Positions 1 through 64,000 of a stretch of DNA of 64,000 nt are shown one piece after another. This DNA comes from Lysobacter sp. yr284 (GTDB taxonomy: Bacteria; Pseudomonadota; Gammaproteobacteria; Xanthomonadales; Xanthomonadaceae), in assembly GCF_900107375.1 (NCBI RefSeq), contig NZ_FNPT01000012.1:62001-126000 (forward strand), read 5' to 3'. The translations under genes and the position numbers were made by a program. The notes beneath the pieces are model-generated. The model was given only the letters and a program-made list of their open reading frames with translations. It ran no database searches and was not told where the DNA came from. The stretch's first letter is position 1. Every line of letters starts with the position of its first letter.

Positions 1-2192
1 GTATTGGTCTGTTTCGGGCCTCGAACGATTGTGTCCTGATTGCGGAGGGTCTCGACCGCCATGTCGCGTTGCGAAAACAGATCGATCAGTTCCTGGCCGG
101 CGGCATCTTTGATCAACATGCGGCACTGACCGCCACCGCCCGGTGTGGAGTTGCTAATGAATCCCATCGTGTGGGCCGAGTCAGGCAGACCCCGTGGCGG
201 CGTTTGTTCTGCGTTGAACAATCTGCCGATGCATACCGGCCGGTCCGGGTCGCCCTCGAGGAAGCTGATGATGACTTCTTGGCCAATACGGGGGATTGCG
301 ATGGTGCCCCACCCTCGACCCGCCCAGGGCTGGGATACCCTGATCCAGCACGAACTGGCGTCATCGAACTTACCGTATCGATCCCATGGGAACTGGACTT
401 TGATCCGTCCGAACTTGTCGGTATGGATCTCTTCCCCTTTCGGGCCGACGACGCTCGCGGACTGCGGGCCGGGCATGATGGGCTTGGTGTGATGTCGGAC
501 GGGCCGATAAGGGATTTTGCGTCGGATAAGGGTCAGGGTGTTGCTGAAGACATCGCCCTGTTCCTGACCGAAGTTGTTCCGCGCATCGATTTGCGCGCCG
601 ACCAGCAGGAAATCGCTGCTTTGCTCGTCAGAAGGATCGAACCAATGGTGATCCGCGATCTTGAACGTATGCCCAACCACCATGCTGCGACAGTGGGATT
701 GCCCCATGAACAGCTTGGATTGCCACTCGTAGGCTTCCATGCGCAGCTTCGCTTCGCGATTGCCGTCCTCGATGTCGCGGTACGCAAACGCAGGCATGCC
801 GTCGTAATCCTGGAGAGTCGGAACCGCTCCTTGCTGGGTAACCGTCGTCTGCTCGACGGCGCGGCGCCCGATAGGGTCCTTGAAGTCGTAGGTGTTCATT
901 GCGACCGAGCCGATCTGGACGGTACGCACGGCTGACAGTGCGGTCAGTTCATCCTGCTCGGAGGGATGGCCGCCGTCGTTGAAATGCACTAATGGCTGGT
1001 GTGTCTGCGCTGGGCAGGCTTGCGCATGCGTGGAGTCGTCGCAGATGATGAGTTTGTGACCATCGGGGCGATGCTCGAAGTAATAGAACAGGCCGAACTG
1101 CTCGAGCAGGCGGCTGACGAAATTTAGGTCGCTCTCGTTGTACTGAACGATGTAGTTCTGCGGCGGGGGCTTCTTGAAGACGCGAAGCTCGTAGTCGGGG
1201 AGGCTGCCATAGTCTCTAAAGATCTGCTCGGCAACATCGATGACGTTGACGTCCTGGAAGATTCGGCTATTGCGGCGCTTGCCGAGATACCACAACCAAG
1301 GAACCAATTCAGCGGAATAGACCGCTAGCCCCCCATCGGTACGAGAGAAACCGAAGCTGGCCACATAACCGTTGAGAGGATGCTCGGTCCCGTCATCCAG
1401 CTTGAACATAACGGTCAGATTCTGCGAAATGACGTCCTTCAGATCGATCGCAGCGTTCAGAGAGAGAAGCTGAAGCTGATAGCTGCTCAGGTCCGAGAGC
1501 GCGGCGCTGCCGCTGAGGGAGGAGATGTAAAGCCGCTTGTCGCCCGACAGCGGCGATACCAGACGCATGAGACGGGTAGCGTCCTCCAACTGGCCCGAGA
1601 TCGCCTGGCCAGCTTCTTCCAACAACTGGCGGGCGACGGGTGGGGCGTAGTTGAGGCTCGGAGAGGTGGCATCGGCTAGCGTGCTGCCAGTCAATGGATG
1701 GTCGTCCACGAACCTAGGCATCTCCCCATTCGGATTGAACCCTGGTGTGGGTCCCAGGCCTGACGACGGCTGGAACTTCTCCAGCAATGCCGTGGCCTGC
1801 GGTAGCGATTTCGCCGCCTGGGCAAACTGTCCGATGCGAGGATCGGACATGCCCGCCAATTGCACTCCATCGGTGAATGCGGAGCCGAGATCGTCACTGG
1901 CTACGGATTGAGCAATCTGCGTGGCGGACTGGACGCCCCTTGCGATCTTGGCGATGTCCTCACCGCCGGTGGCCTGAGCCAACTGAGCGGTCATGTCGAG
2001 AGCGTCGTCGACGTCTGGGATGGACGGCGATGCGCGCGCAAGTCCCTCCAACTCACGTGCGAGCGATGTCTTGCTGTCGTGGATAGTGTTGTCGAGTTCC
2101 TTGAAAAGGGCGGTCTGCCCATCGGAAGGCGTTATGCCGCTATCGATAAGCGGCGAGCCGCCCGGATCGGTCGGGCCAGTCTTGACTGACAT
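1..2192 (-). CDS. vgrG: Type VI secretion tip protein VgrG (3' end outside window)
   Basis: Trimeric spike protein that caps the Hcp tube of the type VI secretion system and carries effectors into target cells. About 730 residues are visible; the gene runs off the left edge. The gp27/gp5-like core begins near residue 206 (LVSPLSGDKRLYISSLSG). The family hallmark HTDKFGRIKVQFPWDRYG lies near residue 585, followed by GWGTIAIPRIGQEV and FLEGDPDRPVCIGRLFN. The last visible part (DMAVETLRNQDTIV) is where the gp5-type needle begins. The ATG is preceded by GAGGA at good spacing. Odd: about 205 residues precede the usual VgrG start, rich in Asp, Ser and Ala with no motif I recognise. Other T6SS genes are not visible, so its cluster or effector must lie to the left. 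Confidence 0.93.
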   Translation of the reverse strand, partial: MSVKTGPTDPGGSPLIDSGITPSDGQTALFKELDNTIHDSKTSLARELEGLARASPSIPDVDDALDMTAQLAQATGGEDIAKIARGVQSATQIAQSVASDDLGSAFTDGVQLAGMSDPRIGQFAQAAKSLPQATALLEKFQPSSGLGPTPGFNPNGEMPRFVDDHPLTGSTLADATSPSLNYAPPVARQLLEEAGQAISGQLEDATRLMRLVSPLSGDKRLYISSLSGSAALSDLSSYQLQLLSLNAAIDLKDVISQNLTVMFKLDDGTEHPLNGYVASFGFSRTDGGLAVYSAELVPWLWYLGKRRNSRIFQDVNVIDVAEQIFRDYGSLPDYELRVFKKPPPQNYIVQYNESDLNFVSRLLEQFGLFYYFEHRPDGHKLIICDDSTHAQACPAQTHQPLVHFNDGGHPSEQDELTALSAVRTVQIGSVAMNTYDFKDPIGRRAVEQTTVTQQGAVPTLQDYDGMPAFAYRDIEDGNREAKLRMEAYEWQSKLFMGQSHCRSMVVGHTFKIADHHWFDPSDEQSSDFLLVGAQIDARNNFGQEQGDVFSNTLTLIRRKIPYRPVRHHTKPIMPGPQSASVVGPKGEEIHTDKFGRIKVQFPWDRYGKFDDASSCWIRVSQPWAGRGWGTIAIPRIGQEVIISFLEGDPDRPVCIGRLFNAEQTPPRGLPDSAHTMGFISNSTPGGGGQCRMLIKDAAGQELIDLFSQRDMAVETLRNQDTIVRGPKQTN

Positions 2193-2937
2193 ACGAAGTC
2201 CTCATCCTTGAAATCGAACTGGGTTGCCGAGAAGTTGAAACAGCGAAGGCATTGCCATGCCAAGGATCAGCGCGGATGTACTTACTGTGGGGCTGAGGGG
2301 TTTGTCTACAAAGCGCGCGGTTATAAGTAGCTTCCTCCCCATCTTCCATCGTCAGGGGGACTAAAATAAAAAAATGTGAAATGCCTCCAGAAACAAATTT
2401 TTGTCAAGGTGGTCCATGCGGCGCTGAATGAACAAAGTCACACTTATTGCGCGAAAATGCTGCGTGTAACTGCCACGGCCTTTCTTTTCGGCGAATAGCG
2501 AGGGTGGCTCGAATCGTATCGCCCAGGTTTTTCAGGCCGCCGCCAGCAGTTCAGGGTGTATCGTTTTTCGCTTGAAAGGGATTTCAACAGTTGTAGCAGC
2601 GTGCTTGATGTAATCGCGATTCAGGGAGATTCGTTGATCGCCGGCTGGACGTTACTGCCGATGTTCCGGGTTGCCGGGGCTTGGTTGCCGCCAGGTTGCG
2701 TTGGGAAATGGTGGGTGGGCGCCAGCTGACAGCGATAGGGCCAGGACCGCGGCAAAGGCGGTAGGTGCGGTAGGCCTGCTCGGTGTTGGAGGGGCGTTCT
2801 TGGCGCCGTACAGAGGCGGTACGGGACGTTGTAACTCAATACCTGCGCGGCGCAAATTTCATTTGCGCTCGCTGGAATGCGCGATATAAGTGCCGTCAGC
2901 ATCAGTGATGACGCCGGCAGTCAGAAAAATGGGATCT
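2193..2937. other. Intergenic region, AT-rich patch, no gene recognised
   Basis: About 745 bases between the divergent vgrG and the next gene. Bases 2360-2410 are strikingly AT-rich for this genome, with runs of A. A perfect -35 hexamer TTGACA reads on the minus strand at 2407-2402, but the hexamer 17 bases on (GCATTT) is a poor -10. It is therefore only a candidate vgrG promoter. Short reading frames across 2670-2889 have no ribosome site or recognisable product. Confidence 0.4.
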
Positions 2938-3711
2938 ATGGAGCCTACCTCGGAAACCAGTTCGCAGCCCGATGACCCTAAGCGGGCCTTGCTGGACGAG
3001 TACTTTTCGGAGGCCGGCTTCGTCCCGCGCCTGCACGACCAAGTGTGGGATAAGGCTGCGTTGCAACGCCTGCTCGCCGCGCAGCGGCGCTATCTGCAGT
3101 CGCCGCGCGACCGCGAGCGGTTCCCGCGCGAGATCGGGGAGGCGTTCTGGTTGCCCGAGCGCGAGGCGCGGCGGTGCGGCCGGCGCGCTGGGTTTGGGCT
3201 CCAGCATGCGGTGTCGGTGTATGAGCAAGGCTGCGAGCAACTGCACGACATGGCCTATCGGTTGTTTGCCGGCGAGTCGGTGCATTTGACTGACTCGAAC
3301 GCGGAGCAGGTAGCTGCGGTGCAAGCGCCGGCGTGTTCGCCGGCCGAGGCGCGGACGCGTCAGGCGTTGCTCGATGAGTCGCTGGCCGACGATGGTTTCG
3401 TGCTGCGCCTGCGCTGCGATCTGCAATGGGATCGTCCGGCGTTCGGGCGCCTGCGGCGGGCGATGCGGGCGTATCTGGCGGCACGTGCGAATGCGCCGTG
3501 GCTGGATCGCGAGACCGCGGAGCTGTTCTGGCGCCTGGAATGGTTCGTGCCGGCGTGGTCGTCGCATGCGAACTTTCCGCGCGAGCATGCGGCCGGACAT
3601 TACGACGAGGTGTTCGCCGTGTTGGGCGATCTGGCGATCCCGTTGTTCGTGGAGGGCGATCTGGACGCCAACGGCGACGCGGAAGCGGCCGCCATGTGGG
3701 CAGCGCCATGA
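2938..3711 (+). CDS. Hypothetical protein with an internal duplication
   Basis: Unrecognised, soluble, about 257 residues. It consists of two related halves: ALLDEYFSEAGFVPRLHDQVWD near residue 13 is matched by ALLDESLADDGFVLRLRCDLQWD near residue 143. Each is followed by a helix ending in RRYL or RAYL and then an EAFW or ELFW segment. No signal peptide or membrane segment is visible. Of several in-frame starts, the ATG with GGGAT just upstream was chosen; starts 9 or 30 bases earlier are possible. The stop overlaps the next start (ATGA), so the two genes are probably co-translated. Position next to vgrG is suggestive but proves nothing. Confidence 0.7.
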   Translation: MEPTSETSSQPDDPKRALLDEYFSEAGFVPRLHDQVWDKAALQRLLAAQRRYLQSPRDRERFPREIGEAFWLPEREARRCGRRAGFGLQHAVSVYEQGCEQLHDMAYRLFAGESVHLTDSNAEQVAAVQAPACSPAEARTRQALLDESLADDGFVLRLRCDLQWDRPAFGRLRRAMRAYLAARANAPWLDRETAELFWRLEWFVPAWSSHANFPREHAAGHYDEVFAVLGDLAIPLFVEGDLDANGDAEAAAMWAAP

Positions 3712-4118
3712 TCGTCTACCGGTTCGGTCCCCACAGCGCCGACGAACTGACCTTGTGGTTCGATCGGATCGGCGCCGAGGCGATGCTGGCGGCGTTGCGT
3801 GCGTTGGCTTCGGCCGAATCGGACGCGGCTAGCGAAGAGCTTCGTGCGACGGGCTTGCGCAAGGCGTCGGCGTCCGCGGCCTGTATCGTCCTGGCGCGGG
3901 CGGAACAGGACGAGATGATCGAGTCCGCTGCCGCGGTGAGCCTGGGAATGGCCGATGAAACCGTCGATTACGCACAGCACAAGCTGCGCGAGTTCCTGGT
4001 CGCCGATGATTTCGCGCCGGCGGAGTTCGCGGCGTTCGAGCGCGAGGGGCGCAGGTACGATACGCAGGTTTACTTCTGCCGGTTGGATGCGCAGATTGAG
4101 GCGCTGGCTGGTGTTTGA
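3708..4118 (+). CDS. Hypothetical protein coupled to the upstream duplicated protein
   Basis: Unrecognised 136-residue acidic soluble protein (starts MIVYRFGPHSADELTLWFDR). It shows an all-alpha look with many Ala and Glu and no signal peptide. The start overlaps the previous stop by four bases, which implies translational coupling. The gene ends just before a dispersed palindromic repeat that probably stops transcription. A partner or immunity-like role is possible given the vgrG neighbour, but nothing in the protein shows it. Confidence 0.7.
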   Translation: MIVYRFGPHSADELTLWFDRIGAEAMLAALRALASAESDAASEELRATGLRKASASAACIVLARAEQDEMIESAAAVSLGMADETVDYAQHKLREFLVADDFAPAEFAAFEREGRRYDTQVYFCRLDAQIEALAGV

Positions 4119-4140
4119 GCGTTGGGGCGCGTGGCGATCT

Positions 4141-4276
4141 GAGCGGAAAGCGTCGGGGCTGAAGCCCCTCCCACAAAAGCCGCTCCTCCGTAGGAGGGGC
4201 TTCAGCCCCGAAGCTTTTCGGTCCGATGCGGCGAAGCGATCCGGGCGGAAGGCATCGGGACTGAAGTCCCTCCCAC
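4141..4276. repeat. Dispersed palindromic repeat, copy 1 (three half-sites)
   Basis: Contains GTCGGGGCTGAAGCCCCTCC, its inverted partner GGAGGGGCTTCAGCCCCGA about 35 bases on, and a further CATCGGGACTGAAGTCCCTC. Each core is itself a palindrome, so the transcript can fold into strong hairpins. The same unit recurs in at least nine other intergenic places here. It lies between two convergent genes. Confidence 0.85.
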
Positions 4277-4277
4277 G

Positions 4278-5078
4278 TCAATGCGCGTGGCCGTTGCGCT
4301 TGAGATAGGCGGCGGCGAACGGGTCGAGTTCCATGTCGCCGAGGTCGGCGTAGTCGGTCTCGCGGTAGTCGCCGGTGGCGGTGAACGCGGTTTGCGCGCC
4401 GACGCGTTCGAGCTTGACCAGCTTGAGTTCGTAGAAACCGGTGTCGCCCGTCTTCGGTTTCGCCGGGCCGGTGCGGTAGTACGCCGGCAGGCCTTCGGCG
4501 GACAGCCATTCCAGCGCGATCGGTTGGCCTTCGGCGCTTTCGCCGCGATAACGCTCGGCGCTCAGTCCCAATACCTTGGCCGAGCCGTCGCGTTTGAGTT
4601 TGTCGCGCAGTTGCGGGTTGATCGGGCTGGCGAGTTGTTGCCACTGCGGCATGCGGCCGGTGGTGCGCAAGTCGCCGGGCGCCCAGGCGATGCTGCGTTT
4701 TTCTTCGGCGAACAGTTCCAGCCGGGCGATGCCGTCGGGCGTTTGCCGCCACAGTTCGGCCGGTTCGCCGGGCTGGCGATATTCGATGCGGTCGGCGCTG
4801 CGCACCAGGGTCAGGCTGCGTTCGCCGCGGGCGTCGCGCACGGTGTATTGGGCGATCAAGGCTTGCGCGTCCGGGGCGACGGCCGCGGGCGTCGCCGAGT
4901 CGACGACGGCGGCAGGCGCCGCGTTCGCCGCGGCCGCGTCGCCGGCCCACGCGGGGCCGGCGAGCGCGAACGCCAGGGCGAGCGCGAGGCCGCCTGTCGC
5001 GACCCGCCGCGCAACGGCGGCGGGTCGCTCGCTTGCAAGACGCGCTGCAGCTCGATCCGTCACGGCACGACCGATCAC
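4278..5078 (-). CDS. Exported hypothetical protein downstream of alkaline phosphatase
   Basis: Unrecognised exported protein of about 266 residues. A cleavable signal peptide ends near GLALALAFALAGPAWA, followed by an Ala-rich linker and a globular region (LTLVRSADRIEYRQPGEPAELW, with later charged and aromatic stretches). The GTG start was chosen because it overlaps the phosphatase stop as GTGA and gives a complete signal peptide; upstream in-frame starts lie inside the phosphatase gene. Tight coupling suggests a periplasmic accessory to phosphate-ester metabolism, which is inference only. Confidence 0.75.
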   Translation of the reverse strand: MIGRAVTDRAAARLASERPAAVARRVATGGLALALAFALAGPAWAGDAAAANAAPAAVVDSATPAAVAPDAQALIAQYTVRDARGERSLTLVRSADRIEYRQPGEPAELWRQTPDGIARLELFAEEKRSIAWAPGDLRTTGRMPQWQQLASPINPQLRDKLKRDGSAKVLGLSAERYRGESAEGQPIALEWLSAEGLPAYYRTGPAKPKTGDTGFYELKLVKLERVGAQTAFTATGDYRETDYADLGDMELDPFAAAYLKRNGHAH

Positions 5079-6739
5079 AGCGTGGCCTGGTTGCGCGCCA
5101 TGCCGGCGCGCAGGTCCTCTTCCATCAGCGGCGCGGCCAGCGCGCCGCGGCCGCGCGGGAAGCCGTTGTTGCAATAGCCGAACAGGGCGCACAGGAACAC
5201 GCTGGTGTTGCGCTGCGATTGCGCCATCACGTGGAAGATCGTGTTCTGCTCGACCACCCCCTGGAACGCGTGCGCGCCGGGGCCGCGCGCGTAGATGCCG
5301 ACGTCTTCGGCGGCGTGGGTTTCATCGCCCAGCGGCACGGTCGCTTCCTGCAGGAAGTCCGGGTGCGCGGTGTCGATGCCGGTCAGGTCCGGGCGCGCGT
5401 TCGGGCCGCGGTAGCCGGGGCCGTTGACGTAGCCCAGCGTGGTGTAGGGCTTGCCGTTCTTGTCCAGGGCCAACTGGCCGTTGGTGACGACCTTGCCGAG
5501 GATGTCGTTGCCGCGGTCCGGGTAGCCGGCGACGGTGAAGGTGTGGCTGTGGTCGGCGGTGACGATGATGAGGGTGTCGCGTTCGTCGGTCTTCTTCAGC
5601 GCGGCGCGCACGGCGTCGGACAGGGCGATGGCGTCGGTCAGCGCGCGGCTGGCGTTGCCGGCGTGGTGGGCGTGGTCGACGCGGCCGCCTTCGACCATCA
5701 GGAAGTAGCCCTTGCGGCTGTTGTTGCCGAGCACGTCGATGGCCTTCGACGTCATCTCGGCCAGGCTCGGTTCCTTGCCGGTGTCGTTGGCGCGGTCCTG
5801 CTCGTATTCCATGTGCGAGCGCTCGAACAGGCCGAGCAGGTGGCGGGTGCGGCGCGGGTCGATGGCGTCGAACTGGGCCTTGTTCCAGACGTAGTTCGCG
5901 CCCGGGCGCTTGGCCCATTCCTGCGGCAGGTTGCGGCCGTCCTTGCGCCGGCCGGCGGCGCCGGCGTCTTCCGGGTCGCTCACGGTGCTGGGCAGGAAGT
6001 AGCTGCGGCCGCCGCCGAGCGCGACTTCCAGGCCGTCGCCGTAGGGGAATTCGATCAGCTGGCGGGCGATGTCCTTGCAGCCGTTGGCCTTGGCCTCGGC
6101 GCTGAGTTCGGCGTCGCTTTCCCAGTCGCGGTTGGGCGTGTGCGCATAGGTCGCGGCCGGCGTGGCGTGGGTGATGCGCGCGGTGCTGACGATGCCGGTG
6201 GCCAGGCCCAGCGCCTCGGACAGTTCCAGCATGGTGACCACGCCCTGGCCGCGCGCGGAGGCGCAGTCGCCGTACTTGGCCTTCTGGGTGACGCTGAGCA
6301 CGCCCTGGTTGGTCTTGATGCCGGTGACCATCGCGGTCATGGTCGGCGCCGAGTCCGGGGTCTGGCCGTCGACCGAGTAGGTCTTGGACAGGCTCACGTA
6401 GGGCAGCTTTTCGAACGAGAGGAAGTTCTCTTCGCCGCTGCCGCCCTTGAGCTGGCCTTCGCGGATGCGCGCGGCGGCGACGGTGGAAATGCCCATGCCG
6501 TCGCCGACGAACAGGATCACGTTCTTGGCCTTGAATGGCAGCGGGCGCAGGTTGGCGCCGGCGCGCGCGGTTTGCGCGCCTTCCTCGAACCAGCGTTGCG
6601 CGCTCTCGGCGCGCGCCGGCGCCTTCGGCGCGGCCTGCTTCGGCGCGGCGAGAACCGGCAAGGCGATGAGGGCGGTGCACACGGCGGCGCCCAGGACGGT
6701 ACGGACGGGCAGGGCGGAGCGATGCGAGGAGGCGCGCAT
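5075..6739 (-). CDS. phoA: Alkaline phosphatase, exported
   Basis: Periplasmic or secreted metal-dependent phosphomonoesterase of about 554 residues. After a signal peptide (VLGAAVCTALIALPVLAA) come LFVGDGMGIST (first metal-binding Asp), TPDSAPTMTAMVTG with the nucleophilic Ser, MVEGGRVDHAHHAGN, VTADHSHTFTV and GDETHAAEDVGIYARGP. These are the metal-ligand blocks of the family. The ETHAAEDV block is closer to the eukaryote-like branch than to E. coli PhoA. The ATG chosen gives a standard signal peptide; longer in-frame starts add an Arg-rich non-coding-looking tail. It is co-translated with the exported gene downstream. Phosphate-starvation control is expected for the family, but I see no clear Pho box upstream. 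Confidence 0.93.
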   Translation of the reverse strand: MRASSHRSALPVRTVLGAAVCTALIALPVLAAPKQAAPKAPARAESAQRWFEEGAQTARAGANLRPLPFKAKNVILFVGDGMGISTVAAARIREGQLKGGSGEENFLSFEKLPYVSLSKTYSVDGQTPDSAPTMTAMVTGIKTNQGVLSVTQKAKYGDCASARGQGVVTMLELSEALGLATGIVSTARITHATPAATYAHTPNRDWESDAELSAEAKANGCKDIARQLIEFPYGDGLEVALGGGRSYFLPSTVSDPEDAGAAGRRKDGRNLPQEWAKRPGANYVWNKAQFDAIDPRRTRHLLGLFERSHMEYEQDRANDTGKEPSLAEMTSKAIDVLGNNSRKGYFLMVEGGRVDHAHHAGNASRALTDAIALSDAVRAALKKTDERDTLIIVTADHSHTFTVAGYPDRGNDILGKVVTNGQLALDKNGKPYTTLGYVNGPGYRGPNARPDLTGIDTAHPDFLQEATVPLGDETHAAEDVGIYARGPGAHAFQGVVEQNTIFHVMAQSQRNTSVFLCALFGYCNNGFPRGRGALAAPLMEEDLRAGMARNQATL

Positions 6740-7044
6740 GAGGGCAGGACTCGGTGGTTCGGGGGAGCGGCCACTGTCCGGCGGCTTGGTTGCAGTCGCA
6801 TGACTGACTGGGAAGCGCATCGCAGAAGCGTGACCGGGATCGTGACTGCGAACGTTGCCTGCTCCGTCGTGTGACGTACGGTCCGATTCGACTGTCCGGG
6901 TTCGCGTTCGCGCACCGATAACTTGGCGGCTTGTAACCGCAAATGTCCTTGTTGCGTCGCTTCGTCCGGCATGCGCGGACGCAGAACGCATTCGACCAGG
7001 ACGCTGGGGCGCACAAGCAATCCGTCATTTATCAAGGAAGCGAA
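6740..7044. other. Divergent promoter region, no gene seen
   Basis: Non-coding spacer of about 305 bases between alkaline phosphatase and a divergent secreted-protein gene. It contains several loose GTGAC-type half-sites (6830-6880) but no convincing Pho box pair or terminator. Confidence 0.4.
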
Positions 7045-8037
7045 ATGAACAAGAAGTTGCTGCCTGTCGTGCTGTGTGGATTGATCGCCGCGCCGTTGTC
7101 GGCCTGGGCCGAGGATTCGGAGAAGGAAAGCCCGCCGGAGGAATGGGAACTCGCCGAGCGCAGCGATCCGATGACCGAGCCGGTCAAGAAGTTCCTCAAG
7201 GTGCTGGAGGATCTGGACCGTCGTTATCCGGACAGCGCCAAGATCGATGTCGCCCGCTTCATGGAAACCGAAGGCGAGGCGGTGGCGCAGGCGTACTGCA
7301 ACGTATTGGGCTTCGACGGCCCTTGCGTACCCGAGGACCGCAAGGGCGACGAGGTGTTCGTCGCCTACTCGCCGGAACGCAGCGCGGCCAAGCGTGCGTT
7401 GAGCTGGTGGGACTGGCTGACGACGCGTTTCACCAATGTGGGCATCATTCCTCACAACAACGCGTGCCCGGCGGGCTATGCCTGGACGGAAATCCGCATG
7501 GACGACGAGGATCGCCGAAACGCCAACCGCCGCGAGGGCTGGATCGGCGCGACGGTGTCGAATGCCAACACGTCCTGGCGTTTTTGCAAGGTCAACTCGT
7601 TGAAGTCGATGCAGTACCGGCCGCTGCCCCAGGCCGGAAACCGCTATGACTATGCGGTGCTGAACATGGGCTTGTTCTGCCCGTCCGGCGCGCGTCGCTA
7701 CACGCGCCAGCAGACCAACGAAGTTTGGAATAATCAGAACGGTTCCTACGGCGGAGTGTTCCCGAATTTCCGCATTTACAACACTTGGTTCACGCTTTAT
7801 TGCCACTTCGACGGGGGAGCTTCGTCTGCTCTGGGCCACATGACGACCTTCCCGAAGCACGGTTTCGCGCACGGTGTGTTTGCCCCGCTGTCGATGCCGA
7901 CGCATCCGTTGGGCGCCGGCTATGTGCACCAGGACGACGAGGACCTTGTCAACTTGAATTGGTGGTTGTTCGGCAGCCCCGACGAGATCATGGGCGGCGG
8001 GCGCAACACCTTGCGTTACCTGATGCGCGTCGAGTGA
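7045..8037 (+). CDS. Secreted protein of unknown function
   Basis: About 330 residues with a classic signal peptide (MNKKLLPVVLCGLIAAPLSAWA) and a strong AAGGAAG ribosome site. The mature part is acidic at first (EDSEKESPPEEWEL), then Trp-, Asn- and Tyr-rich with conserved-looking cysteines (YCNVLGFDGPC, ACPAGYAW, RFCKVN, LFCPSG, LYCHFDGG) that could form disulfides outside the cell. The C-terminal half (MTTFPKHGFAHGVFAP, NLNWWLFGSPDEIMGGG) suggests a globular beta-rich domain. I do not recognise the family. Codon use is slightly less GC-extreme than in neighbouring genes. A strong terminator follows. Confidence 0.8.
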   Translation: MNKKLLPVVLCGLIAAPLSAWAEDSEKESPPEEWELAERSDPMTEPVKKFLKVLEDLDRRYPDSAKIDVARFMETEGEAVAQAYCNVLGFDGPCVPEDRKGDEVFVAYSPERSAAKRALSWWDWLTTRFTNVGIIPHNNACPAGYAWTEIRMDDEDRRNANRREGWIGATVSNANTSWRFCKVNSLKSMQYRPLPQAGNRYDYAVLNMGLFCPSGARRYTRQQTNEVWNNQNGSYGGVFPNFRIYNTWFTLYCHFDGGASSALGHMTTFPKHGFAHGVFAPLSMPTHPLGAGYVHQDDEDLVNLNWWLFGSPDEIMGGGRNTLRYLMRVE

Positions 8038-8085
8038 GCGTAAGGGCGCGGACCTGAGGTCCGTAGTCCAAATCCGAAGTGTGCG

Positions 8086-8143
8086 TCGCGCCGTGGCCTC
8101 CGTCGTTCCTTTGTGAGCGGCGGAGGTTCGCGGCGCGATTTTT
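8086..8143 (+). terminator. Rho-independent terminator
   Basis: TCGCGCCG pairs with CGGCGCGA, and GCCTCCG with CGGAGG inside it, followed directly by TTTTT. It lies about 50 bases after the secreted-protein gene. Confidence 0.75.
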
Positions 8144-8331
8144 CGTTCGGCCTCGCGTCGATGCGCGAGGTCCGGTGACGGGAGCCGCGCCAGTTGCGAC
8201 CGCGACAACGCGCTTGCGGCGCAGGCGGCTACCCCGCATTCGCAACTGCCGTAGCTGCTGTATCGAACATCGCGCGGTGGCTTGGCCGAACGATTGCTAG
8301 ACTGCCGCCATCCCCGTTCCGATATCGCCTC

Positions 8332-8871
8332 ATGGCCCGATCTCTTCCGCGCAAGCCGCTGCCTTACCGCCTGCACGTGTTGCGCGAACTCGAGCGCTGG
8401 GCCGCGGGTTTCGCCGGCCGTTTCCCGTCCGCGCGCGAGCTGAGCGAGCACCCGAGATACTGGAACTGGAAGCTGCCGTTCGATGCGCGCTTGTTGCGAG
8501 GCGGGGACGCCGCGACGCGCGCGACCCAGCGCGAGTGTGCGCAGCGCCTCATCGATGCCTGCGCCGCGCTGCTGCGGGCCAAGCCGGATTGGGCGGCGGG
8601 CGCGCGGGTGACGTGCACGATCTGCGTGCCGGAGGTTTGGGCCAGCGAGCTGTGCATCTATCTGGATGAGGACTATTTCCGCAGCCACGTCGAAGGCGGC
8701 GCGGCGGGCGGGACGGCGCCGATCCGGGGGCGTTCGCTGGCGGCGCAGTGGGGATTGCGTTTGCCGCCGGGACTGCACGAGCGCGGAACCCTGTACGAAT
8801 ACGCGGCGAGCGGCGAGGCGAGCGAGCGCGGCGAGCAATGGCGCTATGGCGACGTCGAGCGGAGCGCATGA
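8332..8871 (+). CDS. DUF3916-like hypothetical protein
   Basis: Soluble protein of about 179 residues without a signal peptide. The arrangement RKPLPYRLHVLRELERWA, a central CAQRLIDACAALLRAKPDW, then VTCTICVPEVWASELCIYLDEDYF resembles, from memory, the DUF3916 family, which has no known biochemical role. The start was set at the ATG before the first conserved block; an upstream extension is Arg-rich and unlikely. Its stop overlaps the next ATG (ATGA), so the two form a coupled pair. Confidence 0.72.
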   Translation: MARSLPRKPLPYRLHVLRELERWAAGFAGRFPSARELSEHPRYWNWKLPFDARLLRGGDAATRATQRECAQRLIDACAALLRAKPDWAAGARVTCTICVPEVWASELCIYLDEDYFRSHVEGGAAGGTAPIRGRSLAAQWGLRLPPGLHERGTLYEYAASGEASERGEQWRYGDVERSA

Positions 8872-9254
8872 ATCGCGCGCCGGTCGAGACCGCAACCCAC
8901 GAGCCGTTTCCGAACTACTACGTCTACGCTTACTGCGACCCCTGGCCGAGCAAGCAGCGGATGCTGGAGATCCTGCGCGCGCACGGCCTGGAGGTGGAAG
9001 AGCGTCATTACGCGGTGCAGGCCTGGATCGACGGCCGCGCGTTCGCCTTCGAGGTCTATGGCGGCGATCTGGGCGATCCGGAGGCCGAGGCGGACGATCA
9101 CGACCTGGCGCGGCTGACCGATCACGCGCGGCGGATCTCCGCGGCGCTGGCGGCCGCGGGGGTGCGCCATCGGCTGGAAATCCTGGAGAAGTTGGACGAC
9201 ACCTTGATGGCCTGCGTGCATCACGGCATGCCGCGGTCGCCCGACGAGGGGTGA
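8868..9254 (+). CDS. Hypothetical protein coupled to the DUF3916-like gene
   Basis: Unrecognised 128-residue soluble acidic protein. The N-terminal third (FPNYYVYAYCDPWPSKQRMLEILRA) looks like a beta-alpha unit, and an acidic segment (GGDLGDPEAEADDHDLARL) follows. Four-base overlap with the previous gene implies co-translation and a joint function. A dispersed palindrome follows shortly after the stop. Confidence 0.7.
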   Translation: MNRAPVETATHEPFPNYYVYAYCDPWPSKQRMLEILRAHGLEVEERHYAVQAWIDGRAFAFEVYGGDLGDPEAEADDHDLARLTDHARRISAALAAAGVRHRLEILEKLDDTLMACVHHGMPRSPDEG

Positions 9255-9283
9255 GCGAGGGCCGGATTGGGGCGCGGCGAACT

Positions 9284-9412
9284 GAGCGGAAGGCATCGGG
9301 CCTGAAGGCCCTCCCACAAGAGCGAGGAAGATCAGGCCTGACGGCCGTCTCGCACCGACGCTCCTGGCTGTTGTGGCAGGGCCTTCAGGCCCGATGCCCT
9401 TCGTTCCGGTCG
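9284..9412. repeat. Dispersed palindromic repeat, copy 2
   Basis: Two inverted half-sites, CATCGGGCCTGAAGGCCCTC near 9294 and GGGCCTTCAGGCCCGATGC near 9379, with a degenerate middle copy (AGGCCTGACGGCC). It lies between two convergent genes. Confidence 0.82.
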
Positions 9413-9422
9413 CAGTGTCGAT

Positions 9423-9896
9423 TCATTGAGGCAACATCGCCTCGTGCAGATACAGCGCGATGTTGTCGAACAACACCGCCGTCCCCTCGCGCCGCTCTTC
9501 CAGCGTCTGCAATCCATCGAAGAACGCCAGTTGCTCGGTGAACACCATCCGCGTCCCCGCGTCGCCCGGCAGGAACTGCACGGTCGCCAGCGACGCGGTC
9601 AGCCGCCGTTCGTCCATGTCCATCGAAAAGCCGTAGACGATGCGGTGGTCCTCGACGATGTCGAGGTAGTGGCCGTGGAAGCGGTGGATCGCGCCGCCCG
9701 GGCCGCGGTTGACGATGACTTCCTCGCCGCCGGGGCGGAAGTCCATGCGGTGCTCGATCACCGCCATGCTGTCCTGGCACACGCTCCAGGCGCGCTTGGC
9801 CTGCGGATCGGCCCAGGCGCGGAACAGCTTGCGCGCGGACGCCGCATAGGTGCGCTCGATGGTGAACTCGCCGTGCAGCACGCTGCGTGCGTTCAT
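9423..9896 (-). CDS. SRPBCC (AHSA1-type) domain protein
   Basis: About 157 residues of the START/Bet v 1-like fold: FTIERTYAASARKLFRAWADPQAKRAW at the N-terminus is the classic opening of AHSA1-type proteins. A central FRPGGEEVIVNRGPG and a long C-terminal helix follow. Such proteins bind small hydrophobic ligands, but the substrate here is unknown. Its ATG overlaps the stop of the ArsR gene, the common ArsR-SRPBCC couple in which the regulator controls its neighbour. Third gene of a GST-arsR-SRPBCC operon. Confidence 0.87.
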   Translation of the reverse strand: MNARSVLHGEFTIERTYAASARKLFRAWADPQAKRAWSVCQDSMAVIEHRMDFRPGGEEVIVNRGPGGAIHRFHGHYLDIVEDHRIVYGFSMDMDERRLTASLATVQFLPGDAGTRMVFTEQLAFFDGLQTLEERREGTAVLFDNIALYLHEAMLPQ

Positions 9897-10267
9897 GCCT
9901 CGTCCTCGTCGGGTTGGCTGGCCAGGTAGCGTTCCAGCGCGTCGAACTGGGATTGGTAGCGCGCCTTGCGTTCGGCGATCCAGCCTTCGATTAAGGCCAA
10001 GGCGTCGGGCGCGATGCGGTAGGTACGCACGCGGCCGCGTTTTTCCGACAGCACGATCCCGCCGGATTCGAGCACGGCCAGGTGCTTGACCACCGACGGC
10101 AACGCCATCTCCAGCGGTTGGGCCAGCTCCGACACCGAAGCCGGGCCGGCGCTGAGGCGGTCTATCATCTGCCGGCGGCTGGCGTCGGCGAGGGCCTGGA
10201 ACAGGCGGTCGAGCCGCGCGCTGTGTTGTACGGCGTCGCGGGCGCGCGAAGCAGAGCGGATGGGCAT
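9893..10267 (-). CDS. ArsR-family transcriptional regulator
   Basis: Winged-helix repressor of 124 residues: LFQALADASRRQMIDRLSAG, then SVSELAQPLEMALPSVVKHLAVLE (recognition helix) and the wing GGIVLSEKRGRVRTYRI. No metal-binding Cys pair, so it probably senses something other than a thiophilic metal, as is usual for ArsR proteins paired with SRPBCC partners. Starts four bases after the GST stop and overlaps the SRPBCC start; probably autoregulatory. Confidence 0.9.
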   Translation of the reverse strand: MPIRSASRARDAVQHSARLDRLFQALADASRRQMIDRLSAGPASVSELAQPLEMALPSVVKHLAVLESGGIVLSEKRGRVRTYRIAPDALALIEGWIAERKARYQSQFDALERYLASQPDEDEA

Positions 10268-10271
10268 GCGC

Positions 10272-10949
10272 TCAATCCTGCAGGAACCGCGCCGGGATGC
10301 GTTCGCGGAACGGGAAATAGGGGAAGTACGGGCGCGCTTCGGCGAGCGTGCGGCGCACGCTGGCCCGGTCCATCAGCCGTTCGTAGTACGCGCGCAGGCG
10401 CGGATGCGCGTCCGGCAGCGGCGCGATGATGGCGGCGTAGAACAGCGCCGGCGCGGCCGCGCAGTCGGCCAGGGTGAAGTCGTCGCCGCAGATCCACTCG
10501 CGCTGCGCCTGGCGTTCGATCATGGCGTAGGCCGTGGCCAGGGCGGCGTGCGCGTCGGCGACGCCGCGCGGGTCTTTCTCGTGCGCGCCGCGCAGCTCTT
10601 CCAGCACGATGCGCTGCATCGGCGCCTGCACGTACAGGTCGAAGAAGCGGTCCCACAGGCGCACGTCCAGGCGCGCGTCCGCGTCGGCCGGCAGCAGCGC
10701 GCGCGGGCCGGGATGGTGCTGCTGCAGGTACTCGACGATGATCGAGGTCTCCGGCACGGTGCGCCCGCGCGCTTCGTCGCGCAGCACCGGCATCTTGCCG
10801 ACCGGCCACAGCTCGAGGAAATCGGCCTTGCCCGCGGGATCGGCGAGATCGACCAGATGGGCCTGGAACGGCGTGTCGTTCTCGTACAGCGCGATCAGCA
10901 CCTTGTGGCAGAACGAAGCCAGCGGATGCGAATACAGGTGCAGGGACAT
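10272..10949 (-). CDS. Glutathione S-transferase family protein
   Basis: Cytosolic GST of about 225 residues. The thioredoxin-like N-domain has YSHPLASFCHKVLIALYEN, the cis-Pro block GKMPVLRDE and ETSIIVEYLQ for glutathione contact. The alpha-helical C-domain has GDDFTLADCAAAPALF. Substrate unknown; detoxification or stress response is likely. It is the promoter-proximal gene of an operon with arsR and an SRPBCC gene, unusual company for a GST and suggestive of an inducible xenobiotic response. Confidence 0.9.
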   Translation of the reverse strand: MSLHLYSHPLASFCHKVLIALYENDTPFQAHLVDLADPAGKADFLELWPVGKMPVLRDEARGRTVPETSIIVEYLQQHHPGPRALLPADADARLDVRLWDRFFDLYVQAPMQRIVLEELRGAHEKDPRGVADAHAALATAYAMIERQAQREWICGDDFTLADCAAAPALFYAAIIAPLPDAHPRLRAYYERLMDRASVRRTLAEARPYFPYFPFRERIPARFLQD

Positions 10950-11124
10950 GGCGGGCTCGGGTGGCGGAATCAAAAGTTTCCTTCGTGGATAAGTATTGCC
11001 GTGCCCGCGAGGCGATTGCAAGGACTGTTTCCCGGTCGGCTAAGTATTGGCGGCCGTCGCGGCCGACCGGCTAGAGTCCGCAGGCGCGGCGCGGCCGCGG
11101 GTTTCCGGCGCACACGGAGCGGGC

Positions 11125-11634
11125 ATGCAGACGGATCGGCTGGTGGTGGCGAACGCGCGCGGCAGGTACCTGGCGCTGCTGCTCGGCGCGCTGGCGTTCG
11201 TGGCGATCGGCGCGGCCATCGTGCTGCGCCATCCGAGCCTGGAGGGCTTCCTCATCGGCGGCGCGTCGATCGTGTTCTTCGGCGGCGGCGCGGTGCTGTT
11301 CGCGTTCCAGCTGCTCGACCGGCGGCCGCGGCTGGTCCTCGACGACGAGGGCTTGACCGACCGCACCCTCGGCGTCGGCACCATTCCCTGGCGCGACATC
11401 GCCGGCGCGCAATTGCGCACGGTGCGCGGCCACGCGTTCGTCTGCCTGCACCTGCGCAACCCCGAGCAGTGGTCGGCCAGGCTCTCGGCCCGCCAGCGGC
11501 GCCTGGCCGCGCTCAACCAGCGCATGGGCTACGCGATGCTCAACGTGAACCTGTCGGGCGTCGCGGCCGATCCGCAGGCGGTGCTGAAGCGGATCCTGCG
11601 GTACTCGGCGATGTACGAGCCGGGCCGGGGCTGA
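11125..11634 (+). CDS. STM3941-like small membrane protein
   Basis: About 169 residues with two N-terminal membrane segments (LALLLGALAFVAIGAAIVL and an Ile/Gly-rich segment ending AVLFAFQLL). A cytoplasmic domain follows: RRPRLVLDDEGLTDRTLGVGTIPWRDI, a PH-like pattern. The layout matches, from memory, the STM3941 family of unknown function. A good GGAG ribosome site precedes the ATG. Confidence 0.7.
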   Translation: MQTDRLVVANARGRYLALLLGALAFVAIGAAIVLRHPSLEGFLIGGASIVFFGGGAVLFAFQLLDRRPRLVLDDEGLTDRTLGVGTIPWRDIAGAQLRTVRGHAFVCLHLRNPEQWSARLSARQRRLAALNQRMGYAMLNVNLSGVAADPQAVLKRILRYSAMYEPGRG

Positions 11635-11784
11635 GCGCGGACGCATCGGCCGGGGCGCGGTTGCCGGCGCCGACGTCGAGCAACTGGAGCGACGCTGGAT
11701 CTCGCGGGCCGTCGCGCCGGCCGGCCGCGCCGCCTCTCCGGTTTTGGCACACTGGGCGCCGCACCGGCCACGCACCCCTTGCGA

Positions 11785-12621
11785 ATGGACATCGCCCTGC
11801 TGGAAGACACCCTGGCCATCGTCAGCCGCCGCGTCGGCGTGGCGGTGTACGACTTCGATTTCTCCCTGTACTTCCGCTGCCGCCACCCTTCGTCCTTCGC
11901 CGCGGACACGCCGTGCGCGCTGCGCATCGGCGCGGTCGAGGACTACGGCGCACGCTACGCCGAATTGACGGAACTGGGCCTGCGGCCGGTCAATTCGCCG
12001 GCCGAGCACGACCGCGCCAGCGAGCTGGAGCACTGGTATCCCTTGCTGGGCGAACTGACCCCGCGCACGCGCGTGTTCGACGCGTTGCCGCCGGCGCAGC
12101 GCATCGAAGCCGAGTTCGCCTGGCCGATCTTCCTCAAAGGCTCGCGCCAGACCAGCAAGCACAACGCCAAGCTGTCGGTGATCGGCGATCGCGAGCATTA
12201 CGCCTGGGCGGTGGAGCAGTATCGCCGCGACCCGGTGCTGCACTGGCAACGGCCGGCGGTGCGCGAGTTCGTGCCGCTGGCGCCGGTCGCCGGCGGTATC
12301 GCCGGCAAGGTGCCGGCCTCGCTGGAGTTCCGCAGTTTCTGGTGGCGCGGGCAGTGCGTGGGGTGGGGGCGCTATTGGTATCAGGCCGCGCCCTACGCCT
12401 GCGCCGACATCGAGGCCGGGCTGGCGCTGGCGACGGAAGCGGCGCGCCGGTTGCAGGTGCCGTTTCTGGTGGTGGACTTCGCCAAGGCCGCGGACGGACG
12501 CTGGATCGTGATCGAATGCAACGACGGGCAAGAGTCGGGCTACGCCGCCGCGCCGCCGCGCGCGATCTGGGAGGCGATCCTGGCCTACGAAGCCGGCGCC
12601 GACGCCGGCCGCGCGCGATGA
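11785..12621 (+). CDS. ATP-grasp domain protein
   Basis: About 278 residues. ATP-grasp features are visible in the second half: WPIFLKGSRQTSKHNAKLSV (Lys-containing nucleotide-binding strand), REFVPLAPVAGGI and the C-terminal metal-site motif VIECNDGQESGY. The family usually ligates a carboxylate to an amine or thiol with ATP; the substrates here are unknown. The same arrangement occurs in the DUF4343 type of stand-alone ATP-grasp proteins. The ATG is chosen over a TTG two codons upstream. The stop overlaps the next gene's ATG, which encodes a lipoprotein. Confidence 0.82.
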   Translation: MDIALLEDTLAIVSRRVGVAVYDFDFSLYFRCRHPSSFAADTPCALRIGAVEDYGARYAELTELGLRPVNSPAEHDRASELEHWYPLLGELTPRTRVFDALPPAQRIEAEFAWPIFLKGSRQTSKHNAKLSVIGDREHYAWAVEQYRRDPVLHWQRPAVREFVPLAPVAGGIAGKVPASLEFRSFWWRGQCVGWGRYWYQAAPYACADIEAGLALATEAARRLQVPFLVVDFAKAADGRWIVIECNDGQESGYAAAPPRAIWEAILAYEAGADAGRAR

Positions 12622-13040
12622 GGCGGCAGCGCCCCGCTGCGGCAATGGCGTTGGCGCTCGCGCTGGGCGGCTGCGGCCTGCTGGACTCGGGCGAGCTGTG
12701 GTCGTCGGGTCGCTACACGATCCTCTGGATCGACGCGCCCGACCAAGCGCACCTGGCCTATCGCATCGACGGCACCACGACGATGGGCCTGTCCGATCCG
12801 TGCGTGTCGGCCGTGGCCGAAAACGCGGACTACATCGCGATCGAGCAACGGCCGCCGCAGTCGGCCCGGCGCCCGCGCTACCGGCTCTTCGCCAAGCGCG
12901 CGCTGGCGTCGCGGATGCCGCTGGCGACGCCGCTCGGCGAGCCGATGCCCGAACCGATCTACCGCCCGCTGGCGCAGCGCCTCGGCCTGCCGCCGATGCG
13001 CGCGGTGGGTGGGGCGGGGGCCTGCGGTCGGGCGAATTGA
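12618..13040 (+). CDS. Small lipoprotein of unknown function
   Basis: About 140 residues with a lipoprotein signal, MRRQRPAAAMALALALGGCG; Cys in LGGC would be lipidated. The mature part (YTILWIDAPDQAHLAYRI, ENADYIAIEQRPP) is compact with no family I recognise. Four-base overlap with the ATP-grasp gene implies coupled expression. Confidence 0.75.
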   Translation: MRRQRPAAAMALALALGGCGLLDSGELWSSGRYTILWIDAPDQAHLAYRIDGTTTMGLSDPCVSAVAENADYIAIEQRPPQSARRPRYRLFAKRALASRMPLATPLGEPMPEPIYRPLAQRLGLPPMRAVGGAGACGRAN

Positions 13041-13138
13041 GCGGCCGGTCCGACCGCGCCGTGCGCTGATCGACAGTGCGTCGCGAACCCGGTCACAATG
13101 CGCTGGCGTCGCGATTGCGCGGCGAAAGGGGACACCGC

Positions 13139-13639
13139 ATGGCCGGCTCCAAGCGCGCGCATCCGATGCAGGCGAAGTACCTGTTGGCGCGGACCGCGCT
13201 GCAGGACACGGCCTGGTTCTTCGACACCTTCGGCGGCGCCGACGGCAGCGGTTGCCTGGCGCGTTTCTGGGACATCGTCGGCAGCGAGTTGCCCGAGCCC
13301 GAGCGGGTCGCGGCGCAGGGGCTGGCGGTGCAGGGCCTGGCCCTGGACGACGGCTCGCCGGCGCTGCTGCTGAGCCTGCCCGCGCCGGAACGCAACGACG
13401 CCCACTTCGTCGCCGCGGTCGCCGGCCGCGCCGGCGTGCGGGTGTTCTGCCTGGAGCGTTCGTTGAGCTTCCCCGAGCAGCGCGAGTGCACCGTCATCGC
13501 CGAGTTGGCCGCGGACCATCGCGCCAACTGGGGCAACGGCCCCGCGGCGGACGCCTGCGCGTTCCTGGCGGCGGTGGACGCGATCGTCTCCGGCGCGCGG
13601 CCGGGGCCGCTGGCGACGGTGCCGATGCAGTTGGCGTAA
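13139..13639 (+). CDS. Hypothetical protein
   Basis: Unrecognised 166-residue soluble protein (YLLARTALQDTAWFFDTFGG near the start; LERSLSFPEQRECTVIAEL centrally). No signal peptide. The start is the ATG preceded by GAAAGGGG. It ends shortly before the convergent repressor gene. Context gives no clue to function. Confidence 0.65.
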   Translation: MAGSKRAHPMQAKYLLARTALQDTAWFFDTFGGADGSGCLARFWDIVGSELPEPERVAAQGLAVQGLALDDGSPALLLSLPAPERNDAHFVAAVAGRAGVRVFCLERSLSFPEQRECTVIAELAADHRANWGNGPAADACAFLAAVDAIVSGARPGPLATVPMQLA

Positions 13640-13699
13640 GCACGGGCGCAACGCCCGCGCAGCGCGGCGAAGTCGTCGCCGCGGGCCGTCGCGCGCGGC

Positions 13700-14386
13700 C
13701 TAGCGCGCCCGGTTGCGCTCGGCGCGGCCGCGCGCGGCCTTGCTGCGCTCGGCCATGGCGCGCGAGCCGGCCAGGATCATCCGCACCATCGCGCTCATCT
13801 GCTCGATCAGCTCGGGGTCTTTCTCGCGCGGCATGTCCATCGCGGTGGCGCCCATCGCGAACACCAGCCGGGTGATCGAGCGCGCCACCAGGGCCGGTTC
13901 GTACAGTTCGACCTGGTCGGTCGCGGCCAGCCGGATCAGGTCGACGCGCAGCTCTTCCTCGAAGAACGACAGCTCGCGGTCGACCGCGCGCTTGAACGCG
14001 TCCGAGCCGACCGTGCCCTCGCGCAGCAGCACGTGCAGCAGGCGGTCATCGGCGCGCAACTGTTCCATGAAAGCCTCGATGGAACTGCGCACGATGCTGC
14101 GCCGGGTGGTCAGCCGATGGCGGGCCTCGCCGACGATCTTGCGCAGCGATTGCCCGGCCAGGTCGATCAGCGCCACCGCCAGTTCGTCGGTGTCGCGGAA
14201 CTGGCGGTAGAAGCTGTTCGGGGCGATGCCGGCCTCGCGCGCGACCTCGCGCAGGCTCAGCGAGGACACGCTGCGGTGCGGGCCGACCAGCTTCAGCGCG
14301 GCGTAAATGATGTCCTCGCGCGAAATCGTCGCCTTGCGGCCCGGATGGCTGTCGACGTCGATGTCGGTGATAAGGCGTTGGCTCAC
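13700..14386 (-). CDS. TetR-family repressor of unsaturated fatty acid synthesis (FabR/DesT-like)
   Basis: About 228 residues. The helix-turn-helix block SLSLREVAREAGIAPNSFYR is nearly identical to that of FabR, and IVRSSIEAFMEQL and LLREGTVGSDAFKRAVDREL also match. FabR and DesT sense saturated versus unsaturated acyl thioesters and repress desaturase or fabA/fabB genes. Here it is divergent from a ferredoxin reductase-desaturase pair, the arrangement known for desT-desCB of Pseudomonas, so that pair is the likely target. The start is probably a GTG; the ribosome site is weak, so the exact N-terminus is uncertain. Confidence 0.88.
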   Translation of the reverse strand: MSQRLITDIDVDSHPGRKATISREDIIYAALKLVGPHRSVSSLSLREVAREAGIAPNSFYRQFRDTDELAVALIDLAGQSLRKIVGEARHRLTTRRSIVRSSIEAFMEQLRADDRLLHVLLREGTVGSDAFKRAVDRELSFFEEELRVDLIRLAATDQVELYEPALVARSITRLVFAMGATAMDMPREKDPELIEQMSAMVRMILAGSRAMAERSKAARGRAERNRAR

Positions 14387-14448
14387 GGGGCGGCGGCGCG
14401 TGGACGGGCAGCCGACATGATACTCCCGTTGCTGAATTAATATACGGT

Positions 14449-14480
14449 TGTGCACACATCTGTGCGGATATCTGTATAGT
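14449..14480. promoter_or_regulatory. Candidate operator/promoter of the desaturase operon
   Basis: GCACA-CATC-TGTGC (14452-14465) is an inverted repeat overlapping a second palindrome TGTGCACA (14450-14457). A -10-like TATAGT lies at 14475-14480, just upstream of the reductase start. The site sits midway between the repressor and its putative target, as expected for a FabR/DesT-type operator. The assignment is inferred from position and symmetry. Confidence 0.55.
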
Positions 14481-14486
14481 GCCCCC

Positions 14487-15593
14487 ATGAACGCTGCCGT
14501 CCGCCCCGCCGCCGCCCGTCCGCGCAGCCGCCTGCGCCGTCTGGTTTCGCCCTTCGTTTCGCCGCAAGTCTTTGATTTCTGGGCATCCCGCTTCCATCCG
14601 ACCTGGTCCTGGGAGCGCCCGCTGGCGCGCATCGTCGGCCGCAGCGAGGCCTCGGCGGACGCGGTGACCCTGCTGCTGGCGCCGAACCGGCACTGGCGCG
14701 GCGGCGTCGCCGGCCAGCACCTGCTGGTCGGCGCGCGCATCGACGGCGTGCTGGTGACGCGCAGCTACAGCCTGTCCGCCGCCCCGCGCGCGGACGGCCG
14801 CATCGAGATCACGGTCAAGGCGATCGAAGGCGGCAAGCTCAGCGCCTACCTGCACCAGCGCGCGCGCATCGGCGAAGTGCTCGAGCTCGGCGCCGCGTTC
14901 GGCGAGATGGTCCTGCCGCAGCGCGGCGACGGCGCGCGCCTGTTCCTCGCCGCCGGCAGCGGCATCACCCCGCTGATGGCGATGGTGCGGGCGCAGGCCG
15001 CGCGCGAAATGCCGCAGCCGCTGACCCTGCTGTACTGGGCGCGCCGCCGCGAAGAGTTGTGCTTCGTCGAGGAACTGCGCGCGCTGGCCGCCGCGCATGC
15101 GAATTTCCAGGTGCGGTTCCTGCTGACCCGGCAGGAGCCGCAGGCCGCCGACGAAGACGCCGGCCGCATCGACGCCGAACTGCTCGCGCGCCACGCCGGC
15201 GACCTGCGCGAACGCGCGGTGTTCGCCTGCGGCCCCGGCGGTTTCGCCGAAAGCGCGCGCGCGCTGGCCGAAACCGGCGCGCGTTCGTTCGCCAGCGAAG
15301 CCTTCACCCCGCCGCCGCGCGAGCATCGCGAGGACGGCTTCGCCCAGGTCACGCTCGCGCGCAGCGGCCGCAGCTTCCAGCTGCCGCGTGGCGAATCGCT
15401 GCTGACCGCGCTGGAAGCGCAGGGCCTGAAGCTGCCTTCGGGCTGCCGCATGGGCCTGTGCAACACCTGCGCCTGCGGCAAGTCCGCCGGCGCCACCCGT
15501 CACCTGCATACCGGCGACGTGCACGCCGAGCCGGCCTCGGCGCTGCGCCTGTGCGTGAGCGCGCCGGCCGGCGACCTCGTCCTCGACCTCTGA
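14487..15593 (+). CDS. Ferredoxin reductase with C-terminal 2Fe-2S domain (DesC-like)
   Basis: About 368 residues. FAD domain with TRSYSLSAAP, NAD domain with LFLAAGSGITPLMAM and YWARRREELCF and VFACGPGGF, and a C-terminal plant-type 2Fe-2S domain with CRMGLCNTCACGK and a distal Cys in LRLCVSA. It passes electrons from NAD(P)H through the iron-sulfur centre to the desaturase encoded 25 bases downstream. The order regulator, reductase, desaturase matches the inducible acyl-CoA desaturase module of pseudomonads, where the reductase is called DesC. Confidence 0.92.
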   Translation: MNAAVRPAAARPRSRLRRLVSPFVSPQVFDFWASRFHPTWSWERPLARIVGRSEASADAVTLLLAPNRHWRGGVAGQHLLVGARIDGVLVTRSYSLSAAPRADGRIEITVKAIEGGKLSAYLHQRARIGEVLELGAAFGEMVLPQRGDGARLFLAAGSGITPLMAMVRAQAAREMPQPLTLLYWARRREELCFVEELRALAAAHANFQVRFLLTRQEPQAADEDAGRIDAELLARHAGDLRERAVFACGPGGFAESARALAETGARSFASEAFTPPPREHREDGFAQVTLARSGRSFQLPRGESLLTALEAQGLKLPSGCRMGLCNTCACGKSAGATRHLHTGDVHAEPASALRLCVSAPAGDLVLDL

Positions 15594-15618
15594 CGCCCTT
15601 CCTTCCTCCGAGCCCCGC

Positions 15619-16764
15619 ATGAGCAAGCAACGCAATCGCGCGCTGAGCGCGCAGGAACTGGACCGCTTCGGCGAAGAACTCGACGCGCTGCGCGCGCGCA
15701 CCCTGGCCCAGGTGGGCAAGGTCGACGCCGACTACATCCGCCGCGTGGTCGCCGCGGTGCGCTGGACCGGCCTGGCCGGGCGCGCGCTGCTGTACCTGGG
15801 CGCGATCGGCGGCGCCTTCGTGTCGTGGCTGCTGTGGCCGGCCTGCGTGCTCGGCGCGCTGCTGCTGGCGGCGTCGAAGATCATGGAGAACATGGAAGTC
15901 GGCCACAACGTCATGCACGGCCAGTACGACTGGATGCGCGACCCGCACCTGGACGGGCGCAGCTACGAATGGGACATCGTCGCCACCGGCGACAACTGGC
16001 GCAAGACGCACAACTACCAGCACCACACCTGGACCAACGTGCGCGGCATGGACGACGACATCGGCTACGGCCTGCTGCGGATCTTCCCGGAGCAGCGCTG
16101 GCGCCCGTTCTACCTGCTGCAGCCGCCGATCGCGGTGGTGTTCGCGCTGCTGTTCCAGTGGGGCGTGGCGATCCAGGAACTGCGGGTGGGCCGCTGGCTC
16201 GCCGGCAAGACCACGCACCGGGCGATGTGGCGCAAGTTCGCGCCGGTCGGGCGCAAGATGGGCAAGCAGTTGCTCAAGGACTACCTGCTGTTCCCGCTGC
16301 TGGCCGGCCCGTTCTTCCTGCCGGTGCTGCTGGGCAACATGGTCGCCAACGGCATCCGCAACGTGTGGACCTACGTGGTGATCTTCTGCGGCCACTTCAC
16401 CCACGACGTGGAAGTGTTCCCGAAGGAATCGGTGCGCAACGAGTCGCGCGGGCACTGGTACCTGCGCCAGCTGCGCGGTTCGGCCAACCTGACCGGCGGC
16501 AAGGCCATGAACCTGATGACCGGCAACCTCAGCCACCAGATCGAGCACCACTTCTATCCCGACATCCCGGCCTGGCGCTACGCGACGATGGCGGTGGAAG
16601 TGCGCGAGATCTGCGCGCGCTACGGCCAGCACTACGACACCGGCTCGCTGCCGCGGCAGTTCGCCGAGGTCAGCTGGCGGATCGTGCGCCACGCGTTCCC
16701 GAGCCGCCCGCGCAAGCGCCGGCCGCTGGTGCGCGCCGAGGCCATGGCCGAAGCGCAAGGCTGA
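15619..16764 (+). CDS. Membrane fatty acid desaturase (DesB-like)
   Basis: About 381 residues. The three histidine boxes of membrane di-iron desaturases are present: GHNVMHGQYD, HNYQHHTW and QIEHHFYPD. Hydrophobic segments lie around residues 55-90 and 160-185 and again near 240. It introduces a double bond into saturated acyl chains at the inner membrane, using electrons from the reductase encoded just upstream. Probably induced when the divergent repressor is released. A strong hairpin follows the stop. Confidence 0.92.
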   Translation: MSKQRNRALSAQELDRFGEELDALRARTLAQVGKVDADYIRRVVAAVRWTGLAGRALLYLGAIGGAFVSWLLWPACVLGALLLAASKIMENMEVGHNVMHGQYDWMRDPHLDGRSYEWDIVATGDNWRKTHNYQHHTWTNVRGMDDDIGYGLLRIFPEQRWRPFYLLQPPIAVVFALLFQWGVAIQELRVGRWLAGKTTHRAMWRKFAPVGRKMGKQLLKDYLLFPLLAGPFFLPVLLGNMVANGIRNVWTYVVIFCGHFTHDVEVFPKESVRNESRGHWYLRQLRGSANLTGGKAMNLMTGNLSHQIEHHFYPDIPAWRYATMAVEVREICARYGQHYDTGSLPRQFAEVSWRIVRHAFPSRPRKRRPLVRAEAMAEAQG

Positions 16765-16805
16765 GCGCGGCGCTGCGCGCGCGGCTTCGTTCGCATCGGT
16801 TCGCG

Positions 16806-16835
16806 AATCCCCGGCACCGCGAGGCGCCGGGGATT
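16806..16835. terminator. Bidirectional terminator between convergent genes
   Basis: AATCCCCGGC pairs exactly with GCCGGGGATT across a 10-base loop. The plus strand continues CTTCGTTT. It separates the desaturase from the convergent GST gene. Confidence 0.6.
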
Positions 16836-16857
16836 CTTCGTTTGGGCGCCGCCGCGC

Positions 16858-17568
16858 TTATGCGGCGCGCCGCGCCGCCAGCGACTCGGCGATGCCGATT
16901 TCGCCTTCGAACCGCCCCGCGCTGGTCGTCGGCCGCTGCTGCTCGATGGCGTGGGCGAAGCTCACCGCCGGGTCGGCTTCGAGTTGGTCGAACAGGCGCT
17001 GCAGGTTGGGATAGTCGCGGCGGTCGACCACGCTGTGGTACTTGGTCCAGCGCGCGATGCCGATGAAGTACGCGTCGGCCAGGGTGCGCCGCTGGCCCAG
17101 CAGCCAAGGCTTGTCGCCGAGCATGCGCTCGAGTTCCTGGTGGGCGCGGACCACGCGCGCGCGGCCGTACTCGGTCAGCGCGCGCCGGGTGTCGTCGTCG
17201 GACTCGTGTTCCAGCAGCCACCACAGCGACGCGAACGAATTGAAGAAGGTGGTGTTGAGGAAGGCCAGCATGCGGTTGAGCTGGTCGAACTCGCGCGTGC
17301 CCTGGGCGAACGAGAGGCCGGCCTCCAGCGTGCCCGGCAGGGCGCCGATGTGGTTGAGGATGGCGATGCTCTCGGCGAGGACGTCGCCGCGCGCGGTCGC
17401 CAGCGCCGGGGTCTCGCGGACCGGATTGATCGCGGCGAAGGCGTCGGTCTGCATGTCGTCGGGCATGTTCACCCGCGCCAGCCGGTAGGGCTGGCCGGAC
17501 CATTCCAGCGCGACGATGGCGCCGAACGAGCAACCGGACGGGACGCCGTAATAGAGGATCGGGGACAT
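16858..17568 (-). CDS. Glutathione S-transferase family protein
   Basis: About 236 residues. N-domain begins MSPILYYGVPSGCSFGAIVALEW, with the cis-Pro block RETPALAT and AESIAILNHIG. C-domain contains WLLGQRRTLADAYFIGI. The YYGVPSGCSFGA opening carries a Ser and Cys near the catalytic position, as in beta-class-like bacterial GSTs. GGAG lies just upstream of the ATG. It is divergent from a LysR regulator with a large palindrome between them, so LysR control is likely. Confidence 0.9.
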   Translation of the reverse strand: MSPILYYGVPSGCSFGAIVALEWSGQPYRLARVNMPDDMQTDAFAAINPVRETPALATARGDVLAESIAILNHIGALPGTLEAGLSFAQGTREFDQLNRMLAFLNTTFFNSFASLWWLLEHESDDDTRRALTEYGRARVVRAHQELERMLGDKPWLLGQRRTLADAYFIGIARWTKYHSVVDRRDYPNLQRLFDQLEADPAVSFAHAIEQQRPTTSAGRFEGEIGIAESLAARRAA

Positions 17569-17627
17569 GCTGGGCTCCTGGTGGCTTGAAGGCCGCGGTG
17601 TTCGCGGCGGGTGTGGCCACAGTAGGA

Positions 17628-17689
17628 GCGTGGACTTTGGTCGTGTAGTCGGCGGAAAGTAGACGCAAAGTCCACGCATGTGTACTTTC
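17628..17689. promoter_or_regulatory. Candidate LysR operator
   Basis: GCGTGGACTTTG (17628-17639) and CAAAGTCCACGC (17666-17677) are perfect 12-base inverted arms 26 bases apart. A second imperfect pair, GGAAAGTA near 17654 and TACTTTC near 17683, overlaps the right arm. This nested dyad in the GST/LysR intergenic space is typical of LysR recognition and activation sites. Confidence 0.7.
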
Positions 17690-17694
17690 GGCGC

Positions 17695-18582
17695 ATGTTG
17701 AACCTCAACGACCTCGTCCTGTTCGCCACCGCGGTGGAGAGCGGCGGTTTCGCCGCGGCCTCGCGCCGGCTCGGCGTGCCCAAGTCCACGATCAGCAAGC
17801 GCGTGGCCGCGCTCGAGGACGAGTTGGGCGTGCGCCTGATCCACCGCACCTCGCGCAGCTTCGTGCTGACCGACACCGGCCGCGATTTCCACGAACACGC
17901 GCGCGCGGCGCTGATCGAGACCGAGGCGGCCGAGAACGCGGTGCGCACGCGCGTCGCCGAACCCAGCGGCAAGGTCCGCATCACCTGCGGCGTGCCGACC
18001 GCGCAGGACTACCTGGCGCCGCACCTGCCGGCGCTGGCGCGCGCGTATCCGCGCCTGCAGGTCGAGATCGACGTCAGCGACCGCTTCGTCGACCTGGTCC
18101 AGGAGGGTTACGACATCGGCGTGCGCAGCCACTTCGCGCCGTTGCCGGATTCGGGCCTGATCCAGCGCCAGGCGGCGGTGGAGACGATCGTGCTGGTGGC
18201 GGCGCCGGCGTACCTGCAGGCGCGCGGCGCGCCGCAGTCGGCGCGGGAACTGGACGGGCACGACGGCCTGCTGACCGGGCCGGGCAACACGGCCTGGACG
18301 CTGCGCGAGGACGGCGGCGACAGCCTCGTGGCGACGCCGCGCGCGCGCATGGTCGCCAACGAAGGCCGCGTGCTCGCCGCGGCGGCGGTCGCGGGGCTCG
18401 GGATCGCCGTGTTGCCCGAGCGCTTGTGCGCGGCCGAACTCGGCGACGGGCGCCTGCTGCGGGTATTGCCGACGTGGAACGCGGGCAGGGTGACCACGAG
18501 CCTGTTGATGCCGCACCGGCGCGGGCAGTTGCCGGGCGTGCGGGCGACGGTCGAATTCCTGGTCGAGTGCTTGTCGCGGTAA
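17695..18582 (+). CDS. LysR-family transcriptional regulator
   Basis: About 295 residues. N-terminal winged helix LNDLVLFATAVESGGFAAASRRLG, then VPKSTISKRVAALEDELGVRL. The effector-binding domain follows, with LQVEIDVSDRFVDLVQEGYDIGVR. The last pattern and the domain lengths resemble the CrgA/DsdC-type branch that often controls a divergent detoxification gene. The ATG giving the canonical short N-terminus was chosen. Divergent from the GST gene. Confidence 0.92.
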   Translation: MLNLNDLVLFATAVESGGFAAASRRLGVPKSTISKRVAALEDELGVRLIHRTSRSFVLTDTGRDFHEHARAALIETEAAENAVRTRVAEPSGKVRITCGVPTAQDYLAPHLPALARAYPRLQVEIDVSDRFVDLVQEGYDIGVRSHFAPLPDSGLIQRQAAVETIVLVAAPAYLQARGAPQSARELDGHDGLLTGPGNTAWTLREDGGDSLVATPRARMVANEGRVLAAAAVAGLGIAVLPERLCAAELGDGRLLRVLPTWNAGRVTTSLLMPHRRGQLPGVRATVEFLVECLSR

Positions 18583-18639
18583 CGGCGGGACGCTTGAGCC
18601 GCGATGCTTTTCCGTGCGGGGCTGCGCAGCGATCTGGAA

Positions 18640-18726
18640 CAAAAGCAGTCGGGCCTGAAGGCCCTCCCACAAGGGCGGCCGATGCAAGGCGGCTGTTGTG
18701 GGAGGGCCTTCAGGCCCGACGCTCTG
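18640..18726. repeat. Dispersed palindromic repeat, copy 3
   Basis: Inverted pair GTCGGGCCTGAAGGCCCTCC / GGAGGGCCTTCAGGCCCGAC separated by about 30 bases, at the 3' ends of two convergent genes. Confidence 0.88.
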
Positions 18727-18752
18727 CGCCCAACTCGCCGCGATGCGCCGCC

Positions 18753-19229
18753 TCAGTCGTCCGCATCCTCCGCCACCGCGATCGCCAGCCCGCGCTTGAC
18801 CAGGCTCAGCGCGACGTTGGTGGTGAACCGGCGCACGTTCGGATTCTCCGCCACCAGCCGCAGCATCAACGCGTCGAAGGCCTCGGTGTCGGGCGTGGCC
18901 ACCACCAGCACGAAGTCGGCCTCGCCGGTGACGTAGAACGCCTGCTGCACCTGCGTGCAGTCGGCCAGCCAGCGGCGCAGTTGCGCCAGCAGTTCCGGCC
19001 GCTCGCGCTCGACCTGCAGCGAGACCAGGAAGAAGGTCGGCTTGCCGACCTGCCTGGGATCGAGCACCGCCGCGTGGCGCTGGATCACCCCGGCCTCGCG
19101 CAGCCGCCGCAGCCGGCGCTGGATCGCCGACGGCGACAAGGCCACCTGCTCGGCCAGGCGCTCGGCGGTCTGGTCGGCGTCGTCCTGCACCAGGTTGAGC
19201 AATCGGCGGTCGAAGCGGTCGAGTTTCAT
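18753..19229 (-). CDS. Lrp/AsnC-family transcriptional regulator
   Basis: About 158 residues. The N-terminal helix-turn-helix LDRFDRRLLNLVQDDADQTAERLAEQ, then LSPSAIQRRLRRLREAGVI is followed by a RAM effector domain (VTGEADFVLVVATPDTEAFD). These regulators usually sense amino acids and form octamers. An ATG three codons upstream is also possible. No obvious target gene is adjacent apart from the divergent GST. Confidence 0.92.
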   Translation of the reverse strand: MKLDRFDRRLLNLVQDDADQTAERLAEQVALSPSAIQRRLRRLREAGVIQRHAAVLDPRQVGKPTFFLVSLQVERERPELLAQLRRWLADCTQVQQAFYVTGEADFVLVVATPDTEAFDALMLRLVAENPNVRRFTTNVALSLVKRGLAIAVAEDADD

Positions 19230-19376
19230 GGCCGCCATCTTAGGGCCGCCGTGGTTGCCGGGGCGCGGCGCTTAGCGCGGATCGGCGCCGGAAAACCGCG
19301 CGCAGGCGGCGGCGGACGCGGCGCAAACGCGCGGCCGCGCCGTTAGCCTGATGCGCCCGCCATCGCCGGAGGCGCC

Positions 19377-19994
19377 ATGCGCCTGCTATACCAGACCCAC
19401 TCGCCGTTCGCCCGCAAAGCCCTGGTGTTCGCCCTGGAGGCCGGCTTGGGCGAGCGCATCGAGGTCGTCCACCACGAGACCAGCCCGACCCTGCGCAACG
19501 AGGCGGTGTATGCGCAGAACCCGCTCGGCAAGGTGCCGGTGCTGCTGCGCCCGGGACAGGCGCCGATCTTCGACTCCGATGTGATCTGCGCCTATCTGGA
19601 CACCCTGCACGCCGGTGCGCCGTTGATTCCGGCCGACGGCGAAGCGCGCTGGCAGGCGCTGAAGTTGCAGGCGATCGGGCAGGGCCTGGCCGACACCGGG
19701 ATCAAGCTACGCTGGGAAACCGTGCGCCGGCCCGAGGCATTGCGTTATGAAGCCTTGGGCATCGGCTACGCGCACAAGCTGGTCGAGAGCTACGACTGGC
19801 TGGAGCGCGAGCTCGATACCGAGTCGCCGCTGCATGTCGGCCATATCGCGGTAGCGACCGCGTTGAGCTGGCTGGCGTTTCGTGAGCTGCCCGACTTCCG
19901 CGCCGGCCGGCCGCGGTTGGCGGCGTGGCAGGACGCGTTCGAGCGACGCGCCTCGATGCGCGCGACGCCGCTGTCGGGACAAACCCACGACTGA
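19377..19994 (+). CDS. Glutathione S-transferase family protein
   Basis: About 205 residues. MRLLYQTHSPFARKALVFAL is the thioredoxin-like start with a Ser at the catalytic position. NPLGKVPVLL supplies the cis-Pro and DSDVICAYLD the Glu/Asp-Ser glutathione contact. C-terminal helical domain with GHIAVATALSWLAFREL. Third GST of this window; sequence divergence from the other two argues against recent duplication. Confidence 0.9.
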   Translation: MRLLYQTHSPFARKALVFALEAGLGERIEVVHHETSPTLRNEAVYAQNPLGKVPVLLRPGQAPIFDSDVICAYLDTLHAGAPLIPADGEARWQALKLQAIGQGLADTGIKLRWETVRRPEALRYEALGIGYAHKLVESYDWLERELDTESPLHVGHIAVATALSWLAFRELPDFRAGRPRLAAWQDAFERRASMRATPLSGQTHD

Positions 19995-20017
19995 GCGGCG
20001 CGAAAGCCCAGGTTCCA

Positions 20018-20186
20018 GGCCCTGTGCGAGGGCCGTCAGGCCCGAGGCTTTGCGCTCCGACGCGGCACAGCGACCTGAGCCAAAAGCGTCGGGGCTGAAG
20101 CCCCTCCCACAAGAGCCGGCCGGCGCATCGGTAATGCTTTTGTGGGAGGGCCTTCAGGCCCGACGCTTTCCGCTCCGACGCGACAC
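20018..20186. repeat. Dispersed palindromic repeat, copy 4
   Basis: Three half-sites: a decayed GGCCGTCAGGCCCGAGGC, then GTCGGGGCTGAAGCCCCTCC and the inverted GGAGGGCCTTCAGGCCCGAC. They are separated by the usual CTCCGACGCG-type spacer. Between convergent genes. Confidence 0.85.
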
Positions 20187-20225
20187 AGCGCCCCGAGCCG
20201 ACAACCGCGGGACCGAACGCCGCGC

Positions 20226-21071
20226 CTATTCGCGCGCCCGATCCAGATGCGCGAGCGAGCGCTCCGGCGGCCCGAACAACTGCCCCAGCGCGCCGCGCAG
20301 CCCGCGCGCGCGCCAGGCGTCGGCGAACATCGCGATCCATTCGTGGAAGGTCAGCCGGATCGGGTTGTGGCTGCGGATCTGGCCGACGATGCCGTACTCG
20401 CACGGCGTCGTCGCGTCCTCTTCGACGTAGCTGCCGAACAGCTTGTCCCAGACGATCAGCACGCCGGCGTAGTTGCGGTCGATGTACTGCGGATTGCGCG
20501 CGTGGTGGACGCGGTGGTGCGAGGGCGTGTTGAAGACCTTTTCCAGCCAGCCCAGCTTGCCCACCGCTTCGGTGTGGACGAAGAACTGGAAGGCGAGGTT
20601 GATCGCCACCACCGCCACGATGTGCTTGGGCGCAAAGCCGATCCACGCCAGCGGCAGCCAGAACACCCACATGCCCGAGATCGGATAGGTCAGGCTCTGA
20701 CGGAACGCGGTGGACAGGTTCAAGCGTTCCGACGAGTGATGGGTGACGTGCGAGGCCCACAGCCAGCGCACGCGGTGGCTGGCGCGGTGGAACCAGTAGT
20801 AGAAGAAGTCCTGCGCCACGAACAGCGCGGCGATGGTCCACAGCGAGGCCGGCAGGTCGAACAGGCGGTGGGCGTAGACCGCGTAGTACAGGCCGATCAC
20901 CAGCAGCCAGGCGATCGCGTCGCTGGCCTGGTGCATCAGCGCCAGCGCCGCGTTCGACATGGTGTCGCGCAGGCTGTACTGGCCGGGACGGCGCTTGCGC
21001 CAGTACCACGCCTCCAGCCCGATCAGGCCCAGGAACACCGGCGCCAGCGCCAGCAGGATCCACTCTTCCAT
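20226..21071 (-). CDS. Sterol desaturase / fatty acid hydroxylase superfamily membrane protein
   Basis: About 281 residues with at least four hydrophobic segments and the His clusters of the superfamily: WFHRASHRVRWLWASHVTHHSS, FVHTEAVG and TPSHHRVHHARNP. Members hydroxylate or desaturate membrane lipids using a di-iron centre in the inner membrane; the substrate is unknown. The start overlaps the stop of the SRPBCC gene upstream (ATGA), so a lipid-binding SRPBCC protein and a lipid-modifying enzyme are co-translated, which hints at a joint pathway. Confidence 0.9.
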   Translation of the reverse strand: MEEWILLALAPVFLGLIGLEAWYWRKRRPGQYSLRDTMSNAALALMHQASDAIAWLLVIGLYYAVYAHRLFDLPASLWTIAALFVAQDFFYYWFHRASHRVRWLWASHVTHHSSERLNLSTAFRQSLTYPISGMWVFWLPLAWIGFAPKHIVAVVAINLAFQFFVHTEAVGKLGWLEKVFNTPSHHRVHHARNPQYIDRNYAGVLIVWDKLFGSYVEEDATTPCEYGIVGQIRSHNPIRLTFHEWIAMFADAWRARGLRGALGQLFGPPERSLAHLDRARE

Positions 21072-21568
21072 CAGCTGCGCTCCTTGCGCCAGGCGCCTTC
21101 CAGGGCCTGCGCCATGCGTTCCAGGCAGCGCCGCATCGCCGCGCGCATGCAGCCGCGCAGCAGCGGCGCGGCCAGCGGCCAGGCCAGCGGCGAGGTCAGT
21201 TCGAAGTCGTAGCGCCAGGCGACGCGGGTGGCGTCGGCGCCGTCGCCGCGGTCGGCCTGGAATTCCCAGCGCGCGTGGCCCGCGCGCGCCAGCCAGGCCA
21301 GCGGCGGGCGCAGCCCGTCGAGGGTGTAGGCGTGCAGGTGCGGCGGCTCCAGCGCGGTGATGCGCTCCATCAGCCGCGAGCCGTCGCTGCTTTCCAGCGA
21401 ACGCAGCGCGCCGACCGCGGGCGGCGCCAGCGGGGTGATGCGGGTGAGCGCCGGGATCGGGCCGTAGCCGGGGAACAGGGCGGGGAAGCGTTCGCTGTCG
21501 AGCGCCAACGCGAACACCGCCTCGGGCGGCGCGTCGATGCGGCGTTCGGCGGTCAGGGACAGGCGCAT
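21071..21568 (-). CDS. SRPBCC-fold protein
   Basis: About 165 residues beginning MRLSLTAERRIDAPPEAVFALALD, the typical opening of polyketide-cyclase/SRPBCC proteins. ARWEFQADRGDGADATRVAWRYDFEL and a C-terminal amphipathic helix follow. Predicted to bind a hydrophobic ligand. First gene of a two-gene operon with the sterol-desaturase-family gene. Confidence 0.82.
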   Translation of the reverse strand: MRLSLTAERRIDAPPEAVFALALDSERFPALFPGYGPIPALTRITPLAPPAVGALRSLESSDGSRLMERITALEPPHLHAYTLDGLRPPLAWLARAGHARWEFQADRGDGADATRVAWRYDFELTSPLAWPLAAPLLRGCMRAAMRRCLERMAQALEGAWRKERS

Positions 21569-21731
21569 GGGGCGAGTCTAGGAGCGGTCCCGGAGGCTGT
21601 CCACACGCCTGCGTACGTTTTGTCGGGCAGGCAGGTTTCCGCCCTTGTCCGTATCCACCCGACGCGCCCGCCAAATCGCATTACCCGCGGCGCGGCGGCT
21701 CACGGCGCCCGTGGCGCCGAAACCGCCGGCC

Positions 21732-22418
21732 TCACGCCTGCGCCAGCCACGCCTGCGCCAACTCCGGCACCGTCGCCACCGCGGTGCCGCGCAGGAAGCG
21801 GTACGCGTCCGGCACCTCCTGCTGATCCGGCGAGACGAACACGCGTTCGGCCCCGGCCGGCGCGTAGTCGACCAGCCCGGCCGCCGGCCACACGGTCAGC
21901 GAGGTGCCGATCGCCAGGACCTTGTCGGCCTCGGCGAAGTGCTGCGCCGACTCGCGCAGGTGGCGCACGTTCTCGCCGAACCAGACCACGTCCGGACGCA
22001 GCTGGCTGCCCAGTTCGCACAGGTCGCCGATCTCGATCAGCGCGCCGGTCATCGGGTAGATGCGCGAGTCGTCGGCGCTGCTGCGCGCCTTGAGGATCTC
22101 GCCGTGCACGTGCAGCACCTGGCTGGAACCGGCGCGTTCGTGCAGGTCGTCGATGTTCTGGGTGATCACCACCACCCGGTACTTGTCTTCGAGCCGGGCG
22201 ATGGCCGCGTGCGCGGCATTGGGCTGCGCGGCCAACACGCCGAGTCGGCGCTCGTTGTAGAAGCGCAGCACGGTGGCCGGATCGCGCCGCCAGCCCTCGG
22301 GCGAGGCCACGTCCTGAAGCCGGTGCTCGTGCCACAGGCCGCCCATGTCGCGGAAGGTCTTGAGCCCGCTCTCGGCGCTGACCCCGGCGCCGGTGAACAC
22401 TACGATCTTGGGTTTCAT
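21732..22418 (-). CDS. cobB: Sir2-family NAD-dependent protein deacylase, zinc-site-less type
   Basis: About 228 residues. GAGVSAESGLKTFRD (NAD pocket), TQNIDDLHERAG and the catalytic His in LHVHGEI are intact, as are VVWFGE and IGTSLTVWPAAG. It removes acyl groups from lysines and releases nicotinamide and O-acyl-ADP-ribose. Odd: the only cysteine is in GDLCELGSQLRP, so the four-Cys zinc site of classical sirtuins is absent. A zinc-less GSQLRP-type branch exists as far as I recall, so activity is still expected. Confidence 0.9.
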   Translation of the reverse strand: MKPKIVVFTGAGVSAESGLKTFRDMGGLWHEHRLQDVASPEGWRRDPATVLRFYNERRLGVLAAQPNAAHAAIARLEDKYRVVVITQNIDDLHERAGSSQVLHVHGEILKARSSADDSRIYPMTGALIEIGDLCELGSQLRPDVVWFGENVRHLRESAQHFAEADKVLAIGTSLTVWPAAGLVDYAPAGAERVFVSPDQQEVPDAYRFLRGTAVATVPELAQAWLAQA

Positions 22419-22571
22419 GCGGTGGCCGTCCCTGCAAGCGAAAAACGCGACCGTGGGGGGCGCGTTTCAACCATAGCGCGGCATGGCGCATCTGCCCATG
22501 CCGCCGGTCCGCGATCGATGGCCGGCGCGCGAAGCGATGCCTATGATCGAACCGGACCGCAGGAGAGCCGC

Positions 22572-24092
22572 ATGAATTTCCGTTGCTGGACGCTGGGCGT
22601 GGGCCTGGGATTGACGGCGCTGGCGCCGGCCTGGGCCGGGTCGGCCGACGCACCGGCGGGGCGCTATCTGGTTCGCGACGTCACCGTCGTCCCGGTCGAT
22701 ACCGACGAAGTGCTGGCCCATCGCAACGTATTGATCGAGGGCGGGCGGATCGCGCGGATCGCGCCGGCCGGCCGGCGCCTGCGCGCGGGGACGGCGGTGG
22801 TGGTGGACGGGCGCGGCAAGTACCTGGTTCCCGGCTTCGTCGACGCGCACGTGCATATCGCCACCGAAGGCGCGATCCGCGACAGCAAGGACCCGGCGAT
22901 CAGCGGCCTGGACCTCGGCGGCGGGCACGACTACGACCGCCAGGCGATGCTGGTCTTGCTCAAGGCCGGGGTGACCGGCGCGGCCAACCTCGGCGGCAGT
23001 GCCGGCGGCGACGAAGACCTGCTGCGCCTGCGCGGCGAGATCGACGCCGGCCGCGAGATCGGCCCCAAGCTCTACGTCGGCAAGCGCATCAACGGCCCGC
23101 GCGCGGCGGTCGCCGCGCAGCCCGGCGGCCAGCCGGTGCCGGCGTCCAGGCCGGAGGCGCCGACCACCGCCGCCGACGGCATCGCCGCGGTGCGGCGCGC
23201 GCGCGAACGCGGCTACGACTTCATCAAGCCCTACCAGTTCCTCAATCGGCAGACGTATCTGGCCGTGGTCGAAGAGGCCAGGCGCCAGGGCTTCATCACC
23301 ACCGGCCACCTGCCCGAACTGGGCTGCGCGAGCTGCGCCGACCGCGCCTTCGCCTTCGCCCACCCGATGACCAACATCGCCCACAGCGAAGAACTGGCGC
23401 GCTTCGCCCGCATCGGCAGCGACCTCGCCCCGGCCGATATCGAGACCCTGGCGCAGGCGGTGGCCGACAGCGGCGCGTCGGTGACGCCGACCCTGGTCAC
23501 CCTGCGGACCATCGTCGCGATGTACGTGCAGCGCGAAGTGCCGGCGGTGCCGGACGGCTGGCAGGACACGGTCGATCCGGTGACGAAACTGGACTGGGCG
23601 GCGCCGGCCAACCGATACCTGAGCCAGGCGTTCCGCGGTCAGGAGGGCGCCGACCGTTTCTCCGCCGGCTACGACTTCGCCCGCGTGCTGACGCGTGCGC
23701 TGTGGAAGCGCGGGGTGCCGCTGACCGTCGGCACCGACGCGGCGCTGCCGGGGCTGGCGTTCGGCGTGTCGGTGCGGCAGGAGATGGTCGAATTGCGCGA
23801 GATCGGCCTGAGCCCGCTGGAAGTATTGCGCGCGGCGTCGCTCAACGCCCACCGGCTGTTCGATCCGCAGGCCGGCAGCGGCGCGGTGCGCGAAGGCGAG
23901 CGCGCCGACCTGGTGCTGCTCGATGCCGATCCGCTGGCCGACATCCACAACGTGGGCAAGGTCGCCGGCGTGTTCGCGCAGGGACGCTGGCTGTCGATCG
24001 GCGAGATCGACCGGCGGCTGGCCGAAGGCGAGGCGTTCGAGCGCGGCTTGCAGCGCCAGATCGAGCGAGGCAAGGCCGCCGGGACGAAGTGA
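22572..24092 (+). CDS. Exported amidohydrolase-family protein
   Basis: About 506 residues with signal peptide (LGVGLGLTALAPAWAG) and AGGAG ribosome site. The metal-dependent hydrolase barrel shows VDAHVHIA (first metal His pair), a Lys in YDFIKPYQF that may be the bridging ligand, TTGHLPEL, NIAHSEE and VGTDAALPG (catalytic Asp). The C-terminal strand block GAVREGERADLVLLDADPL is the usual composite domain. Likely hydrolyses an amide or peptide-like substrate in the periplasm, as exported imidazolonepropionase/prolidase-like members do; the substrate is unknown. Confidence 0.88.
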   Translation: MNFRCWTLGVGLGLTALAPAWAGSADAPAGRYLVRDVTVVPVDTDEVLAHRNVLIEGGRIARIAPAGRRLRAGTAVVVDGRGKYLVPGFVDAHVHIATEGAIRDSKDPAISGLDLGGGHDYDRQAMLVLLKAGVTGAANLGGSAGGDEDLLRLRGEIDAGREIGPKLYVGKRINGPRAAVAAQPGGQPVPASRPEAPTTAADGIAAVRRARERGYDFIKPYQFLNRQTYLAVVEEARRQGFITTGHLPELGCASCADRAFAFAHPMTNIAHSEELARFARIGSDLAPADIETLAQAVADSGASVTPTLVTLRTIVAMYVQREVPAVPDGWQDTVDPVTKLDWAAPANRYLSQAFRGQEGADRFSAGYDFARVLTRALWKRGVPLTVGTDAALPGLAFGVSVRQEMVELREIGLSPLEVLRAASLNAHRLFDPQAGSGAVREGERADLVLLDADPLADIHNVGKVAGVFAQGRWLSIGEIDRRLAEGEAFERGLQRQIERGKAAGTK

Positions 24093-24144
24093 CGCGGCAG
24101 GCGGACGGTCGCGGCGGTTCGGTGCCGGCGCGTCCGGCCGGGCT

Positions 24145-25071
24145 TCACAACGCCGCCGCCAGCGCCTGCTCGACGTCGACCGCCCAGGCGCAGCCGTCCG
24201 CATACGCGTACAGCGTGTCGCCGCGCCCGTCGACGCGTTCCGGGCGCAGCGGCGCGCCGTCCTCGCGTTGCAGCTCGAAGCGCGCGAGTTCGCTGCACCG
24301 GCCGTCGCCGTCGAGGCGGAACAGCGCGGCTTCGCGGCCGCGCCTGGGATTGCGGTACATCAGCGCATGGCGTCGCTGCACCGCCACCGCGCAGGCGCCG
24401 TCGAACGGCGGCCGCCACTGGCCGGCGATGCGCCGCTCGCGCAGCAGCACCAGGGCGAACTCGGTGTAGTAGTACAGCCAGGTTTGGCGTTCGTCGGCGA
24501 CGTTGAGCGCGTAACAGTCGCAGATCGTGTCGAGCCCGTCCTGCGGCTGGAACTGGAAGGTGTTCGCGCCGTGCGCGTCCCACGCGGCCAGGCCGCAGGC
24601 CGAGACCGGGTCGTCGCCGAACACGCCCTCGTCGAAGTAGCCGGTCCAGATCGCGCCGCGCGCGGTGGTCTGCAGGTGCCCGATGCCATCGCCCAGGGCG
24701 AACTCGCGCAGGCGTCGTCCATCGCGCGAATACACCCGGCCGTTGGCGCGGCCGGCGCTGCCGCCGGAACGCGCGCAGGCCAGCAACAGGTCGTCGCCGA
24801 GCGGCTGCAGCGCGTGCACGTTGTAGCGTTCGCCGACGATGCGCAGGTCGAGCACGCACCGGCCGTCGAGCCAGGCGCGGGCGCGGTAGTCCTGCGGCTG
24901 GGCCGGATTGATCTTCGGATAGCTCGGGCCGGGTCGCGTGGTGCGGTACTCCAGCGGCTTGAGCGCGTGCAGCGCGTACAGCGCGCGATCGGGACCGGCG
25001 CCGAAGGCGACCAGGGCGCCCGGGCCGGCGTCGAGGTCGGCGAGCAGGCGGGCGGGCAAGGGGCGGATCAT
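24145..25071 (-). CDS. Hypothetical protein, possibly beta-propeller-like
   Basis: About 308 residues, soluble, no signal peptide. It has repeated strand-turn patterns such as NVHALQPLGDDLLLACAR, GHLQTTARGAIWTGYFDEGVF and DTICDCYALNVADERQTWL. I do not recognise the family. The ATG preceding MIRPLPARLLADLD was chosen; longer frames are Arg/Pro-rich noise. Divergent from the MESH1-like gene. Confidence 0.7.
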   Translation of the reverse strand: MIRPLPARLLADLDAGPGALVAFGAGPDRALYALHALKPLEYRTTRPGPSYPKINPAQPQDYRARAWLDGRCVLDLRIVGERYNVHALQPLGDDLLLACARSGGSAGRANGRVYSRDGRRLREFALGDGIGHLQTTARGAIWTGYFDEGVFGDDPVSACGLAAWDAHGANTFQFQPQDGLDTICDCYALNVADERQTWLYYYTEFALVLLRERRIAGQWRPPFDGACAVAVQRRHALMYRNPRRGREAALFRLDGDGRCSELARFELQREDGAPLRPERVDGRGDTLYAYADGCAWAVDVEQALAAAL

Positions 25072-25279
25072 GCGGCGGCTCGGTGCCTGGGGCGCGGCCA
25101 TGGTACCCGCGGCGGCGGCCGTCCGCGGCGGCGCTGCGCTACAATGGCCGCGCAGCCGCAACGGCTGCGTCCCGCGGCGCATCGCCGCACGCCCCCCCCG
25201 CATCGTTCGTCTCGCGCCGCCCCTGGCCGCGCGCGGCCGGCGGCTGGGCGGGCCTGCAGGGGCCTCATCAGGAGCACGC

Positions 25280-25825
25280 ATGAACCACGATCACGGACTC
25301 GTCCTGCGCGCCGCGGCCTTCGCCGCGCAGCGCCACCGCCGCCAGCGCCGCAACGACGCGGAAAGCAGCCCCTACATCAACCATCCGCTGGCGCTGGCCG
25401 ACACCCTGGCCAACCTCGGCGGCATCGCCGATCCGGTGGTGCTGTGCGCGGCCTTGCTGCACGACACCGTCGAGGACACCGCGACCACGCTGGAGGAGAT
25501 CGAGCTGGCGTTCGGCGCGCGCGTCGCCGCGGTGGTGGCGCAGGTCAGCGACGACAAGTCGCTGCCCAAGGCCGAGCGCAAGCGCTTGCAGATCGAGCAC
25601 GCGCGGCATATCTCGCGCGAGGCCCAGCTGGTCAAGCTGGCCGACAAGATCTGCAACCTGCGCGACCTGCTGCAGGCGCCGCCGCCGTGGACGCAGCAGC
25701 GCAAGCGCGAGTACTTCGATTGGGCGGCGCAGGTGGTGGCGGGTGTGCGCGGCGTGCATCCGGCGCTGGAGGCGGAGTTCGATGCGGTGCATGCGCGGAT
25801 CGACGAGTTGGGCGAGGGAAGCTGA
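25280..25825 (+). CDS. MESH1-type HD-domain alarmone hydrolase
   Basis: About 181 residues consisting of a single HD domain. Conserved blocks are AAAFAAQRHRRQRRNDAES, PYINHPLALADTL, LLHDTVEDTATTLEEIELAFG, SDDKSLPKAERKRLQIEHA, LVKLADKICNLRDLL and YFDWAAQVVAGVRG. These follow animal MESH1 (HDDC3) almost segment by segment and differ from long RelA/SpoT proteins, which add synthetase and regulatory domains. Expected reaction: Mn2+-dependent removal of the 3'-pyrophosphate of (p)ppGpp, and possibly the NADPH phosphatase activity known for MESH1. A good AGGAG precedes the ATG. Confidence 0.88.
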   Translation: MNHDHGLVLRAAAFAAQRHRRQRRNDAESSPYINHPLALADTLANLGGIADPVVLCAALLHDTVEDTATTLEEIELAFGARVAAVVAQVSDDKSLPKAERKRLQIEHARHISREAQLVKLADKICNLRDLLQAPPPWTQQRKREYFDWAAQVVAGVRGVHPALEAEFDAVHARIDELGEGS

Positions 25826-25861
25826 GGCGCGGGTTTCCGGATTTTTGTCGGTTGCGGGCGG

Positions 25862-25990
25862 CGATCCGAGCGCAAGGCGTCGGGGCTGAAGCCCCTCCCA
25901 CAGAAGCGGCCGAGAGGGCGCGACGAGAATCGCGAAGGGCCGCCTGTGTGGGAGGGCCTTCAGGCCCGACGCTTTTGAGTCCGACGCAAC
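25862..25990. repeat. Dispersed palindromic repeat, copy 5
   Basis: GTCGGGGCTGAAGCCCCTCC and inverted GGAGGGCCTTCAGGCCCGAC about 55 bases apart, bracketed by GATCCGAGCGCAAG and TGAGTCCGACGC flanks shared with other copies. Confidence 0.86.
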
Positions 25991-26070
25991 GCGGCGACCC
26001 GGACGCAAGGCGGCCTGGGCGCGCGCCCTCCCAAGGTAGACTGCGGCTCCCCCCGTTGCCGGCCTGCCGC

Positions 26071-26958
26071 ATGAGCGCCTCCGAATCGCTGACCCTGTCT
26101 CCCGTCGTCGCCGGTTGCTGGCGCATGGCCGAATGGAAGCTCGACGCCGCCGGGCGCCTGGGCTGGATCGAACGGGCGCTGGAGCTGGGCATCGACAGCT
26201 TCGACCACGCCGACATCTACGGCGACTACTCGGTCGAGGCGCTGTTCGGCGAAGCGCTGGCATTGCAGCCGGGCCTGCGCCAGCGCATCCGCCTGGTGAG
26301 CAAGTGCGGGATCAGGCTGACCTCGGCGCAGCGGCCGCAGCATGCGATCAAGTCCTACGACAGCTCGCGCGCGCACGTGCTGGCCAGCGTCGAGCAGTCG
26401 CTGCGCGCGCTGCGTACCGACTATCTCGACCTGTTGCTGATCCACCGCCCCGACCTGCTGATGGACGCCGACGAACTGGCCGCGACCTTCGTCGAGCTCA
26501 AGGCCGCGGGCAAGGTGCTGCACGTGGGCGTGTCCAACCACACGCCGGCGCAATTGGCGCTGCTGCACGCGCGCCATGCGCTGGCGACGCACCAAGTCGA
26601 GCTGTCGCCGCTGCACCTGCCGCCGCTCGACGACGGCACCCTGGAGCAATGCCAGGCGCTGCGGCTGCGGCCGATGCTGTGGTCGCCGCTGGCCGGCGGC
26701 CGTTTGTTCGGCGGCGGCGACGAGCGCGCCGAACGCGTGCGCGCGGTGCTGGCCGACCTCGGCCGCCGCCACGGCGGTGCATCGGTCGCGACGATGGCCT
26801 ACGCCTGGCTGCTGCGGCACCCGACCCGGCCGTGGCCGATCACCGGCAGCGGCCGCGAGCAGGGGCTGCGCGATGCGGTGGACGCGCTGCGGATCGAACT
26901 GTCGGCGCAGGAGTGGTACGAGGTGTGGCAGTCCAGCGCCGGCCGCGAAGTCGCGTAA
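26071..26958 (+). CDS. Aldo/keto reductase (YdhF-like)
   Basis: About 295 residues. Catalytic tetrad positions are visible: Asp and Tyr in FDHADIYGDY, Lys in RLVSKCGI and His in LLIHRPDLL. VGVSNHTPAQL and the C-terminal NADPH-pocket segment PITGSGREQGLRDAV follow. It reduces carbonyls with NADPH in the cytoplasm; the substrate is unknown. No close operon partner. Confidence 0.9.
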   Translation: MSASESLTLSPVVAGCWRMAEWKLDAAGRLGWIERALELGIDSFDHADIYGDYSVEALFGEALALQPGLRQRIRLVSKCGIRLTSAQRPQHAIKSYDSSRAHVLASVEQSLRALRTDYLDLLLIHRPDLLMDADELAATFVELKAAGKVLHVGVSNHTPAQLALLHARHALATHQVELSPLHLPPLDDGTLEQCQALRLRPMLWSPLAGGRLFGGGDERAERVRAVLADLGRRHGGASVATMAYAWLLRHPTRPWPITGSGREQGLRDAVDALRIELSAQEWYEVWQSSAGREVA

Positions 26959-27060
26959 GCGCGAGATCGCGGCTGCGCGTTGGCGCCGCAGGGGTGGGGC
27001 TTCGCGCTTGCCTCGCAAGCCCCTGTGTCGCGGTCGCGGCTTGCGCCGCTCCTGCAGGCA
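26959..27060. repeat. Spacer containing a half-site of a second repeat family
   Basis: Bases 27029-27053 (starting CGCGGTCGCGGCTTGCGCCG) are identical over 25 bases to one arm of the inverted repeat at 48371. A separate palindrome-like GGGGCTTCGCGCTTGCC/CGCAAGCCCC precedes it. Between two convergent genes. Confidence 0.6.
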
Positions 27061-27071
27061 GCGAGCGGGCC

Positions 27072-27479
27072 TCAACGCTGCTGGGTTGTCTCGAACGCCT
27101 GCACTTCTTCGCGTACCTCGTCGGGAAACGCGTCCATCTCCATCACCTGGCGCACCTCGATGGTCTCGTTGTCCGCGCCGGGGCAGCGCTTGGCCCACTC
27201 GATCGCTTCCTCGCGCGAGCCGACCTCGATCACCCAGTAGCCGCCGAGCACTTCCTTGGCCTCCGGGAACGGCCCGTCGGTCACCCGCGGCTTGCCGTCG
27301 CGGAAGCTCACCCGCGCGCCCATCGACGGCGGATGCAGGCCTTCCAGCGTGCGCAGCACGCCGGCCTCCTGCAGCGCGTAGTTGTATTGCATCATCGCCT
27401 TGATCTGCTCGGCGCCGGGCAGGGTGCCGGGTTCGGCCGATTCGTAGCCCTGGGGAATCATCAGCATCATGAAACGCAT
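27072..27479 (-). CDS. YCII-related domain protein
   Basis: About 135 residues of the YCII/DGPF type: MRFMMLMIPQGYESAEPGTL, then KPRVTDGPFPEAKEVLGGYW and EEAIEWAKRCPG. The VTDGPF motif is the family signature. Members form dimers and often sit beside extracytoplasmic sigma factors, but none is visible here. Biochemical role unknown. Confidence 0.87.
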   Translation of the reverse strand: MRFMMLMIPQGYESAEPGTLPGAEQIKAMMQYNYALQEAGVLRTLEGLHPPSMGARVSFRDGKPRVTDGPFPEAKEVLGGYWVIEVGSREEAIEWAKRCPGADNETIEVRQVMEMDAFPDEVREEVQAFETTQQR

Positions 27480-27731
27480 GGTCGGTCTCCTGGAGGGGAT
27501 GGCGCGGGTCGAGGGGCGGCTTGCGGTCGGTTGCGAGCGTTGCCGGCCGCTCTTGCTACAGCGACGAAGCGCGGCGGCCCGGATCGACACGGGGTCGGCG
27601 CTTTTCTCCGGGACGGCGGTTCGGCGGCGTCGCAGAACTGAATCGAATCTGTCTCGCACGTGCCGGCCGGTGCCGGCAACCGCACCGGCCTTGCTTACCA
27701 TCGCCGCTTCATTGACCTGAGGCGGGCGGCG

Positions 27732-28796
27732 ATGGGCGCGGCGCATGCACACTTCGGCCGGACGTCCGGCGCGATCCTGGGATTGACGTTGATGCTCGTG
27801 GCCGGCGGCGCCGGCGCCGCGGCCAAGCCGGGCGCGCGCAAGCCGCCCAAGCCGGTGGCGGACACCCGCCTGGACGTCTACGCCGAGCCCGGCGAGCGCA
27901 TCGACATCGGCGGCGGGCGCAAGCTCAACCTGCGTTGCAGCGGCCAGGGCCGGCCGACGGTGCTGCTCGAGGCCGGCTTCGGTTCCGATTCGCTGGCCTG
28001 GGCGCGGTCGCAGCCGCAGATCGCCGAGCGCAACCGGGTCTGCGCCTACGACCGCGCCGGCCTGGGCTTCAGCGACGGCGGCCCGCTGCCGCGCGACCTC
28101 AAGGCCGACGTCGCCGACCTGCACGCGCTGATCGAGGCCGCCGACCTGGACACGCCGCTGATCCTGGTCGGCCACTCCTACGGCAGCCAGGTGGTGCGCC
28201 GCTACGACGAACTGCACCCGAAGAAGGTCGCCGCGCTGGTGCTGGTCGACCCGCCCGAGCAGAACGTCGGCGAATTCTCCGCGTCCTACGCCAAGACCGA
28301 GGCCGAGATGGCGCCGCGCATGCTGGCGATGTACCGCGCCTGCGAGCAGGGCGCGCGCGAGGGCCGGCTCGGCGCGGCGCGGCCGCCGGCCGAGCTGCGC
28401 AACTGCCTGCGTCCGCCGAACCCGAACTACAGCGACAAGTTGAACGCCTCGATCCGCGCCTGGCGGTCCAAGCCGGCGTTCTGGGAGACGGTGATCACCG
28501 GCTCGCAGGACCGGCTGTCGCTGTACGGCAGCGCGGTGGCCAAGAGCGAGCGCCACGACGGCAAGCCGGTGATCGTGCTCAGCGCCGACCAGCCCTACGC
28601 CGGCGCGCCGGCCGACGACCTCAAGGCGCTGACCGCCGCGCGCGAGCAGACCCATATGGCGTTGATCGGCACCTCGCGTTACGCCAAGCGGGTGACCATC
28701 GCCGACAGCTCGCACGACATCCCCAACGACCAACCGGCGGCGCCGGCGATCGCCGTGTTCGAGGCGATGCAGATGCGCAAGCAGATGGGGCGCTGA
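27732..28796 (+). CDS. Exported alpha/beta hydrolase
   Basis: About 354 residues with signal peptide (ILGLTLMLVAGGAGAAA). TVLLEAGFGSDSLAWA (oxyanion region), AYDRAGLGFSD, the nucleophile elbow VGHSYGSQV and late TIADSSHDIPNDQP supplying the catalytic His place it in the alpha/beta hydrolase fold. Substrate unknown; probably a periplasmic esterase-like enzyme. The ATG chosen gives the signal peptide. Confidence 0.87.
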   Translation: MGAAHAHFGRTSGAILGLTLMLVAGGAGAAAKPGARKPPKPVADTRLDVYAEPGERIDIGGGRKLNLRCSGQGRPTVLLEAGFGSDSLAWARSQPQIAERNRVCAYDRAGLGFSDGGPLPRDLKADVADLHALIEAADLDTPLILVGHSYGSQVVRRYDELHPKKVAALVLVDPPEQNVGEFSASYAKTEAEMAPRMLAMYRACEQGAREGRLGAARPPAELRNCLRPPNPNYSDKLNASIRAWRSKPAFWETVITGSQDRLSLYGSAVAKSERHDGKPVIVLSADQPYAGAPADDLKALTAAREQTHMALIGTSRYAKRVTIADSSHDIPNDQPAAPAIAVFEAMQMRKQMGR

Positions 28797-28819
28797 GGCG
28801 GCAGGGCCGATGCCCCGGC

Positions 28820-28955
28820 GCATTTGTGGGAAGGCCGGCAGGCCCGGTGCGCCGCCGCTGTTGTGGGAGGGCCTTCAGGCCCGATGCGTTCGTATCCGAT
28901 CGCGGCGTCCCGAGCGAAAAGCATCGGGCCTGAAGGCCCTCGCACAACAGCGGAT
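28820..28955. repeat. Dispersed palindromic repeat, copy 6
   Basis: GGAGGGCCTTCAGGCCCGATGC then CATCGGGCCTGAAGGCCCTC in the reverse of the usual order, preceded by a decayed AAGGCCGGCAGGCCCGGTGC. It follows the hydrolase gene. Confidence 0.85.
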
Positions 28956-29108
28956 GCGGTTCCCACCCGATGCGGAACGCTCCGGCCCCTTTAATTCCGC
29001 CCGGATCGCTCACACTTCCTTACCGCGGCGGGCACCAAGATCGCCTGTCCCGCGGCGCCGGCGCACGTCGCCGCGGCTCACATCGAACACGAAACATCGG
29101 GAGACGGC

Positions 29109-30011
29109 ATGGAACTGGGCATGGTCGGCCTCGGGCGCATGGGCGCCAACATGGCCGAACGGTTGGTACGCGGCGGGCACACGGTGGTGGGCTTCGACCC
29201 CGGCGCCGCGGCGCGCGAACAGGCCGCCGCGCGCGGCATCGGCGCGGCCGCGTCGCTGGCCGAACTGGTCGCGGCATTGCCGGCGCCGCGCACGCTGTGG
29301 CTGATGGTGCCGGCTGGCGCGGTCGATGCGACCCTGGCCGAACTGCGGCCGCTGCTGGCCGCGGGCGACACCGTCGTCGACGGCGGCAACTCCAACTACA
29401 AGGACACCGTGCGCCGCGCCGGCGAGCTGCTCGCGCACGATCTGCACTATGTCGATTCCGGCACCAGCGGCGGCGTGTGGGGCCTGCAGGAGGGCTACAG
29501 CCTGATGATCGGCGGCGAAGAGGCCGCGGTCGAACGCCTGCGGCCGATCTTCGAGACCCTGGCGCCGGCGGCCGAGCGCGGCTGGGGCCGGGTCGGTCCC
29601 AGCGGCGCGGGCCATTTCACCAAGATGATCCACAACGGCATCGAGTACGGAATGATGCAGGCCTACGCCGAGGGCTTCGCCATCCTCGGGCGCAAGGCCG
29701 AATTCGGCCTGGACCTGCACCAGATCGCGCAGATCTGGCGCCACGGCAGCGTGGTGCGTTCCTGGCTGCTCGACCTCAGCGCCGACGCGCTGGGCAAGAA
29801 CCCGGGCCTGCAGGGCATCGCCCCGTTCGTGGAAGACTCCGGCGAAGGCCGCTGGACCGTGGCCGAGGCCATCGACCTCGACGTTTCCGCGCCGGTGATC
29901 ACCGCCTCGCTGATGGAGCGCCTGCGTTCGCGCGAGAAGGACTCCTTCGCCGACAAGCTGCTGGCGGCGATGCGCAACGAGTTCGGTGGACACGCGATCC
30001 GCAAGGAATAA
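29109..30011 (+). CDS. gnd: 6-phosphogluconate dehydrogenase, decarboxylating, short type
   Basis: About 300 residues, shorter than the ~470 of E. coli Gnd and like the GndA/YqeC short branch. MELGMVGLGRMGANMAERLV (dinucleotide fold), VDGGNSNYKDT, SGTSGGVWGLQEGYSLMIGG and the catalytic Lys in GHFTKMIHNGIEYGMMQAY are intact. It converts 6-phosphogluconate to ribulose 5-phosphate with CO2 release in the pentose phosphate route. Stands alone between two palindromic repeats. Confidence 0.92.
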   Translation: MELGMVGLGRMGANMAERLVRGGHTVVGFDPGAAAREQAAARGIGAAASLAELVAALPAPRTLWLMVPAGAVDATLAELRPLLAAGDTVVDGGNSNYKDTVRRAGELLAHDLHYVDSGTSGGVWGLQEGYSLMIGGEEAAVERLRPIFETLAPAAERGWGRVGPSGAGHFTKMIHNGIEYGMMQAYAEGFAILGRKAEFGLDLHQIAQIWRHGSVVRSWLLDLSADALGKNPGLQGIAPFVEDSGEGRWTVAEAIDLDVSAPVITASLMERLRSREKDSFADKLLAAMRNEFGGHAIRKE

Positions 30012-30029
30012 GTCGGGCCGGGTCGTGGC

Positions 30030-30130
30030 GACCCGAGCCTGAAGCGTCGGGACTGAAGTCCCTCCCACAAAAGCATTCGCGGGCGCCGGTGTGGAAGGGC
30101 CTTCAGGCCCGACGCTCTTCGATCCGACCC
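30030..30130. repeat. Dispersed palindromic repeat, copy 7
   Basis: CGTCGGGACTGAAGTCCCTC and inverted AAGGGCCTTCAGGCCCGACGC, 35 bases apart, just after gnd. The left arm carries the compensated GGGACT/AGTCCC variant, so the stem is preserved despite base changes. Confidence 0.85.
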
Positions 30131-30513
30131 GACGATCCGCATCGAAACCGCGCGCCAACGCGAGCCGGCGCGCGACACCCCACCGGCGAATGCAACCGCG
30201 GGCACGCGTATACCGCGACTGCGCGCACCCGCCGCGCTAAGACGAAAGTCGATCTGCGAACCCGCGCATACGCGTTCATGCGCGCGATGACGGCGGTCGC
30301 GCTTTGCCGCGTCCGCCCGCGCTAGCCTGCTTGCGCCCGCGGCGGCGCTGCATGCGCGCTGCCGCGGTTCCCATCGACCGCGCGAGCGGCGCCGTCCGCG
30401 TCTGCTGCGCTCCTCTCTCCCGCTGCCGTCGCGGCGCGGGCGCGCCGCGCCCGCGTGCGGCGCCGCCTGCGCGGTCGCCCTTCGATGTTCCGTTCCGTTA
30501 CCGGAGACCTCCC
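30131..30513. other. Upstream region of the GH8 gene, no gene recognised
   Basis: About 380 GC-rich bases with reading frames in every phase but no recognisable protein. It presumably carries the promoter of the secreted glycanase; no clear hexamers were found. Confidence 0.35.
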
Positions 30514-31758
30514 ATGCAGCAAGCCCACGTCCGCCCGCGCCGCGGCGGCAAGCGCCTCGCCCTGGTCCTGGCCGCCGCCGCCGTCCTCGGCGTCTCGCTC
30601 GCCGCCCAGGCCGCGCCGAACTATCCCTTCGCCAGCCATCGCCAGGCCTATGTCGCCGGCACCCTGAGCCCCAGCGTCGGCCGCGCCGCCGCCGACCAGT
30701 CCACCGCCTCGTTCTACCGCACCTGGAAGCAGCGCTACCTGGTGGCGGGCTGCAAGGCCGGCGAATACCGGGTCAAGGCCTCCACCTCCGACGCCTACGT
30801 GGTCTCGGAAGGGCAGGGCTACGGCATGCTGATCACGGTGATGATGGCCGGCAACGATCCCGACGCGCAGGCGCTGTTCGACGGACTGCATCGCTACAAC
30901 CGCGGCCACCCGAGCAACCAGAACCCCGCCTTGCTGGCCTGGGCCCAGGACGTCAACTGCAAGAACGTCTCCGGCGCCGACTCGGCCACCGACGGCGATC
31001 TCGACATCGCCTACGCGCTGCTGCTGGCCGACCTGCAGTGGGGCTCGGCCGGTTCGATCAACTACCTGGCCGAAGCGCGCAAGGTGATCGCCGCGATCCG
31101 CAGCAGCAACGTCAACGCCAACACCAAGCTGGTCACGCTCGGCGACTGGGTCAGCAGCAGCGAGCCGAACTATTACAACGCCACCCGCAGCTCGGACTGG
31201 ATGCTCGGCCACTTCCGCGGCTTCGCCAGCAAGCTCGGCGACAGCTACTGGACCGGCGTGCTCGACGCCCACCAGAACTTGATCGTGAAGATGCAGGGCA
31301 GTTACGCGCCCAACACCGGCCTGCTGCCGGACTTCATCGTCAACACCAACACCACCGCCAAGCCGGCGCCGGCGAACTTCCTGGAAGCCGACACCGACGG
31401 CTGGTACTCGTGGAACGCCGGCCGGGTGCCGTGGCGCATCGGCATCGACGCCGCGGTCAGCGGCGACAGCCGTTCGCGCAACGCCGCGCGCAAGCTCAGC
31501 CAGTGGGTCAAGGTCAAGGCCGGCAACAACGCCAACAACATCCGCAGCGGCTACAAGCTCGACGGCACGGTGACCGAGAACTACAACAGCACCTTCTTCA
31601 CCGCGCCGTTCGCGGTCGCCGCCACCGTCGACAGCGACCAGGCCTGGCTCGACAAGCTGTGGACCTACCTCGCCAACGGCAGCACCAGCGATTACTACGG
31701 CGACAGCGTCAAGCTGCTGTCGATGCTGGCGGTGTCGAACAACTGGCTCAAGCCCTGA
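30514..31758 (+). CDS. Secreted glycoside hydrolase family 8 (endoglucanase/chitosanase type)
   Basis: About 414 residues with signal peptide (LALVLAAAAVLGVSLAAQAA) and GGAG ribosome site. GH8 hallmarks: SEGQGYGMLI with the acid catalyst Glu near residue 97, NQNPALLAWAQDV, and SATDGDLDIAYALLLAD with the catalytic Asp. LEADTDGWYSWNAGRVPWRIG and AGNNANNIRSGYKLDG follow. The family cleaves beta-1,4-glucan, chitosan or lichenan extracellularly; the exact substrate cannot be read from the sequence. It fits a predatory soil bacterium with abundant exoenzymes. Confidence 0.93.
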   Translation: MQQAHVRPRRGGKRLALVLAAAAVLGVSLAAQAAPNYPFASHRQAYVAGTLSPSVGRAAADQSTASFYRTWKQRYLVAGCKAGEYRVKASTSDAYVVSEGQGYGMLITVMMAGNDPDAQALFDGLHRYNRGHPSNQNPALLAWAQDVNCKNVSGADSATDGDLDIAYALLLADLQWGSAGSINYLAEARKVIAAIRSSNVNANTKLVTLGDWVSSSEPNYYNATRSSDWMLGHFRGFASKLGDSYWTGVLDAHQNLIVKMQGSYAPNTGLLPDFIVNTNTTAKPAPANFLEADTDGWYSWNAGRVPWRIGIDAAVSGDSRSRNAARKLSQWVKVKAGNNANNIRSGYKLDGTVTENYNSTFFTAPFAVAATVDSDQAWLDKLWTYLANGSTSDYYGDSVKLLSMLAVSNNWLKP

Positions 31759-31781
31759 GCGAATCCCCGGGGTGGATAGCG

Positions 31782-31816
31782 GCCGGCGGGTCCGCGCGCA
31801 GCGCGGGCCCGCCGGC
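31782..31816 (+). terminator. Strong hairpin after the GH8 gene
   Basis: GCCGGCGGGTCCGCGC pairs with GCGCGGGCCCGCCGGC (one G-T pair) around a GCA loop. There is no T-tract, so it may act as a stem that stabilises or stops the transcript rather than a classical terminator. Confidence 0.45.
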
Positions 31817-32044
31817 ATGGCGGACCCCAGCGGCCCGATTCGGCAAGCAGCCGGTCGGGCTTCTAGGTCGAAAGGCTATGGAATTGTGTCGACGATCTCC
31901 TTTAGGATCGGCTGCCGATCGCGTTGGGGAACGCATCGCAACCCGGTTCCCGGTGGGGCCGGGCACACCAACCATGGAAAGGCGGGCGGCGCATTCGCCG
32001 CCGCCGCGGCGTCCGCGCCGCCATCGACCGAAGCAAAGGGAGCC

Positions 32045-32578
32045 ATGCGCAAGATGAAGTCGAATCGCTTTTCGTTGAGCCGCTGCGTAGCGGCTCTGGT
32101 CCTGGCCGGCGCATGTGCGGCCGCGTCCGCGGCCGGCGAACCCCAGCCCTTCGATGCGGCGGCGGTGCTCGCCCAGCAGAAGCAGATCCGCAGCGACGTC
32201 GAGGCCGGCCGCGGCGACTACGCCAGGCTCGACCCGGCCCAGCGCGAGGAACTGCGCACGCGCCAGGATCGCCTCGACCTGGTGCTGCAAGGCCGCGGTT
32301 ACGACCAGCTCAGCGCGGCCGAGCGCGAGCAGGCGCAGCAGGACCTGCAATGGATCCGCCAGGCCGGTGGTACGGCTTCGGTCCCTACGGCTTCGGTCCC
32401 TGCGGCCCCAGCGGCCCCTGTCGCCGCGGCGGCGCAACCGGAAGAAAAGGTCCGCTGCGAGCGCGTGCGCGCGATCGGTTCCAACCGGACCGAGCGCGTG
32501 TGCACCACGGCTTCGCAACGCCACGAGGCGCAGAAGAACCGCGTCGAACCCCAACTCGACCGCGCCGGCGCGCGCTGA
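32045..32578 (+). CDS. Exported hypothetical protein
   Basis: About 177 residues. Signal peptide (CVAALVLAGACAAASAAG), then an alpha-helical charged part (VLAQQKQIRSDVEAGRGDYA, REELRTRQDRLDLVLQGRGY). An Ala/Pro-rich linker with two TASVP repeats and a C-terminal part with two cysteines (VRCERVRAIGSNRTERVCTT) follow. Unrecognised; the helical region could be a short coiled coil. AAAGGGAG precedes the ATG. Confidence 0.75.
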   Translation: MRKMKSNRFSLSRCVAALVLAGACAAASAAGEPQPFDAAAVLAQQKQIRSDVEAGRGDYARLDPAQREELRTRQDRLDLVLQGRGYDQLSAAEREQAQQDLQWIRQAGGTASVPTASVPAAPAAPVAAAAQPEEKVRCERVRAIGSNRTERVCTTASQRHEAQKNRVEPQLDRAGAR

Positions 32579-32689
32579 GCGCAGCGCATGCGCGCGGCCG
32601 GTGTGCGGCGGCGCGCCGGGGGCGTCGCCGCCGCGCCGTGCAGGCCGTGCGGTCTCGCTGTCGTACTGCGTTCGCCCGAACCGGTCGGT

Positions 32690-32896
32690 TCAGTCGCAGC
32701 ACCGGCACGGCTGGCCGTTGCCGGGGTTCCACCCCGGCAGGCCGCCGCAGCGGTCCTGGCAGACCTTGAGGCTGCACAAGGCGCGGTTCGGCGGCGCCGA
32801 CGAGGCGGCCTGGACGGCGAATCCGAATCCGAACGCGGCCACGGCGAAGGCGCCGAGCCAGAGGCGGGCGATGCGGCGGGTGCGGGAAAGATCCAT
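32690..32896 (-). CDS. Small secreted cysteine-rich peptide
   Basis: 68 residues. Arg-rich start (MDLSRTRRIARLW) and a hydrophobic core (LGAFAVAAFGFGFAVQAA) form a signal peptide with likely cleavage after Ala30. The mature ~38-residue peptide carries six cysteines (41, 46, 50, 64, 66, 67) around a Gly/Pro/Asn segment, GGLPGWNPGNGQP. The even number and spacing suggest three disulfides. Unrecognised; it could be a toxin-like or protease-inhibitor-like peptide or an envelope stress peptide. Convergent with the preceding gene. Confidence 0.68.
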   Translation of the reverse strand: MDLSRTRRIARLWLGAFAVAAFGFGFAVQAASSAPPNRALCSLKVCQDRCGGLPGWNPGNGQPCRCCD

Positions 32897-33134
32897 GGCG
32901 TGGCTCCGTTGCGGCACGATGGCGCGGCAGGTCCGCGCGTGGCGACTGTAGGCCCGCGCATCGCCGGCAACCGGCGATCGCGTCACCGAATGCCGGCGCG
33001 ATGACACTTGTAAGGCGCAGGCCCTGCACACCTGCGGCCTCGACGGACCGGGTCGCAACCGGCGCAGCGCGGCCGCGCCGGCACCGCGCCCGGCATGTTC
33101 TACACTCGGGTTTTCGCCGCCGCCCGCCTGCCGC

Positions 33135-33923
33135 ATGACACTGCGCTGCCTTCCGTTGACCGCCGTCCTCGCCGCCGCGTTCGCGCTCGCCGGTTGCGCC
33201 AGCGCGCCGCCGCACAATCCGTTGGCGCAGTGGCGCGGTTCGCCGAACCACAACGAGCGGCGCGCGCAGTCGATCGTGCTGCACCACACCCAGATGGATA
33301 GCGCGCAGGAAGCGCTGCGCACGCTGCAGACGGCGAATTCGCAGGGGCGGGTCAGCGCGCACTACCTGGTCGGCGAGGACGGACGCATCTATCAGCTGGT
33401 GGCCGAGGATCGGCGCGCGTGGCACGCCGGCGCCGGACGCTGGGGCGAGATCGGCGATCTGAACTCGGTCTCGATCGGCATCGAACTGGACAACGACGGC
33501 AGCGAGCCGTTCGCCGAAGCGCAGCTGCAAAGCCTGTTGCGCCTGCTCGACGACCTGACCCGGCGCCTGGGCATCCCGCGCCAGGCGATCCTCGCCCACG
33601 GCGACCTCGCGCCGAGCCGCAAGAGCGACCCCAGCGTGCTGTTTCCCTGGAAGCGCCTGGCCGATGCCGGCTTCGGCCTGTGGCCGCGCGAACCGCTCGC
33701 GCCGCCGCCAGCGGGCTTCGATCCGTGGACCGCGCTGCGCCTGGTCGGCTACGACCTGCGCGACCCGGGCGCGGCGCTGGCTTCGTTCCATCGCCGCTTC
33801 CGCGGCAACGAAGCGCGCGAGTGGCAGGCCGGCGATGCGGAGGTGTTGTACGACCTGCAGCGGCAACTGGTGGCGCTGCCCGAAGGCGCGCCGCCGCCGC
33901 TGCCTGCGCCGCCGTTGCGGTGA
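33135..33923 (+). CDS. N-acetylmuramoyl-L-alanine amidase, lipoprotein (AmiD-like)
   Basis: About 262 residues. Lipoprotein signal with LAGCAS. The amidase_2/PGRP-like domain has zinc ligands in IVLHHTQMDS and LAHGDLAPSRKSDP, the block RVSAHYLVGEDGRIYQLVAED, RRAWHAG and SIGIELDNDG. It cleaves the amide between muramic acid and L-alanine, acting from the outer membrane on peptidoglycan or its fragments, as AmiD does. The C-terminal extension (RLVGYDLRDPGAALASFHRR) matches AmiD's short peptidoglycan-binding-like tail. Confidence 0.9.
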   Translation: MTLRCLPLTAVLAAAFALAGCASAPPHNPLAQWRGSPNHNERRAQSIVLHHTQMDSAQEALRTLQTANSQGRVSAHYLVGEDGRIYQLVAEDRRAWHAGAGRWGEIGDLNSVSIGIELDNDGSEPFAEAQLQSLLRLLDDLTRRLGIPRQAILAHGDLAPSRKSDPSVLFPWKRLADAGFGLWPREPLAPPPAGFDPWTALRLVGYDLRDPGAALASFHRRFRGNEAREWQAGDAEVLYDLQRQLVALPEGAPPPLPAPPLR

Positions 33924-33944
33924 GTTGCGGCGGCGCGGCGACCT

Positions 33945-34046
33945 GAGCGGAGAGCGTCGGGGCTGAAGCCCGTCCCACACGGCTTGAGCGCGCAACACGG
34001 CTTTTGTGGGAGCGGCTTCAGCCCCGACGCCTTTCGACTCGCCCAG
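33945..34046. repeat. Dispersed palindromic repeat, copy 8
   Basis: CGTCGGGGCTGAAGCCCGTCC and inverted GGAGCGGCTTCAGCCCCGACG, about 40 bases apart, between convergent genes. Confidence 0.85.
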
Positions 34047-34074
34047 ATGGATCGGCCATCGCAGCCCGCGCCGC

Positions 34075-34572
34075 TCAAGCGACCGCCACCGCCTCGATCT
34101 CCACCAACCACCCGGGATTGACCAATCCCGCCACCTGCACCCGCGTACGCGCCACCAGCTGCGGTTGCTCCGGCGTGCCGAACCAGCGCGCATACGCGCG
34201 CGAGAAGCCTTCGTTGTCCATGCGCCCGCCCAGCGCCGGGTCGCCGACCACATACACGCGCAGTTGCACCAACTCGCCCATCGTCAGTCCGAGCCTGTGC
34301 AAAGTGCTTTGCAGTTCGCGCAAGGTCCCGTCGGTCTGGGCGAAGGTATCGCCGTAGGCGGCGGTGCTGTCGGCCGGCGCCGAGGCGTCGATCAGCGGCG
34401 GCGTATGCCCGCTGAGCAATACCAGCTCGCGCCCCGCCGGCACCGTCGCCGCGGCCAGGAACGGCAGCGCGCCGCCACAGGCCAGCAGGCGGTCGCCCGC
34501 CTGCGGTCCCTGCGCGTGGCCGTCGCCGCCGTCGAAGCGGTGCCGGCGCACCGTCGCGCCCGCGCCGCTCAT
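34075..34572 (-). CDS. RidA family protein
   Basis: About 165 residues of the RidA/YjgF/UK114 fold: ELVLLSGHTPPLIDA, TDGTLRELQSTLHRLGLTMGEL, VVGDPALGGR, then QLVARTRVQVAGLVNPGWLVEIEAVA. The Arg in VARTRVQVAGL corresponds to the active-site Arg that deaminates reactive enamine/imine intermediates. Longer than RidA itself, so a RidA subfamily member. Coupled (ATGA) to the FMN reductase upstream. Confidence 0.87.
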   Translation of the reverse strand: MSGAGATVRRHRFDGGDGHAQGPQAGDRLLACGGALPFLAAATVPAGRELVLLSGHTPPLIDASAPADSTAAYGDTFAQTDGTLRELQSTLHRLGLTMGELVQLRVYVVGDPALGGRMDNEGFSRAYARWFGTPEQPQLVARTRVQVAGLVNPGWLVEIEAVAVA

Positions 34573-35156
34573 GCCGCCGCCTCGGTCGCGCGCTCGTACG
34601 GCATCGTCTCGCGCGCGTTGCGCAGGGCCAGCGCCCACCAGCGCATCCGCGCCAGGGCGATGTCCATCGCCGCGTGCGCGGCCTGCGGCTCGCGCAGTTC
34701 GCCGTCGGGGCCGAACTGGCGCCAGGCGTGGACCAGGCTGACGCCGTCGCGCAAGGTCGCCGCATGCAGTTCGCCGAACACCTGGCGCAACTGCTCGATC
34801 GCGCGCAGCCCGCCGGAACTGGCGCCGTAACTGACGAAGGCCACCGGCTTGGCCCGCCACGGTTCGTAGCAGGCGTCGATCAGCGCCTTCAGCGCGGCCG
34901 GATAGCCGTGGTTGTATTCGGGCGTGACGATCAAGAACGCATCGGCCGCGTGCAAGCGTTCGCGCAGCCGCTGCAGCTGCGCCTCGTCGGCGCGGCTGGG
35001 GCGGCCCGACAGCGGCCATTCGGCCGGATCGATGCGATCGCTGTCGAAGCCGCCGTGGCGGGCGATGCGGCGCTGCGCCCACTCGCCGACCACGTCGCAG
35101 AAACGGCCTTCGCGCGCGCTGCCGTAGACCAGCGCGAGGCGGAGATTGGAAACCAT
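34569..35156 (-). CDS. NADPH-dependent FMN reductase-family flavoprotein
   Basis: About 195 residues with flavodoxin-like fold: ALVYGSAREGRFCDVVGEW (phosphate-binding loop), FLIVTPEYNHGYPAALKALID (family signature) and FVSYGASSGGLRAIEQL. It reduces FMN or quinone-like compounds with NADPH. Operon with a RidA-family gene, suggesting shared handling of reactive metabolites. Confidence 0.9.
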   Translation of the reverse strand: MVSNLRLALVYGSAREGRFCDVVGEWAQRRIARHGGFDSDRIDPAEWPLSGRPSRADEAQLQRLRERLHAADAFLIVTPEYNHGYPAALKALIDACYEPWRAKPVAFVSYGASSGGLRAIEQLRQVFGELHAATLRDGVSLVHAWRQFGPDGELREPQAAHAAMDIALARMRWWALALRNARETMPYERATEAAA

Positions 35157-35333
35157 GGCGGAAGCACCCTTGGGGGAAGTGCTTGGCAGGCTAAGACCTC
35201 AACCAAGCTTCAGGTCAAGCGCGTTCGACCCGAAGCCCCTGCAGGCGCTGCGCAAGCTGCGGCCGCGGCGCCGCACGTGCGTCGCAGGCGCCGTTTCGCG
35301 GTCGCAGTTGCCGCAACGCGCGCCCCGTCGCGA

Positions 35334-36683
35334 TCACACCGCCGCTTCCGGCGCGCGCCGTAGCTTGTAGATCACCGCGCCCACCACCAGCGCGATCGCC
35401 GCGGCGATCAGGTTCTGCGCGCTGGCGCTGGCCAGCAGCCCCAGCGACAGCACGATCGCCGCGATCGGGATCAACGGCCCGCCCGGCAGGTGCAGCGCGC
35501 CCTCGCGGCCGCGGTGGCGCTTCTGCAATACCAGCACCGACACCGCGGTGCCGATGTAGGTGCACAGCCGCGCGACCACCGACAGCAGCGCCAACTGCTG
35601 GAACGAGCCGGTCAGCGCCAGCGCCAGCGCGACCGCGCCGAGCAGCAGCACCGCCCGCGCCGGGGTGTGGAAGCGCGGATGGATCGCGCCGAGCGCGCGC
35701 GGGCCGTAGCCGTCGCGCGACAGCGCCAGCAGGTAGCGCGGGCCCATCATCACCGTGTTGCTGTTGGTGCCCAGGATCGAGATCGCCGCGCCGATGGTCA
35801 GCACCAGGGCCAGGCCGGTGCCGCTGAAATGCGCGGCCGCTTCGGCCAGCGGGCTGGACGAGGCGGCGATGCCGGGCAGGGTGCCCAGGGCGACCAACTG
35901 CACGGCGAAGTAGATGATCGTCACCAGCACGATCATGGTCAGCAGCGCGAACGGCACGTCGCGGCGCGGGTTGCGGTATTCGCCGGCCGCCGCGGGCAGG
36001 TTCTCGAAACCGGCGTAGGCGAACAGCAGCAACAGCGCCGCTTCGCCGAGGTGGTCCATCGGCAGCGGCGCATCGGAATGCAGCAAGGTGGGGTCGAAGT
36101 AGAACGCGCCGATCGCCACGAACAGCACCAGCGGCACCAGCTTGCCGATCGCCAGGGCCACGCCGGCGCGCGCGGCGGTGCGCACGCCGAGCACGTTGAT
36201 CAGCACCAGCAGGCCGAGCGAACCGGCGACCACGAACACCCGCGCCGGCCCGGCCTTGGCCGCCGGCCAGAACAGCGCCACCGCCTCGGCCAGGCCGTTG
36301 CTGAGCGAGGCGGCGGTGGAGATGCGGGTGACCAGCAGCATCCAGCCGACTTCGAAGCCGGCGAACGGGCCGAACGCCTCGCGCGCATACAGGTAGCCGC
36401 CGCCGGGCTGGTCGAAATAGCTCGCCGCCTGCGCGTAGCACAGCACCAGCAGGGTCACCGCGAAGCCGGCCAGCAGCACCGCCCACAGGCTGGCCGGCCC
36501 GAGCAGCATCGCCGCGGTCGCCGGCAGCAGGTAGATGCCGCTGCCGATCACGTCATTGATCGACAGGCCGACGATCTGCCAGCGGCTGACCGCGCGCACG
36601 GTGCCGGACGGGCCGGATTCTGGGAGGGACGGGGAAGCCGCGGGTACGCGGACGGAAGTCGGCTCGCTCGACGGCTGGCTCAA
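35334..36683 (-). CDS. APC-family amino acid permease
   Basis: About 449 residues with roughly 12 membrane segments. The first carries IVGLSINDVIGSGIYLLPA, the substrate-binding unwound helix typical of the APC superfamily. GGGYLYAREAFGPFAGFEVGW and FAYAGFENLPAAAGEYRNPRRDVP also fit. Substrate unknown, probably an amino acid or polyamine. The start is likely TTG with GAGGGGA upstream; a GTG 20 codons earlier would add an Arg/Pro-rich tail and looks less likely. Confidence 0.9.
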   Translation of the reverse strand: MSQPSSEPTSVRVPAASPSLPESGPSGTVRAVSRWQIVGLSINDVIGSGIYLLPATAAMLLGPASLWAVLLAGFAVTLLVLCYAQAASYFDQPGGGYLYAREAFGPFAGFEVGWMLLVTRISTAASLSNGLAEAVALFWPAAKAGPARVFVVAGSLGLLVLINVLGVRTAARAGVALAIGKLVPLVLFVAIGAFYFDPTLLHSDAPLPMDHLGEAALLLLFAYAGFENLPAAAGEYRNPRRDVPFALLTMIVLVTIIYFAVQLVALGTLPGIAASSSPLAEAAAHFSGTGLALVLTIGAAISILGTNSNTVMMGPRYLLALSRDGYGPRALGAIHPRFHTPARAVLLLGAVALALALTGSFQQLALLSVVARLCTYIGTAVSVLVLQKRHRGREGALHLPGGPLIPIAAIVLSLGLLASASAQNLIAAAIALVVGAVIYKLRRAPEAAV

Positions 36684-36859
36684 AACGGGATTCCCCTCGC
36701 TCGGTGGCGGGCGGCGCGCGCGCGGCGGCCGCGATCGGGCCACCTTAGTGCCAGCGCGGCCGCCACTGCAATGCGCACTGCGGCATGTGCCGCGTGCGCA
36801 TCGCCATGAGCGCGCCGCGGCCGGCGCCGACCGCCGCGCCGCCGGGCGCCGCCGCCGCG

Positions 36860-36994
36860 TTCGTAAACGTTTTGTTGCGTTCAGGCAGGCGGCGGGCGCG
36901 GCGCGCGCGATTAGCGATTACCCGATCACGGTTTGCGGCGCGATGACGTCGCGACCTAGCGCAGGCACGGCTGCGACTGGTTAAACAAACGTAG
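36860..36994 (+). promoter_or_regulatory. Conserved intergenic leader element, copy A
   Basis: A 135-base AT-richer block starting TTCGTAAACGTTTTGTTGCG and ending TGGTTAAACAAACGTAGC. It closely resembles another block upstream of the EF-hand gene: 24 of 28 bases match at the left end and 16 of 18 at the right. Both lie in the same orientation upstream of genes for small exported proteins. Could be a promoter with operator, a leader RNA or a small mobile relic; the nature is unknown. Confidence 0.6.
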
Positions 36995-37206
36995 CCGCCG
37001 CGTGCGCGTTCGCGTTTGCGTTCATCGCGGTGACAGCAGTGTGCAGCCCGTGCCGTCCCACTTCCCCTGCGGCACGCGCAGCCGGCCGCGGCTGCGGCGG
37101 CCCCCTCGGTGTTCCCCCGCACCGCGCCGCAGCCGCGGCCGTAGCCATGAACCGGCCGAGCCGCGGCCCCGCGGGCCGGCCGAACAACCAAGAGGTGCAT
37201 GCTTCC

Positions 37207-37389
37207 ATGAAGATCGATCTCCGCACTGCCGCCTACGCTTCGATCGTGCTGGGCGCGCTGTCGCTCGCCGCGTGCGCGAGCAAGGGCGAAACCACGCCGG
37301 ACGCGCCGGCCTCGTCTTCGAGCACGCCGTCCAGCGCCCCGGCCGACGCCGCGACCGCGCCGCCGCCGACCAGCGGCGACGGCGGCTGA
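37207..37389 (+). CDS. Small lipoprotein
   Basis: 60 residues. MKIDLRTAAYASIVLGALSL, then AACAS forms a lipoprotein signal with the Cys at about position 23. The mature part is a Ser/Pro/Ala/Thr-rich disordered tail (DAPASSSSTPSSAPADAATA). Likely an outer-membrane-anchored small protein of unknown role. A terminator follows directly, and leader element A lies upstream, so it is probably a monocistronic unit. Confidence 0.75.
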   Translation: MKIDLRTAAYASIVLGALSLAACASKGETTPDAPASSSSTPSSAPADAATAPPPTSGDGG

Positions 37390-37397
37390 TCCGCGCG

Positions 37398-37432
37398 CCC
37401 GGCCGCCGGCACAGGCGGCCGGGCCCTGTTTT
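37398..37432 (+). terminator. Rho-independent terminator
   Basis: CCCGGCCGCC pairs with GGCGGCCGGG around GGCACA, followed by CCCTGTTTT, nine bases after the lipoprotein stop. Confidence 0.8.
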
Positions 37433-37482
37433 CGCGGGCGTGGTGCGGCCGGGCGAGTCGGCGGCATCGCGCCCGTTTTTTC

Positions 37483-37600
37483 CGATCGCGGCGGCGGCGA
37501 GAACGCCGCGGCTCAAGCCCCTCCCGCGTAGCGCCGTCCTCGACAAGCGGGCAACGACAACGACGGTGGCGGGAGGGGCTTGAGCCCCGGCGTTCTTGGT
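37483..37600. repeat. Variant palindromic repeat, copy 9a
   Basis: CGGCTCAAGCCCCTCCCGC and inverted GGCGGGAGGGGCTTGAGCCCC, with flanking GAACGCCG / CGGCGTTC also inverted. Core GGCTCAAGCC replaces GGCTGAAGCC of the main family, so this is a subfamily. Confidence 0.75.
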
Positions 37601-37619
37601 CGGATCGCTCGGCCGGATC

Positions 37620-37735
37620 GCGGCGTCCGATCGAAGGGCGTCGGGCCTGAAGGCCCTCCCACAAGAGCGGCTCCGCCGGCCGATCGCGCGACCGGCGCGG
37701 GCTGTTGTGGAGGGGCTTCAGCCCCGACGCTTTTG
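37620..37735. repeat. Dispersed palindromic repeat, copy 9b
   Basis: GTCGGGCCTGAAGGCCCTCC and inverted GGAGGGGCTTCAGCCCCGAC about 60 bases apart. Directly adjoins the variant copy; the remaining bases up to the transglycosylase gene show no gene. Confidence 0.85.
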
Positions 37736-37870
37736 GCCCAGGTCGCCGCGCGCCAACGGATCGGGACGCATCGGGCCGCAACGCCGTCCGACAAACCTGA
37801 ATGAACGTTTCCCCCGGCCCCTGACTTCCGGCGCTGTCCGGGCCGGCGCGCGGCCCTAGAATCGCGCCCC

Positions 37871-38674
37871 ATGACCGCCCCCGCGCGCGCCCGTGCCGTT
37901 GCCCTGCGCCTGACCGCCGCCTTCGCCCTGCTGGCGCTGGCGAGCACGGCCGTGCAGGCGCGCACCGTGTACCGCTGCGTGCGCGACGGCACCGTCAGCC
38001 TCGCCACCGCGCCCGAGCCCGGCTCGCGCTGCGAGGCCCGGCAGATCGACGACAACGCGGTCAAGCTGCCCAACCTGTGGGGCGAGCTCGGCGTCATCAA
38101 CGGCAACCTCTACGAGCGCCAGCAGGACGGCAAGACCGTCTACAGCACGCGCAACCTGCCCGGTTCGGTGCGGGTGATGGGCTTCACCGTGGAAACGCCG
38201 CCGGGCGAGCCGGCGCATCCGGGCCTGGGCAAGGTCGGCAAGCCGCAACTGGACAAGTTCGCCGCGCAGTTCCGCAGCGCCGCCAAGGCCAACGGCCTCG
38301 ACGACGCCTGGCTGCGCGCGATCGCCCACGCCGAAAGCGGCTTCGACGCCAAGGCGGTGTCGAGCAAGGGCGCGCAGGGCGTGATGCAGCTGATGCCGGA
38401 AACCGCGAAGGAATACGGCGTGAGCGACCCGTTCTCGTCGGACGAATCGATCAAGGCCGGCGCGCGCCACCTCAAGTCGCTGCTGCGGCGCTACAACAAC
38501 GACCTGACTCTGGCGACCGCGGCCTACAACGCCGGCATCGGCACGGTGACGCGCTACCGCGGCGTGCCGCCGTATCGCGAAACCCAGGAATACATCGCCA
38601 AGGTCGAGGCGCTGGTGCAGCGCTACCAACTGGCGCTGGACACGCGCAAGCCGGCGCTGCGCGCGGCGCAGTAG
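37871..38674 (+). CDS. Lytic transglycosylase (SLT domain)
   Basis: About 267 residues with signal peptide (LTAAFALLALASTAVQA). An N-terminal part has two Cys (YRCVRDGTVSLATAPEPGSRC, a DUF4124-like piece). The C-terminal goose-lysozyme-like SLT domain has the catalytic Glu in AIAHAESGFDAKAVSSKGA, plus QGVMQLMPETAKEYGV and TLATAAYNAGIGTVTRYRG. It cleaves glycan strands of peptidoglycan with formation of 1,6-anhydromuramic ends in the periplasm. Confidence 0.93.
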   Translation: MTAPARARAVALRLTAAFALLALASTAVQARTVYRCVRDGTVSLATAPEPGSRCEARQIDDNAVKLPNLWGELGVINGNLYERQQDGKTVYSTRNLPGSVRVMGFTVETPPGEPAHPGLGKVGKPQLDKFAAQFRSAAKANGLDDAWLRAIAHAESGFDAKAVSSKGAQGVMQLMPETAKEYGVSDPFSSDESIKAGARHLKSLLRRYNNDLTLATAAYNAGIGTVTRYRGVPPYRETQEYIAKVEALVQRYQLALDTRKPALRAAQ

Positions 38675-38787
38675 GGCGGCGTTCGACCCGGCCGCGTCGC
38701 GGTCGAGCCCTGGATGCCCGCGTTCGCGGGCATCACGGTAGGTGGGGTGCGTTGGCTGGGTGGTGCCGGGTCTGTGCCCGGCGGCGG

Positions 38788-39010
38788 CTGGCTTTTCGGC
38801 CGGACCTTGCCGCGTCTTTACCGGACGGCAAGCGGGTTTCGTCAGGCCGGTCTCGCCGCGTCTGCGTCAGAAGGTGTGTGGTTTCGGTCGGGCCGATTTC
38901 GCCTCTCCACGCAAGCGCATGGCTTTCGTCGAACGCGCCAAGCCCTGCACGCGCGAAGGCGCGTGGGTTTCGTCGAGCCGGTTTCGCCGCGCCGCCCGCA
39001 ACCGTCATCC
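38788..39010. repeat. Degenerate tandem repeat, ~44-base period
   Basis: Five diverged units begin near 38791, 38836, 38881, 38923 and 38967. Each opens GGSTTTCG(T)C and continues toward GCCGG(T/A)TTCGCC, separated by 45, 45, 42 and 44 bases. Bases 38714-38733 and 39003-39032 (GTCATCCCCGCGAAGGCGGG) are additional short palindromes common in this bacterial group. No ribosome site or coherent product. The region fills the space between convergent genes. Confidence 0.6.
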
Positions 39011-39120
39011 CCGCGAAGGCGGGGATCCAGAGACTTCAGCGCGAGGCCGCGATCCTTCGCGAGCCCGCAGCGCAAGCACGATCCGGGCCGGATTCCAGCC
39101 CATCGTCCCCAAAGGCCACA

Positions 39121-39148
39121 AACGAAAAGAGCGGGCCGAAGCCCGCTC
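39121..39148 (-). terminator. Rho-independent terminator of the sugar dehydrogenase gene
   Basis: On the minus strand GAGCGGGC-TTCG-GCCCGCTC with a stable TTCG loop is followed by TTTTCGTT. It lies about 30 bases after the stop. Confidence 0.85.
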
Positions 39149-39176
39149 CGTCCGTGCACCGCGCCGCGTCGCCGCG

Positions 39177-40322
39177 TCAGATCGGCGTCAGCCGCAGCAA
39201 GCGCGCGTTGGTGCCGTCTTCCAGCAGCCACACATCGCCGTTCGGCCCTTGCTCGACTTCGCGGATGCGCTTGCCCATCGGATAGCGCTCGGCTTCGGCC
39301 GCGGTGTTGCCGTTGAACTTGACCCGCACCAGCGCCTGCGAGGCGAGGCCGCCGATCAGGCCGCTGCCGGCCCAGTTCGGGAAGCGCGTGCCCGAATAGA
39401 TCACGAAGCCGGCCGGCGCGATGACCGGGTTCCACCACGCTTCCGGCGCGTTGAGGTCGGGGCGGGTGTTGTGGCGCGGGATCGGGGTGCCGTCGTAGTG
39501 GTCGCCCTGCGAGACCAGCGGCCAGCCGTAGTTGGAGCCGCGTTCGATCAGGTTGAGTTCGTCGCCGCCCATCGGGCCCATCTCGTGGATCCACAGCTTG
39601 TTCTGCGCATCGAAGGCGATGCCGAGCAGGTTGCGGTGGCCGTAGGACCACACCGTCGCGGCCACGCCGCCGCGGTTGTAGAAGGGATTGTCGGTCGGCA
39701 CGCTGCCGTCGTCGTTGAGCCGGATCACCTTGCCCAGCGGCGAGTTGAGGTCCTGCGCGGGATCGAACTTCTGCCGCTCGCTGGAGGTGATCCACAGCTT
39801 GTGGTCCGGGCCGAACGCGAGGCGGTGGCCGTAGTGGTTGCTGCCGGTGACCTTGGGCTGGCGCCACAGCACCTGAAGGTTGCTCAGCGAGCCGCCCGAG
39901 CTGGTGAGGTTGAGCTTGGCGCGCGCGACGGCGGCGCCGGCGGTGCCGCTGGTCGTGCCTTTCTCGGCGTAGCTGATGTAGATCAGGCCGTTGCTGGCGA
40001 ACTGCGGATGCAGGATGACGTCGCCGAAACCGCCCTGGCCGCCGTAAGCGACGGTCGGCACGCCGGTGATGGTCTGCGCGCTGCCGCCGATGGTCAGCAC
40101 CTTGAGCACGCCGCGCTTCTCGGTGACCAGCAGGCGGCCGTTGGGCAGGAAGGTCATCGCCCAGGGTTCGTTGAAGCGCGCCACTTCGGTGGCGGTGAAC
40201 GGATTGGCCTTGGCCGCGCCCGCGTCGCCGGCCGGCGCATCGTGCGCCCAAGCGGTAGTGGCGGCGGCCGCGGACAGGGCCAGCACGGCAACGCACGACA
40301 GGCATAGCGTCTTGAGTTTCAT
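39177..40322 (-). CDS. PQQ-dependent aldose sugar dehydrogenase
   Basis: About 381 residues with signal peptide ([21 protein letters not shown]). Six-bladed propeller of the soluble glucose dehydrogenase/YliI type: [83 protein letters not shown] and [15 protein letters not shown]. The His in GSNHYGHRL is the likely base. It oxidises aldoses to lactones in the periplasm with PQQ and calcium. GGAG precedes the ATG. Confidence 0.92.
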
Positions 40323-40689
40323 CGGAGGTCTCCGGCGTGGGGCGTGAGGGGAGGCCGGCCGAGAGTGCCACCCGCTGCGCGCGCGATCTTGCGACCGCCT
40401 CGGCAGTTCATCGCCGCCGTGCAGGCATGGCGAACGATCTTCAACCGCGATCACGCGCGCAATGTGGCTTGCGCGCTAGGAAATCGTAAGCGCGCGAGAT
40501 GGCCGCGCGCAGGCGCCCGCATCGGCGCTGTACGCAGGTCACGCGATTGCTGCAGGTGCGCGAAACCCGGATCGCACCACAGCGGCGAACGCGCGTTCGC
40601 TTGCGCAGCGGCGGGTGCGCGGACGCCGACGGCGCCCGCGTGCGCTCGCGCGTCCGCGGCCCGGCCCGCGTGCCGGCCCGGCCCGGTTT
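40323..40689. other. Intergenic region, nothing recognised
   Basis: 367 bases between two minus-strand genes, presumably including the sugar dehydrogenase promoter. A short dyad CGCGCGCAATGTGGCTTGCGCGC near 40456 is the only structure noticed (shown here with its central mismatch region). Confidence 0.3.
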
Positions 40690-41193
40690 TCAGGCCAGGG
40701 CCTTGGGCGCGTCGAACGGCAGCAGCTCGACCCCGGCCGCGCGCGCCAGCACCCGCGCTTCGGCCTGGCCGAGCAGGTCGCGGTCGCCGTCGATCGCCAC
40801 CAGGATGCGGCCGCTGCGGATGTGCGCATCGAACTTGCGCCGGATCGGATCGGGCAGCGCCGAACCCATCAGCGCCGAGGCCCAGCAACCGACCATGGCG
40901 CCGGCGGCGAGCGCCGCGGCGGTGCCGGCGAGGGTCAGGCCGATCGGCGTGACCACCACCGCCAGCAAACCGGCGAGCAGGCCGGCGGCGCCGCCGTAGC
41001 CGGCGCCGCGCAGCGCCGCAGGCATCAGGTCGGTATCGGCTTCCTTGCGCTCGTCGGGAATCGATTCCAGCTCGATGTCCGAGCGCGCGATCAGCAGGAT
41101 GTCGTCGTCGCGCACGCCGGCCTCGCGCGCGGCGTCCATCGCCGCCTGCGCGCTGGCCAGGTCGGGAGCACTGAACACATGACGGGTCTTCAT
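40690..41193 (-). CDS. Hypothetical membrane-interacting protein
   Basis: About 167 residues. The N-terminal domain (HVFSAPDLASAQAAMDAARE, ILLIARSDIELESIPDE) has an alpha/beta look. A Gly/Ala-rich hydrophobic hairpin follows (GAGYGGAAGLLAGLLAVVV and TLAGTAAALAAGAMVGCW). A second alpha/beta part is RRKFDAHIRSGRILVAIDGD. This order resembles DUF1269/general-stress-type proteins with a glycine-rich insertion, but I cannot name the family. Cellular role unknown. Confidence 0.7.
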   Translation of the reverse strand: MKTRHVFSAPDLASAQAAMDAAREAGVRDDDILLIARSDIELESIPDERKEADTDLMPAALRGAGYGGAAGLLAGLLAVVVTPIGLTLAGTAAALAAGAMVGCWASALMGSALPDPIRRKFDAHIRSGRILVAIDGDRDLLGQAEARVLARAAGVELLPFDAPKALA

Positions 41194-41517
41194 GTCGCCC
41201 TCCGCGCGCGCCGTCGCCGTCGCTGGCGTTCGCGAACGAACGCCGGTCGCATCCCCGGCCGGGCACGGCGGCGATGCCTGCACGGCCGTGGCGGTGCCAG
41301 CGTCCGCCGCGGCGGGTTAAAGCGCGGTGAGCCGCGCGGCGCCGTTCATCGGCCGGTTCGCGGCCGCGGCCCGGCGCACGAACCCGCCGCGGCCATGCTG
41401 CGCCGCGGCGTCCGGCCAGCGCCGCCCGGGATGAGGATCGTCACTGGACGCGACCGCGCCGGCCTCGCATCCTGCGGCCGCTGTCGCTTCGTTCCTCTTC
41501 TCTCATGGAGCCGCCGC
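41194..41517. other. Divergent promoter region, nothing recognised
   Basis: 324 GC-rich bases between divergent genes, with no terminator, repeat copy or convincing promoter hexamers. Confidence 0.3.
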
Positions 41518-41706
41518 ATGTTGCCGAGCGTGGAAGTGCACTGTCCGTATTGCGGCGAACCGATCGAGCTGCTGGTCGACGATTCCGCCGGCGAGCAACG
41601 CTACATCGAGGATTGCCAGGTCTGCTGCCGGCCGATCGTGGTCGCGGTCAGCGTGGACGAGGACGGCGAGCCGCGGGTGGACGTGTTCGCGGAGAACGAG
41701 GCTTGA
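41518..41706 (+). CDS. CPXCG-motif cysteine-rich small protein
   Basis: 62 residues. HCPYCGEPIELLVDDSAGEQ and IEDCQVCCRPIVV supply two CxxC knuckles, a probable zinc site, matching the CPXCG-motif family of unknown function. First gene of a three-gene set in which each next gene starts with TTG overlapping the preceding TGA. Confidence 0.87.
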   Translation: MLPSVEVHCPYCGEPIELLVDDSAGEQRYIEDCQVCCRPIVVAVSVDEDGEPRVDVFAENEA

Positions 41707-42629
41707 AGCAGGCCCTCGGCCTGTGCGCGGCGGGCCTGTGCCTGGCCGGCGCGGCCGCCGCCGCCGCCGCCGCGAGCGTGCCCGGCTACGGCGCGCGCGG
41801 CGAAAGCGTCGAACCGTGGGCGCCGGCGCGCATTTCCAGCCCGCGCTTCGAGTCGCACCCGGCGTTCGATCCGCGCACCGGCGACCTCTACTTCGTGCGC
41901 AGCGCGCCGGACTTCACCGGCTGGCGCATCCTCATGAGCCGTTGCGGGCCCGACGGCTGGAGCGAACCGGTGCAACCGCCGTTCGCCGGCGACGGGGTCG
42001 AGGCCGATCCCTGGTTCACTGCGGACGGCGCCACGCTCTACTTCATTTCCTCGCGCAGTCCCGACGGCGCGGCGGCGCCGCCCGGCCGCCCGCGCAAGGA
42101 TCTCGACCTGTGGCGGGTCGACCGCGACGCGCAGGGGCGCTGGGGCCGGCCGCAGCGGCTGCCCGAGCCGGTCAACTCGCCCGGCGCGGAATGGTTCCCG
42201 CGGCTGGCGCCCGACGGCTGGCTGTATTTCGGATCGACCGGCCGTCCCGGCGGCCTGGGCAAGACCGACCTGTGGCGCGCGCGGCAGGGCCGCGACGGCG
42301 CGTGGACGGTCGAGAACCTCGGCCCCGACCTCAACACCGCCGACGACGAATACGAGCCGCTGGTTTCGGCCGACGGCCGGCGCATGGTGCTGATGGCGGC
42401 CGACGGCCTGTACCGCAGCGAACGCGGCGCGCATGGCTGGTCGAAGCGGGTCAGGTTCGGCCCGCGCATCGACGCCAACGGCAGCGAGATCGGCGCGCTG
42501 CTGTCGCCGGACGGGCATTCGATGCTGTTCGCGCGCGACCTCAAGGGCGAACGCTCCGGCGAACTGTTGCTGTGGCGCGACGGCCGCGGCGATCCGAACT
42601 GGCCGCCGCGCTGCCCGGTGCCGCGTTGA
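41703..42629 (+). CDS. Exported TolB-like beta-propeller protein
   Basis: About 308 residues. Starts with TTG overlapping the upstream stop. Signal peptide ALGLCAAGLCLAGAAAA. The mature part consists of PD40-type repeats: HPAFDPRTGDLYFVRSAP, ADPWFTADGATLYFISSRSP, WFPRLAPDGWLYFGSTGRPG, EPLVSADGRRMVLMAA and GALLSPDGHSMLFARD. Such propellers bind peptides or proteins in the periplasm. Function unknown; coupling to a DNA-repair-like gene is puzzling. Confidence 0.85.
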   Translation: MKQALGLCAAGLCLAGAAAAAAAASVPGYGARGESVEPWAPARISSPRFESHPAFDPRTGDLYFVRSAPDFTGWRILMSRCGPDGWSEPVQPPFAGDGVEADPWFTADGATLYFISSRSPDGAAAPPGRPRKDLDLWRVDRDAQGRWGRPQRLPEPVNSPGAEWFPRLAPDGWLYFGSTGRPGGLGKTDLWRARQGRDGAWTVENLGPDLNTADDEYEPLVSADGRRMVLMAADGLYRSERGAHGWSKRVRFGPRIDANGSEIGALLSPDGHSMLFARDLKGERSGELLLWRDGRGDPNWPPRCPVPR

Positions 42630-43753
42630 GCCCGCCGCTGTTGTCGGTGCGCGCGCTCAACCGCGCGCTGCTGGCGCGGCAATCGCTGCTCGAGCGCAGC
42701 GCGCAGTCGCCGCTGGCGATGGTCGAGCGCGTGCTCGGGCTGCAGGCGCAGGCGCCGAATCCGCCGTACCTGGGCCTGTGGACGCGGTTGCAAGGCTTCG
42801 CCCTCGACGAGCTGACGCAGGCGATGGTCGAGCGCCGCATCGTCCGCGCGACGATGATGCGCGGCACCCTGCACCTGGTCAGCGCCGCGGACTACCGCGC
42901 CCTGCGTCCGGTGCTGCAGCCGGTGCTGCAACGGCTGTCGCTGGCCAGCGGCCACGCCCGCGCGCTCAAGGGCGAGGCCCTGGCGACGCTGCGCCGCGCC
43001 GGCGTCGAGGCCTTGCGCGCCGCGCCGCTGAGCGCGACCGCGCTCGGCGAGGCCCTGCGCGCGCAGTGGCCCGGGCACGATTGCGACGAACTGGCGCGGC
43101 TGGTGCGCAATCTGGAGCCGCTGGTGCACGTGCCGCCGGCCGGCACCTGGGACTGGCACAAGCCGGCGGCGTTCGCGACCGCGCTGGACTGGCTCGGCGC
43201 CGCGGTCGCCGACGCGCCGGACGAGGACGCCATCGACGCGATGGCGCTGCGCTACCTCGGCGCGTTCGGGCCGGCCAGCGCGCGCGACCTCGCGGCGTGG
43301 TCGGGCCTGGCCGCGCCGGGCCAGCGGCTGCAGCGCCTGCGTTCGCGCCTGTGCGTGTTCCGCGACGAAGACGGCACCGAACTGTTCGACCTGCCCGACG
43401 CGTCGCGCCCGCCGCCGGAACTCGCGGCGCCGCCGCGGCTGCTGCCGGAATTCGACAACGTCCTGCTCGCCCACGCGCGGCGCGCGCGCATCCTCGACGA
43501 AGCGCTGCGGCCGGCGGTGTTCAGCCGCAACGGATTGGTCGCGGCGACCGTGCTGGTGGACGGTTTCGTCGCCGGGGTGTGGAAGCTGCAGCGCGATGCG
43601 CGCACCGCGACCTTGACGATCTCGCCGTTCCGCCGCCTGGCCGCGGCCGAGCGCGCCGAACTGCAGGCGCAGGCGGCCGATTGCCTGCGCGTGGCGGCGG
43701 CGGATCGCGAGACGCACGACGTGCGCTTCGCGCGCGTGCAGCGGCCCGCATAG
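42626..43753 (+). CDS. Winged-helix AlkZ/AlkX-family (HTH_42) DNA glycosylase-like protein
   Basis: About 375 residues. The HTH_42 fold is recognisable from VERVLGLQAQAPNPPYLGLW, RRIVRATMMRGTLHLVSAADY, RYLGAFGPASARDLAAWSGL and LPEFDNVLLAHARRARIL. Gln40-Ala-Gln42 sits where AlkZ, the azinomycin-resistance glycosylase, has its catalytic QxQ; E. coli YcaQ (AlkX) has QxD. Expected role: excision of alkylated bases or unhooking of interstrand crosslinks. The start is TTG overlapping the previous stop; a GTG six codons in is an alternative. Confidence 0.85.
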   Translation: MSPPLLSVRALNRALLARQSLLERSAQSPLAMVERVLGLQAQAPNPPYLGLWTRLQGFALDELTQAMVERRIVRATMMRGTLHLVSAADYRALRPVLQPVLQRLSLASGHARALKGEALATLRRAGVEALRAAPLSATALGEALRAQWPGHDCDELARLVRNLEPLVHVPPAGTWDWHKPAAFATALDWLGAAVADAPDEDAIDAMALRYLGAFGPASARDLAAWSGLAAPGQRLQRLRSRLCVFRDEDGTELFDLPDASRPPPELAAPPRLLPEFDNVLLAHARRARILDEALRPAVFSRNGLVAATVLVDGFVAGVWKLQRDARTATLTISPFRRLAAAERAELQAQAADCLRVAAADRETHDVRFARVQRPA

Positions 43754-43794
43754 CCGGATCGCCGCTCGATCGCCGCTTGCCTCGCGGCCGGGCC

Positions 43795-43890
43795 GGGAGC
43801 GTCGCGGCTGAAGTAGCTCCCGCAAAAGCAAAACATCGGCGCTGCATCGCTTCGCTTTCGTGGGAGCGACTTCAGCCCCGATGCTTTCCT
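43795..43890. repeat. Dispersed palindromic repeat, copy 10
   Basis: CGTCGCGGCTGAAGTAGCTCCCG and inverted GGGAGCGACTTCAGCCCCGATG about 40 bases apart; a diverged copy between the glycosylase gene and leader element B. Confidence 0.75.
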
Positions 43891-43925
43891 CTGCGCGGCG
43901 AAACGCCCACCCGCCACCCCGCGAC

Positions 43926-44072
43926 TTCGTAAAGGTTGTGTTGCATTCAGCCAATGCCGCCGAACGAAGCGCTAACGATTTGCCGCTGCGAGTCACGTTT
44001 CGCCGTGCCGCGTCGCCTCGATCGAGGCCGCGCCTAACCGCTGCGCGCGGCGCTGTGGTTAAGCCAACGTAG
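43926..44072 (+). promoter_or_regulatory. Conserved intergenic leader element, copy B
   Basis: A 147-base block starting TTCGTAAAGGTTGTGTTGCA and ending TGGTTAAGCCAACGTAGC, collinear with copy A at 36860. The middle shares looser segments (AACGATTTGCC, GTCACGTTTCGCC, CGCCTAACCGC). It is 145 bases upstream of the EF-hand gene, compared with 212 bases for copy A and its lipoprotein gene. Confidence 0.6.
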
Positions 44073-44216
44073 CTTTAACTCCCGCGTCCGGTGATCGGTT
44101 CAGAACCGGATCGGCAAGGTGGCCCCGTGCTTCGCAGCACCACATGCCGAGCGGTCGCCGACAGACGAGGCGGTGATCGCGCAACACCGGCCCACCCATA
44201 CGAGGAGAACCGACGG

Positions 44217-44597
44217 ATGAACATCAAGTCCCGCAAGCCGCTGATCGCCGCCCTGGCCCTGACCGCCGCGCTGGCCGCACCGATGGCGTTCGCCCAGTCG
44301 GCCACCGAGCAGGCGCCGCCGGCCGGCGACGCCGCCGCCCAGGCGACGACCGCCCAGGATCCGGCGGCGACCACCGCCGCGCCGGCGCCGACCGCGCAGA
44401 AGAAGAGCTGGGCCGACGTCGACACCGACAAGAGCGGCAACCTCAGCAAGAACGAAGCCGCGGCCGTGCCCGCGCTGAGCCAGGTGTTCGAGCAGGCCGA
44501 CAGCGACAGCAACGGCCAGCTGACCCCGGACGAGTACAAGAACTACGTCGCCAAGGCCCAGTCGGGCGGCGGCGCCAACAGCAGCGGCGGCAAGTAA
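44217..44597 (+). CDS. Exported EF-hand calcium-binding protein
   Basis: About 126 residues. Signal peptide (LIAALALTAALAAPMAFAQ), then an Ala/Pro/Thr-rich linker. Two EF-hand loops follow: DVDTDKSGNLSKNE and DSDSNGQLTPDEY, both with the D-x-D-x-(S/N)-G pattern. Likely a periplasmic calcium-binding or calcium-sensing protein. The tail is Gly/Ser-rich. Leader element B lies upstream and a terminator downstream. Confidence 0.88.
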   Translation: MNIKSRKPLIAALALTAALAAPMAFAQSATEQAPPAGDAAAQATTAQDPAATTAAPAPTAQKKSWADVDTDKSGNLSKNEAAAVPALSQVFEQADSDSNGQLTPDEYKNYVAKAQSGGGANSSGGK

Positions 44598-44679
44598 GCG
44601 CGGCTGCTGCCACAGTCAGGGCGGCCGAACTCTCTCTCCGGCCGCCCCCTTGGGGTGCAGGATCTTCCTGCGTTGTGCG

Positions 44680-44707
44680 AAGGGCGGCCTCGGCCGCCCT
44701 TCTTTTT
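44680..44707 (+). terminator. Rho-independent terminator
   Basis: AAGGGCGGCC and GGCCGCCCTT form a perfect stem, followed by CTTTTTG. Confidence 0.88.
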
Positions 44708-44796
44708 GCGCGCGCGCCGCCGCCGGCGCCGGTTTCGCGCGCCCGGGCGCGCCGCCGGCGCAGGTGCGCGCAAGCCAAATGCGGGATAATCCGCGC

Positions 44797-45525
44797 ATGA
44801 GCGCACCCCTTCGCATGATCGGCTTCGACGCCGACGACACCCTCTGGCGCAGCCAGGATTATTTCGACCAGGCCCAGCTCGACTTCGAGCGCATCGTCGG
44901 CCGCTACGTCGACCTCGGCGACGCGCGCGTGCACGATCGCCTGTACGCGATCGAGACGAACAACATCGGCGTGTTCGGCTACGGCGTCAAAGGCATGACC
45001 CTGTCGATGATCGAGGCGGCGGTGGCGATCACCGGCGAGCGCATCGTCGCGGCCGACCTGCACCGCATCGTCGAACTCGGCAAGGACCTGTTGCGCCACC
45101 CGGTGGAGATGCTGCCGGGCATCCCCGAGGCGGTCGCGGCGATCGCCGCGGACTTCGAGATCGTGCTGATCACCAAGGGCGACCTGTTCCACCAGGAAGC
45201 CAAGGTCAAGCAGTGCGGCCTGGCCGACCTGTTCCGGCGCATCGAGATCGTCAGCGAGAAGGACGCCGGCACCTATGCCCGGCTGCTGCGCGAGTTCGGC
45301 CTGCCGGCGGCGCAGTTCGCGATGATCGGCAATTCGCTGCGCTCGGACATCGCGCCGGTGCTGGACCTGGGCGGCTGGGGCATCCACATGCCGTACCACA
45401 CCACCTGGGCGCACGAGAACGAGGCCGAGGTCGCGGCCGACGCGCCGCGCCTGCGCCGGGTCGCGGGTGCGGCCGAGCTGCCGCAGGCGGTGCGCGAGCT
45501 GGCGCGCGCGGCGCAGGGCGCGTGA
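44797..45525 (+). CDS. HAD-superfamily hydrolase
   Basis: About 242 residues. Motif I IGFDADDTLWRS with the nucleophilic Asp, a helical cap (YAIETNNIGVFGYGVKGMTL), motif II VLITKGD, motif III Lys in HQEAKVKQCG and motif IV region MIGNSLRSDIAPV. Predicted phosphatase for a small phosphorylated metabolite. GGATAAT just upstream of the start could be a -10, which would leave a very short leader. Confidence 0.9.
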   Translation: MSAPLRMIGFDADDTLWRSQDYFDQAQLDFERIVGRYVDLGDARVHDRLYAIETNNIGVFGYGVKGMTLSMIEAAVAITGERIVAADLHRIVELGKDLLRHPVEMLPGIPEAVAAIAADFEIVLITKGDLFHQEAKVKQCGLADLFRRIEIVSEKDAGTYARLLREFGLPAAQFAMIGNSLRSDIAPVLDLGGWGIHMPYHTTWAHENEAEVAADAPRLRRVAGAAELPQAVRELARAAQGA

Positions 45526-45676
45526 AAACGTTATCGGCCCGGCGCGCCGCCGGCGCGGACGGCAACCGCGACTGAGCCGCCGTGAAGGCGGCGCGAACGG
45601 TTAAAAACCGGTTCACCGAGGCGGCGGCAAAGTCGCCTTGCCCGCCGACGATGCGGGCATCCCCCAGGAGACCGCC

Positions 45677-46135
45677 ATGACCGCTTTTTCCCGCTGGTTC
45701 GCTCCCGTCGCCCTCGCCGCCGGTCTCGGTGCGGCGGCCGTCGCGCTGCCCGCACCGGCGCGCGCCGACGACCTGACCCGGGTCATCGTCGATATCGCCG
45801 ACGTGATCGTGCGCAACAACACGCCGTACTGGCGCTACGGCAACTACGGCTACAACGACCGCCTGATCGTGGTCCGCGACCGCTGGGGCCGGCCGACGTA
45901 CTACCGCAACGCCCCGCGCTACGCCGATTACCGCTATCGCCCGGCGCCGCCGCCGCGCTATTACGCCAACGACCGGCGCTACTACGACCGCGACTGCAAT
46001 CGCCACGGCAAGTGCCGCACCACGTACTACGACGCCCGCTACGACCGCCGTCACGACAATCGCTGGGACAACCGCTACTACGACCGCGGCCGCGGGCATG
46101 GCCACGGCCGCTGGCGCGATCGCGACGACGACTGA
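45677..46135 (+). CDS. Exported Tyr/Arg/Asp-rich low-complexity protein
   Basis: About 152 residues. Signal peptide (PVALAAGLGAAAVALPAPARA), a short hydrophobic helix (RVIVDIADVIVRNN), then a strongly biased tail such as RYADYRYRPAPPPRYYANDR and the repeated RYD/RYYDR units near the end. One CNRHGKC pair could form a disulfide. Unrecognised; probably an envelope or secreted disordered protein. AGGAG lies before the ATG. Confidence 0.78.
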   Translation: MTAFSRWFAPVALAAGLGAAAVALPAPARADDLTRVIVDIADVIVRNNTPYWRYGNYGYNDRLIVVRDRWGRPTYYRNAPRYADYRYRPAPPPRYYANDRRYYDRDCNRHGKCRTTYYDARYDRRHDNRWDNRYYDRGRGHGHGRWRDRDDD

Positions 46136-46176
46136 GCCGGCGTCTCCGCCTCGCCGAGGCGCCCGCGACGGTCCGC

Positions 46177-46205
46177 GACGACGGCGCCCTGGCGGCGCCG
46201 TCGTC
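46177..46205 (+). terminator. Terminator-like hairpin
   Basis: GACGACGGCGCC and GGCGCCGTCGTC pair perfectly around CTGGC. There is no T-tract, so the termination role is inferred from position after the stop. Confidence 0.4.
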
Positions 46206-46342
46206 GCATCCGGGCCGCGTCCGGCGCCGCCGGCGCCTTGATCGGGCCGCCGGCGCGCGCACCGACGTCGGCGGACGGTGATAGCCTGCCTTCCCCGCGG
46301 CCGCGCACCCGGCGCCCGCGTCCCGTCCGCACGAGGCCCGCC

Positions 46343-46810
46343 ATGTCCCACGCTTCCGTCCACGCTCCCGCCTCCACGCGCCTGCGCGGCGCCGCGCTCG
46401 CAGCGGCGCTGCTGGCCGCGTTCGCGCTGCCGGGCACGGCCGCGGCAGGCACCCTGACCTGCAAGCTCAAGTTCTCGATGTCGGGCTGGTCGGTGTTCTA
46501 CAAGACCTCCAGCGGCTCGGGCACGATCCATTGCAGCAACGGCCAGAGCATGAACGTGCAGATCCGCGCCAAGGGCGGCGGCCTGACCGTCGGCAAGTCG
46601 CGGATCGACCATGGCACCGGCGAGTTCGCCGGCGTGCACCGCATCGCCGACGTGCTCGGCAGCTACGCCACCGCCGAGGCGCATGCCGGCGCGGCGCGTT
46701 CGAGCAAGGCCCAGGTGATGACCAAGGGCGAGGTCTCGCTGGCCCTGGCCGGCACCGGCCAGGGCTGGGACCTGGGCGTGGCCTTCGGCAAGTTCACGAT
46801 CTCGCGCTGA
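46343..46810 (+). CDS. Exported hypothetical protein
   Basis: About 155 residues. Signal peptide (ALAAALLAAFALPGTAAAG), then a beta-rich Gly/Ser/Thr/Lys domain: LKFSMSGWSVFYKTSSGSGT, CSNGQSMNVQIRAKGGGLTV, GSYATAEAHAGAARSSKAQV, DLGVAFGKFTIS. Two cysteines in the first third. Unrecognised; the pattern fits a small outer-surface or periplasmic beta-barrel or sandwich. Confidence 0.75.
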   Translation: MSHASVHAPASTRLRGAALAAALLAAFALPGTAAAGTLTCKLKFSMSGWSVFYKTSSGSGTIHCSNGQSMNVQIRAKGGGLTVGKSRIDHGTGEFAGVHRIADVLGSYATAEAHAGAARSSKAQVMTKGEVSLALAGTGQGWDLGVAFGKFTISR

Positions 46811-47059
46811 TCGCAGCGCTTGAGCCGCGGCCGCGTCATCGTCGCAGCCGACCGGGCCGGCGCCCGTCGCGGCGGATCGCGCGGCTGCGAGCGTGCCGTC
46901 GCGGCGGTGCTGACTGGATCGCGAACGCGCCGTGGCTGCCGGCTGAACTGGCCGCGCGCGCTGCGTTGATCCGCGCGCCGCAGGCCCGACTTAGCAAAGA
47001 CGCGCAGCGCACACGACCGCGCCCACGACGAAACGCGCCGCCGCCGCGAGGAGCCCGCC

Positions 47060-47701
47060 ATGCCGCATTCGCTGAAACGAAAATTCTTCGCCCTGACCGC
47101 CTCGCTGGCGGCGCTGCTCGGCACTTCGGTGCAAGCGCAGGACCTCACGCCGGCCTGGCAGCCGCGCAGCGGCGACGGCTGGGTGGACGCGTGGCTGGGC
47201 GACATCAACCGCTACGGCGTGCGCTACCGCGAGCCGTTCGTCGACGAGATGGTGCGTTACTACGGCGCGCCGCGCGAGTTGGTCGGCGAACTGCTCGACC
47301 GCCGCCGCTGGACGCCGGGCGATGTCTACTACGCCTGCGCCATCGCCCAGGTGCTGGGCCGGCCGTGCCGCTATGTGGTCGACGAATGGGACCGCGACCA
47401 TGTCGAAGGTTGGGGCGCGGTCGCGCAGCGGCTCGGGATCAAGCCCGGTTCGGCCGATTTCCACAAGCTCAAGCGCGGCTTCGTGCCGACCTACGACCGC
47501 TGGGGCCGGCCGATCCTGATCGACAGCGAGTTGCGCCGCGATTTTCCCAACCGCCCGTTCCGCGACATCCAGGCGCCGGCCAAGCCGAAAGACGCGAAAG
47601 CCGGCGACGCGGGCAAGCCCGGCAAGGGCCCGGCCAAGCCGCACGGCGGCAAGGACGCTCCCGGCAAGGGCGCGTCCGGCAAGGGCGCGGGCAAGGGCTG
47701 A
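47060..47701 (+). CDS. Exported hypothetical protein with Lys/Gly-rich tail
   Basis: About 213 residues. Signal peptide (FALTASLAALLGTSVQAQ). A conserved-looking domain (VDAWLGDINRYGVRYREPFV, DVYYACAIAQVLGRPCRYV, KLKRGFVPTYDRWGRPILID) is followed by a 45-residue tail of Gly, Lys, Ala and Pro (KPGKGPAKPHGGKD). The tail may bind nucleic acid or anionic wall polymers. Function unknown. Terminator directly downstream. Confidence 0.77.
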   Translation: MPHSLKRKFFALTASLAALLGTSVQAQDLTPAWQPRSGDGWVDAWLGDINRYGVRYREPFVDEMVRYYGAPRELVGELLDRRRWTPGDVYYACAIAQVLGRPCRYVVDEWDRDHVEGWGAVAQRLGIKPGSADFHKLKRGFVPTYDRWGRPILIDSELRRDFPNRPFRDIQAPAKPKDAKAGDAGKPGKGPAKPHGGKDAPGKGASGKGAGKG

Positions 47702-47724
47702 GCGCGCGCCACGCGGCCCGCGCG

Positions 47725-47748
47725 ACGGCGGCTTCAGGCCGCCGTTTT
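47725..47748 (+). terminator. Rho-independent terminator
   Basis: ACGGCGGC-TTCAG-GCCGCCGT followed by TTTCG, 24 bases after the stop. Confidence 0.78.
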
Positions 47749-47816
47749 CGTTCCTGCGCGGCACATGCGGCTTTGGTCGAGGCGCCGCGTCGCGACGGCG
47801 CGGCTATGATCGCGGC

Positions 47817-48329
47817 ATGAGCGATCCTTCCTTCCCCACCGTCGCGGTCGAGCCCGTCCGCATCGTCGGCTACGACCCGCGCTGGCGCGCGGATTTCGCC
47901 CGCCTCAACATCGAATGGCTGGAGCGCTGGTTCGTGGTCGAGCCGATCGACCGCGAAGTGCTCGGCGATCCGGAAACCCACTTGCTGGCCGGCGGCGGCC
48001 GCATCCTGTTCGCGGTCGGCGCGGACGAGCGCGCGCTGGGCACGGTGGCCTTGCTGCCGTACCCGGACGGCACGGTCGAGCTGACCAAGATGGCGGTGGC
48101 GCCGGGACTGCGCGGCGGCGGCATCGGCCGGCGCCTGATGGGCGGGGCGATCGACGCGTTCGCGCAGATGGGCGGGCGCGAGTTGTTCCTGGAATCGAGC
48201 ACCAAGCTGGCGCCGGCGTTGAAGCTGTACGAGAGCGTCGGCTTCCGCCATCGGCAGGCGCCGCGGCCGGGCTCGCATTACCAGCGCGCGGACGTGTACA
48301 TGGTGTGGGAGGCGGTGCCTGCCGGTTGA
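47817..48329 (+). CDS. GNAT-family N-acetyltransferase
   Basis: About 170 residues. Acetyl-CoA-binding loop visible in ELTKMAVAPGLRGGGIGRRL, preceded by GTVALLPYPDGTVEL and followed by ELFLESSTKLAPALKLYESVGF, the usual GNAT C-terminus. Acceptor substrate unknown. The N-terminal 40 residues (IVGYDPRWRADFARLNIEWL) resemble MarR-fused GNAT enzymes, but no MarR domain is present. Confidence 0.9.
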   Translation: MSDPSFPTVAVEPVRIVGYDPRWRADFARLNIEWLERWFVVEPIDREVLGDPETHLLAGGGRILFAVGADERALGTVALLPYPDGTVELTKMAVAPGLRGGGIGRRLMGGAIDAFAQMGGRELFLESSTKLAPALKLYESVGFRHRQAPRPGSHYQRADVYMVWEAVPAG

Positions 48330-48370
48330 GGGAGCGGGGTGCCGGGCGTTGCGCCGCGATCGTGCGATTG

Positions 48371-48462
48371 CGCGGTCGCGGCTTGCGCCGCTCCTACATG
48401 AGGCGGCCGCAACCGCGAACCGGCACGGAGCGACGGTAGGAGCGGCGCAAGCGGCGACCGCG
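48371..48462. repeat. Inverted repeat of the second dispersed family
   Basis: CGCGGTCGCGGCTTGCGCCG plus CTCCTAC (48371-48397) and the near-inverse GTAGGAGCGGCGCAAGCGGC plus GACCGCG (48436-48462) flank a 38-base centre. The left arm is identical over 25 bases to a lone half-site at 27029. Between convergent genes. Confidence 0.8.
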
Positions 48463-48503
48463 AATGCCGGTCGACGCCGCCGCTGCGAGGCCGCGCATAA
48501 GGC

Positions 48504-50345
48504 TCAGGCCGGAACCTCCTCGCCCTGCCGCCGCTGCAGATCCCACATCTGCGCGTACACGCCATTGGTCGCCAACAGCTGCGCATGCGTCCCGCGTTCG
48601 AGGATGCGCCCGGCGTCCATGACCAGAATCTGGTCCGCATCCATCACCGTCGACAAACGGTGCGCGATCACCAGCGTGGTGCGGCCCACCGCCAATCGAT
48701 CCAGCTCGGCCTGGATCGCGCGTTCGGACTTGGAATCCAGGGCCGAAGTGGCTTCGTCGAAGATCAGGATCGACGGGTTCTTGAGCAGCGCGCGGGCGAT
48801 CGCCACGCGCTGTTTCTCGCCGCCCGACAATTTCAGGCCGCGTTCGCCGACCGGGGTGTCGTAACCGTCGGGCAGGCCGACGATGAACTCGTGGATGTGG
48901 GCCGCGCGCGCGGCCGCCTCGACGTCGGCCTCGCTGGCCTCGGGCCGGCCGTAGCGGATGTTGTAGCCGATGGTGTCGTTGAACAGCACCGTGTCCTGCG
49001 GGACGATGCCGATCGCGCCGCGCAGCGAGGACTGGCTCAGCGCGCGCAGGTCGGTGCCGTCGATCTCGATCGCGCCGGCGTCGACGTCGTAGAAGTGGTA
49101 CAGCAGCCGCGCCAGGGTCGACTTGCCCGAGCCGGAGTGGCCGACCACGGCCACGGTGGCGCCGGCGGGGATTTCGAAATCGACGCCGCGCAGGATCTCG
49201 CGGCGCGGGTCGTAGCCGAAGCGGACCTCGCGGAAACGCACCGCGGGCCGGGCCGAGGCCAGCGCTGCGGCGCCGTCGCTGTCGCGCACGTCCTGGCGCT
49301 CGTCGAGCAGGCCGAACAAACGCTCCATGTTGGTCAGCGCCTGCTTCACTTCGCGGTACATCATGCCGAGCATGAACAACGGCGCCGACAGCTGCAGCAG
49401 GTAGGCGTTGACCAGGACCAGGTCGCCGACGGTCATGCGGCCCTCGACCACGCCCAGCGCGGCCAGCCACATCATCGCGGTCACGCCCAGCGCCACGGTC
49501 AGGCTTTGGCCGAGGTTGAGCACGGCCAGGGTCTTGATCGACATCACCTGCGCGTTCTCCAGGTGGCGCAGGTTGTCGTCGTAGCGCAGCGCTTCGTGTT
49601 CCTCGTTGTTGAAGTACTTGACCGTCTCGTAGTTGAGCAGCGAGTCGACCGCGCGTTCGTTGGCGCGGGTGTCGGCCTCGACCGCGGCGCGGTAGTAGCG
49701 CGTGCGCCACTCGGTCACCGCCACCGTCCACAGGCCGTAGAGCAACAAGGTGCCGATCGCGATCGCGGCGAAGCGCCAGTCGTAGATCCACACCAGCACC
49801 GCGGTCACCAGCGCCACTTCGATCAGCACCGGGACGATGGTGTAGAGGGTCCAGTCGAGCAGGTCGGAGATCGCGCTGCCGCCGCGCTCGACGTCGCGCG
49901 CGACTCCGCCGGTGCGGCGCGCGAGGTGGAAGCGCAGGCTCAGGCCGTGCAGGTGGCGGAACACCTGCAGGGTGACCTGGCGCGAGGTGCGCGCCATCAC
50001 CCGCGCGAACACCACCTGGCGCAATTCGGTGAACAAGGTCACCCCAACCCGCGCCGCGCCGTAGGCCAGCAGCAGCGCCACCGGCAGCAGCAGCGGGGTG
50101 ACCGGCACGTTGAGCCGGTCGATGAGCTGCTTGAGCGCCATCGGCACGTACAGGTTCAGCAGCTTGGCGGCCAGCACCATCATCAGGGCCAGCACGATGC
50201 GGCCCAGGTACGGGCGCAGGTACGGCAGCAGCGAGGCCAGCACCGACCAGTCGTCGCGGCGGCCGTCGGCGCGTGCGAGCGGCGCCGCGCCGTCGCGGGC
50301 GTCGCCGTCGGCGGGGGGATCGGTGGGAGGCGGAACGGCGCTCAT
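48504..50345 (-). CDS. Atm1/HMT1-type ABC exporter (fused permease-ATPase)
   Basis: About 613 residues: six membrane helices in residues 35-330, then an ATPase domain. Walker A GHSGSGKS, Q-loop IGIVPQDTVLFND, signature LSGGEKQR, Walker B ILIFDEATSALD and H-loop IAHRLSTV are intact. The coupling segment SLLNYETVKYFNNEEHE is characteristic of mitochondrial Atm1 and bacterial heavy-metal exporters. These move glutathione- or persulfide-bound metals or sulfur compounds out of the cytoplasm. A full transporter as a homodimer. Confidence 0.93.
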   Translation of the reverse strand: MSAVPPPTDPPADGDARDGAAPLARADGRRDDWSVLASLLPYLRPYLGRIVLALMMVLAAKLLNLYVPMALKQLIDRLNVPVTPLLLPVALLLAYGAARVGVTLFTELRQVVFARVMARTSRQVTLQVFRHLHGLSLRFHLARRTGGVARDVERGGSAISDLLDWTLYTIVPVLIEVALVTAVLVWIYDWRFAAIAIGTLLLYGLWTVAVTEWRTRYYRAAVEADTRANERAVDSLLNYETVKYFNNEEHEALRYDDNLRHLENAQVMSIKTLAVLNLGQSLTVALGVTAMMWLAALGVVEGRMTVGDLVLVNAYLLQLSAPLFMLGMMYREVKQALTNMERLFGLLDERQDVRDSDGAAALASARPAVRFREVRFGYDPRREILRGVDFEIPAGATVAVVGHSGSGKSTLARLLYHFYDVDAGAIEIDGTDLRALSQSSLRGAIGIVPQDTVLFNDTIGYNIRYGRPEASEADVEAAARAAHIHEFIVGLPDGYDTPVGERGLKLSGGEKQRVAIARALLKNPSILIFDEATSALDSKSERAIQAELDRLAVGRTTLVIAHRLSTVMDADQILVMDAGRILERGTHAQLLATNGVYAQMWDLQRRQGEEVPA

Positions 50346-50597
50346 GCGGTCGGGTCGCAAGGGAGGGAACGGGCGAGCATAGGACCTCAAGCGCGCTTGC
50401 GGTCAACTCCGGGCCGGCGCCGCGTCGCGGCCACGCCGCAGGACGGTGCCGAACCGGGCGAAGGTGCGGGCCTGTGCCGGGCGCGCTCGAAAACCGCGCC
50501 GTCGCCGTGGCATTCTGGGCGCCCCGCGCGCTGGACGCGCGCGTCCGCCGGCACCGGCGGGCCCGCGCGGGCCGCGCCGATGCAAGGAGCCGCAGGC

Positions 50598-51428
50598 ATG
50601 CACGCCGTCCACCGCCGTTTCGCCGCCCGTTGGGCCGTCCTCGCCGCGATCGCCTGCGCCGTGGCCGCGCCGCCGCTGGCCGCGCAGTACCCGCGCAGCT
50701 ATCCGACGCCGCCGGCGTCGGAGCAGCCGCAACCCGAGCAGCCGCCGCTGCGCGCCTGCTTCCTGCTCAGCGAACTGGGCGGCAGCGAACTGCGCCGCCG
50801 TCCGGCCGAGGGCTGCGATCGCCAGGTCTCGCCGGCGGCCACCTTCGAGCTGGCCGCGGCGCTGGCCGCGCTGGACGCCTCGGTGGTGCGCGCCACCGGC
50901 GCCTCCAACGGCCAGACCCTGGAATCGGCGCTGGCGTATTCCTCGCCGGAATACTTCCGCGACATCGATCGGCAGATGGGCCCGGTGCGCATGGGCGAAT
51001 ACCTCAACCGCTTCGGCTACGGCAACGCCGACACCCGCGGCGGCGGCGAGTACTGGAACGGCGGCTCGCTGCTGATCTCGCCGAACGAGCAGATGCGTTT
51101 CCTGCAGCGCCTGTTCGGCGACCAGTTGCCGGTCTCGCGCCAGTCGATGATGAGCGTGCGCGAGAGCCTGGAGCCGCCGGGTTACGTGGTGTCCTCGCGC
51201 GGGCGGGTGATCGCCGCGTCCGGGGCGATGACCGGCGGGGTGCCGCCGATGATCAAGACCGGCGCGGTCGACAACGGCACCGAAGCGGTGCGCTGGCAGG
51301 TCGGCATGCTGACCCGCGACAACCGCAAGTACGTCTACGTCAGTTGCGTGACCGGCCCGCCCGGGCTGGCGCAGAACGCCGCGGCGATCGTGGCCAGCCA
51401 CGAGCTGCGCAACGCCGGCGTGCAGTGA
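50598..51428 (+). CDS. Class D beta-lactamase-like protein lacking catalytic Ser and Lys
   Basis: About 276 residues with signal peptide (WAVLAAIACAVAAPPLAAQ) and AAGGAG ribosome site. The OXA-type fold is clear: SPAATFELAAALAALD aligns with SPAS-TFK of OXA enzymes, FGYGNADTRGGGEYWNGG contains the YGN motif, and MIKTGAVDNGTEAVRW contains KTG. But the nucleophile is Ala81 and the carboxylated Lys is Glu84, and S-x-V is S-S-P (residues 115-117). It should not hydrolyse beta-lactams by the class D mechanism. It may instead bind peptidoglycan or beta-lactam as a scaffold or sensor, like a pseudoenzyme. Convergent with rtcR. Confidence 0.82.
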   Translation: MHAVHRRFAARWAVLAAIACAVAAPPLAAQYPRSYPTPPASEQPQPEQPPLRACFLLSELGGSELRRRPAEGCDRQVSPAATFELAAALAALDASVVRATGASNGQTLESALAYSSPEYFRDIDRQMGPVRMGEYLNRFGYGNADTRGGGEYWNGGSLLISPNEQMRFLQRLFGDQLPVSRQSMMSVRESLEPPGYVVSSRGRVIAASGAMTGGVPPMIKTGAVDNGTEAVRWQVGMLTRDNRKYVYVSCVTGPPGLAQNAAAIVASHELRNAGVQ

Positions 51429-51449
51429 CCGGTTCGCGCTGAGGCGGCG

Positions 51450-51474
51450 CCCGGCGCGACCGCGCGCCGGGTTT
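51450..51474. terminator. Terminator between convergent genes
   Basis: CCCGGCGCG-ACCG-CGCGCCGGG followed by TTTC on the plus strand. It lies exactly between the beta-lactamase-like gene and rtcR, and overlaps the rtcR stop codon region. Confidence 0.6.
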
Positions 51475-53063
51475 CAGCCCGCGCGCACGCGCTCCCAGTC
51501 CAGGCCGAAGCGGGCCAGGTATTTGCGCAGCCGGTCGGCGTCGTTGCTGCTGGCCTTGCTCGCGCGCGAGACCGCGAACAACTCGCGGCCGGCCTGCGAC
51601 AGGCTCTTGCTGCGCCGGCACACGCCCAGCACATCGTCCAGTTGGACCCGGTCGAAGCGGTCCAGTTGCGCCGCCGCCTGCGCGCCGAGCAGTTGGTCCA
51701 ATGCCGAGACCGCGTGCGCGCCGTGCCACTGCGCGCGCAGCCGGCCGATCTCTTCCTCGACCAGGTCGGCGCGGATGCGCCCGCCCTCGGCCAGCGTCGC
51801 CAGCCGCATCACCGATGCGCCCAGGTCGCGGAAATTGCCGCTCCAGCGGGCCTCGCCGCTGAGGGCGAAGGCGAGGTAGCGCTCGCGCGCCTCGCGGTTG
51901 AAGGTCACCCGCTGGTGGTTCTCGCGCGAGTGCCGCTCCAGTTCGAACTCCAGGTTCGGCTCGATGTCCTCGGCGCGCTCGGCCAGCCCCGGCAGGCGGT
52001 AGGTCCATAGATTCAGGCGCGCCAGCAGGTCCTCGCGGAAGCGCCCTTCCAGCACGCTGGCCTGCAGGTCGCGGTTGGTGCCGGCGATGAGCTGGAAATC
52101 GCTCTCCACTTCCTTGTCGCCGCCGACCGGCAGGAAGCGCTTTTCCTCCAGCGCGCGCAGCAGCATCGCCTGTTCGTCCAGGCCCAGTTCGCCGATCTCG
52201 TCGAGGAACAGCAGGCCCTGGTGGGCCGAACGCAGCAGGCCGGCGCGGTCGGCCGCGGCGCCGGTGTAGGCGCCCTTGATATGGCCGAACAAGGTGCTCA
52301 TCGCGCCGTCGCCGCGCAGGGTCGCGCAATTGACCTCGACGAAGCGGCCCGGCAGCTGGTGTTTCTGCTTCTTCAGGTCGAACACGCGCCGCGCCAGCTG
52401 GCTCTTGCCGGCGCCGGTCGGGCCCATCAGCAGCATCGGCGACTTCGAGCGCGTGGCCACCGTCTCGATCTGCTCGATCATGCGGTTGAATGCCGGGTTG
52501 CGCGTGGCGATGCCGCTCTTGAGCAGGTCGCGGTCGTGCAGGCGCTGCTCGGCGAAGCGCTGGGCGATGCGGTCGTAGCGCGACAGGTCCAGGTCGATGA
52601 CCGCGTAGCTGCCCGGCGAGCGGCCGTCCTGCTTGCGCGGCGGCGCGGTCTGCAGCAGCCGGCCGGGGAACAGCCGGCTCTCGGCCAGCAGGAACCAGCA
52701 GATCTGCGAGACGTGGGTGCCGGTGGTGATGTGGACGTAGTAGTCCTCCTCGTCCGGGCGGAAGTCGTAGCCGCGGACGAAGTCGTCGAGCACGCCGTAG
52801 ACCGCCTCGAAGTCCCAGGGATCGCTGAGGTAGAGGTCGTGGCGGCGGATGTCGCTTTCCGGCGAGACCTGGGCGAGATCGGCGGCGACCTGCCCGGCGA
52901 GCCGGGCGAAGCGGCGTTCGTCGGCGAGCAGCTCCATGCGGTCGAGCAGGAAATCCTCGTGCATGCCCAGCGAGACGGTCGGCCGCCACTTCTCCCAGCG
53001 GCCGGCGCCGGAGGCGGCGTCGAGCTGGGTGCCGAGCATGCCGATCACGACCTGGCGCTTCAT
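51474..53063 (-). CDS. rtcR: RtcR, sigma-54-dependent activator of the RNA repair operon
   Basis: About 529 residues, the usual length. N-terminal CARF-type sensor (VVIGMLGTQLD, YYVHITTGTHVSQICWFLLAE). Central AAA+ domain with Walker A GPTGAGKS, sigma-54 contact loop GAYTGA (GAFTGA variant) and Walker B FLDEIGEL. C-terminal helix-turn-helix (LSQAGRELFAVSRAS). The sensor is thought to respond to damaged-RNA-derived ligands; activation lets sigma-54 polymerase start the divergent rsr-rtcB-rtcA genes. The divergent control region holds a matching -24/-12 promoter. Confidence 0.95.
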   Translation of the reverse strand: MKRQVVIGMLGTQLDAASGAGRWEKWRPTVSLGMHEDFLLDRMELLADERRFARLAGQVAADLAQVSPESDIRRHDLYLSDPWDFEAVYGVLDDFVRGYDFRPDEEDYYVHITTGTHVSQICWFLLAESRLFPGRLLQTAPPRKQDGRSPGSYAVIDLDLSRYDRIAQRFAEQRLHDRDLLKSGIATRNPAFNRMIEQIETVATRSKSPMLLMGPTGAGKSQLARRVFDLKKQKHQLPGRFVEVNCATLRGDGAMSTLFGHIKGAYTGAAADRAGLLRSAHQGLLFLDEIGELGLDEQAMLLRALEEKRFLPVGGDKEVESDFQLIAGTNRDLQASVLEGRFREDLLARLNLWTYRLPGLAERAEDIEPNLEFELERHSRENHQRVTFNREARERYLAFALSGEARWSGNFRDLGASVMRLATLAEGGRIRADLVEEEIGRLRAQWHGAHAVSALDQLLGAQAAAQLDRFDRVQLDDVLGVCRRSKSLSQAGRELFAVSRASKASSNDADRLRKYLARFGLDWERVRAG

Positions 53064-53075
53064 CTGGCTATCCGT

Positions 53076-53097
53076 TTGGATAAAAATTTATATCCAA
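53076..53097. promoter_or_regulatory. Candidate RtcR upstream activating sequence
   Basis: TTGGATA (53076-53082) and TATCCAA (53091-53097) are perfect inverted arms around an A/T-only 8-base centre. An additional TATCC (53069-53073) gives a second nested dyad, TATCC-GTTT-GGATA. It lies about 100 bases upstream of the sigma-54 promoter and just upstream of rtcR's own start, so it may also set autoregulation. Confidence 0.65.
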
Positions 53098-53160
53098 GTA
53101 TAGAAACAGGCGGGAGCCGTTGGCGAGCATGGACCGCCGAATCTGACCGGAAATGTTTTG

Positions 53161-53173
53161 AATCAATAACTTG
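53161..53173 (+). promoter_or_regulatory. IHF binding site
   Basis: AATCAATAACTTG matches the IHF consensus WATCAANNNNTTR exactly. It lies between the proposed activator site and the -24/-12 promoter, where DNA bending would bring RtcR to sigma-54 polymerase. Confidence 0.7.
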
Positions 53174-53191
53174 GATGGCGGATCGGAAAGT

Positions 53192-53206
53192 TGGCACGGC
53201 TATTGC
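53192..53206 (+). promoter_or_regulatory. Sigma-54 (-24/-12) promoter of rsr-rtcB-rtcA
   Basis: TGGCACGGCTATTGC has the GG and GC doublets with the required 10-base spacing. It is 36 bases upstream of the rsr start and oriented toward it. This agrees with the sigma-54 activator encoded divergently. Confidence 0.92.
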
Positions 53207-53242
53207 GTTAGTCCTGGCAAGTCCCGAACCAGGAATGCCCCG

Positions 53243-54793
53243 ATGGCCAACACTTCGCTCTTCGCCTCCCTGCGCAGCCGCCTGGCTCTGGCGGCGAGCG
53301 TGCGCAACGAGGCCGGCGGCCTGGCCTACGCCCGCCGCCCCGAGTCGGCGCTGGCGCTGTACGCGGCCACCGGTTGCTTGAACGGCACCTTCTACGCCAG
53401 CGCCGACGAGCAGCTCGATTACGCGCTCCAGCTCAGCGCCGCGGTCGACGCCGGCTTCGTCGCCAAGACCGCGATCTACGCCCGCCAGCGCGGCCACATG
53501 AAGGACATGCCGGCGCTGTTGCTGGCCAGCCTGAGCCTGCGCGACGGCGAGTCGATGGAGCGCGCGTTCGGCCGGGTGATCGACAACGGCCGCATGCTGC
53601 GCAACTTCGTGCAGATCCTGCGCAGCGGCCGGGTCGGCCGCCGTTCGCTGGGCTCGCGGCCGAAGCGGCTGGTGCGGCAGTGGATCGAGAACGCCACGGT
53701 CGAGCAGTTGCTGGCCGCGGCGATCGGCAACGATCCCTCGCTCGCCGACGTGATCAAGATGGTCCGGCCGAAGCCGGCCGACGCGCAGCGCGCCGCGCTG
53801 TACGCCTGGCTGATCGGCAAGCCCTGCGACGAGTCGGCGTTGCCGCGCCCGGTGCGCGAGTACGAGGCGTTCAAGCGCGATCCGTCCGGGCCGCTGCCGA
53901 AGCTGCCGTTCCAGTACTTCAGCTCGCTGCCGCTGAGTCCGGCGCAGTGGGCGCAGCTGGCGCGCGGCATGTCGTGGCAGAGCCTGCGCATGAACCTCAA
54001 CACCTTGCAGCGCAACGGCGTGTTCGCCGATCCGGCGATGGTGTACGAGGCGGTGGCGCGGTTGACCGACGCCGAAGCGATCGGCCGGGCGCGGGTGTTC
54101 CCGTACCAGCTGATGAGCGCCTACAGCGCCGGCGACGGATTGCCGGCGCCGATCCTGGCGGCCTTGCAGGACGCGATGGAGATCGCGACCCGGCAGGTGC
54201 CGACGCTGGAAGGCGAGGTGGTGGTGGCGGTGGACGTGTCCGGCTCGATGGGCTCGCCCGTCACCGGTTACCGCCCCGGCGCGACCAGCAAGGTGCGTTG
54301 CGTGGACGTGGCGGCGTTGATCGCCGCGTGCATCCAGCGCAACCGCCCCGGGGCGCGGGTGTTGCCGTTCGACACCGAGGTGCGGTCGCTGCGCTTGAAC
54401 CCGCGCGACAGCGTCATGACCCAGGCCGGCCAGCTCGCCGCGTTGTGCGGCGGCGGCACCTGCGTCAGCGCGCCGTTCGCAGAGTTGAACCGGACCAAGG
54501 CCCAGGTCGACCTGATGGTGCTGGTGTCCGACAACGAGAGCTGGCGCGACACCCGCCGCGGCGGCGCGACCTCGACCATGCGCGAGTGGGCGCAGATCAA
54601 GGCGCGCAACCCGCAGGCGCGGCTGGTCTGCATCGACCTGCAGCCGGTGGCGACCGCGCAGACCGTGGAATCGGCCGACGTCCTGCACGTCGGCGGCTTC
54701 AGCGACGCGGTGTTCGACCTGATCGCGGTGTTCGCCGCGCAGGGCGGCGACAGCGCGCGCTGGGCCGAGCGGATCGGATCGGTTCCGTTGTGA
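53243..54793 (+). CDS. rsr: Rsr, Ro60-like TROVE-domain RNA-binding protein
   Basis: About 516 residues. The HEAT-repeat TROVE ring (KTAIYARQRGHMKDMPALLL, VIDNGRMLRNFVQILRSGR, ALYAWLIGKPCDE, SWQSLRMNLNTLQRNGVF) is followed by a von Willebrand A domain with the metal-site motif VAVDVSGSMGSPV near residue 331. Ro60 homologues bind misfolded RNAs in the ring and Y RNAs on its rim, and work with nucleases in RNA quality control. First gene after the sigma-54 promoter. It is followed by non-coding RNA elements, as in Salmonella, where Y RNAs lie near rsr. Confidence 0.95.
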   Translation: MANTSLFASLRSRLALAASVRNEAGGLAYARRPESALALYAATGCLNGTFYASADEQLDYALQLSAAVDAGFVAKTAIYARQRGHMKDMPALLLASLSLRDGESMERAFGRVIDNGRMLRNFVQILRSGRVGRRSLGSRPKRLVRQWIENATVEQLLAAAIGNDPSLADVIKMVRPKPADAQRAALYAWLIGKPCDESALPRPVREYEAFKRDPSGPLPKLPFQYFSSLPLSPAQWAQLARGMSWQSLRMNLNTLQRNGVFADPAMVYEAVARLTDAEAIGRARVFPYQLMSAYSAGDGLPAPILAALQDAMEIATRQVPTLEGEVVVAVDVSGSMGSPVTGYRPGATSKVRCVDVAALIAACIQRNRPGARVLPFDTEVRSLRLNPRDSVMTQAGQLAALCGGGTCVSAPFAELNRTKAQVDLMVLVSDNESWRDTRRGGATSTMREWAQIKARNPQARLVCIDLQPVATAQTVESADVLHVGGFSDAVFDLIAVFAAQGGDSARWAERIGSVPL

Positions 54794-54975
54794 GGCAGGG
54801 CTGCCGAGCAGCGACCAGCAGCGACAGGGAACGTCGCCGCAGCGGCGCAAGGACGCGCCGCGACGCGGAGGCACGGATCGCCTCCGCGCGGCGGGCCAGG
54901 ACGGCCCGCCGGCCGCACGCGCCAGGAGGTGCGGGGCGGCGCAGGGAAGACGCCGGCGGGCGAGGGCCCGCCGGC
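54794..54975 (+). ncRNA. GC-rich hairpin array with GGA loops (CsrA/RsmA-site-like)
   Basis: Directly after the rsr stop comes a chain of hairpins. Six in a row carry GGA in the loop: GCGAC-AGGGAAC-GTCGC (54821), CGGCGC-AAGGAC-GCGCCG (54843), GCGGAGGC-ACGGATC-GCCTCCGC (54865), GGCGGGCC-AGGAC-GGCCCGCC (54890), CGCGCC-AGGA-GGTGCG (54918) and GGCG-CAGGGAAGA-CGCC (54938). A ten-pair stem with GAGG loop follows at 54952. Loops of the ANGGAN kind at the tip of a stem are the known CsrA/RsmA recognition form, and arrays of them are typical of CsrB/RsmZ sponge RNAs. It may be a 3' untranslated part of the rsr transcript or a separate RNA. Function is inferred. Confidence 0.6.
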
Positions 54976-54988
54976 CCGGGTTGGACGG

Positions 54989-55126
54989 CCGATGCATCGC
55001 GAATGCTGGCGGAACTACATCGTTAATGTCCGGGTCGCGGGTTCGAGTCCCGCCCGCCGCAAGGCGGTAGCTCAGTGGGTAGAGCAGGAACGTTCCGTCG
55101 CCACTGGTCTCGATGTGTCGGTTTTT
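54989..55126 (+). ncRNA. Y RNA 1 (YrlA-like) with permuted tRNA-like module
   Basis: Terminal stem CCGATGCATCG / CGATGTGTCGG (11 pairs, two wobble) is followed by TTTTT. Inside it is a Ro-binding-type stem TGGC-GGAAC / GTTCC-GTC-GCCA with a three-base bulge. The interior holds, in this order, a T-arm GCGGG-TTCGAGT-CCCGC, a stem CCGCC-GCAA-GGCGG capped by a GNRA loop, and a D-arm GCTC-AGTGGGTA-GAGC. The order is that of a circularly permuted tRNA with the Y stem where the anticodon arm would be, as described for bacterial YrlA. No tRNA gene can be read here because the acceptor ends are joined. Confidence 0.85.
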
Positions 55127-55143
55127 GATATTCGGTTGTTTAC

Positions 55144-55297
55144 GCGGTCGTCCGGCGAATGCCGGTGGAACTACACCCGATCCCTGCGGTCGCGGGTTCG
55201 ACTCCCGCCCGTCACGGACTGTAACGACGGTAGCTCAGTGGCAGAGCACAGGGCAAAACGTTCCACCACCACTGGTCGCAGGACGGCCGCACCTTTT
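55144..55297 (+). ncRNA. Y RNA 2 (YrlA-like) with permuted tRNA-like module
   Basis: Terminal stem GCGGTCGTCC / GGACGGCCGC (one wobble), followed by ACCTTTT. Then GCGA/TCGC, CCGG/CTGG and TGGAAC/GTTCCA. A junction stem CCCTG/CAGGG leads to a T-arm GCGGG-TTCGACT-CCCGC, a stem CCGTC/GACGG closed by a 12-base loop, and a D-arm GCTC-AGTGGCA-GAGC. The 5' block GCGAATGC...GGAACTACA is shared with Y RNA 1 at an offset of exactly 156 bases. Confidence 0.85.
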
Positions 55298-55304
55298 GGC
55301 GCCT

Positions 55305-55376
55305 CGCACGGCGAATGCCTGGCGGACTACACAAACCTCATAAATTTGAACGTCCGTCAAAACCCTCGTCGTCGCG
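55305..55376 (+). ncRNA. Short Y-RNA-like element without tRNA-like module
   Basis: A third copy of GCGAATGC...GGCGGACTACA, again exactly 156 bases after the previous one. It folds as CGC-ACGGCGA with TCGTCGT-(C)-GCG and GGCGGAC with GTCCGTC (one wobble), closed by a loop containing CAAA...TTTG. The whole tRNA-like part is missing. Either a minimal Y RNA or a decaying copy in the rtcB leader. Confidence 0.6.
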
Positions 55377-55512
55377 CGAAGCGTTTTCCGTTTGCGCAGC
55401 AACGCCGACCCGGCGCATGCGCCGGCCGCCAATCGCGCAACATCGTTTGAATTCGATCTCACCGGCTCGCACGAGCCACGGGCACGAAGCCCGATCAGCA
55501 GGAGCCGCACCC

Positions 55513-56748
55513 ATGAACGCCAATGCCAACGCCCACTACGACGTCATCCACGACCCGGGCTCGGTGCCGATCAAGCACTGGACCCGCGGCGTGCCGCTGG
55601 AAGACGAAGCGCGCCGCCAGCTGCGCAACATCGCCAAGCTGCCGTTCGTGCACCGCTGGATCGCGGTGATGCCCGACGTGCACCTGGGCAAGGGCGCGAC
55701 CGTGGGTTCGGTGGTGCCGACCCTGGGCGCGATCGTGCCGGCCGCGGTCGGCGTGGACATCGGCTGCGGCATGATCGCGGTGCGCACCACCCTGGTGGCG
55801 AGCGACTTGCCGGACCAGCTCGGCCCGCTGCGCGCGGCGATCGAGAAAGCCGTGCCGCACGGCCGCACCGTCGGCCGCGGGCTGCGCGACAAGGGCGCGT
55901 GGGCCAACCCGCCGGCGGCGTCGCTTGAGGCCTGGGAGCGCTTGCACGAGGGGTTCGACCGCATCGTCGCCAAGCATCCCAAGCTCGAGCGCAGCAACCA
56001 CTTGAACCACCTGGGTACCCTGGGCACCGGCAACCACTTCGTCGAGGTCTGTCTGGACGAGGAACAGCGCGTGTGGTTCATGCTGCACTCGGGTTCGCGC
56101 GGCGTCGGCAACGCCATCGGCAGCCACTTCATCGAACTGGCCAAGCAGGACATGCGCCGCTGGATGATCAACCTGCCGGACCAGGACCTGGCCTATCTGC
56201 CCGAAGGCAGCGACCATTACGCCGACTATGTGTTCGCGGTGGACTGGGCGCAGCGGTTCGCGCGCGACAACCGCGAGATCATGATGCGTCACGTCGTGGA
56301 CGCGGCGCGCGCGGTCCTCGCCAAGCCGTTCCAGGCCCAGGCCGAGGCGGTCAACTGCCATCACAACTACGTCAACCGCGAGCATCACTTCGGCAAGGAC
56401 GTGCTGGTGACGCGCAAGGGCGCGGTGAGCGCGCGCAAGGGCGAGCTGGGCATCATCCCGGGCAGCATGGGCGCCAAGAGCTTCATCGTGCGCGGCCTCG
56501 GCAACGCCGACAGCTTCCATAGCTGCAGCCATGGCGCCGGCCGGGTGATGAGTCGCACCGAGGCCAAGAAGCGCATCAGCCTGGAAGAGCACGCCCGTGC
56601 CACCGCGCACGTGGAATGCCGCAAGGACGCCGACGTGGTCGACGAGTCGCCGGCCGCGTACAAGCCGATCGATGCGGTCATGGCCGCGCAGAGCGACTTG
56701 GTCGAGATCGTGCATACCCTGCGCCAGGTCGTGTGCGTGAAGGGTTGA
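55513..56748 (+). CDS. rtcB: RtcB, 3'-phosphate/2',3'-cyclic phosphate to 5'-OH RNA ligase
   Basis: About 411 residues, usual length for the E. coli-type branch. Metal and GTP-site blocks: MPDVHLGKGATVGSV, VGVDIGCGMIAVRT, GTLGTGNHFVEV, HSGSRGVGN, NCHHNYVNREHHFG and the guanylylated-His region FHSCSHGAGRVMSR. It seals broken tRNA or rRNA halves with GTP and Mn2+. GGAG precedes the ATG. It lies downstream of the Y-RNA cluster, so its transcript from the sigma-54 promoter would carry those elements unless they are processed off. Confidence 0.96.
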   Translation: MNANANAHYDVIHDPGSVPIKHWTRGVPLEDEARRQLRNIAKLPFVHRWIAVMPDVHLGKGATVGSVVPTLGAIVPAAVGVDIGCGMIAVRTTLVASDLPDQLGPLRAAIEKAVPHGRTVGRGLRDKGAWANPPAASLEAWERLHEGFDRIVAKHPKLERSNHLNHLGTLGTGNHFVEVCLDEEQRVWFMLHSGSRGVGNAIGSHFIELAKQDMRRWMINLPDQDLAYLPEGSDHYADYVFAVDWAQRFARDNREIMMRHVVDAARAVLAKPFQAQAEAVNCHHNYVNREHHFGKDVLVTRKGAVSARKGELGIIPGSMGAKSFIVRGLGNADSFHSCSHGAGRVMSRTEAKKRISLEEHARATAHVECRKDADVVDESPAAYKPIDAVMAAQSDLVEIVHTLRQVVCVKG

Positions 56749-56847
56749 GCGGCGCGCGATGACCCAGACGAAAATCATGGGCGGCCAGGCGCCGCCCCGT
56801 TGAAAGGAAAAGCGAAGGACGGCCCAGACCGTCCAAGCGAGCGAATC

Positions 56848-57882
56848 ATGGACAAGAAAATGGAATTGATCGAAATCAGCGGCGCGACCGGCGGCGGCCA
56901 GCTGCTGCGCACGGCGCTGGCGCTGAGCCTGTGCACCGGCACCGCGTTCGAGATGCAGCACATCCGCGCCAAGCGCAAGCGCCCGGGCCTGATGCGCCAG
57001 CACCTCACCGCGGTCGGCGCGGCCGCGCAGGTCGGCCGCGCCTATGTCGAAGGCGCGCAGCTCGGCGCGACCACGCTGCGCTTCGTGCCGGGCCAGGTGC
57101 AGCCGGGCCGCTACCGGTTCTCCATCGGCACCGCCGGTTCGGCGACGCTGGTGCTGCAGACCGTGCTGCCGGCGCTGTGGTCCTGCGATGCGGCCTCGGA
57201 GATCGCCGTCGAAGGCGGCACCCACAACCCGCTCGCGCCCAGCGCCGACTTCCTCGCCGAGTGCTACCTGCCGGCGCTGCGCCGGTTCGGCGTGGAAACC
57301 GCGTTCGCGCTGCAACGCCACGGCTTCTTCCCGGCCGGCGGCGGTTGCGTGCAACTGCGCATCGCGCCGGGCGCGGCCTTGCGCGAGGCCGTATTCGACC
57401 GCCGCGATCCGGCGCCGACGCTGGAGGCGACCGCGTTGCTGGCCTCGCTGGCCGATTCGATCGGCCTGCGCGAACTGCAGGCGCTGGCCGAACAGCTCAA
57501 GCTCGCGCCCGGCGCGCTGCACCTGCGCCGCGCGCCGACCGCGCAGAGCCCGGCCAACGTGCTGATGCTGCGGGTGAGCGGCGAAGGCCAGCACACCGAG
57601 CTGTTCGACGCGCTCGGCGAGCGCGGCGTCGGCGCCGAGCGGGTCGCGGCGGGCCTGGCGCGCCGCGTCGGCGAGTACCTGGGCGCGGACGCGGCGGTCG
57701 GCGAGCACCTGTCCGACCAGTTGCTGCTGCCGATGGCGCTGGCCGGCGGCGGCGAGTTCACCACTGCGTTCGTCAGCGATCACCTGTCCAGCAATGCGCG
57801 CTTGATCGAGAAGTTCCTGCCGGTGGAGATCGACTGGGTCCAGCAGGGCAAGCGCTGCTGGCGGGTGACGGTGCGTTCCTGA
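56848..57882 (+). CDS. rtcA: RtcA, RNA 3'-terminal phosphate cyclase
   Basis: About 344 residues. ISGATGGGQLLRTALALSL, RKRPGLMRQHLTAVGAAA, SIGTAGSATLVLQTVLPALW, RHGFFPAGGGCVQL, EHLSDQLLLPMALAGGGEFT and the nucleotidylated His in SDHLSSNARL match the family throughout. It converts RNA 3'-phosphates to 2',3'-cyclic phosphates with ATP, giving ends that RtcB can ligate. The ATG for MDKKMELIEIS was chosen; the ATG four codons later is also possible. A 100-base gap separates it from rtcB. Confidence 0.95.
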   Translation: MDKKMELIEISGATGGGQLLRTALALSLCTGTAFEMQHIRAKRKRPGLMRQHLTAVGAAAQVGRAYVEGAQLGATTLRFVPGQVQPGRYRFSIGTAGSATLVLQTVLPALWSCDAASEIAVEGGTHNPLAPSADFLAECYLPALRRFGVETAFALQRHGFFPAGGGCVQLRIAPGAALREAVFDRRDPAPTLEATALLASLADSIGLRELQALAEQLKLAPGALHLRRAPTAQSPANVLMLRVSGEGQHTELFDALGERGVGAERVAAGLARRVGEYLGADAAVGEHLSDQLLLPMALAGGGEFTTAFVSDHLSSNARLIEKFLPVEIDWVQQGKRCWRVTVRS

Positions 57883-57910
57883 GCCGTCCGCGTTGATCCC
57901 TGCAAACGAC

Positions 57911-57939
57911 AAGGCCGCGCGGCATCGCCGCGCGGCCTT
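57911..57939. terminator. Terminator hairpin between convergent genes
   Basis: AAGGCCGCGCGG pairs perfectly with CCGCGCGGCCTT around CATCG. The T-tract is weak on both strands; position between two convergent stops supports bidirectional termination. Confidence 0.65.
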
Positions 57940-57954
57940 GGTCGTGTCCGCGGC

Positions 57955-60024
57955 TCAGTAGTTGGCCGGATTGGCGCTGAAAAGGACCGGCACGGTGACC
58001 GCGACGCAGCCGCCGACCGGCAGCGCCACGCCGGTCACGTTGACGGTGTTGCCGCCGGGCGTGCCGCCGCTGCCGGGGCAGGTGCCGGGAACGGCGCCGC
58101 TGCCCGTACAGGTCCAGGTGGTGCTGAGGGTCACGCCGCTGGGCAGGGTGTCGGTGATGGTGGCGCCGTTGGCCGGGTCGGGGCCGCTCTGGTTGCAGGC
58201 GGTGATGACATAGCTCGAACTGCCGCCGGGCGTGTAGTTGGTGCGGCTGTCGTCCTTGCTGATGCTCAGGCTCACCGAGGGCCGCACCACCGGGGTGCTG
58301 GTCGGGGTCGGGTCGGGGCAGGGTGCGGCCGTGGTGCAGTTGGGGTCGCCGCCGCCGGCCACGCGCGCGGTGTTGACCACCGGCCCGGTGGCGTTGAAGT
58401 CGATGGCGACGTTGAAGCCGAAGGTCGAGCCGGCGCCCGCGGCGATCGCCGCGTTGCTCTGGCAGGTCAGCACGTTGGAGGCCGCGGTGCAGGCCCAGTT
58501 GGCGGCGTTGGCGCCGCTCAGCGCGACCGCGCCGTTGGGCACGGTGAGGCCGGCGGGCAGCGCGTCGGTGACGACGATCTGGCCGACGGTGGCGATGTTG
58601 CCGGCGTTGGCGACGGCGATGTTGTAGGTGCCGGTGCCGCCGGCGGTGAAGCTGGCCGGGGTGGCGGTCTTGTCCACCGACAGGTTCACGCAATCCACCG
58701 CGAAGTTGACGCTGGAGCTGTTGTTGGCGGCGTTGATGTCGCCGAAGCGGTCGGTGTTGGAGAAGGCGACGGTGGCGGTGTTGGTCACCGTGGCGTTGCA
58801 GGTGGCGTTGTTGGCGACGGTGCCGGTCACGGTGAAGGTCAGGGTGCCGCCGGGCAGCATCGAATAGCCGCCGGCGATGGCGAGGTTGCCGGTGCCGCTG
58901 GCGGCGGGGCAGGTCGAGCCGGCGCTGGCGGCGCAGGTCCAGCTGACCCCGGTGACCTGGGTGGGAAAGGTGTCGGCGATGTCGGCCGCATCGGTGCCGG
59001 GGATCGTCGGCGCCTGGTTGCCGGCGACCACCGGGTTGATGTCGTTGTTGCTCACCACCAGGGTGTAGGTGACCGGCTGGCCGCGGCGGATGCGCGGGTT
59101 CGAGACGGTCTTGACGATGCCCACGTCGGCCGGCACCGAGGCCAGCATGTTGCGGATCTCGTGGATGTTGTTGAGGCCGCCGGTGGAGGCGGCATAGCCC
59201 ATGCGCAGGTTGGCCGGCGCGGTGTAGTTGAAGTTGACGTTGTTGAGCAGCACGGTCTGGGTGCCGCCGGTCGGGCCCTGCGAAACGGTGACGGTGTAGC
59301 CCGGCTGCGGCGTGTTCGGGATCAGCGCCACCATCAGGTGGTTGCTGGTGGGGCGGGTGGTGACGCTGGGGGTGTCGATGCCGCCGGTCACCGCGGCATT
59401 GGCGAGCCAGCGGTAGCTGTCGCTGGCCGGGCCGCGCAGCACCAGGCGGTCGGACTGGCTGCCGGGGCTGCCGCTGGTGGACGGGCAGCCGCCGGTGACG
59501 CCCGGCAGTTGCCCGGAGAAATTGCCGAACTCGTCCAGGCCCAGGCCGAGGTAGGCGCCGTTGCCGCCGCAATAGCCCAGGCTGCCGCCGGGGTTGCCGC
59601 CCATGGTGCCGGTGGCGTCGTAGAGGAAGAAGGTGGTGCCGTCGGCGCCGTTGCCGCCCCAGTTGACGTAGTCGAACTCGACGGTGACGCCCTGGGTGGA
59701 GGGAAACGAGCCGCCGGTGTAGAGCGCCTGGCCCTGGTGATTGTTGAGGTTGGTGGTCAGGCGCAGCCAGCCGTTGCCGTTGGCGTCGTTGACGTTGTTG
59801 GGGATGGCGCCGTAGCCGCCGGTCAGGATGCCGCTGCGGTTGGTGCCGGGATTGGTGCCGGTGATGGTCCAGCCCGGCTCGGTGTTGTTGCGGAAGGTCG
59901 AGGAGACCTTGAACTGGGCCTGCGCGGCCGGCGCGAACGACAGCGCCAGCGGCAGCGCGAGCAGCAGCCACGGGGCCGCCGAACGCGGGCCACGGTTGCG
60001 CGAACAACGATCGAGTAGGTGCAT
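57955..60024 (-). CDS. Large secreted lectin-like / DUF11-repeat protein
   Basis: About 689 residues. Signal peptide (WLLLALPLALSFAPAAQAQ). Residues ~33-260 look like an L-type lectin-like beta sandwich (VEFDYVNWGGNGADGTTFFL, GYCGGNGAYLGLGLDEFGNF). From ~285 on there are at least three DUF11-type immunoglobulin-like repeats, each opening VKTVSNPRIRRGQPVTYTL, VDKTATPASFTAGGTGTYNI or ISKDDSRTNYTPGGSSSYVI. Each has a W-C or Y-C disulfide pattern. Ends without a sorting or autotransporter domain. Likely surface-associated or released adhesin; partner sugar unknown. Confidence 0.85.
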   Translation of the reverse strand: MHLLDRCSRNRGPRSAAPWLLLALPLALSFAPAAQAQFKVSSTFRNNTEPGWTITGTNPGTNRSGILTGGYGAIPNNVNDANGNGWLRLTTNLNNHQGQALYTGGSFPSTQGVTVEFDYVNWGGNGADGTTFFLYDATGTMGGNPGGSLGYCGGNGAYLGLGLDEFGNFSGQLPGVTGGCPSTSGSPGSQSDRLVLRGPASDSYRWLANAAVTGGIDTPSVTTRPTSNHLMVALIPNTPQPGYTVTVSQGPTGGTQTVLLNNVNFNYTAPANLRMGYAASTGGLNNIHEIRNMLASVPADVGIVKTVSNPRIRRGQPVTYTLVVSNNDINPVVAGNQAPTIPGTDAADIADTFPTQVTGVSWTCAASAGSTCPAASGTGNLAIAGGYSMLPGGTLTFTVTGTVANNATCNATVTNTATVAFSNTDRFGDINAANNSSSVNFAVDCVNLSVDKTATPASFTAGGTGTYNIAVANAGNIATVGQIVVTDALPAGLTVPNGAVALSGANAANWACTAASNVLTCQSNAAIAAGAGSTFGFNVAIDFNATGPVVNTARVAGGGDPNCTTAAPCPDPTPTSTPVVRPSVSLSISKDDSRTNYTPGGSSSYVITACNQSGPDPANGATITDTLPSGVTLSTTWTCTGSGAVPGTCPGSGGTPGGNTVNVTGVALPVGGCVAVTVPVLFSANPANY

Positions 60025-60373
60025 AGCGTTGCGGCTCAGGAGCCGACGTCCCCCATGGGCCCGTCCAGGCGCGATTCGCACGCTCCGCTCAGCTGGATGA
60101 AAATCGCGTAAAAACGTGAGGGCGGTGTGCAGGAAAGCCGGTTGGGTCGCAATTTTCGGGCGACTGGCGGCACGTTGTACGCGCGGTCCGGCGCGAGCGG
60201 CGTGGCGGCTGCGAGGCCGCCGGATGCGCGAGGCCGGGCCGGGCGTCGGGCGAGCCGGCCGGACGCGCCGACGCGGGCGCGGGCCGGGCATCGGGTTTGG
60301 CCCGCGTCCATCGCGGGTCTCGGCGCCCGTCCCGGGCCGCGGCGCGGCGGCCGTGCAGGCGCCAGGCCTTACA
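60025..60373. other. Divergent promoter region, no gene seen
   Basis: 349 bases between the secreted repeat protein and dusA. An AT-richer patch lies at 60095-60120 (GATGAAAATCGCGTAAAAACG) and probably includes the promoter for the secreted protein. The rest is GC-rich with no coherent product. Confidence 0.35.
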
Positions 60374-61405
<1,032 letters not shown>

Positions 61406-61570
61406 GGCCGCGCCGGCGACGCGGGGCCGGTCGCTTCGCCGCCCGATCAGCCCTGCCGCCGCCGCCGGCCCGCGCCGGGGCGTCCGCGGCCGCCGCTGCG
61501 CCGCGCCGGCCCGTCCCGCTGCCCGACCGAGCCCCGCCCGGGGACCGACCCCGTCTTCGAGTCCGAGCCG

Positions 61571-62497
61571 ATGATCACCCGCGACCCGCACGCCTTCTTC
61601 GAACACGCCCGCGGCCTGGCCCCGGACTTCGGCTCGGCCATCGCCCGCGCCGCGTTCCTGGTCGCGCCCGACGGCTTCGCCCGCGCCGAGCAATCGGCCG
61701 GCGACAACCGCTACATGGCGCAGGCCGAGGCCTTCGACGCCGCCCGCGCCGGCGCCCAGCACCGCGCCCTGCACCAGGCGCTGTCGCAGGTGCTGCCGAC
61801 AATCTGCTTCGCCGGCGACCCCGACACGCCCGACGCGCTGTTCCCCAACAACGTCTTCGCCACCGCCCGCGCCGCCGGCGCCGCGCCGCGCTACCTGGTC
61901 GGGCGCATGCGCCACCCGGTGCGCCAGCGCGAGGCCGAGCGCAGCGACATCCGCCGCTTCTTCGAGGACGTGCTGGGCTACGAGGAAGTCGACCTGTCGC
62001 AGCAGCCGCACCCGTGCGAGCTGACCGGCGCGATGGTGATCGACCGTTCGCGCGGGCTCGGCTACGCCGGTCTTTCGGAGCGCTGCGACGAACGCGGCGC
62101 GGCGCTGATGCACCGCGCCTTCGGCCTGCGCGCGACCCTGCTGTTCGACCTGGCCGCGGGCGAGTACCACACCAACGTGGTGCTGGCGGTGCTGGCCGGG
62201 CGCGCCGCCCTGGTCAGCCCGGCCGGATTCGCCGATCCGGCGGTGGCCGCGGCCATCGCCGGGTTCTACGGCAGCCGCGGGATCGTGCTCGACGCCGCCG
62301 AACAGGCCGCCTTCGTCGCCAATGCCATCGCCCTGTCGACGTATACGCTTTGGATGAGCGCGGCCGCGGCCGCGGCGCTGCGCGCGGACACCGCGCAGGC
62401 CCTGGCCTCGGCCGGATTCGCCGTGGCGACGGTGGAGCTGGACGCGATCGAGGCCGCCGGCGGCTCGTTGCGCTGCTGCGTCGGCGAGGTGTTCTGA
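61571..62497 (+). CDS. Arginine-deiminase/amidinotransferase-fold protein
   Basis: About 308 residues. Guanidine-modifying-enzyme pattern: DALFPNNVFATA near residue 96, CELTGAMVIDRSRGLGYAGL with the acidic pair region, catalytic His in AGEYHTNVVLAVL and catalytic Cys in GSLRCCVGEVF at the C-terminus. Members hydrolyse or transfer groups on arginine, citrulline or methylarginines; which one cannot be told. It may belong to the CtlX-like branch. A 165-base GC-rich gap separates it from dusA. Confidence 0.83.
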   Translation: MITRDPHAFFEHARGLAPDFGSAIARAAFLVAPDGFARAEQSAGDNRYMAQAEAFDAARAGAQHRALHQALSQVLPTICFAGDPDTPDALFPNNVFATARAAGAAPRYLVGRMRHPVRQREAERSDIRRFFEDVLGYEEVDLSQQPHPCELTGAMVIDRSRGLGYAGLSERCDERGAALMHRAFGLRATLLFDLAAGEYHTNVVLAVLAGRAALVSPAGFADPAVAAAIAGFYGSRGIVLDAAEQAAFVANAIALSTYTLWMSAAAAAALRADTAQALASAGFAVATVELDAIEAAGGSLRCCVGEVF

Positions 62498-62676
62498 GCA
62501 TGGCCGGACGCCGCCGACCGTCCGCACGGCCCCGCTGTGACGCGGGTCCGGCCCGGCTGAATGGCGCCCGGGGGGCGCCGGAAAAGTTCAGATCGGATTC
62601 ACCGCTGCATTTCGAAAATGCCCGCACGTCGTTTATTCGCCGCAACATCGTTCCGCTGGGGGCTAGTCCGAACGCC

Positions 62677-63015
62677 ATGCACATCCGCTCCGCCCGCATC
62701 CCGTCGCTGCTGCTCGTCGCCTCCCTGGCGGCCGGCAACGCCTGGGCGCAGCACGACGGCGAGCGCTGGCGCGGCCACGACCGGCGCGAAGGCCAGCAGC
62801 AGACCCTGTCCGATTCGGTCCGTCGCTTCGAGAAAGAAAGCGGCGGCGGCCAGGTCCTGAGCGCAGAGCGAGTCCCCTTCGACGGGCGCGACGTCAATCG
62901 GGTCAAGGTGGTCGATTCCAGCGGCCGGGTCCGGGTCTACATGGACGATCCGCAGCAGCGCGGGCGCCGCGACGAAGACCGCCCTACACGCCGCGACGAC
63001 AACAATAACGACTAA
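62677..63015 (+). CDS. Small exported protein preceding the response regulator gene
   Basis: 112 residues. Signal peptide (RIPSLLLVASLAAGNAWAQ). A central region, LSDSVRRFEKESGGGQVLSA, then VPFDGRDVNRVKVVDSSGRV, resembles a single PepSY-like unit. The tail is Arg/Asp/Asn-rich. In related genomes such small proteins often precede phoP-phoQ, suggesting a periplasmic modulator of the two-component pair; here this is inferred from the 60-base spacing to the regulator gene. Confidence 0.78.
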   Translation: MHIRSARIPSLLLVASLAAGNAWAQHDGERWRGHDRREGQQQTLSDSVRRFEKESGGGQVLSAERVPFDGRDVNRVKVVDSSGRVRVYMDDPQQRGRRDEDRPTRRDDNNND

Positions 63016-63075
63016 CCTTCGCTCCGACGGTCCGCAAAACGATCCTGTCGGGCCGAAATCATCAAGGGAGTGCCC

Positions 63076-63759
63076 ATGCGAATTCTGCTGGTCGAAGACG
63101 AAGCGCCGCTGCGCGAGACCCTGGCTGCGCGCCTCAAGCGCGAGGGCTTCGCGGTCGATGCCGCGCAAGACGGCGAGGAGGGCCTGTACATGGGCCGCGA
63201 GGTGCCGTTCGACCTGGGCATCATCGACCTGGGCCTGCCCAAGATGTCGGGCATGGAGCTGATCAAGGCGCTGCGCGACGAGGGCAAGAAGTTCCCGGTG
63301 CTGATCCTGACCGCGCGTTCGAGCTGGCAGGACAAGGTCGAGGGCCTCAAGCAGGGCGCCGACGATTACCTGGTCAAGCCGTTCCACGTCGAAGAGCTGC
63401 TGGCCCGCCTCAACGCGCTGGTGCGCCGCGCCGCCGGCTGGAGCAAGCCGACCCTGGAATGCGGGCCGGTCATGCTCGACCTGGCCGCGCAGACGGTCAG
63501 CGTCAACGGCGGCAACGTCGACCTGACCAGCTACGAGTACAAGGTGCTGGAATACCTGATGATGCACGCCGGCGAGCTGGTCTCGAAGGCCGACCTCACC
63601 GAACACATCTACCAGCAGGACTTCGACCGCGACTCCAACGTGCTGGAAGTGTTCATCGGCCGCCTGCGCAAGAAGCTCGATCCCGATGGCGCGCTCAAGC
63701 CGATCGAGACCGTGCGCGGCCGCGGCTACCGTTTCGCGATTCCCCGCAGCGGCGATTGA
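63076..63759 (+). CDS. phoP: PhoP-type two-component response regulator
   Basis: About 227 residues. Receiver domain: MRILLVEDEAPLRETLAARL, phospho-acceptor Asp in LGIIDLGLPKMSG, LILTARSSWQDKVEGLKQGA and Lys in DDYLVKPFHVEELLAR. OmpR-type winged helix: VDLTSYEYKVLEYLMMHAGE, SNVLEVFIGRLRKKLDPDG, ETVRGRGYRF. AAGGGAG precedes the ATG; a GTG two codons earlier is less likely. In Xanthomonadaceae PhoP responds to divalent cations, envelope stress and antimicrobial peptides. The sensor should be the next gene. Confidence 0.92.
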   Translation: MRILLVEDEAPLRETLAARLKREGFAVDAAQDGEEGLYMGREVPFDLGIIDLGLPKMSGMELIKALRDEGKKFPVLILTARSSWQDKVEGLKQGADDYLVKPFHVEELLARLNALVRRAAGWSKPTLECGPVMLDLAAQTVSVNGGNVDLTSYEYKVLEYLMMHAGELVSKADLTEHIYQQDFDRDSNVLEVFIGRLRKKLDPDGALKPIETVRGRGYRFAIPRSGD

Positions 63760-63798
63760 GCCGCTCGCCCGCCGACCGCGCACGTTGACAGCATTCGC

Positions 63799-63826
63799 GC
63801 GGCGGCGATCCAATAGGCCGCCGCTT
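63799..63826 (+). terminator. Possible hairpin/attenuator after phoP
   Basis: GCGGCGG pairs with CCGCCGC around 12 bases and is followed by TTTC. It may reduce read-through into the next gene. Confidence 0.35.
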
Positions 63827-63975
63827 TCGCGGCGGCATGCCCATTTCCCGGCCGACATCGCGCCGGCGATGGTTTCCCCAGTTCGGTCCCAGGAGCAGTT
63901 CGGACCCATGCGGCCCGCGCCACCCACCGCAGCGGCCCAGACGGTCCTGTCGGCCGCAACCGCCCGGCGGTCGCC

Positions 63976-64000
63976 ATGAGCTGGGGCCAGCCGCGTTCGC
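63976..64000 (+). CDS. Start of the next gene, probably the sensor kinase
   Basis: ATG followed by codons MSWGQPRS up to the window edge. Only eight residues are visible. Identity as the PhoQ-like histidine kinase is inferred from the preceding phoP; the 216-base gap leaves room for a separate promoter. Confidence 0.35.

What the first reader, a model, noticed from the sequence alone, without database searches (positions are those of the whole stretch)
54794..54975. Array of six GGA-loop hairpins between rsr and the Y RNAs: a possible CsrA/RsmA sponge in an RNA-repair operon
The 180 bases after rsr fold into consecutive GC-rich stems, and six in a row have GGA in the loop (AGGGAAC, AAGGAC, ACGGATC, AGGAC, AGGA, CAGGGAAGA). 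Four of these fit ANGGAN. This is the established recognition form for CsrA/RsmA, and arrays of it are how CsrB/RsmZ RNAs titrate the protein. I know of no report linking such an array to rtcR-controlled RNA repair. If real, RNA damage sensed by RtcR would release RsmA targets. Sequence and stems are seen directly; the role is inference.
Basis: partly seen in the sequence, partly recalled or inferred. Interest (0 to 1): 0.85.

Follow-up and report, generated by a model that had tools for sequence, protein, structure and literature searches.

The report
RsmA-binding hairpin array in RNA-repair operon
In Lysobacter, the RNA made when broken RNA is sensed carries a row of small hairpins that look built to bind the global regulator RsmA/CsrA, and evolution has kept that row in some species that lost the neighbouring genes, which suggests a direct wire from RNA damage to a whole-cell control system.

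Summary
Of 1000 dinucleotide shuffles 0 reach five GGA loops; 4.5% of hairpins with stems of six or more in 1.6 Mb of the same genome have GGA loops.

Twelve of 20 Lysobacter genomes carry the array. GGA is kept at 68 of 72 sites while the base before it varies and stems change in pairs. In three genomes, on two branches, rsr and the Y RNAs are gone or decayed, yet the array stays between the sigma-54 site and rtcB. So it belongs to the RtcR-driven transcript, not to rsr or the Y RNAs.

All 20 genomes encode a canonical CsrA. A separate rsmX-like RNA candidate in five of them shows the same loop grammar.

Best reading: an RtcR-inducible RsmA-binding array inside the operon RNA, probably a sponge (0.55). 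Main rival: RsmA control of the operon itself. RsmA binding is inferred, not shown. New as link and location; known as RNA kind.

The parts
51474..53063 (-). rtcR, RNA-sensing sigma-54 activator, divergent from the operon
   Evidence: NCBIfam NF038308 RtcR 816 bits, cut-off 650; Pfam RtcR PF06956
53192..53206 (+). sigma-54-type promoter TGGCACGGCTATTGC, 51 bases before rsr; found at -50 to -52 in all 9 rsr-bearing Lysobacter genomes and upstream of rtcB in the 10 rsr-less ones examined (all but G012)
   Evidence: pattern searches; consensus recalled
53243..54793 (+). rsr (Ro60-like protein); lost or decayed in 3 genomes that keep the array
   Evidence: Pfam vWA_Ro60 55.7 bits (cut-off 27.7) and TROVE 24.8 (cut-off 23); NCBIfam Rsr 92.7 bits, far below its cut-off of 900
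54821..54837 (+). H1, GCGAC[AGGGAAC]GTCGC, GGA at 54828
   Evidence: GGA in 10 of 12 genomes
54842..54861 (+). H2, GCGGCGC[AAGGAC]GCGCCGC, ANGGAN hexaloop, GGA at 54851
   Evidence: GGA 12 of 12
54864..54888 (+). H3, CGCGGAGGC[ACGGATC]GCCTCCGCG, GGA at 54875; two stem pairs with changes on both sides
   Evidence: GGA 12 of 12
54889..54911 (+). H4, CGGCGGGCC[AGGAC]GGCCCGCCG, GGA at 54899; two stem pairs with changes on both sides
   Evidence: GGA 12 of 12
54912..54940 (+). H5, inner stem CGCGCC[AGGA]GGUGCG, GGA at 54925; in most relatives the loop is ANGGA, N being A, C, G or T
   Evidence: GGA 10 of 12
   Evidence: GGA 12 of 12
54951..54974 (+). H7, GCCGGCGGGC[GAGG]GCCCGCCGGC, no GGA; related to a hairpin with loop AATGGG found after rsr in other Lysobacterales
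   Evidence: kept alone in four rsr-less Lysobacter genomes
54996..55117 (+). Y RNA 1 (YrlA)
   Evidence: Rfam RF02553, 70.8 bits, gathering 69
55152..55285 (+). Y RNA 2 (YrlA-like)
   Evidence: RF02553, 63.6 bits, below gathering score 69, E 4.6e-14
55513..56748 (+). rtcB, RNA ligase; downstream of the array in all 12 array-bearing genomes
   Evidence: Pfam RtcB 436 bits
56848..57882 (+). rtcA, RNA 3'-phosphate cyclase
   Evidence: NCBIfam 390 bits, cut-off 352; Pfam RTC

Best explanation
The array is an RNA platform for the global regulator RsmA/CsrA, embedded in the transcript of the RtcR-controlled RNA-repair operon of Lysobacter. It has five hairpin-loop GGA sites plus one unpaired one, 19-27 bases apart (typically 23-24), room for about three RsmA dimers per RNA. 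When RtcR senses broken RNA and fires the sigma-54 promoter, many copies are made with the operon RNA and draw RsmA off other mRNAs, so RNA damage shifts the Rsm regulon. Shown here: the array, its GGA loops, conservation with paired stem changes, retention without rsr and Y RNAs, the sigma-54 site and CsrA in the genome. Inferred: that RsmA binds, that the RNA becomes abundant enough, and that titration rather than control in cis is the main effect.
For: GGA loops far beyond shuffles and genome background. GGA kept at 68 of 72 sites in 12 genomes; the base before it takes two to four different letters depending on the site; 59 of 68 are in CA(N)GGA context; 62 of 68 are fully unpaired in the MFE of the array alone. 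The context is close to the CsrB repeat CAGGA(U/A/C)G and the SELEX consensus given in PMC7652899 (passages). Stems: 404 of 406 cells paired and 9 of 49 pairs with two-sided changes in a hand-made alignment of 9 genomes; RNAalifold gives 5 of 43 on a MAFFT alignment. Retention without rsr and Y RNAs in G019, G002 and G001, in two places of the rtcB tree. Canonical CsrA in 20 of 20 genus genomes, matching solved CsrA-family chains. Same loop grammar in a separate rsmX-like RNA candidate found in 5 of 20 genomes. No GGA in the bases before the rtcB start in 7 of the 12 array genomes. Precedent: RsmU, an RsmA-sequestering RNA from an mRNA 3' UTR in Xanthomonas (PMC7694677, passages). RtcR is activated by tRNA fragments in Salmonella (PMC7790460, abstract).
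Against: No RsmA binding or expression data. Stems are mostly 5-11 bp and very stable; PMC7652899 says most SELEX ligands had four or fewer contiguous pairs, suggesting that very stable structure may be disadvantageous, and that extra loop bases can lower affinity. Many loops are 5 or 7 long, not six. GGA is missing in H1 of G003 and G004 and in H5 of G009 and G015; the H1 stem is lost in G003. In the MFE of the array alone some sites are refolded (H1 and H3 in G001, H2 in G003, H1 in G011, part of the linker in G003 and G005); with flanks G001 forms them. 8 of 20 Lysobacter genomes lack the array. No terminator or own promoter was found by consensus scan. It always sits upstream of rtcB in cis, which suits the cis rival equally. 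In RsmU, changing all four GGA motifs did not abolish RsmA binding, though the complex looked smaller. Twelve genomes fall into few clades, so the covariation rests on few independent events.
Confidence: 0.55

Rival explanations
1. RsmA platform acting in cis: RsmA binds the array to control the operon's own RNA (stability, processing, Rho termination, or coupling of rsr, Y RNA and rtcB output), with little effect on other RsmA targets.
For: The array is upstream of rtcB on the same strand in 12 of 12 array genomes. Six CsrA sites in a leader have precedent in pgaA, where they act on translation and Rho termination (PMC7652899, passages). An RtcB homologue is reported among Gac/Rsm pathway targets in Pseudomonas (PMC11888443, passage).
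Against: No GGA in the bases before the rtcB start in 7 of 12 array genomes. In the window the array ends about 540 bases before rtcB with two Y RNAs between; in G019 it ends about 85 bases before. Six sites exceed what simple repression needs (inference).
Confidence: 0.3
2. Binding site for another partner, or a structural spacer that protects or separates the pieces of the operon RNA; GGA is read by something other than RsmA (for example ribosomes through the anti-Shine-Dalgarno, or an RNase).
For: Very stable GC stems; the adjoining GGA-free H7 has relatives in at least 21 of 33 other Lysobacterales rsr loci and is kept in four Lysobacter genomes without rsr, so some element there has another role.
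Against: A spacer needs no fixed GGA, yet GGA is the most constant loop feature and the base before it is free. A full AGGAGG is not kept at H5. The rsmX-like RNA candidate has the same grammar.
Confidence: 0.12
3. Chance or neutral: GC-rich repeats that happen to have GGA loops, spread by duplication of one hairpin.
For: Neighbouring hairpins resemble each other in length and spacing; both strands fold equally well.
Against: 0 of 1000 shuffles; two-sided stem changes; retention after loss of rsr and Y RNAs in two places of the tree.
Confidence: 0.03

Closest known systems
CsrB/CsrC and RsmX/RsmY/RsmZ sRNAs
   Same: Several GGA sites in hairpin loops and linkers at short spacing; multivalent binding of CsrA/RsmA dimers is the expected use.
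   Different: Those are free-standing RNAs with own promoter and terminator, classically under GacA/BarA-UvrY (recalled). This one lies inside a protein-coding operon behind an RtcR/sigma-54 site, no terminator-like site was found, and no Csr/Rsm family of Rfam matched it.
RsmU of Xanthomonas (PMC7694677)
   Same: RsmA-sequestering RNA cut from the 3' UTR of an mRNA, in the same bacterial family; four GGA motifs in the long form.
   Different: RsmU comes from the mRNA of a predicted ComEA gene and is reported from Xanthomonas only; the passages read name no link to RNA repair. Changing its four GGA motifs did not abolish RsmA binding. I did not compare the sequences.
CsrA-controlled leader of pgaABCD
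   Same: Six CsrA sites in an untranslated stretch upstream of operon genes.
   Different: In pgaA, two sites overlap the Shine-Dalgarno and start codon; here no GGA is conserved before rtcB.
rsr-yrlBA-rtcBA RNA-repair operon of Salmonella (PMC7790460)
   Same: RtcR/sigma-54 control, Rsr, Y RNAs, RtcB, RtcA.
   Different: No GGA hairpin array is mentioned in what I read (abstract and outline only); its DNA was not examined here.

Membership tests
CsrA/RsmA-sequestering RNA (CsrB/RsmZ class) | Multiple GGA motifs presented in hairpin loops or unpaired stretches | tested here: met
   5 loops plus 1 linker in the window; 68 of 72 sites in 12 genomes, 62 of the 68 fully unpaired in the MFE
CsrA/RsmA-sequestering RNA (CsrB/RsmZ class) | ANGGA-type context, ideally a hexaloop ANGGAN | tested here: met
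   A at -2 in 41 of 44 GGA sites at H1, H2, H3 and H5; none of 12 at H4 and 5 of 12 in the linker, where CAGGA prevails; exact hexaloop only in some
CsrA/RsmA-sequestering RNA (CsrB/RsmZ class) | Structure kept by compensatory change while GGA stays | tested here: met
   9 of 49 pairs two-sided in the hand alignment (four of them in H1, where one clade's alignment is arguable), 5 of 43 in RNAalifold
CsrA/RsmA-sequestering RNA (CsrB/RsmZ class) | Cognate CsrA/RsmA in the same genome | tested here: met
   PF02599 over cut-off in 20 of 20 genus genomes; solved CsrA-family homologues
CsrA/RsmA-sequestering RNA (CsrB/RsmZ class) | Discrete non-coding transcript with own promoter and terminator | tested here: not met
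   Consensus scan of 53000-55600: 0 terminator-like sites, the only sigma-70-like site is on the minus strand; the sigma-54 site lies before rsr. Processing out of the operon RNA remains possible
CsrA/RsmA-sequestering RNA (CsrB/RsmZ class) | Binds CsrA/RsmA and relieves its targets | not testable with these tools
   needs gel shift, pull-down, reporters
Rfam CsrB, RsmX and related families | Covariance-model match | tested here: not met
   Only YrlA at gathering threshold in the window; no Csr/Rsm family up to E 5 in 54700-55520; no CsrB match up to E 1 in the genome
RtcR-controlled rsr-Y RNA-rtcBA operon | RtcR, sigma-54 promoter, Rsr, Y RNA, RtcB, RtcA | tested here: met
   Rsr by Pfam Ro60/TROVE domains, below the NCBIfam equivalog cut-off
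RsmU family | Sequence conserved among Xanthomonas, in the 3' UTR of a predicted ComEA mRNA | not tested
   Not compared by sequence; locus and host differ

The most novel reading that the evidence does not exclude
An RNA-damage-inducible RsmA sponge: RtcR, by sensing broken tRNA, makes an operon RNA whose built-in array titrates RsmA, so RNA breakage (for instance from toxin attack by rivals or phage) resets secretion, motility and antibiotic programmes through Rsm while RtcB repairs the RNA. The sponge function has outlived the Ro60 and Y RNA part of the operon on two lineages.
Probability: 0.5. Interest if true: 0.86.

Novelty: new variant of a known kind. Interest (0 to 1): 0.78.

Why it matters
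It would join two systems with open questions: why RNA-repair operons carry so much non-coding RNA, and how RsmA is tuned in Lysobacter, a genus of biocontrol bacteria. It gives a direct test of how an RNA-damage signal could reach global gene control. In Pseudomonas, an RtcB homologue is reported among Gac/Rsm pathway targets (PMC11888443) and rtcB loss raises RsmA protein (PMC8619066); here the coupling would be written into the operon RNA itself. The genomes that kept the array after losing rsr and Y RNAs provide naturally reduced versions for experiment.

Tried and rejected
Chance hairpins: rejected by shuffles, genome background and conservation. Known Rfam RNA: no match of the array itself. 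Dependence on rsr or Y RNAs: rejected by three genomes that keep the array without them. A family-wide feature: rejected; the covariance model R1 finds it in 10 of 297 family genomes, all in this genus (stricter filters, which lose weak matches), and 7 of 33 other Lysobacterales rsr loci have a GGA-loop hairpin within 70 bases of the rsr stop. Repression of rtcB by a GGA at its ribosome-binding site: not conserved. A GacA-box-like palindrome (motif recalled) near the rsmX-like RNA candidate: 3 matches with 3 mismatches in that 20 kb, expected 0.96, reached by 14 of 200 shuffles, none just upstream of the candidate.

Errors of my own: one search stopped on an error and read minus-strand loci in the wrong direction; redone. 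In one search the array was cut short in four genomes; redone. The tree is invalid, because some loci were read on the wrong strand; replaced. In one search two loci (G013, G001) were read on the wrong strand; redone. In one search the H4 position of four genomes (G009, G015, G002, G001) was taken at a stem GGA, which made the letters and spacings for H4 wrong; redone (the totals 68 of 72 and 59 of 68 did not change). Rows dropped: G003 H1 (no stem; counted as a miss). One search asks for perfect stems, so 21 is a lower bound for the AATGGG hairpin.

Full report
The window lies in a 6.25 Mb genome of the genus Lysobacter: relatives with the same operon include L. enzymogenes ATCC 29487 (its contig has the same length, 981,555 bases, as that of genome G005). 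The finding sits in an RNA-repair operon: rtcR on the minus strand, a sigma-54-type promoter, rsr, the hairpin array, two Y RNAs, rtcB and rtcA. Rsr is named by Pfam's Ro60 vWA and TROVE domains; its NCBIfam score is far below the equivalog cut-off, so it is a diverged member.

Observation. Folding 54794-54990 as RNA gives consecutive stems, z = -5.7. Five have GGA in the loop, a sixth GGA is unpaired in the linker, and a last hairpin lacks GGA. None of 1000 dinucleotide shuffles reaches five GGA loops. In 1.6 Mb of the same genome 621 of 13,760 hairpins with stems of six or more have GGA in the loop. The minus strand folds as well, so the direction rests on the loops and on the direction of the operon.

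Conservation. Of 20 genomes of the genus, 9 have rsr and all 9 have the array behind it. In a hand-made structural alignment, 404 of 406 cells pair, 9 of 49 pairs change on both sides, 7 pair positions are gained or lost as whole pairs and none by halves (such an alignment leans towards its structure). Four of the nine two-sided pairs are in H1, where the alignment of one clade is arguable; the other five are in H3, H4 and H7. RNAalifold on a separate MAFFT alignment without H1 finds 5 of 43. In the loops the base before GGA varies: A, C, G and T all occur at H5; A, C and G at H1 and H3; A, C and T at H4; A and G at H2 and the linker.

The natural deletions. A covariance model built from the nine arrays without H1 (R1) finds one hit in each of 12 of the 20 genomes. 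Three of the twelve (G019, G002, G001) have no rsr match and no Y RNA at Rfam's gathering threshold around the hit, yet have rtcR, the sigma-54 site, the array and rtcB in order. In G019 only what look like the first codons of rsr remain before the array (by eye). In G002 a decayed rsr remnant is detectable (residues 24-69 at 43% identity); a similar remnant is visible by eye in G001. In the rtcB tree G019 is sister to the window's genome and G001 with G002 form a separate clade; deeper forks are unresolved. So the array outlived rsr at least twice. All six GGA sites are kept in these three genomes, though some stems carry a mismatch or bulge (H3 in G019 and G001; H1 and H5 in G002 and G001), and in the fold of the array alone G001 refolds H1 and H3. 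Of the other eight genomes, four (G010, G013, G014, G018) keep only a hairpin with loop AATGGG or AATAGG, three (G007, G008, G017) have neither, and one (G012) has only a second, 64%-identical rtcB.

Outside the genus. R1 finds nothing in the other genera of 297 family genomes (stricter filters). In 33 other Lysobacterales rsr loci, at least 21 have the AATGGG-type hairpin after rsr and 7 have a GGA-loop hairpin within 70 bases of the stop, for example GACGAC[ATGGAA]GTCGTC in Stenotrophomonas sp. SY1 and CCGCC[ATGGAA]GGCGG in Dyella amyloliquefaciens. That a single site was the ancestral state and was multiplied in Lysobacter is inference. The loci L068-L121, mostly betaproteobacteria and other distant groups, have at most one GGA-loop hairpin in the first 400 bases after rsr.

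Who reads it. All 20 genus genomes encode a canonical CsrA (92 bits); the window genome also has a second, more diverged one. The site contexts, CA(N)GGA in 59 of 68, and the spacing, 19-27 bases with 28 of 54 intervals at 23 or 24, fit CsrA/RsmA as described in PMC7652899 (passages read), including the CsrB repeat CAGGA(U/A/C)G; that such spacing suits a dimer is recalled. Against a perfect fit, that review says very stable stems may be disadvantageous. An internal comparison helps: scanning 1.6 Mb of the genome for GGA-hairpin clusters turned up an intergenic RNA candidate ending in a terminator-like hairpin with loop AGGAC and a T-run. By blastn it is found in 5 of 20 genomes, all of the window's own clade, with the base before GGA again variable; the T-run is interrupted in G005 and absent in G016. 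Its only Rsm-type Rfam match is a sub-threshold rsmX one (17 bits against a gathering score of 56, E 0.72). It uses similarly long GC stems and the same CC[NGGAC]GG loop as H4.

Mechanism. The constant features are the RtcR/sigma-54 site, the array and rtcB. I take the array to be an RsmA-binding platform (about 0.85 for RsmA binding, sponge and cis readings together) and a sponge more likely than a cis element, because sites are many, in hairpin loops, at varying distance from rtcB (about 85 bases in G019, about 540 in the window), and no GGA is conserved before the rtcB start (7 of 12 array genomes have none). The cis reading stays open: pgaA has six CsrA sites in its leader. Both could hold at once.

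Literature. My searches: rtcR with CsrA, 5 papers; RtcB with RsmA, 11, of which 10 were listed; YrlA with CsrA, 1; Rtc, RNA repair, CsrA and sponge, 1; Lysobacter with RsmA, 29, of which 15 were listed; two of Lysobacter enzymogenes, small RNA and RtcB, 140, of which 10 were listed; also Xanthomonas RsmA sequestration, 15, Y RNA operon terms, 4, and CsrA hexaloop/sponge terms, 26, of which 8 were listed. In these listings and in the parts of the five papers I opened I saw no report of a GGA array in an rtc operon; the library lacks most subscription papers. Related reports: rtcB deletion raises RsmA protein in P. aeruginosa (PMC8619066, abstract and section 2.6); an RtcB homologue is named among Gac/Rsm pathway targets in Pseudomonas (PMC11888443, passages); RsmU (PMC7694677, passages); RtcR senses tRNA fragments (PMC7790460, abstract and outline); CsrA review (PMC7652899, passages).

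Noticed in passing
L195:4540-4785 (G000 C32, about 544,540-544,785, + strand): Candidate free-standing RsmA-sequestering RNA: several GGA-loop hairpins and a terminator-like hairpin CGCCGGGGACC[AGGAC]GGTCCCCGGCG followed by CTTTTGT; found by blastn in 5 of 20 Lysobacter genomes with GGA fixed and the preceding base variable in the last two hairpins; sub-threshold Rfam rsmX match.
   Followed up: partly
window 54951-54974 and loci L012-L030, L050-L067: A hairpin with loop AATGGG (variants GATGGG, AATGAG, GATGAG) follows rsr in at least 21 of 33 other Lysobacterales loci and remains upstream of rtcB in four Lysobacter genomes without rsr; no such loop among 492 hairpins with stem >= 8 in a 400 kb sample of this genome. 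Function unknown; not a GGA site.
   Followed up: partly
window about 55309-55379: A third Y-RNA-like stretch (GGCGAATGCCTGGCGGACTACA ... GTCCGTC) without the tRNA-like module, after the two YrlA copies; seen by eye only.
   Followed up: no
L155 (G002) and L156 (G001), between the sigma-54 site and the array: Decayed rsr remnants: rsr lost while rtcR, array, rtcB and rtcA stay.
   Followed up: partly
L013 and L014, between the Y RNAs: A small open frame with an N-terminal hydrophobic stretch appears to sit inside the rsr-rtcB gap in these two relatives; read by eye.
   Followed up: no
L041 (G000 C46:8456-8602): A second, diverged CsrA-family gene (67 bits); additional copies (51-66 bits) occur in five other genus genomes.
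   Followed up: no
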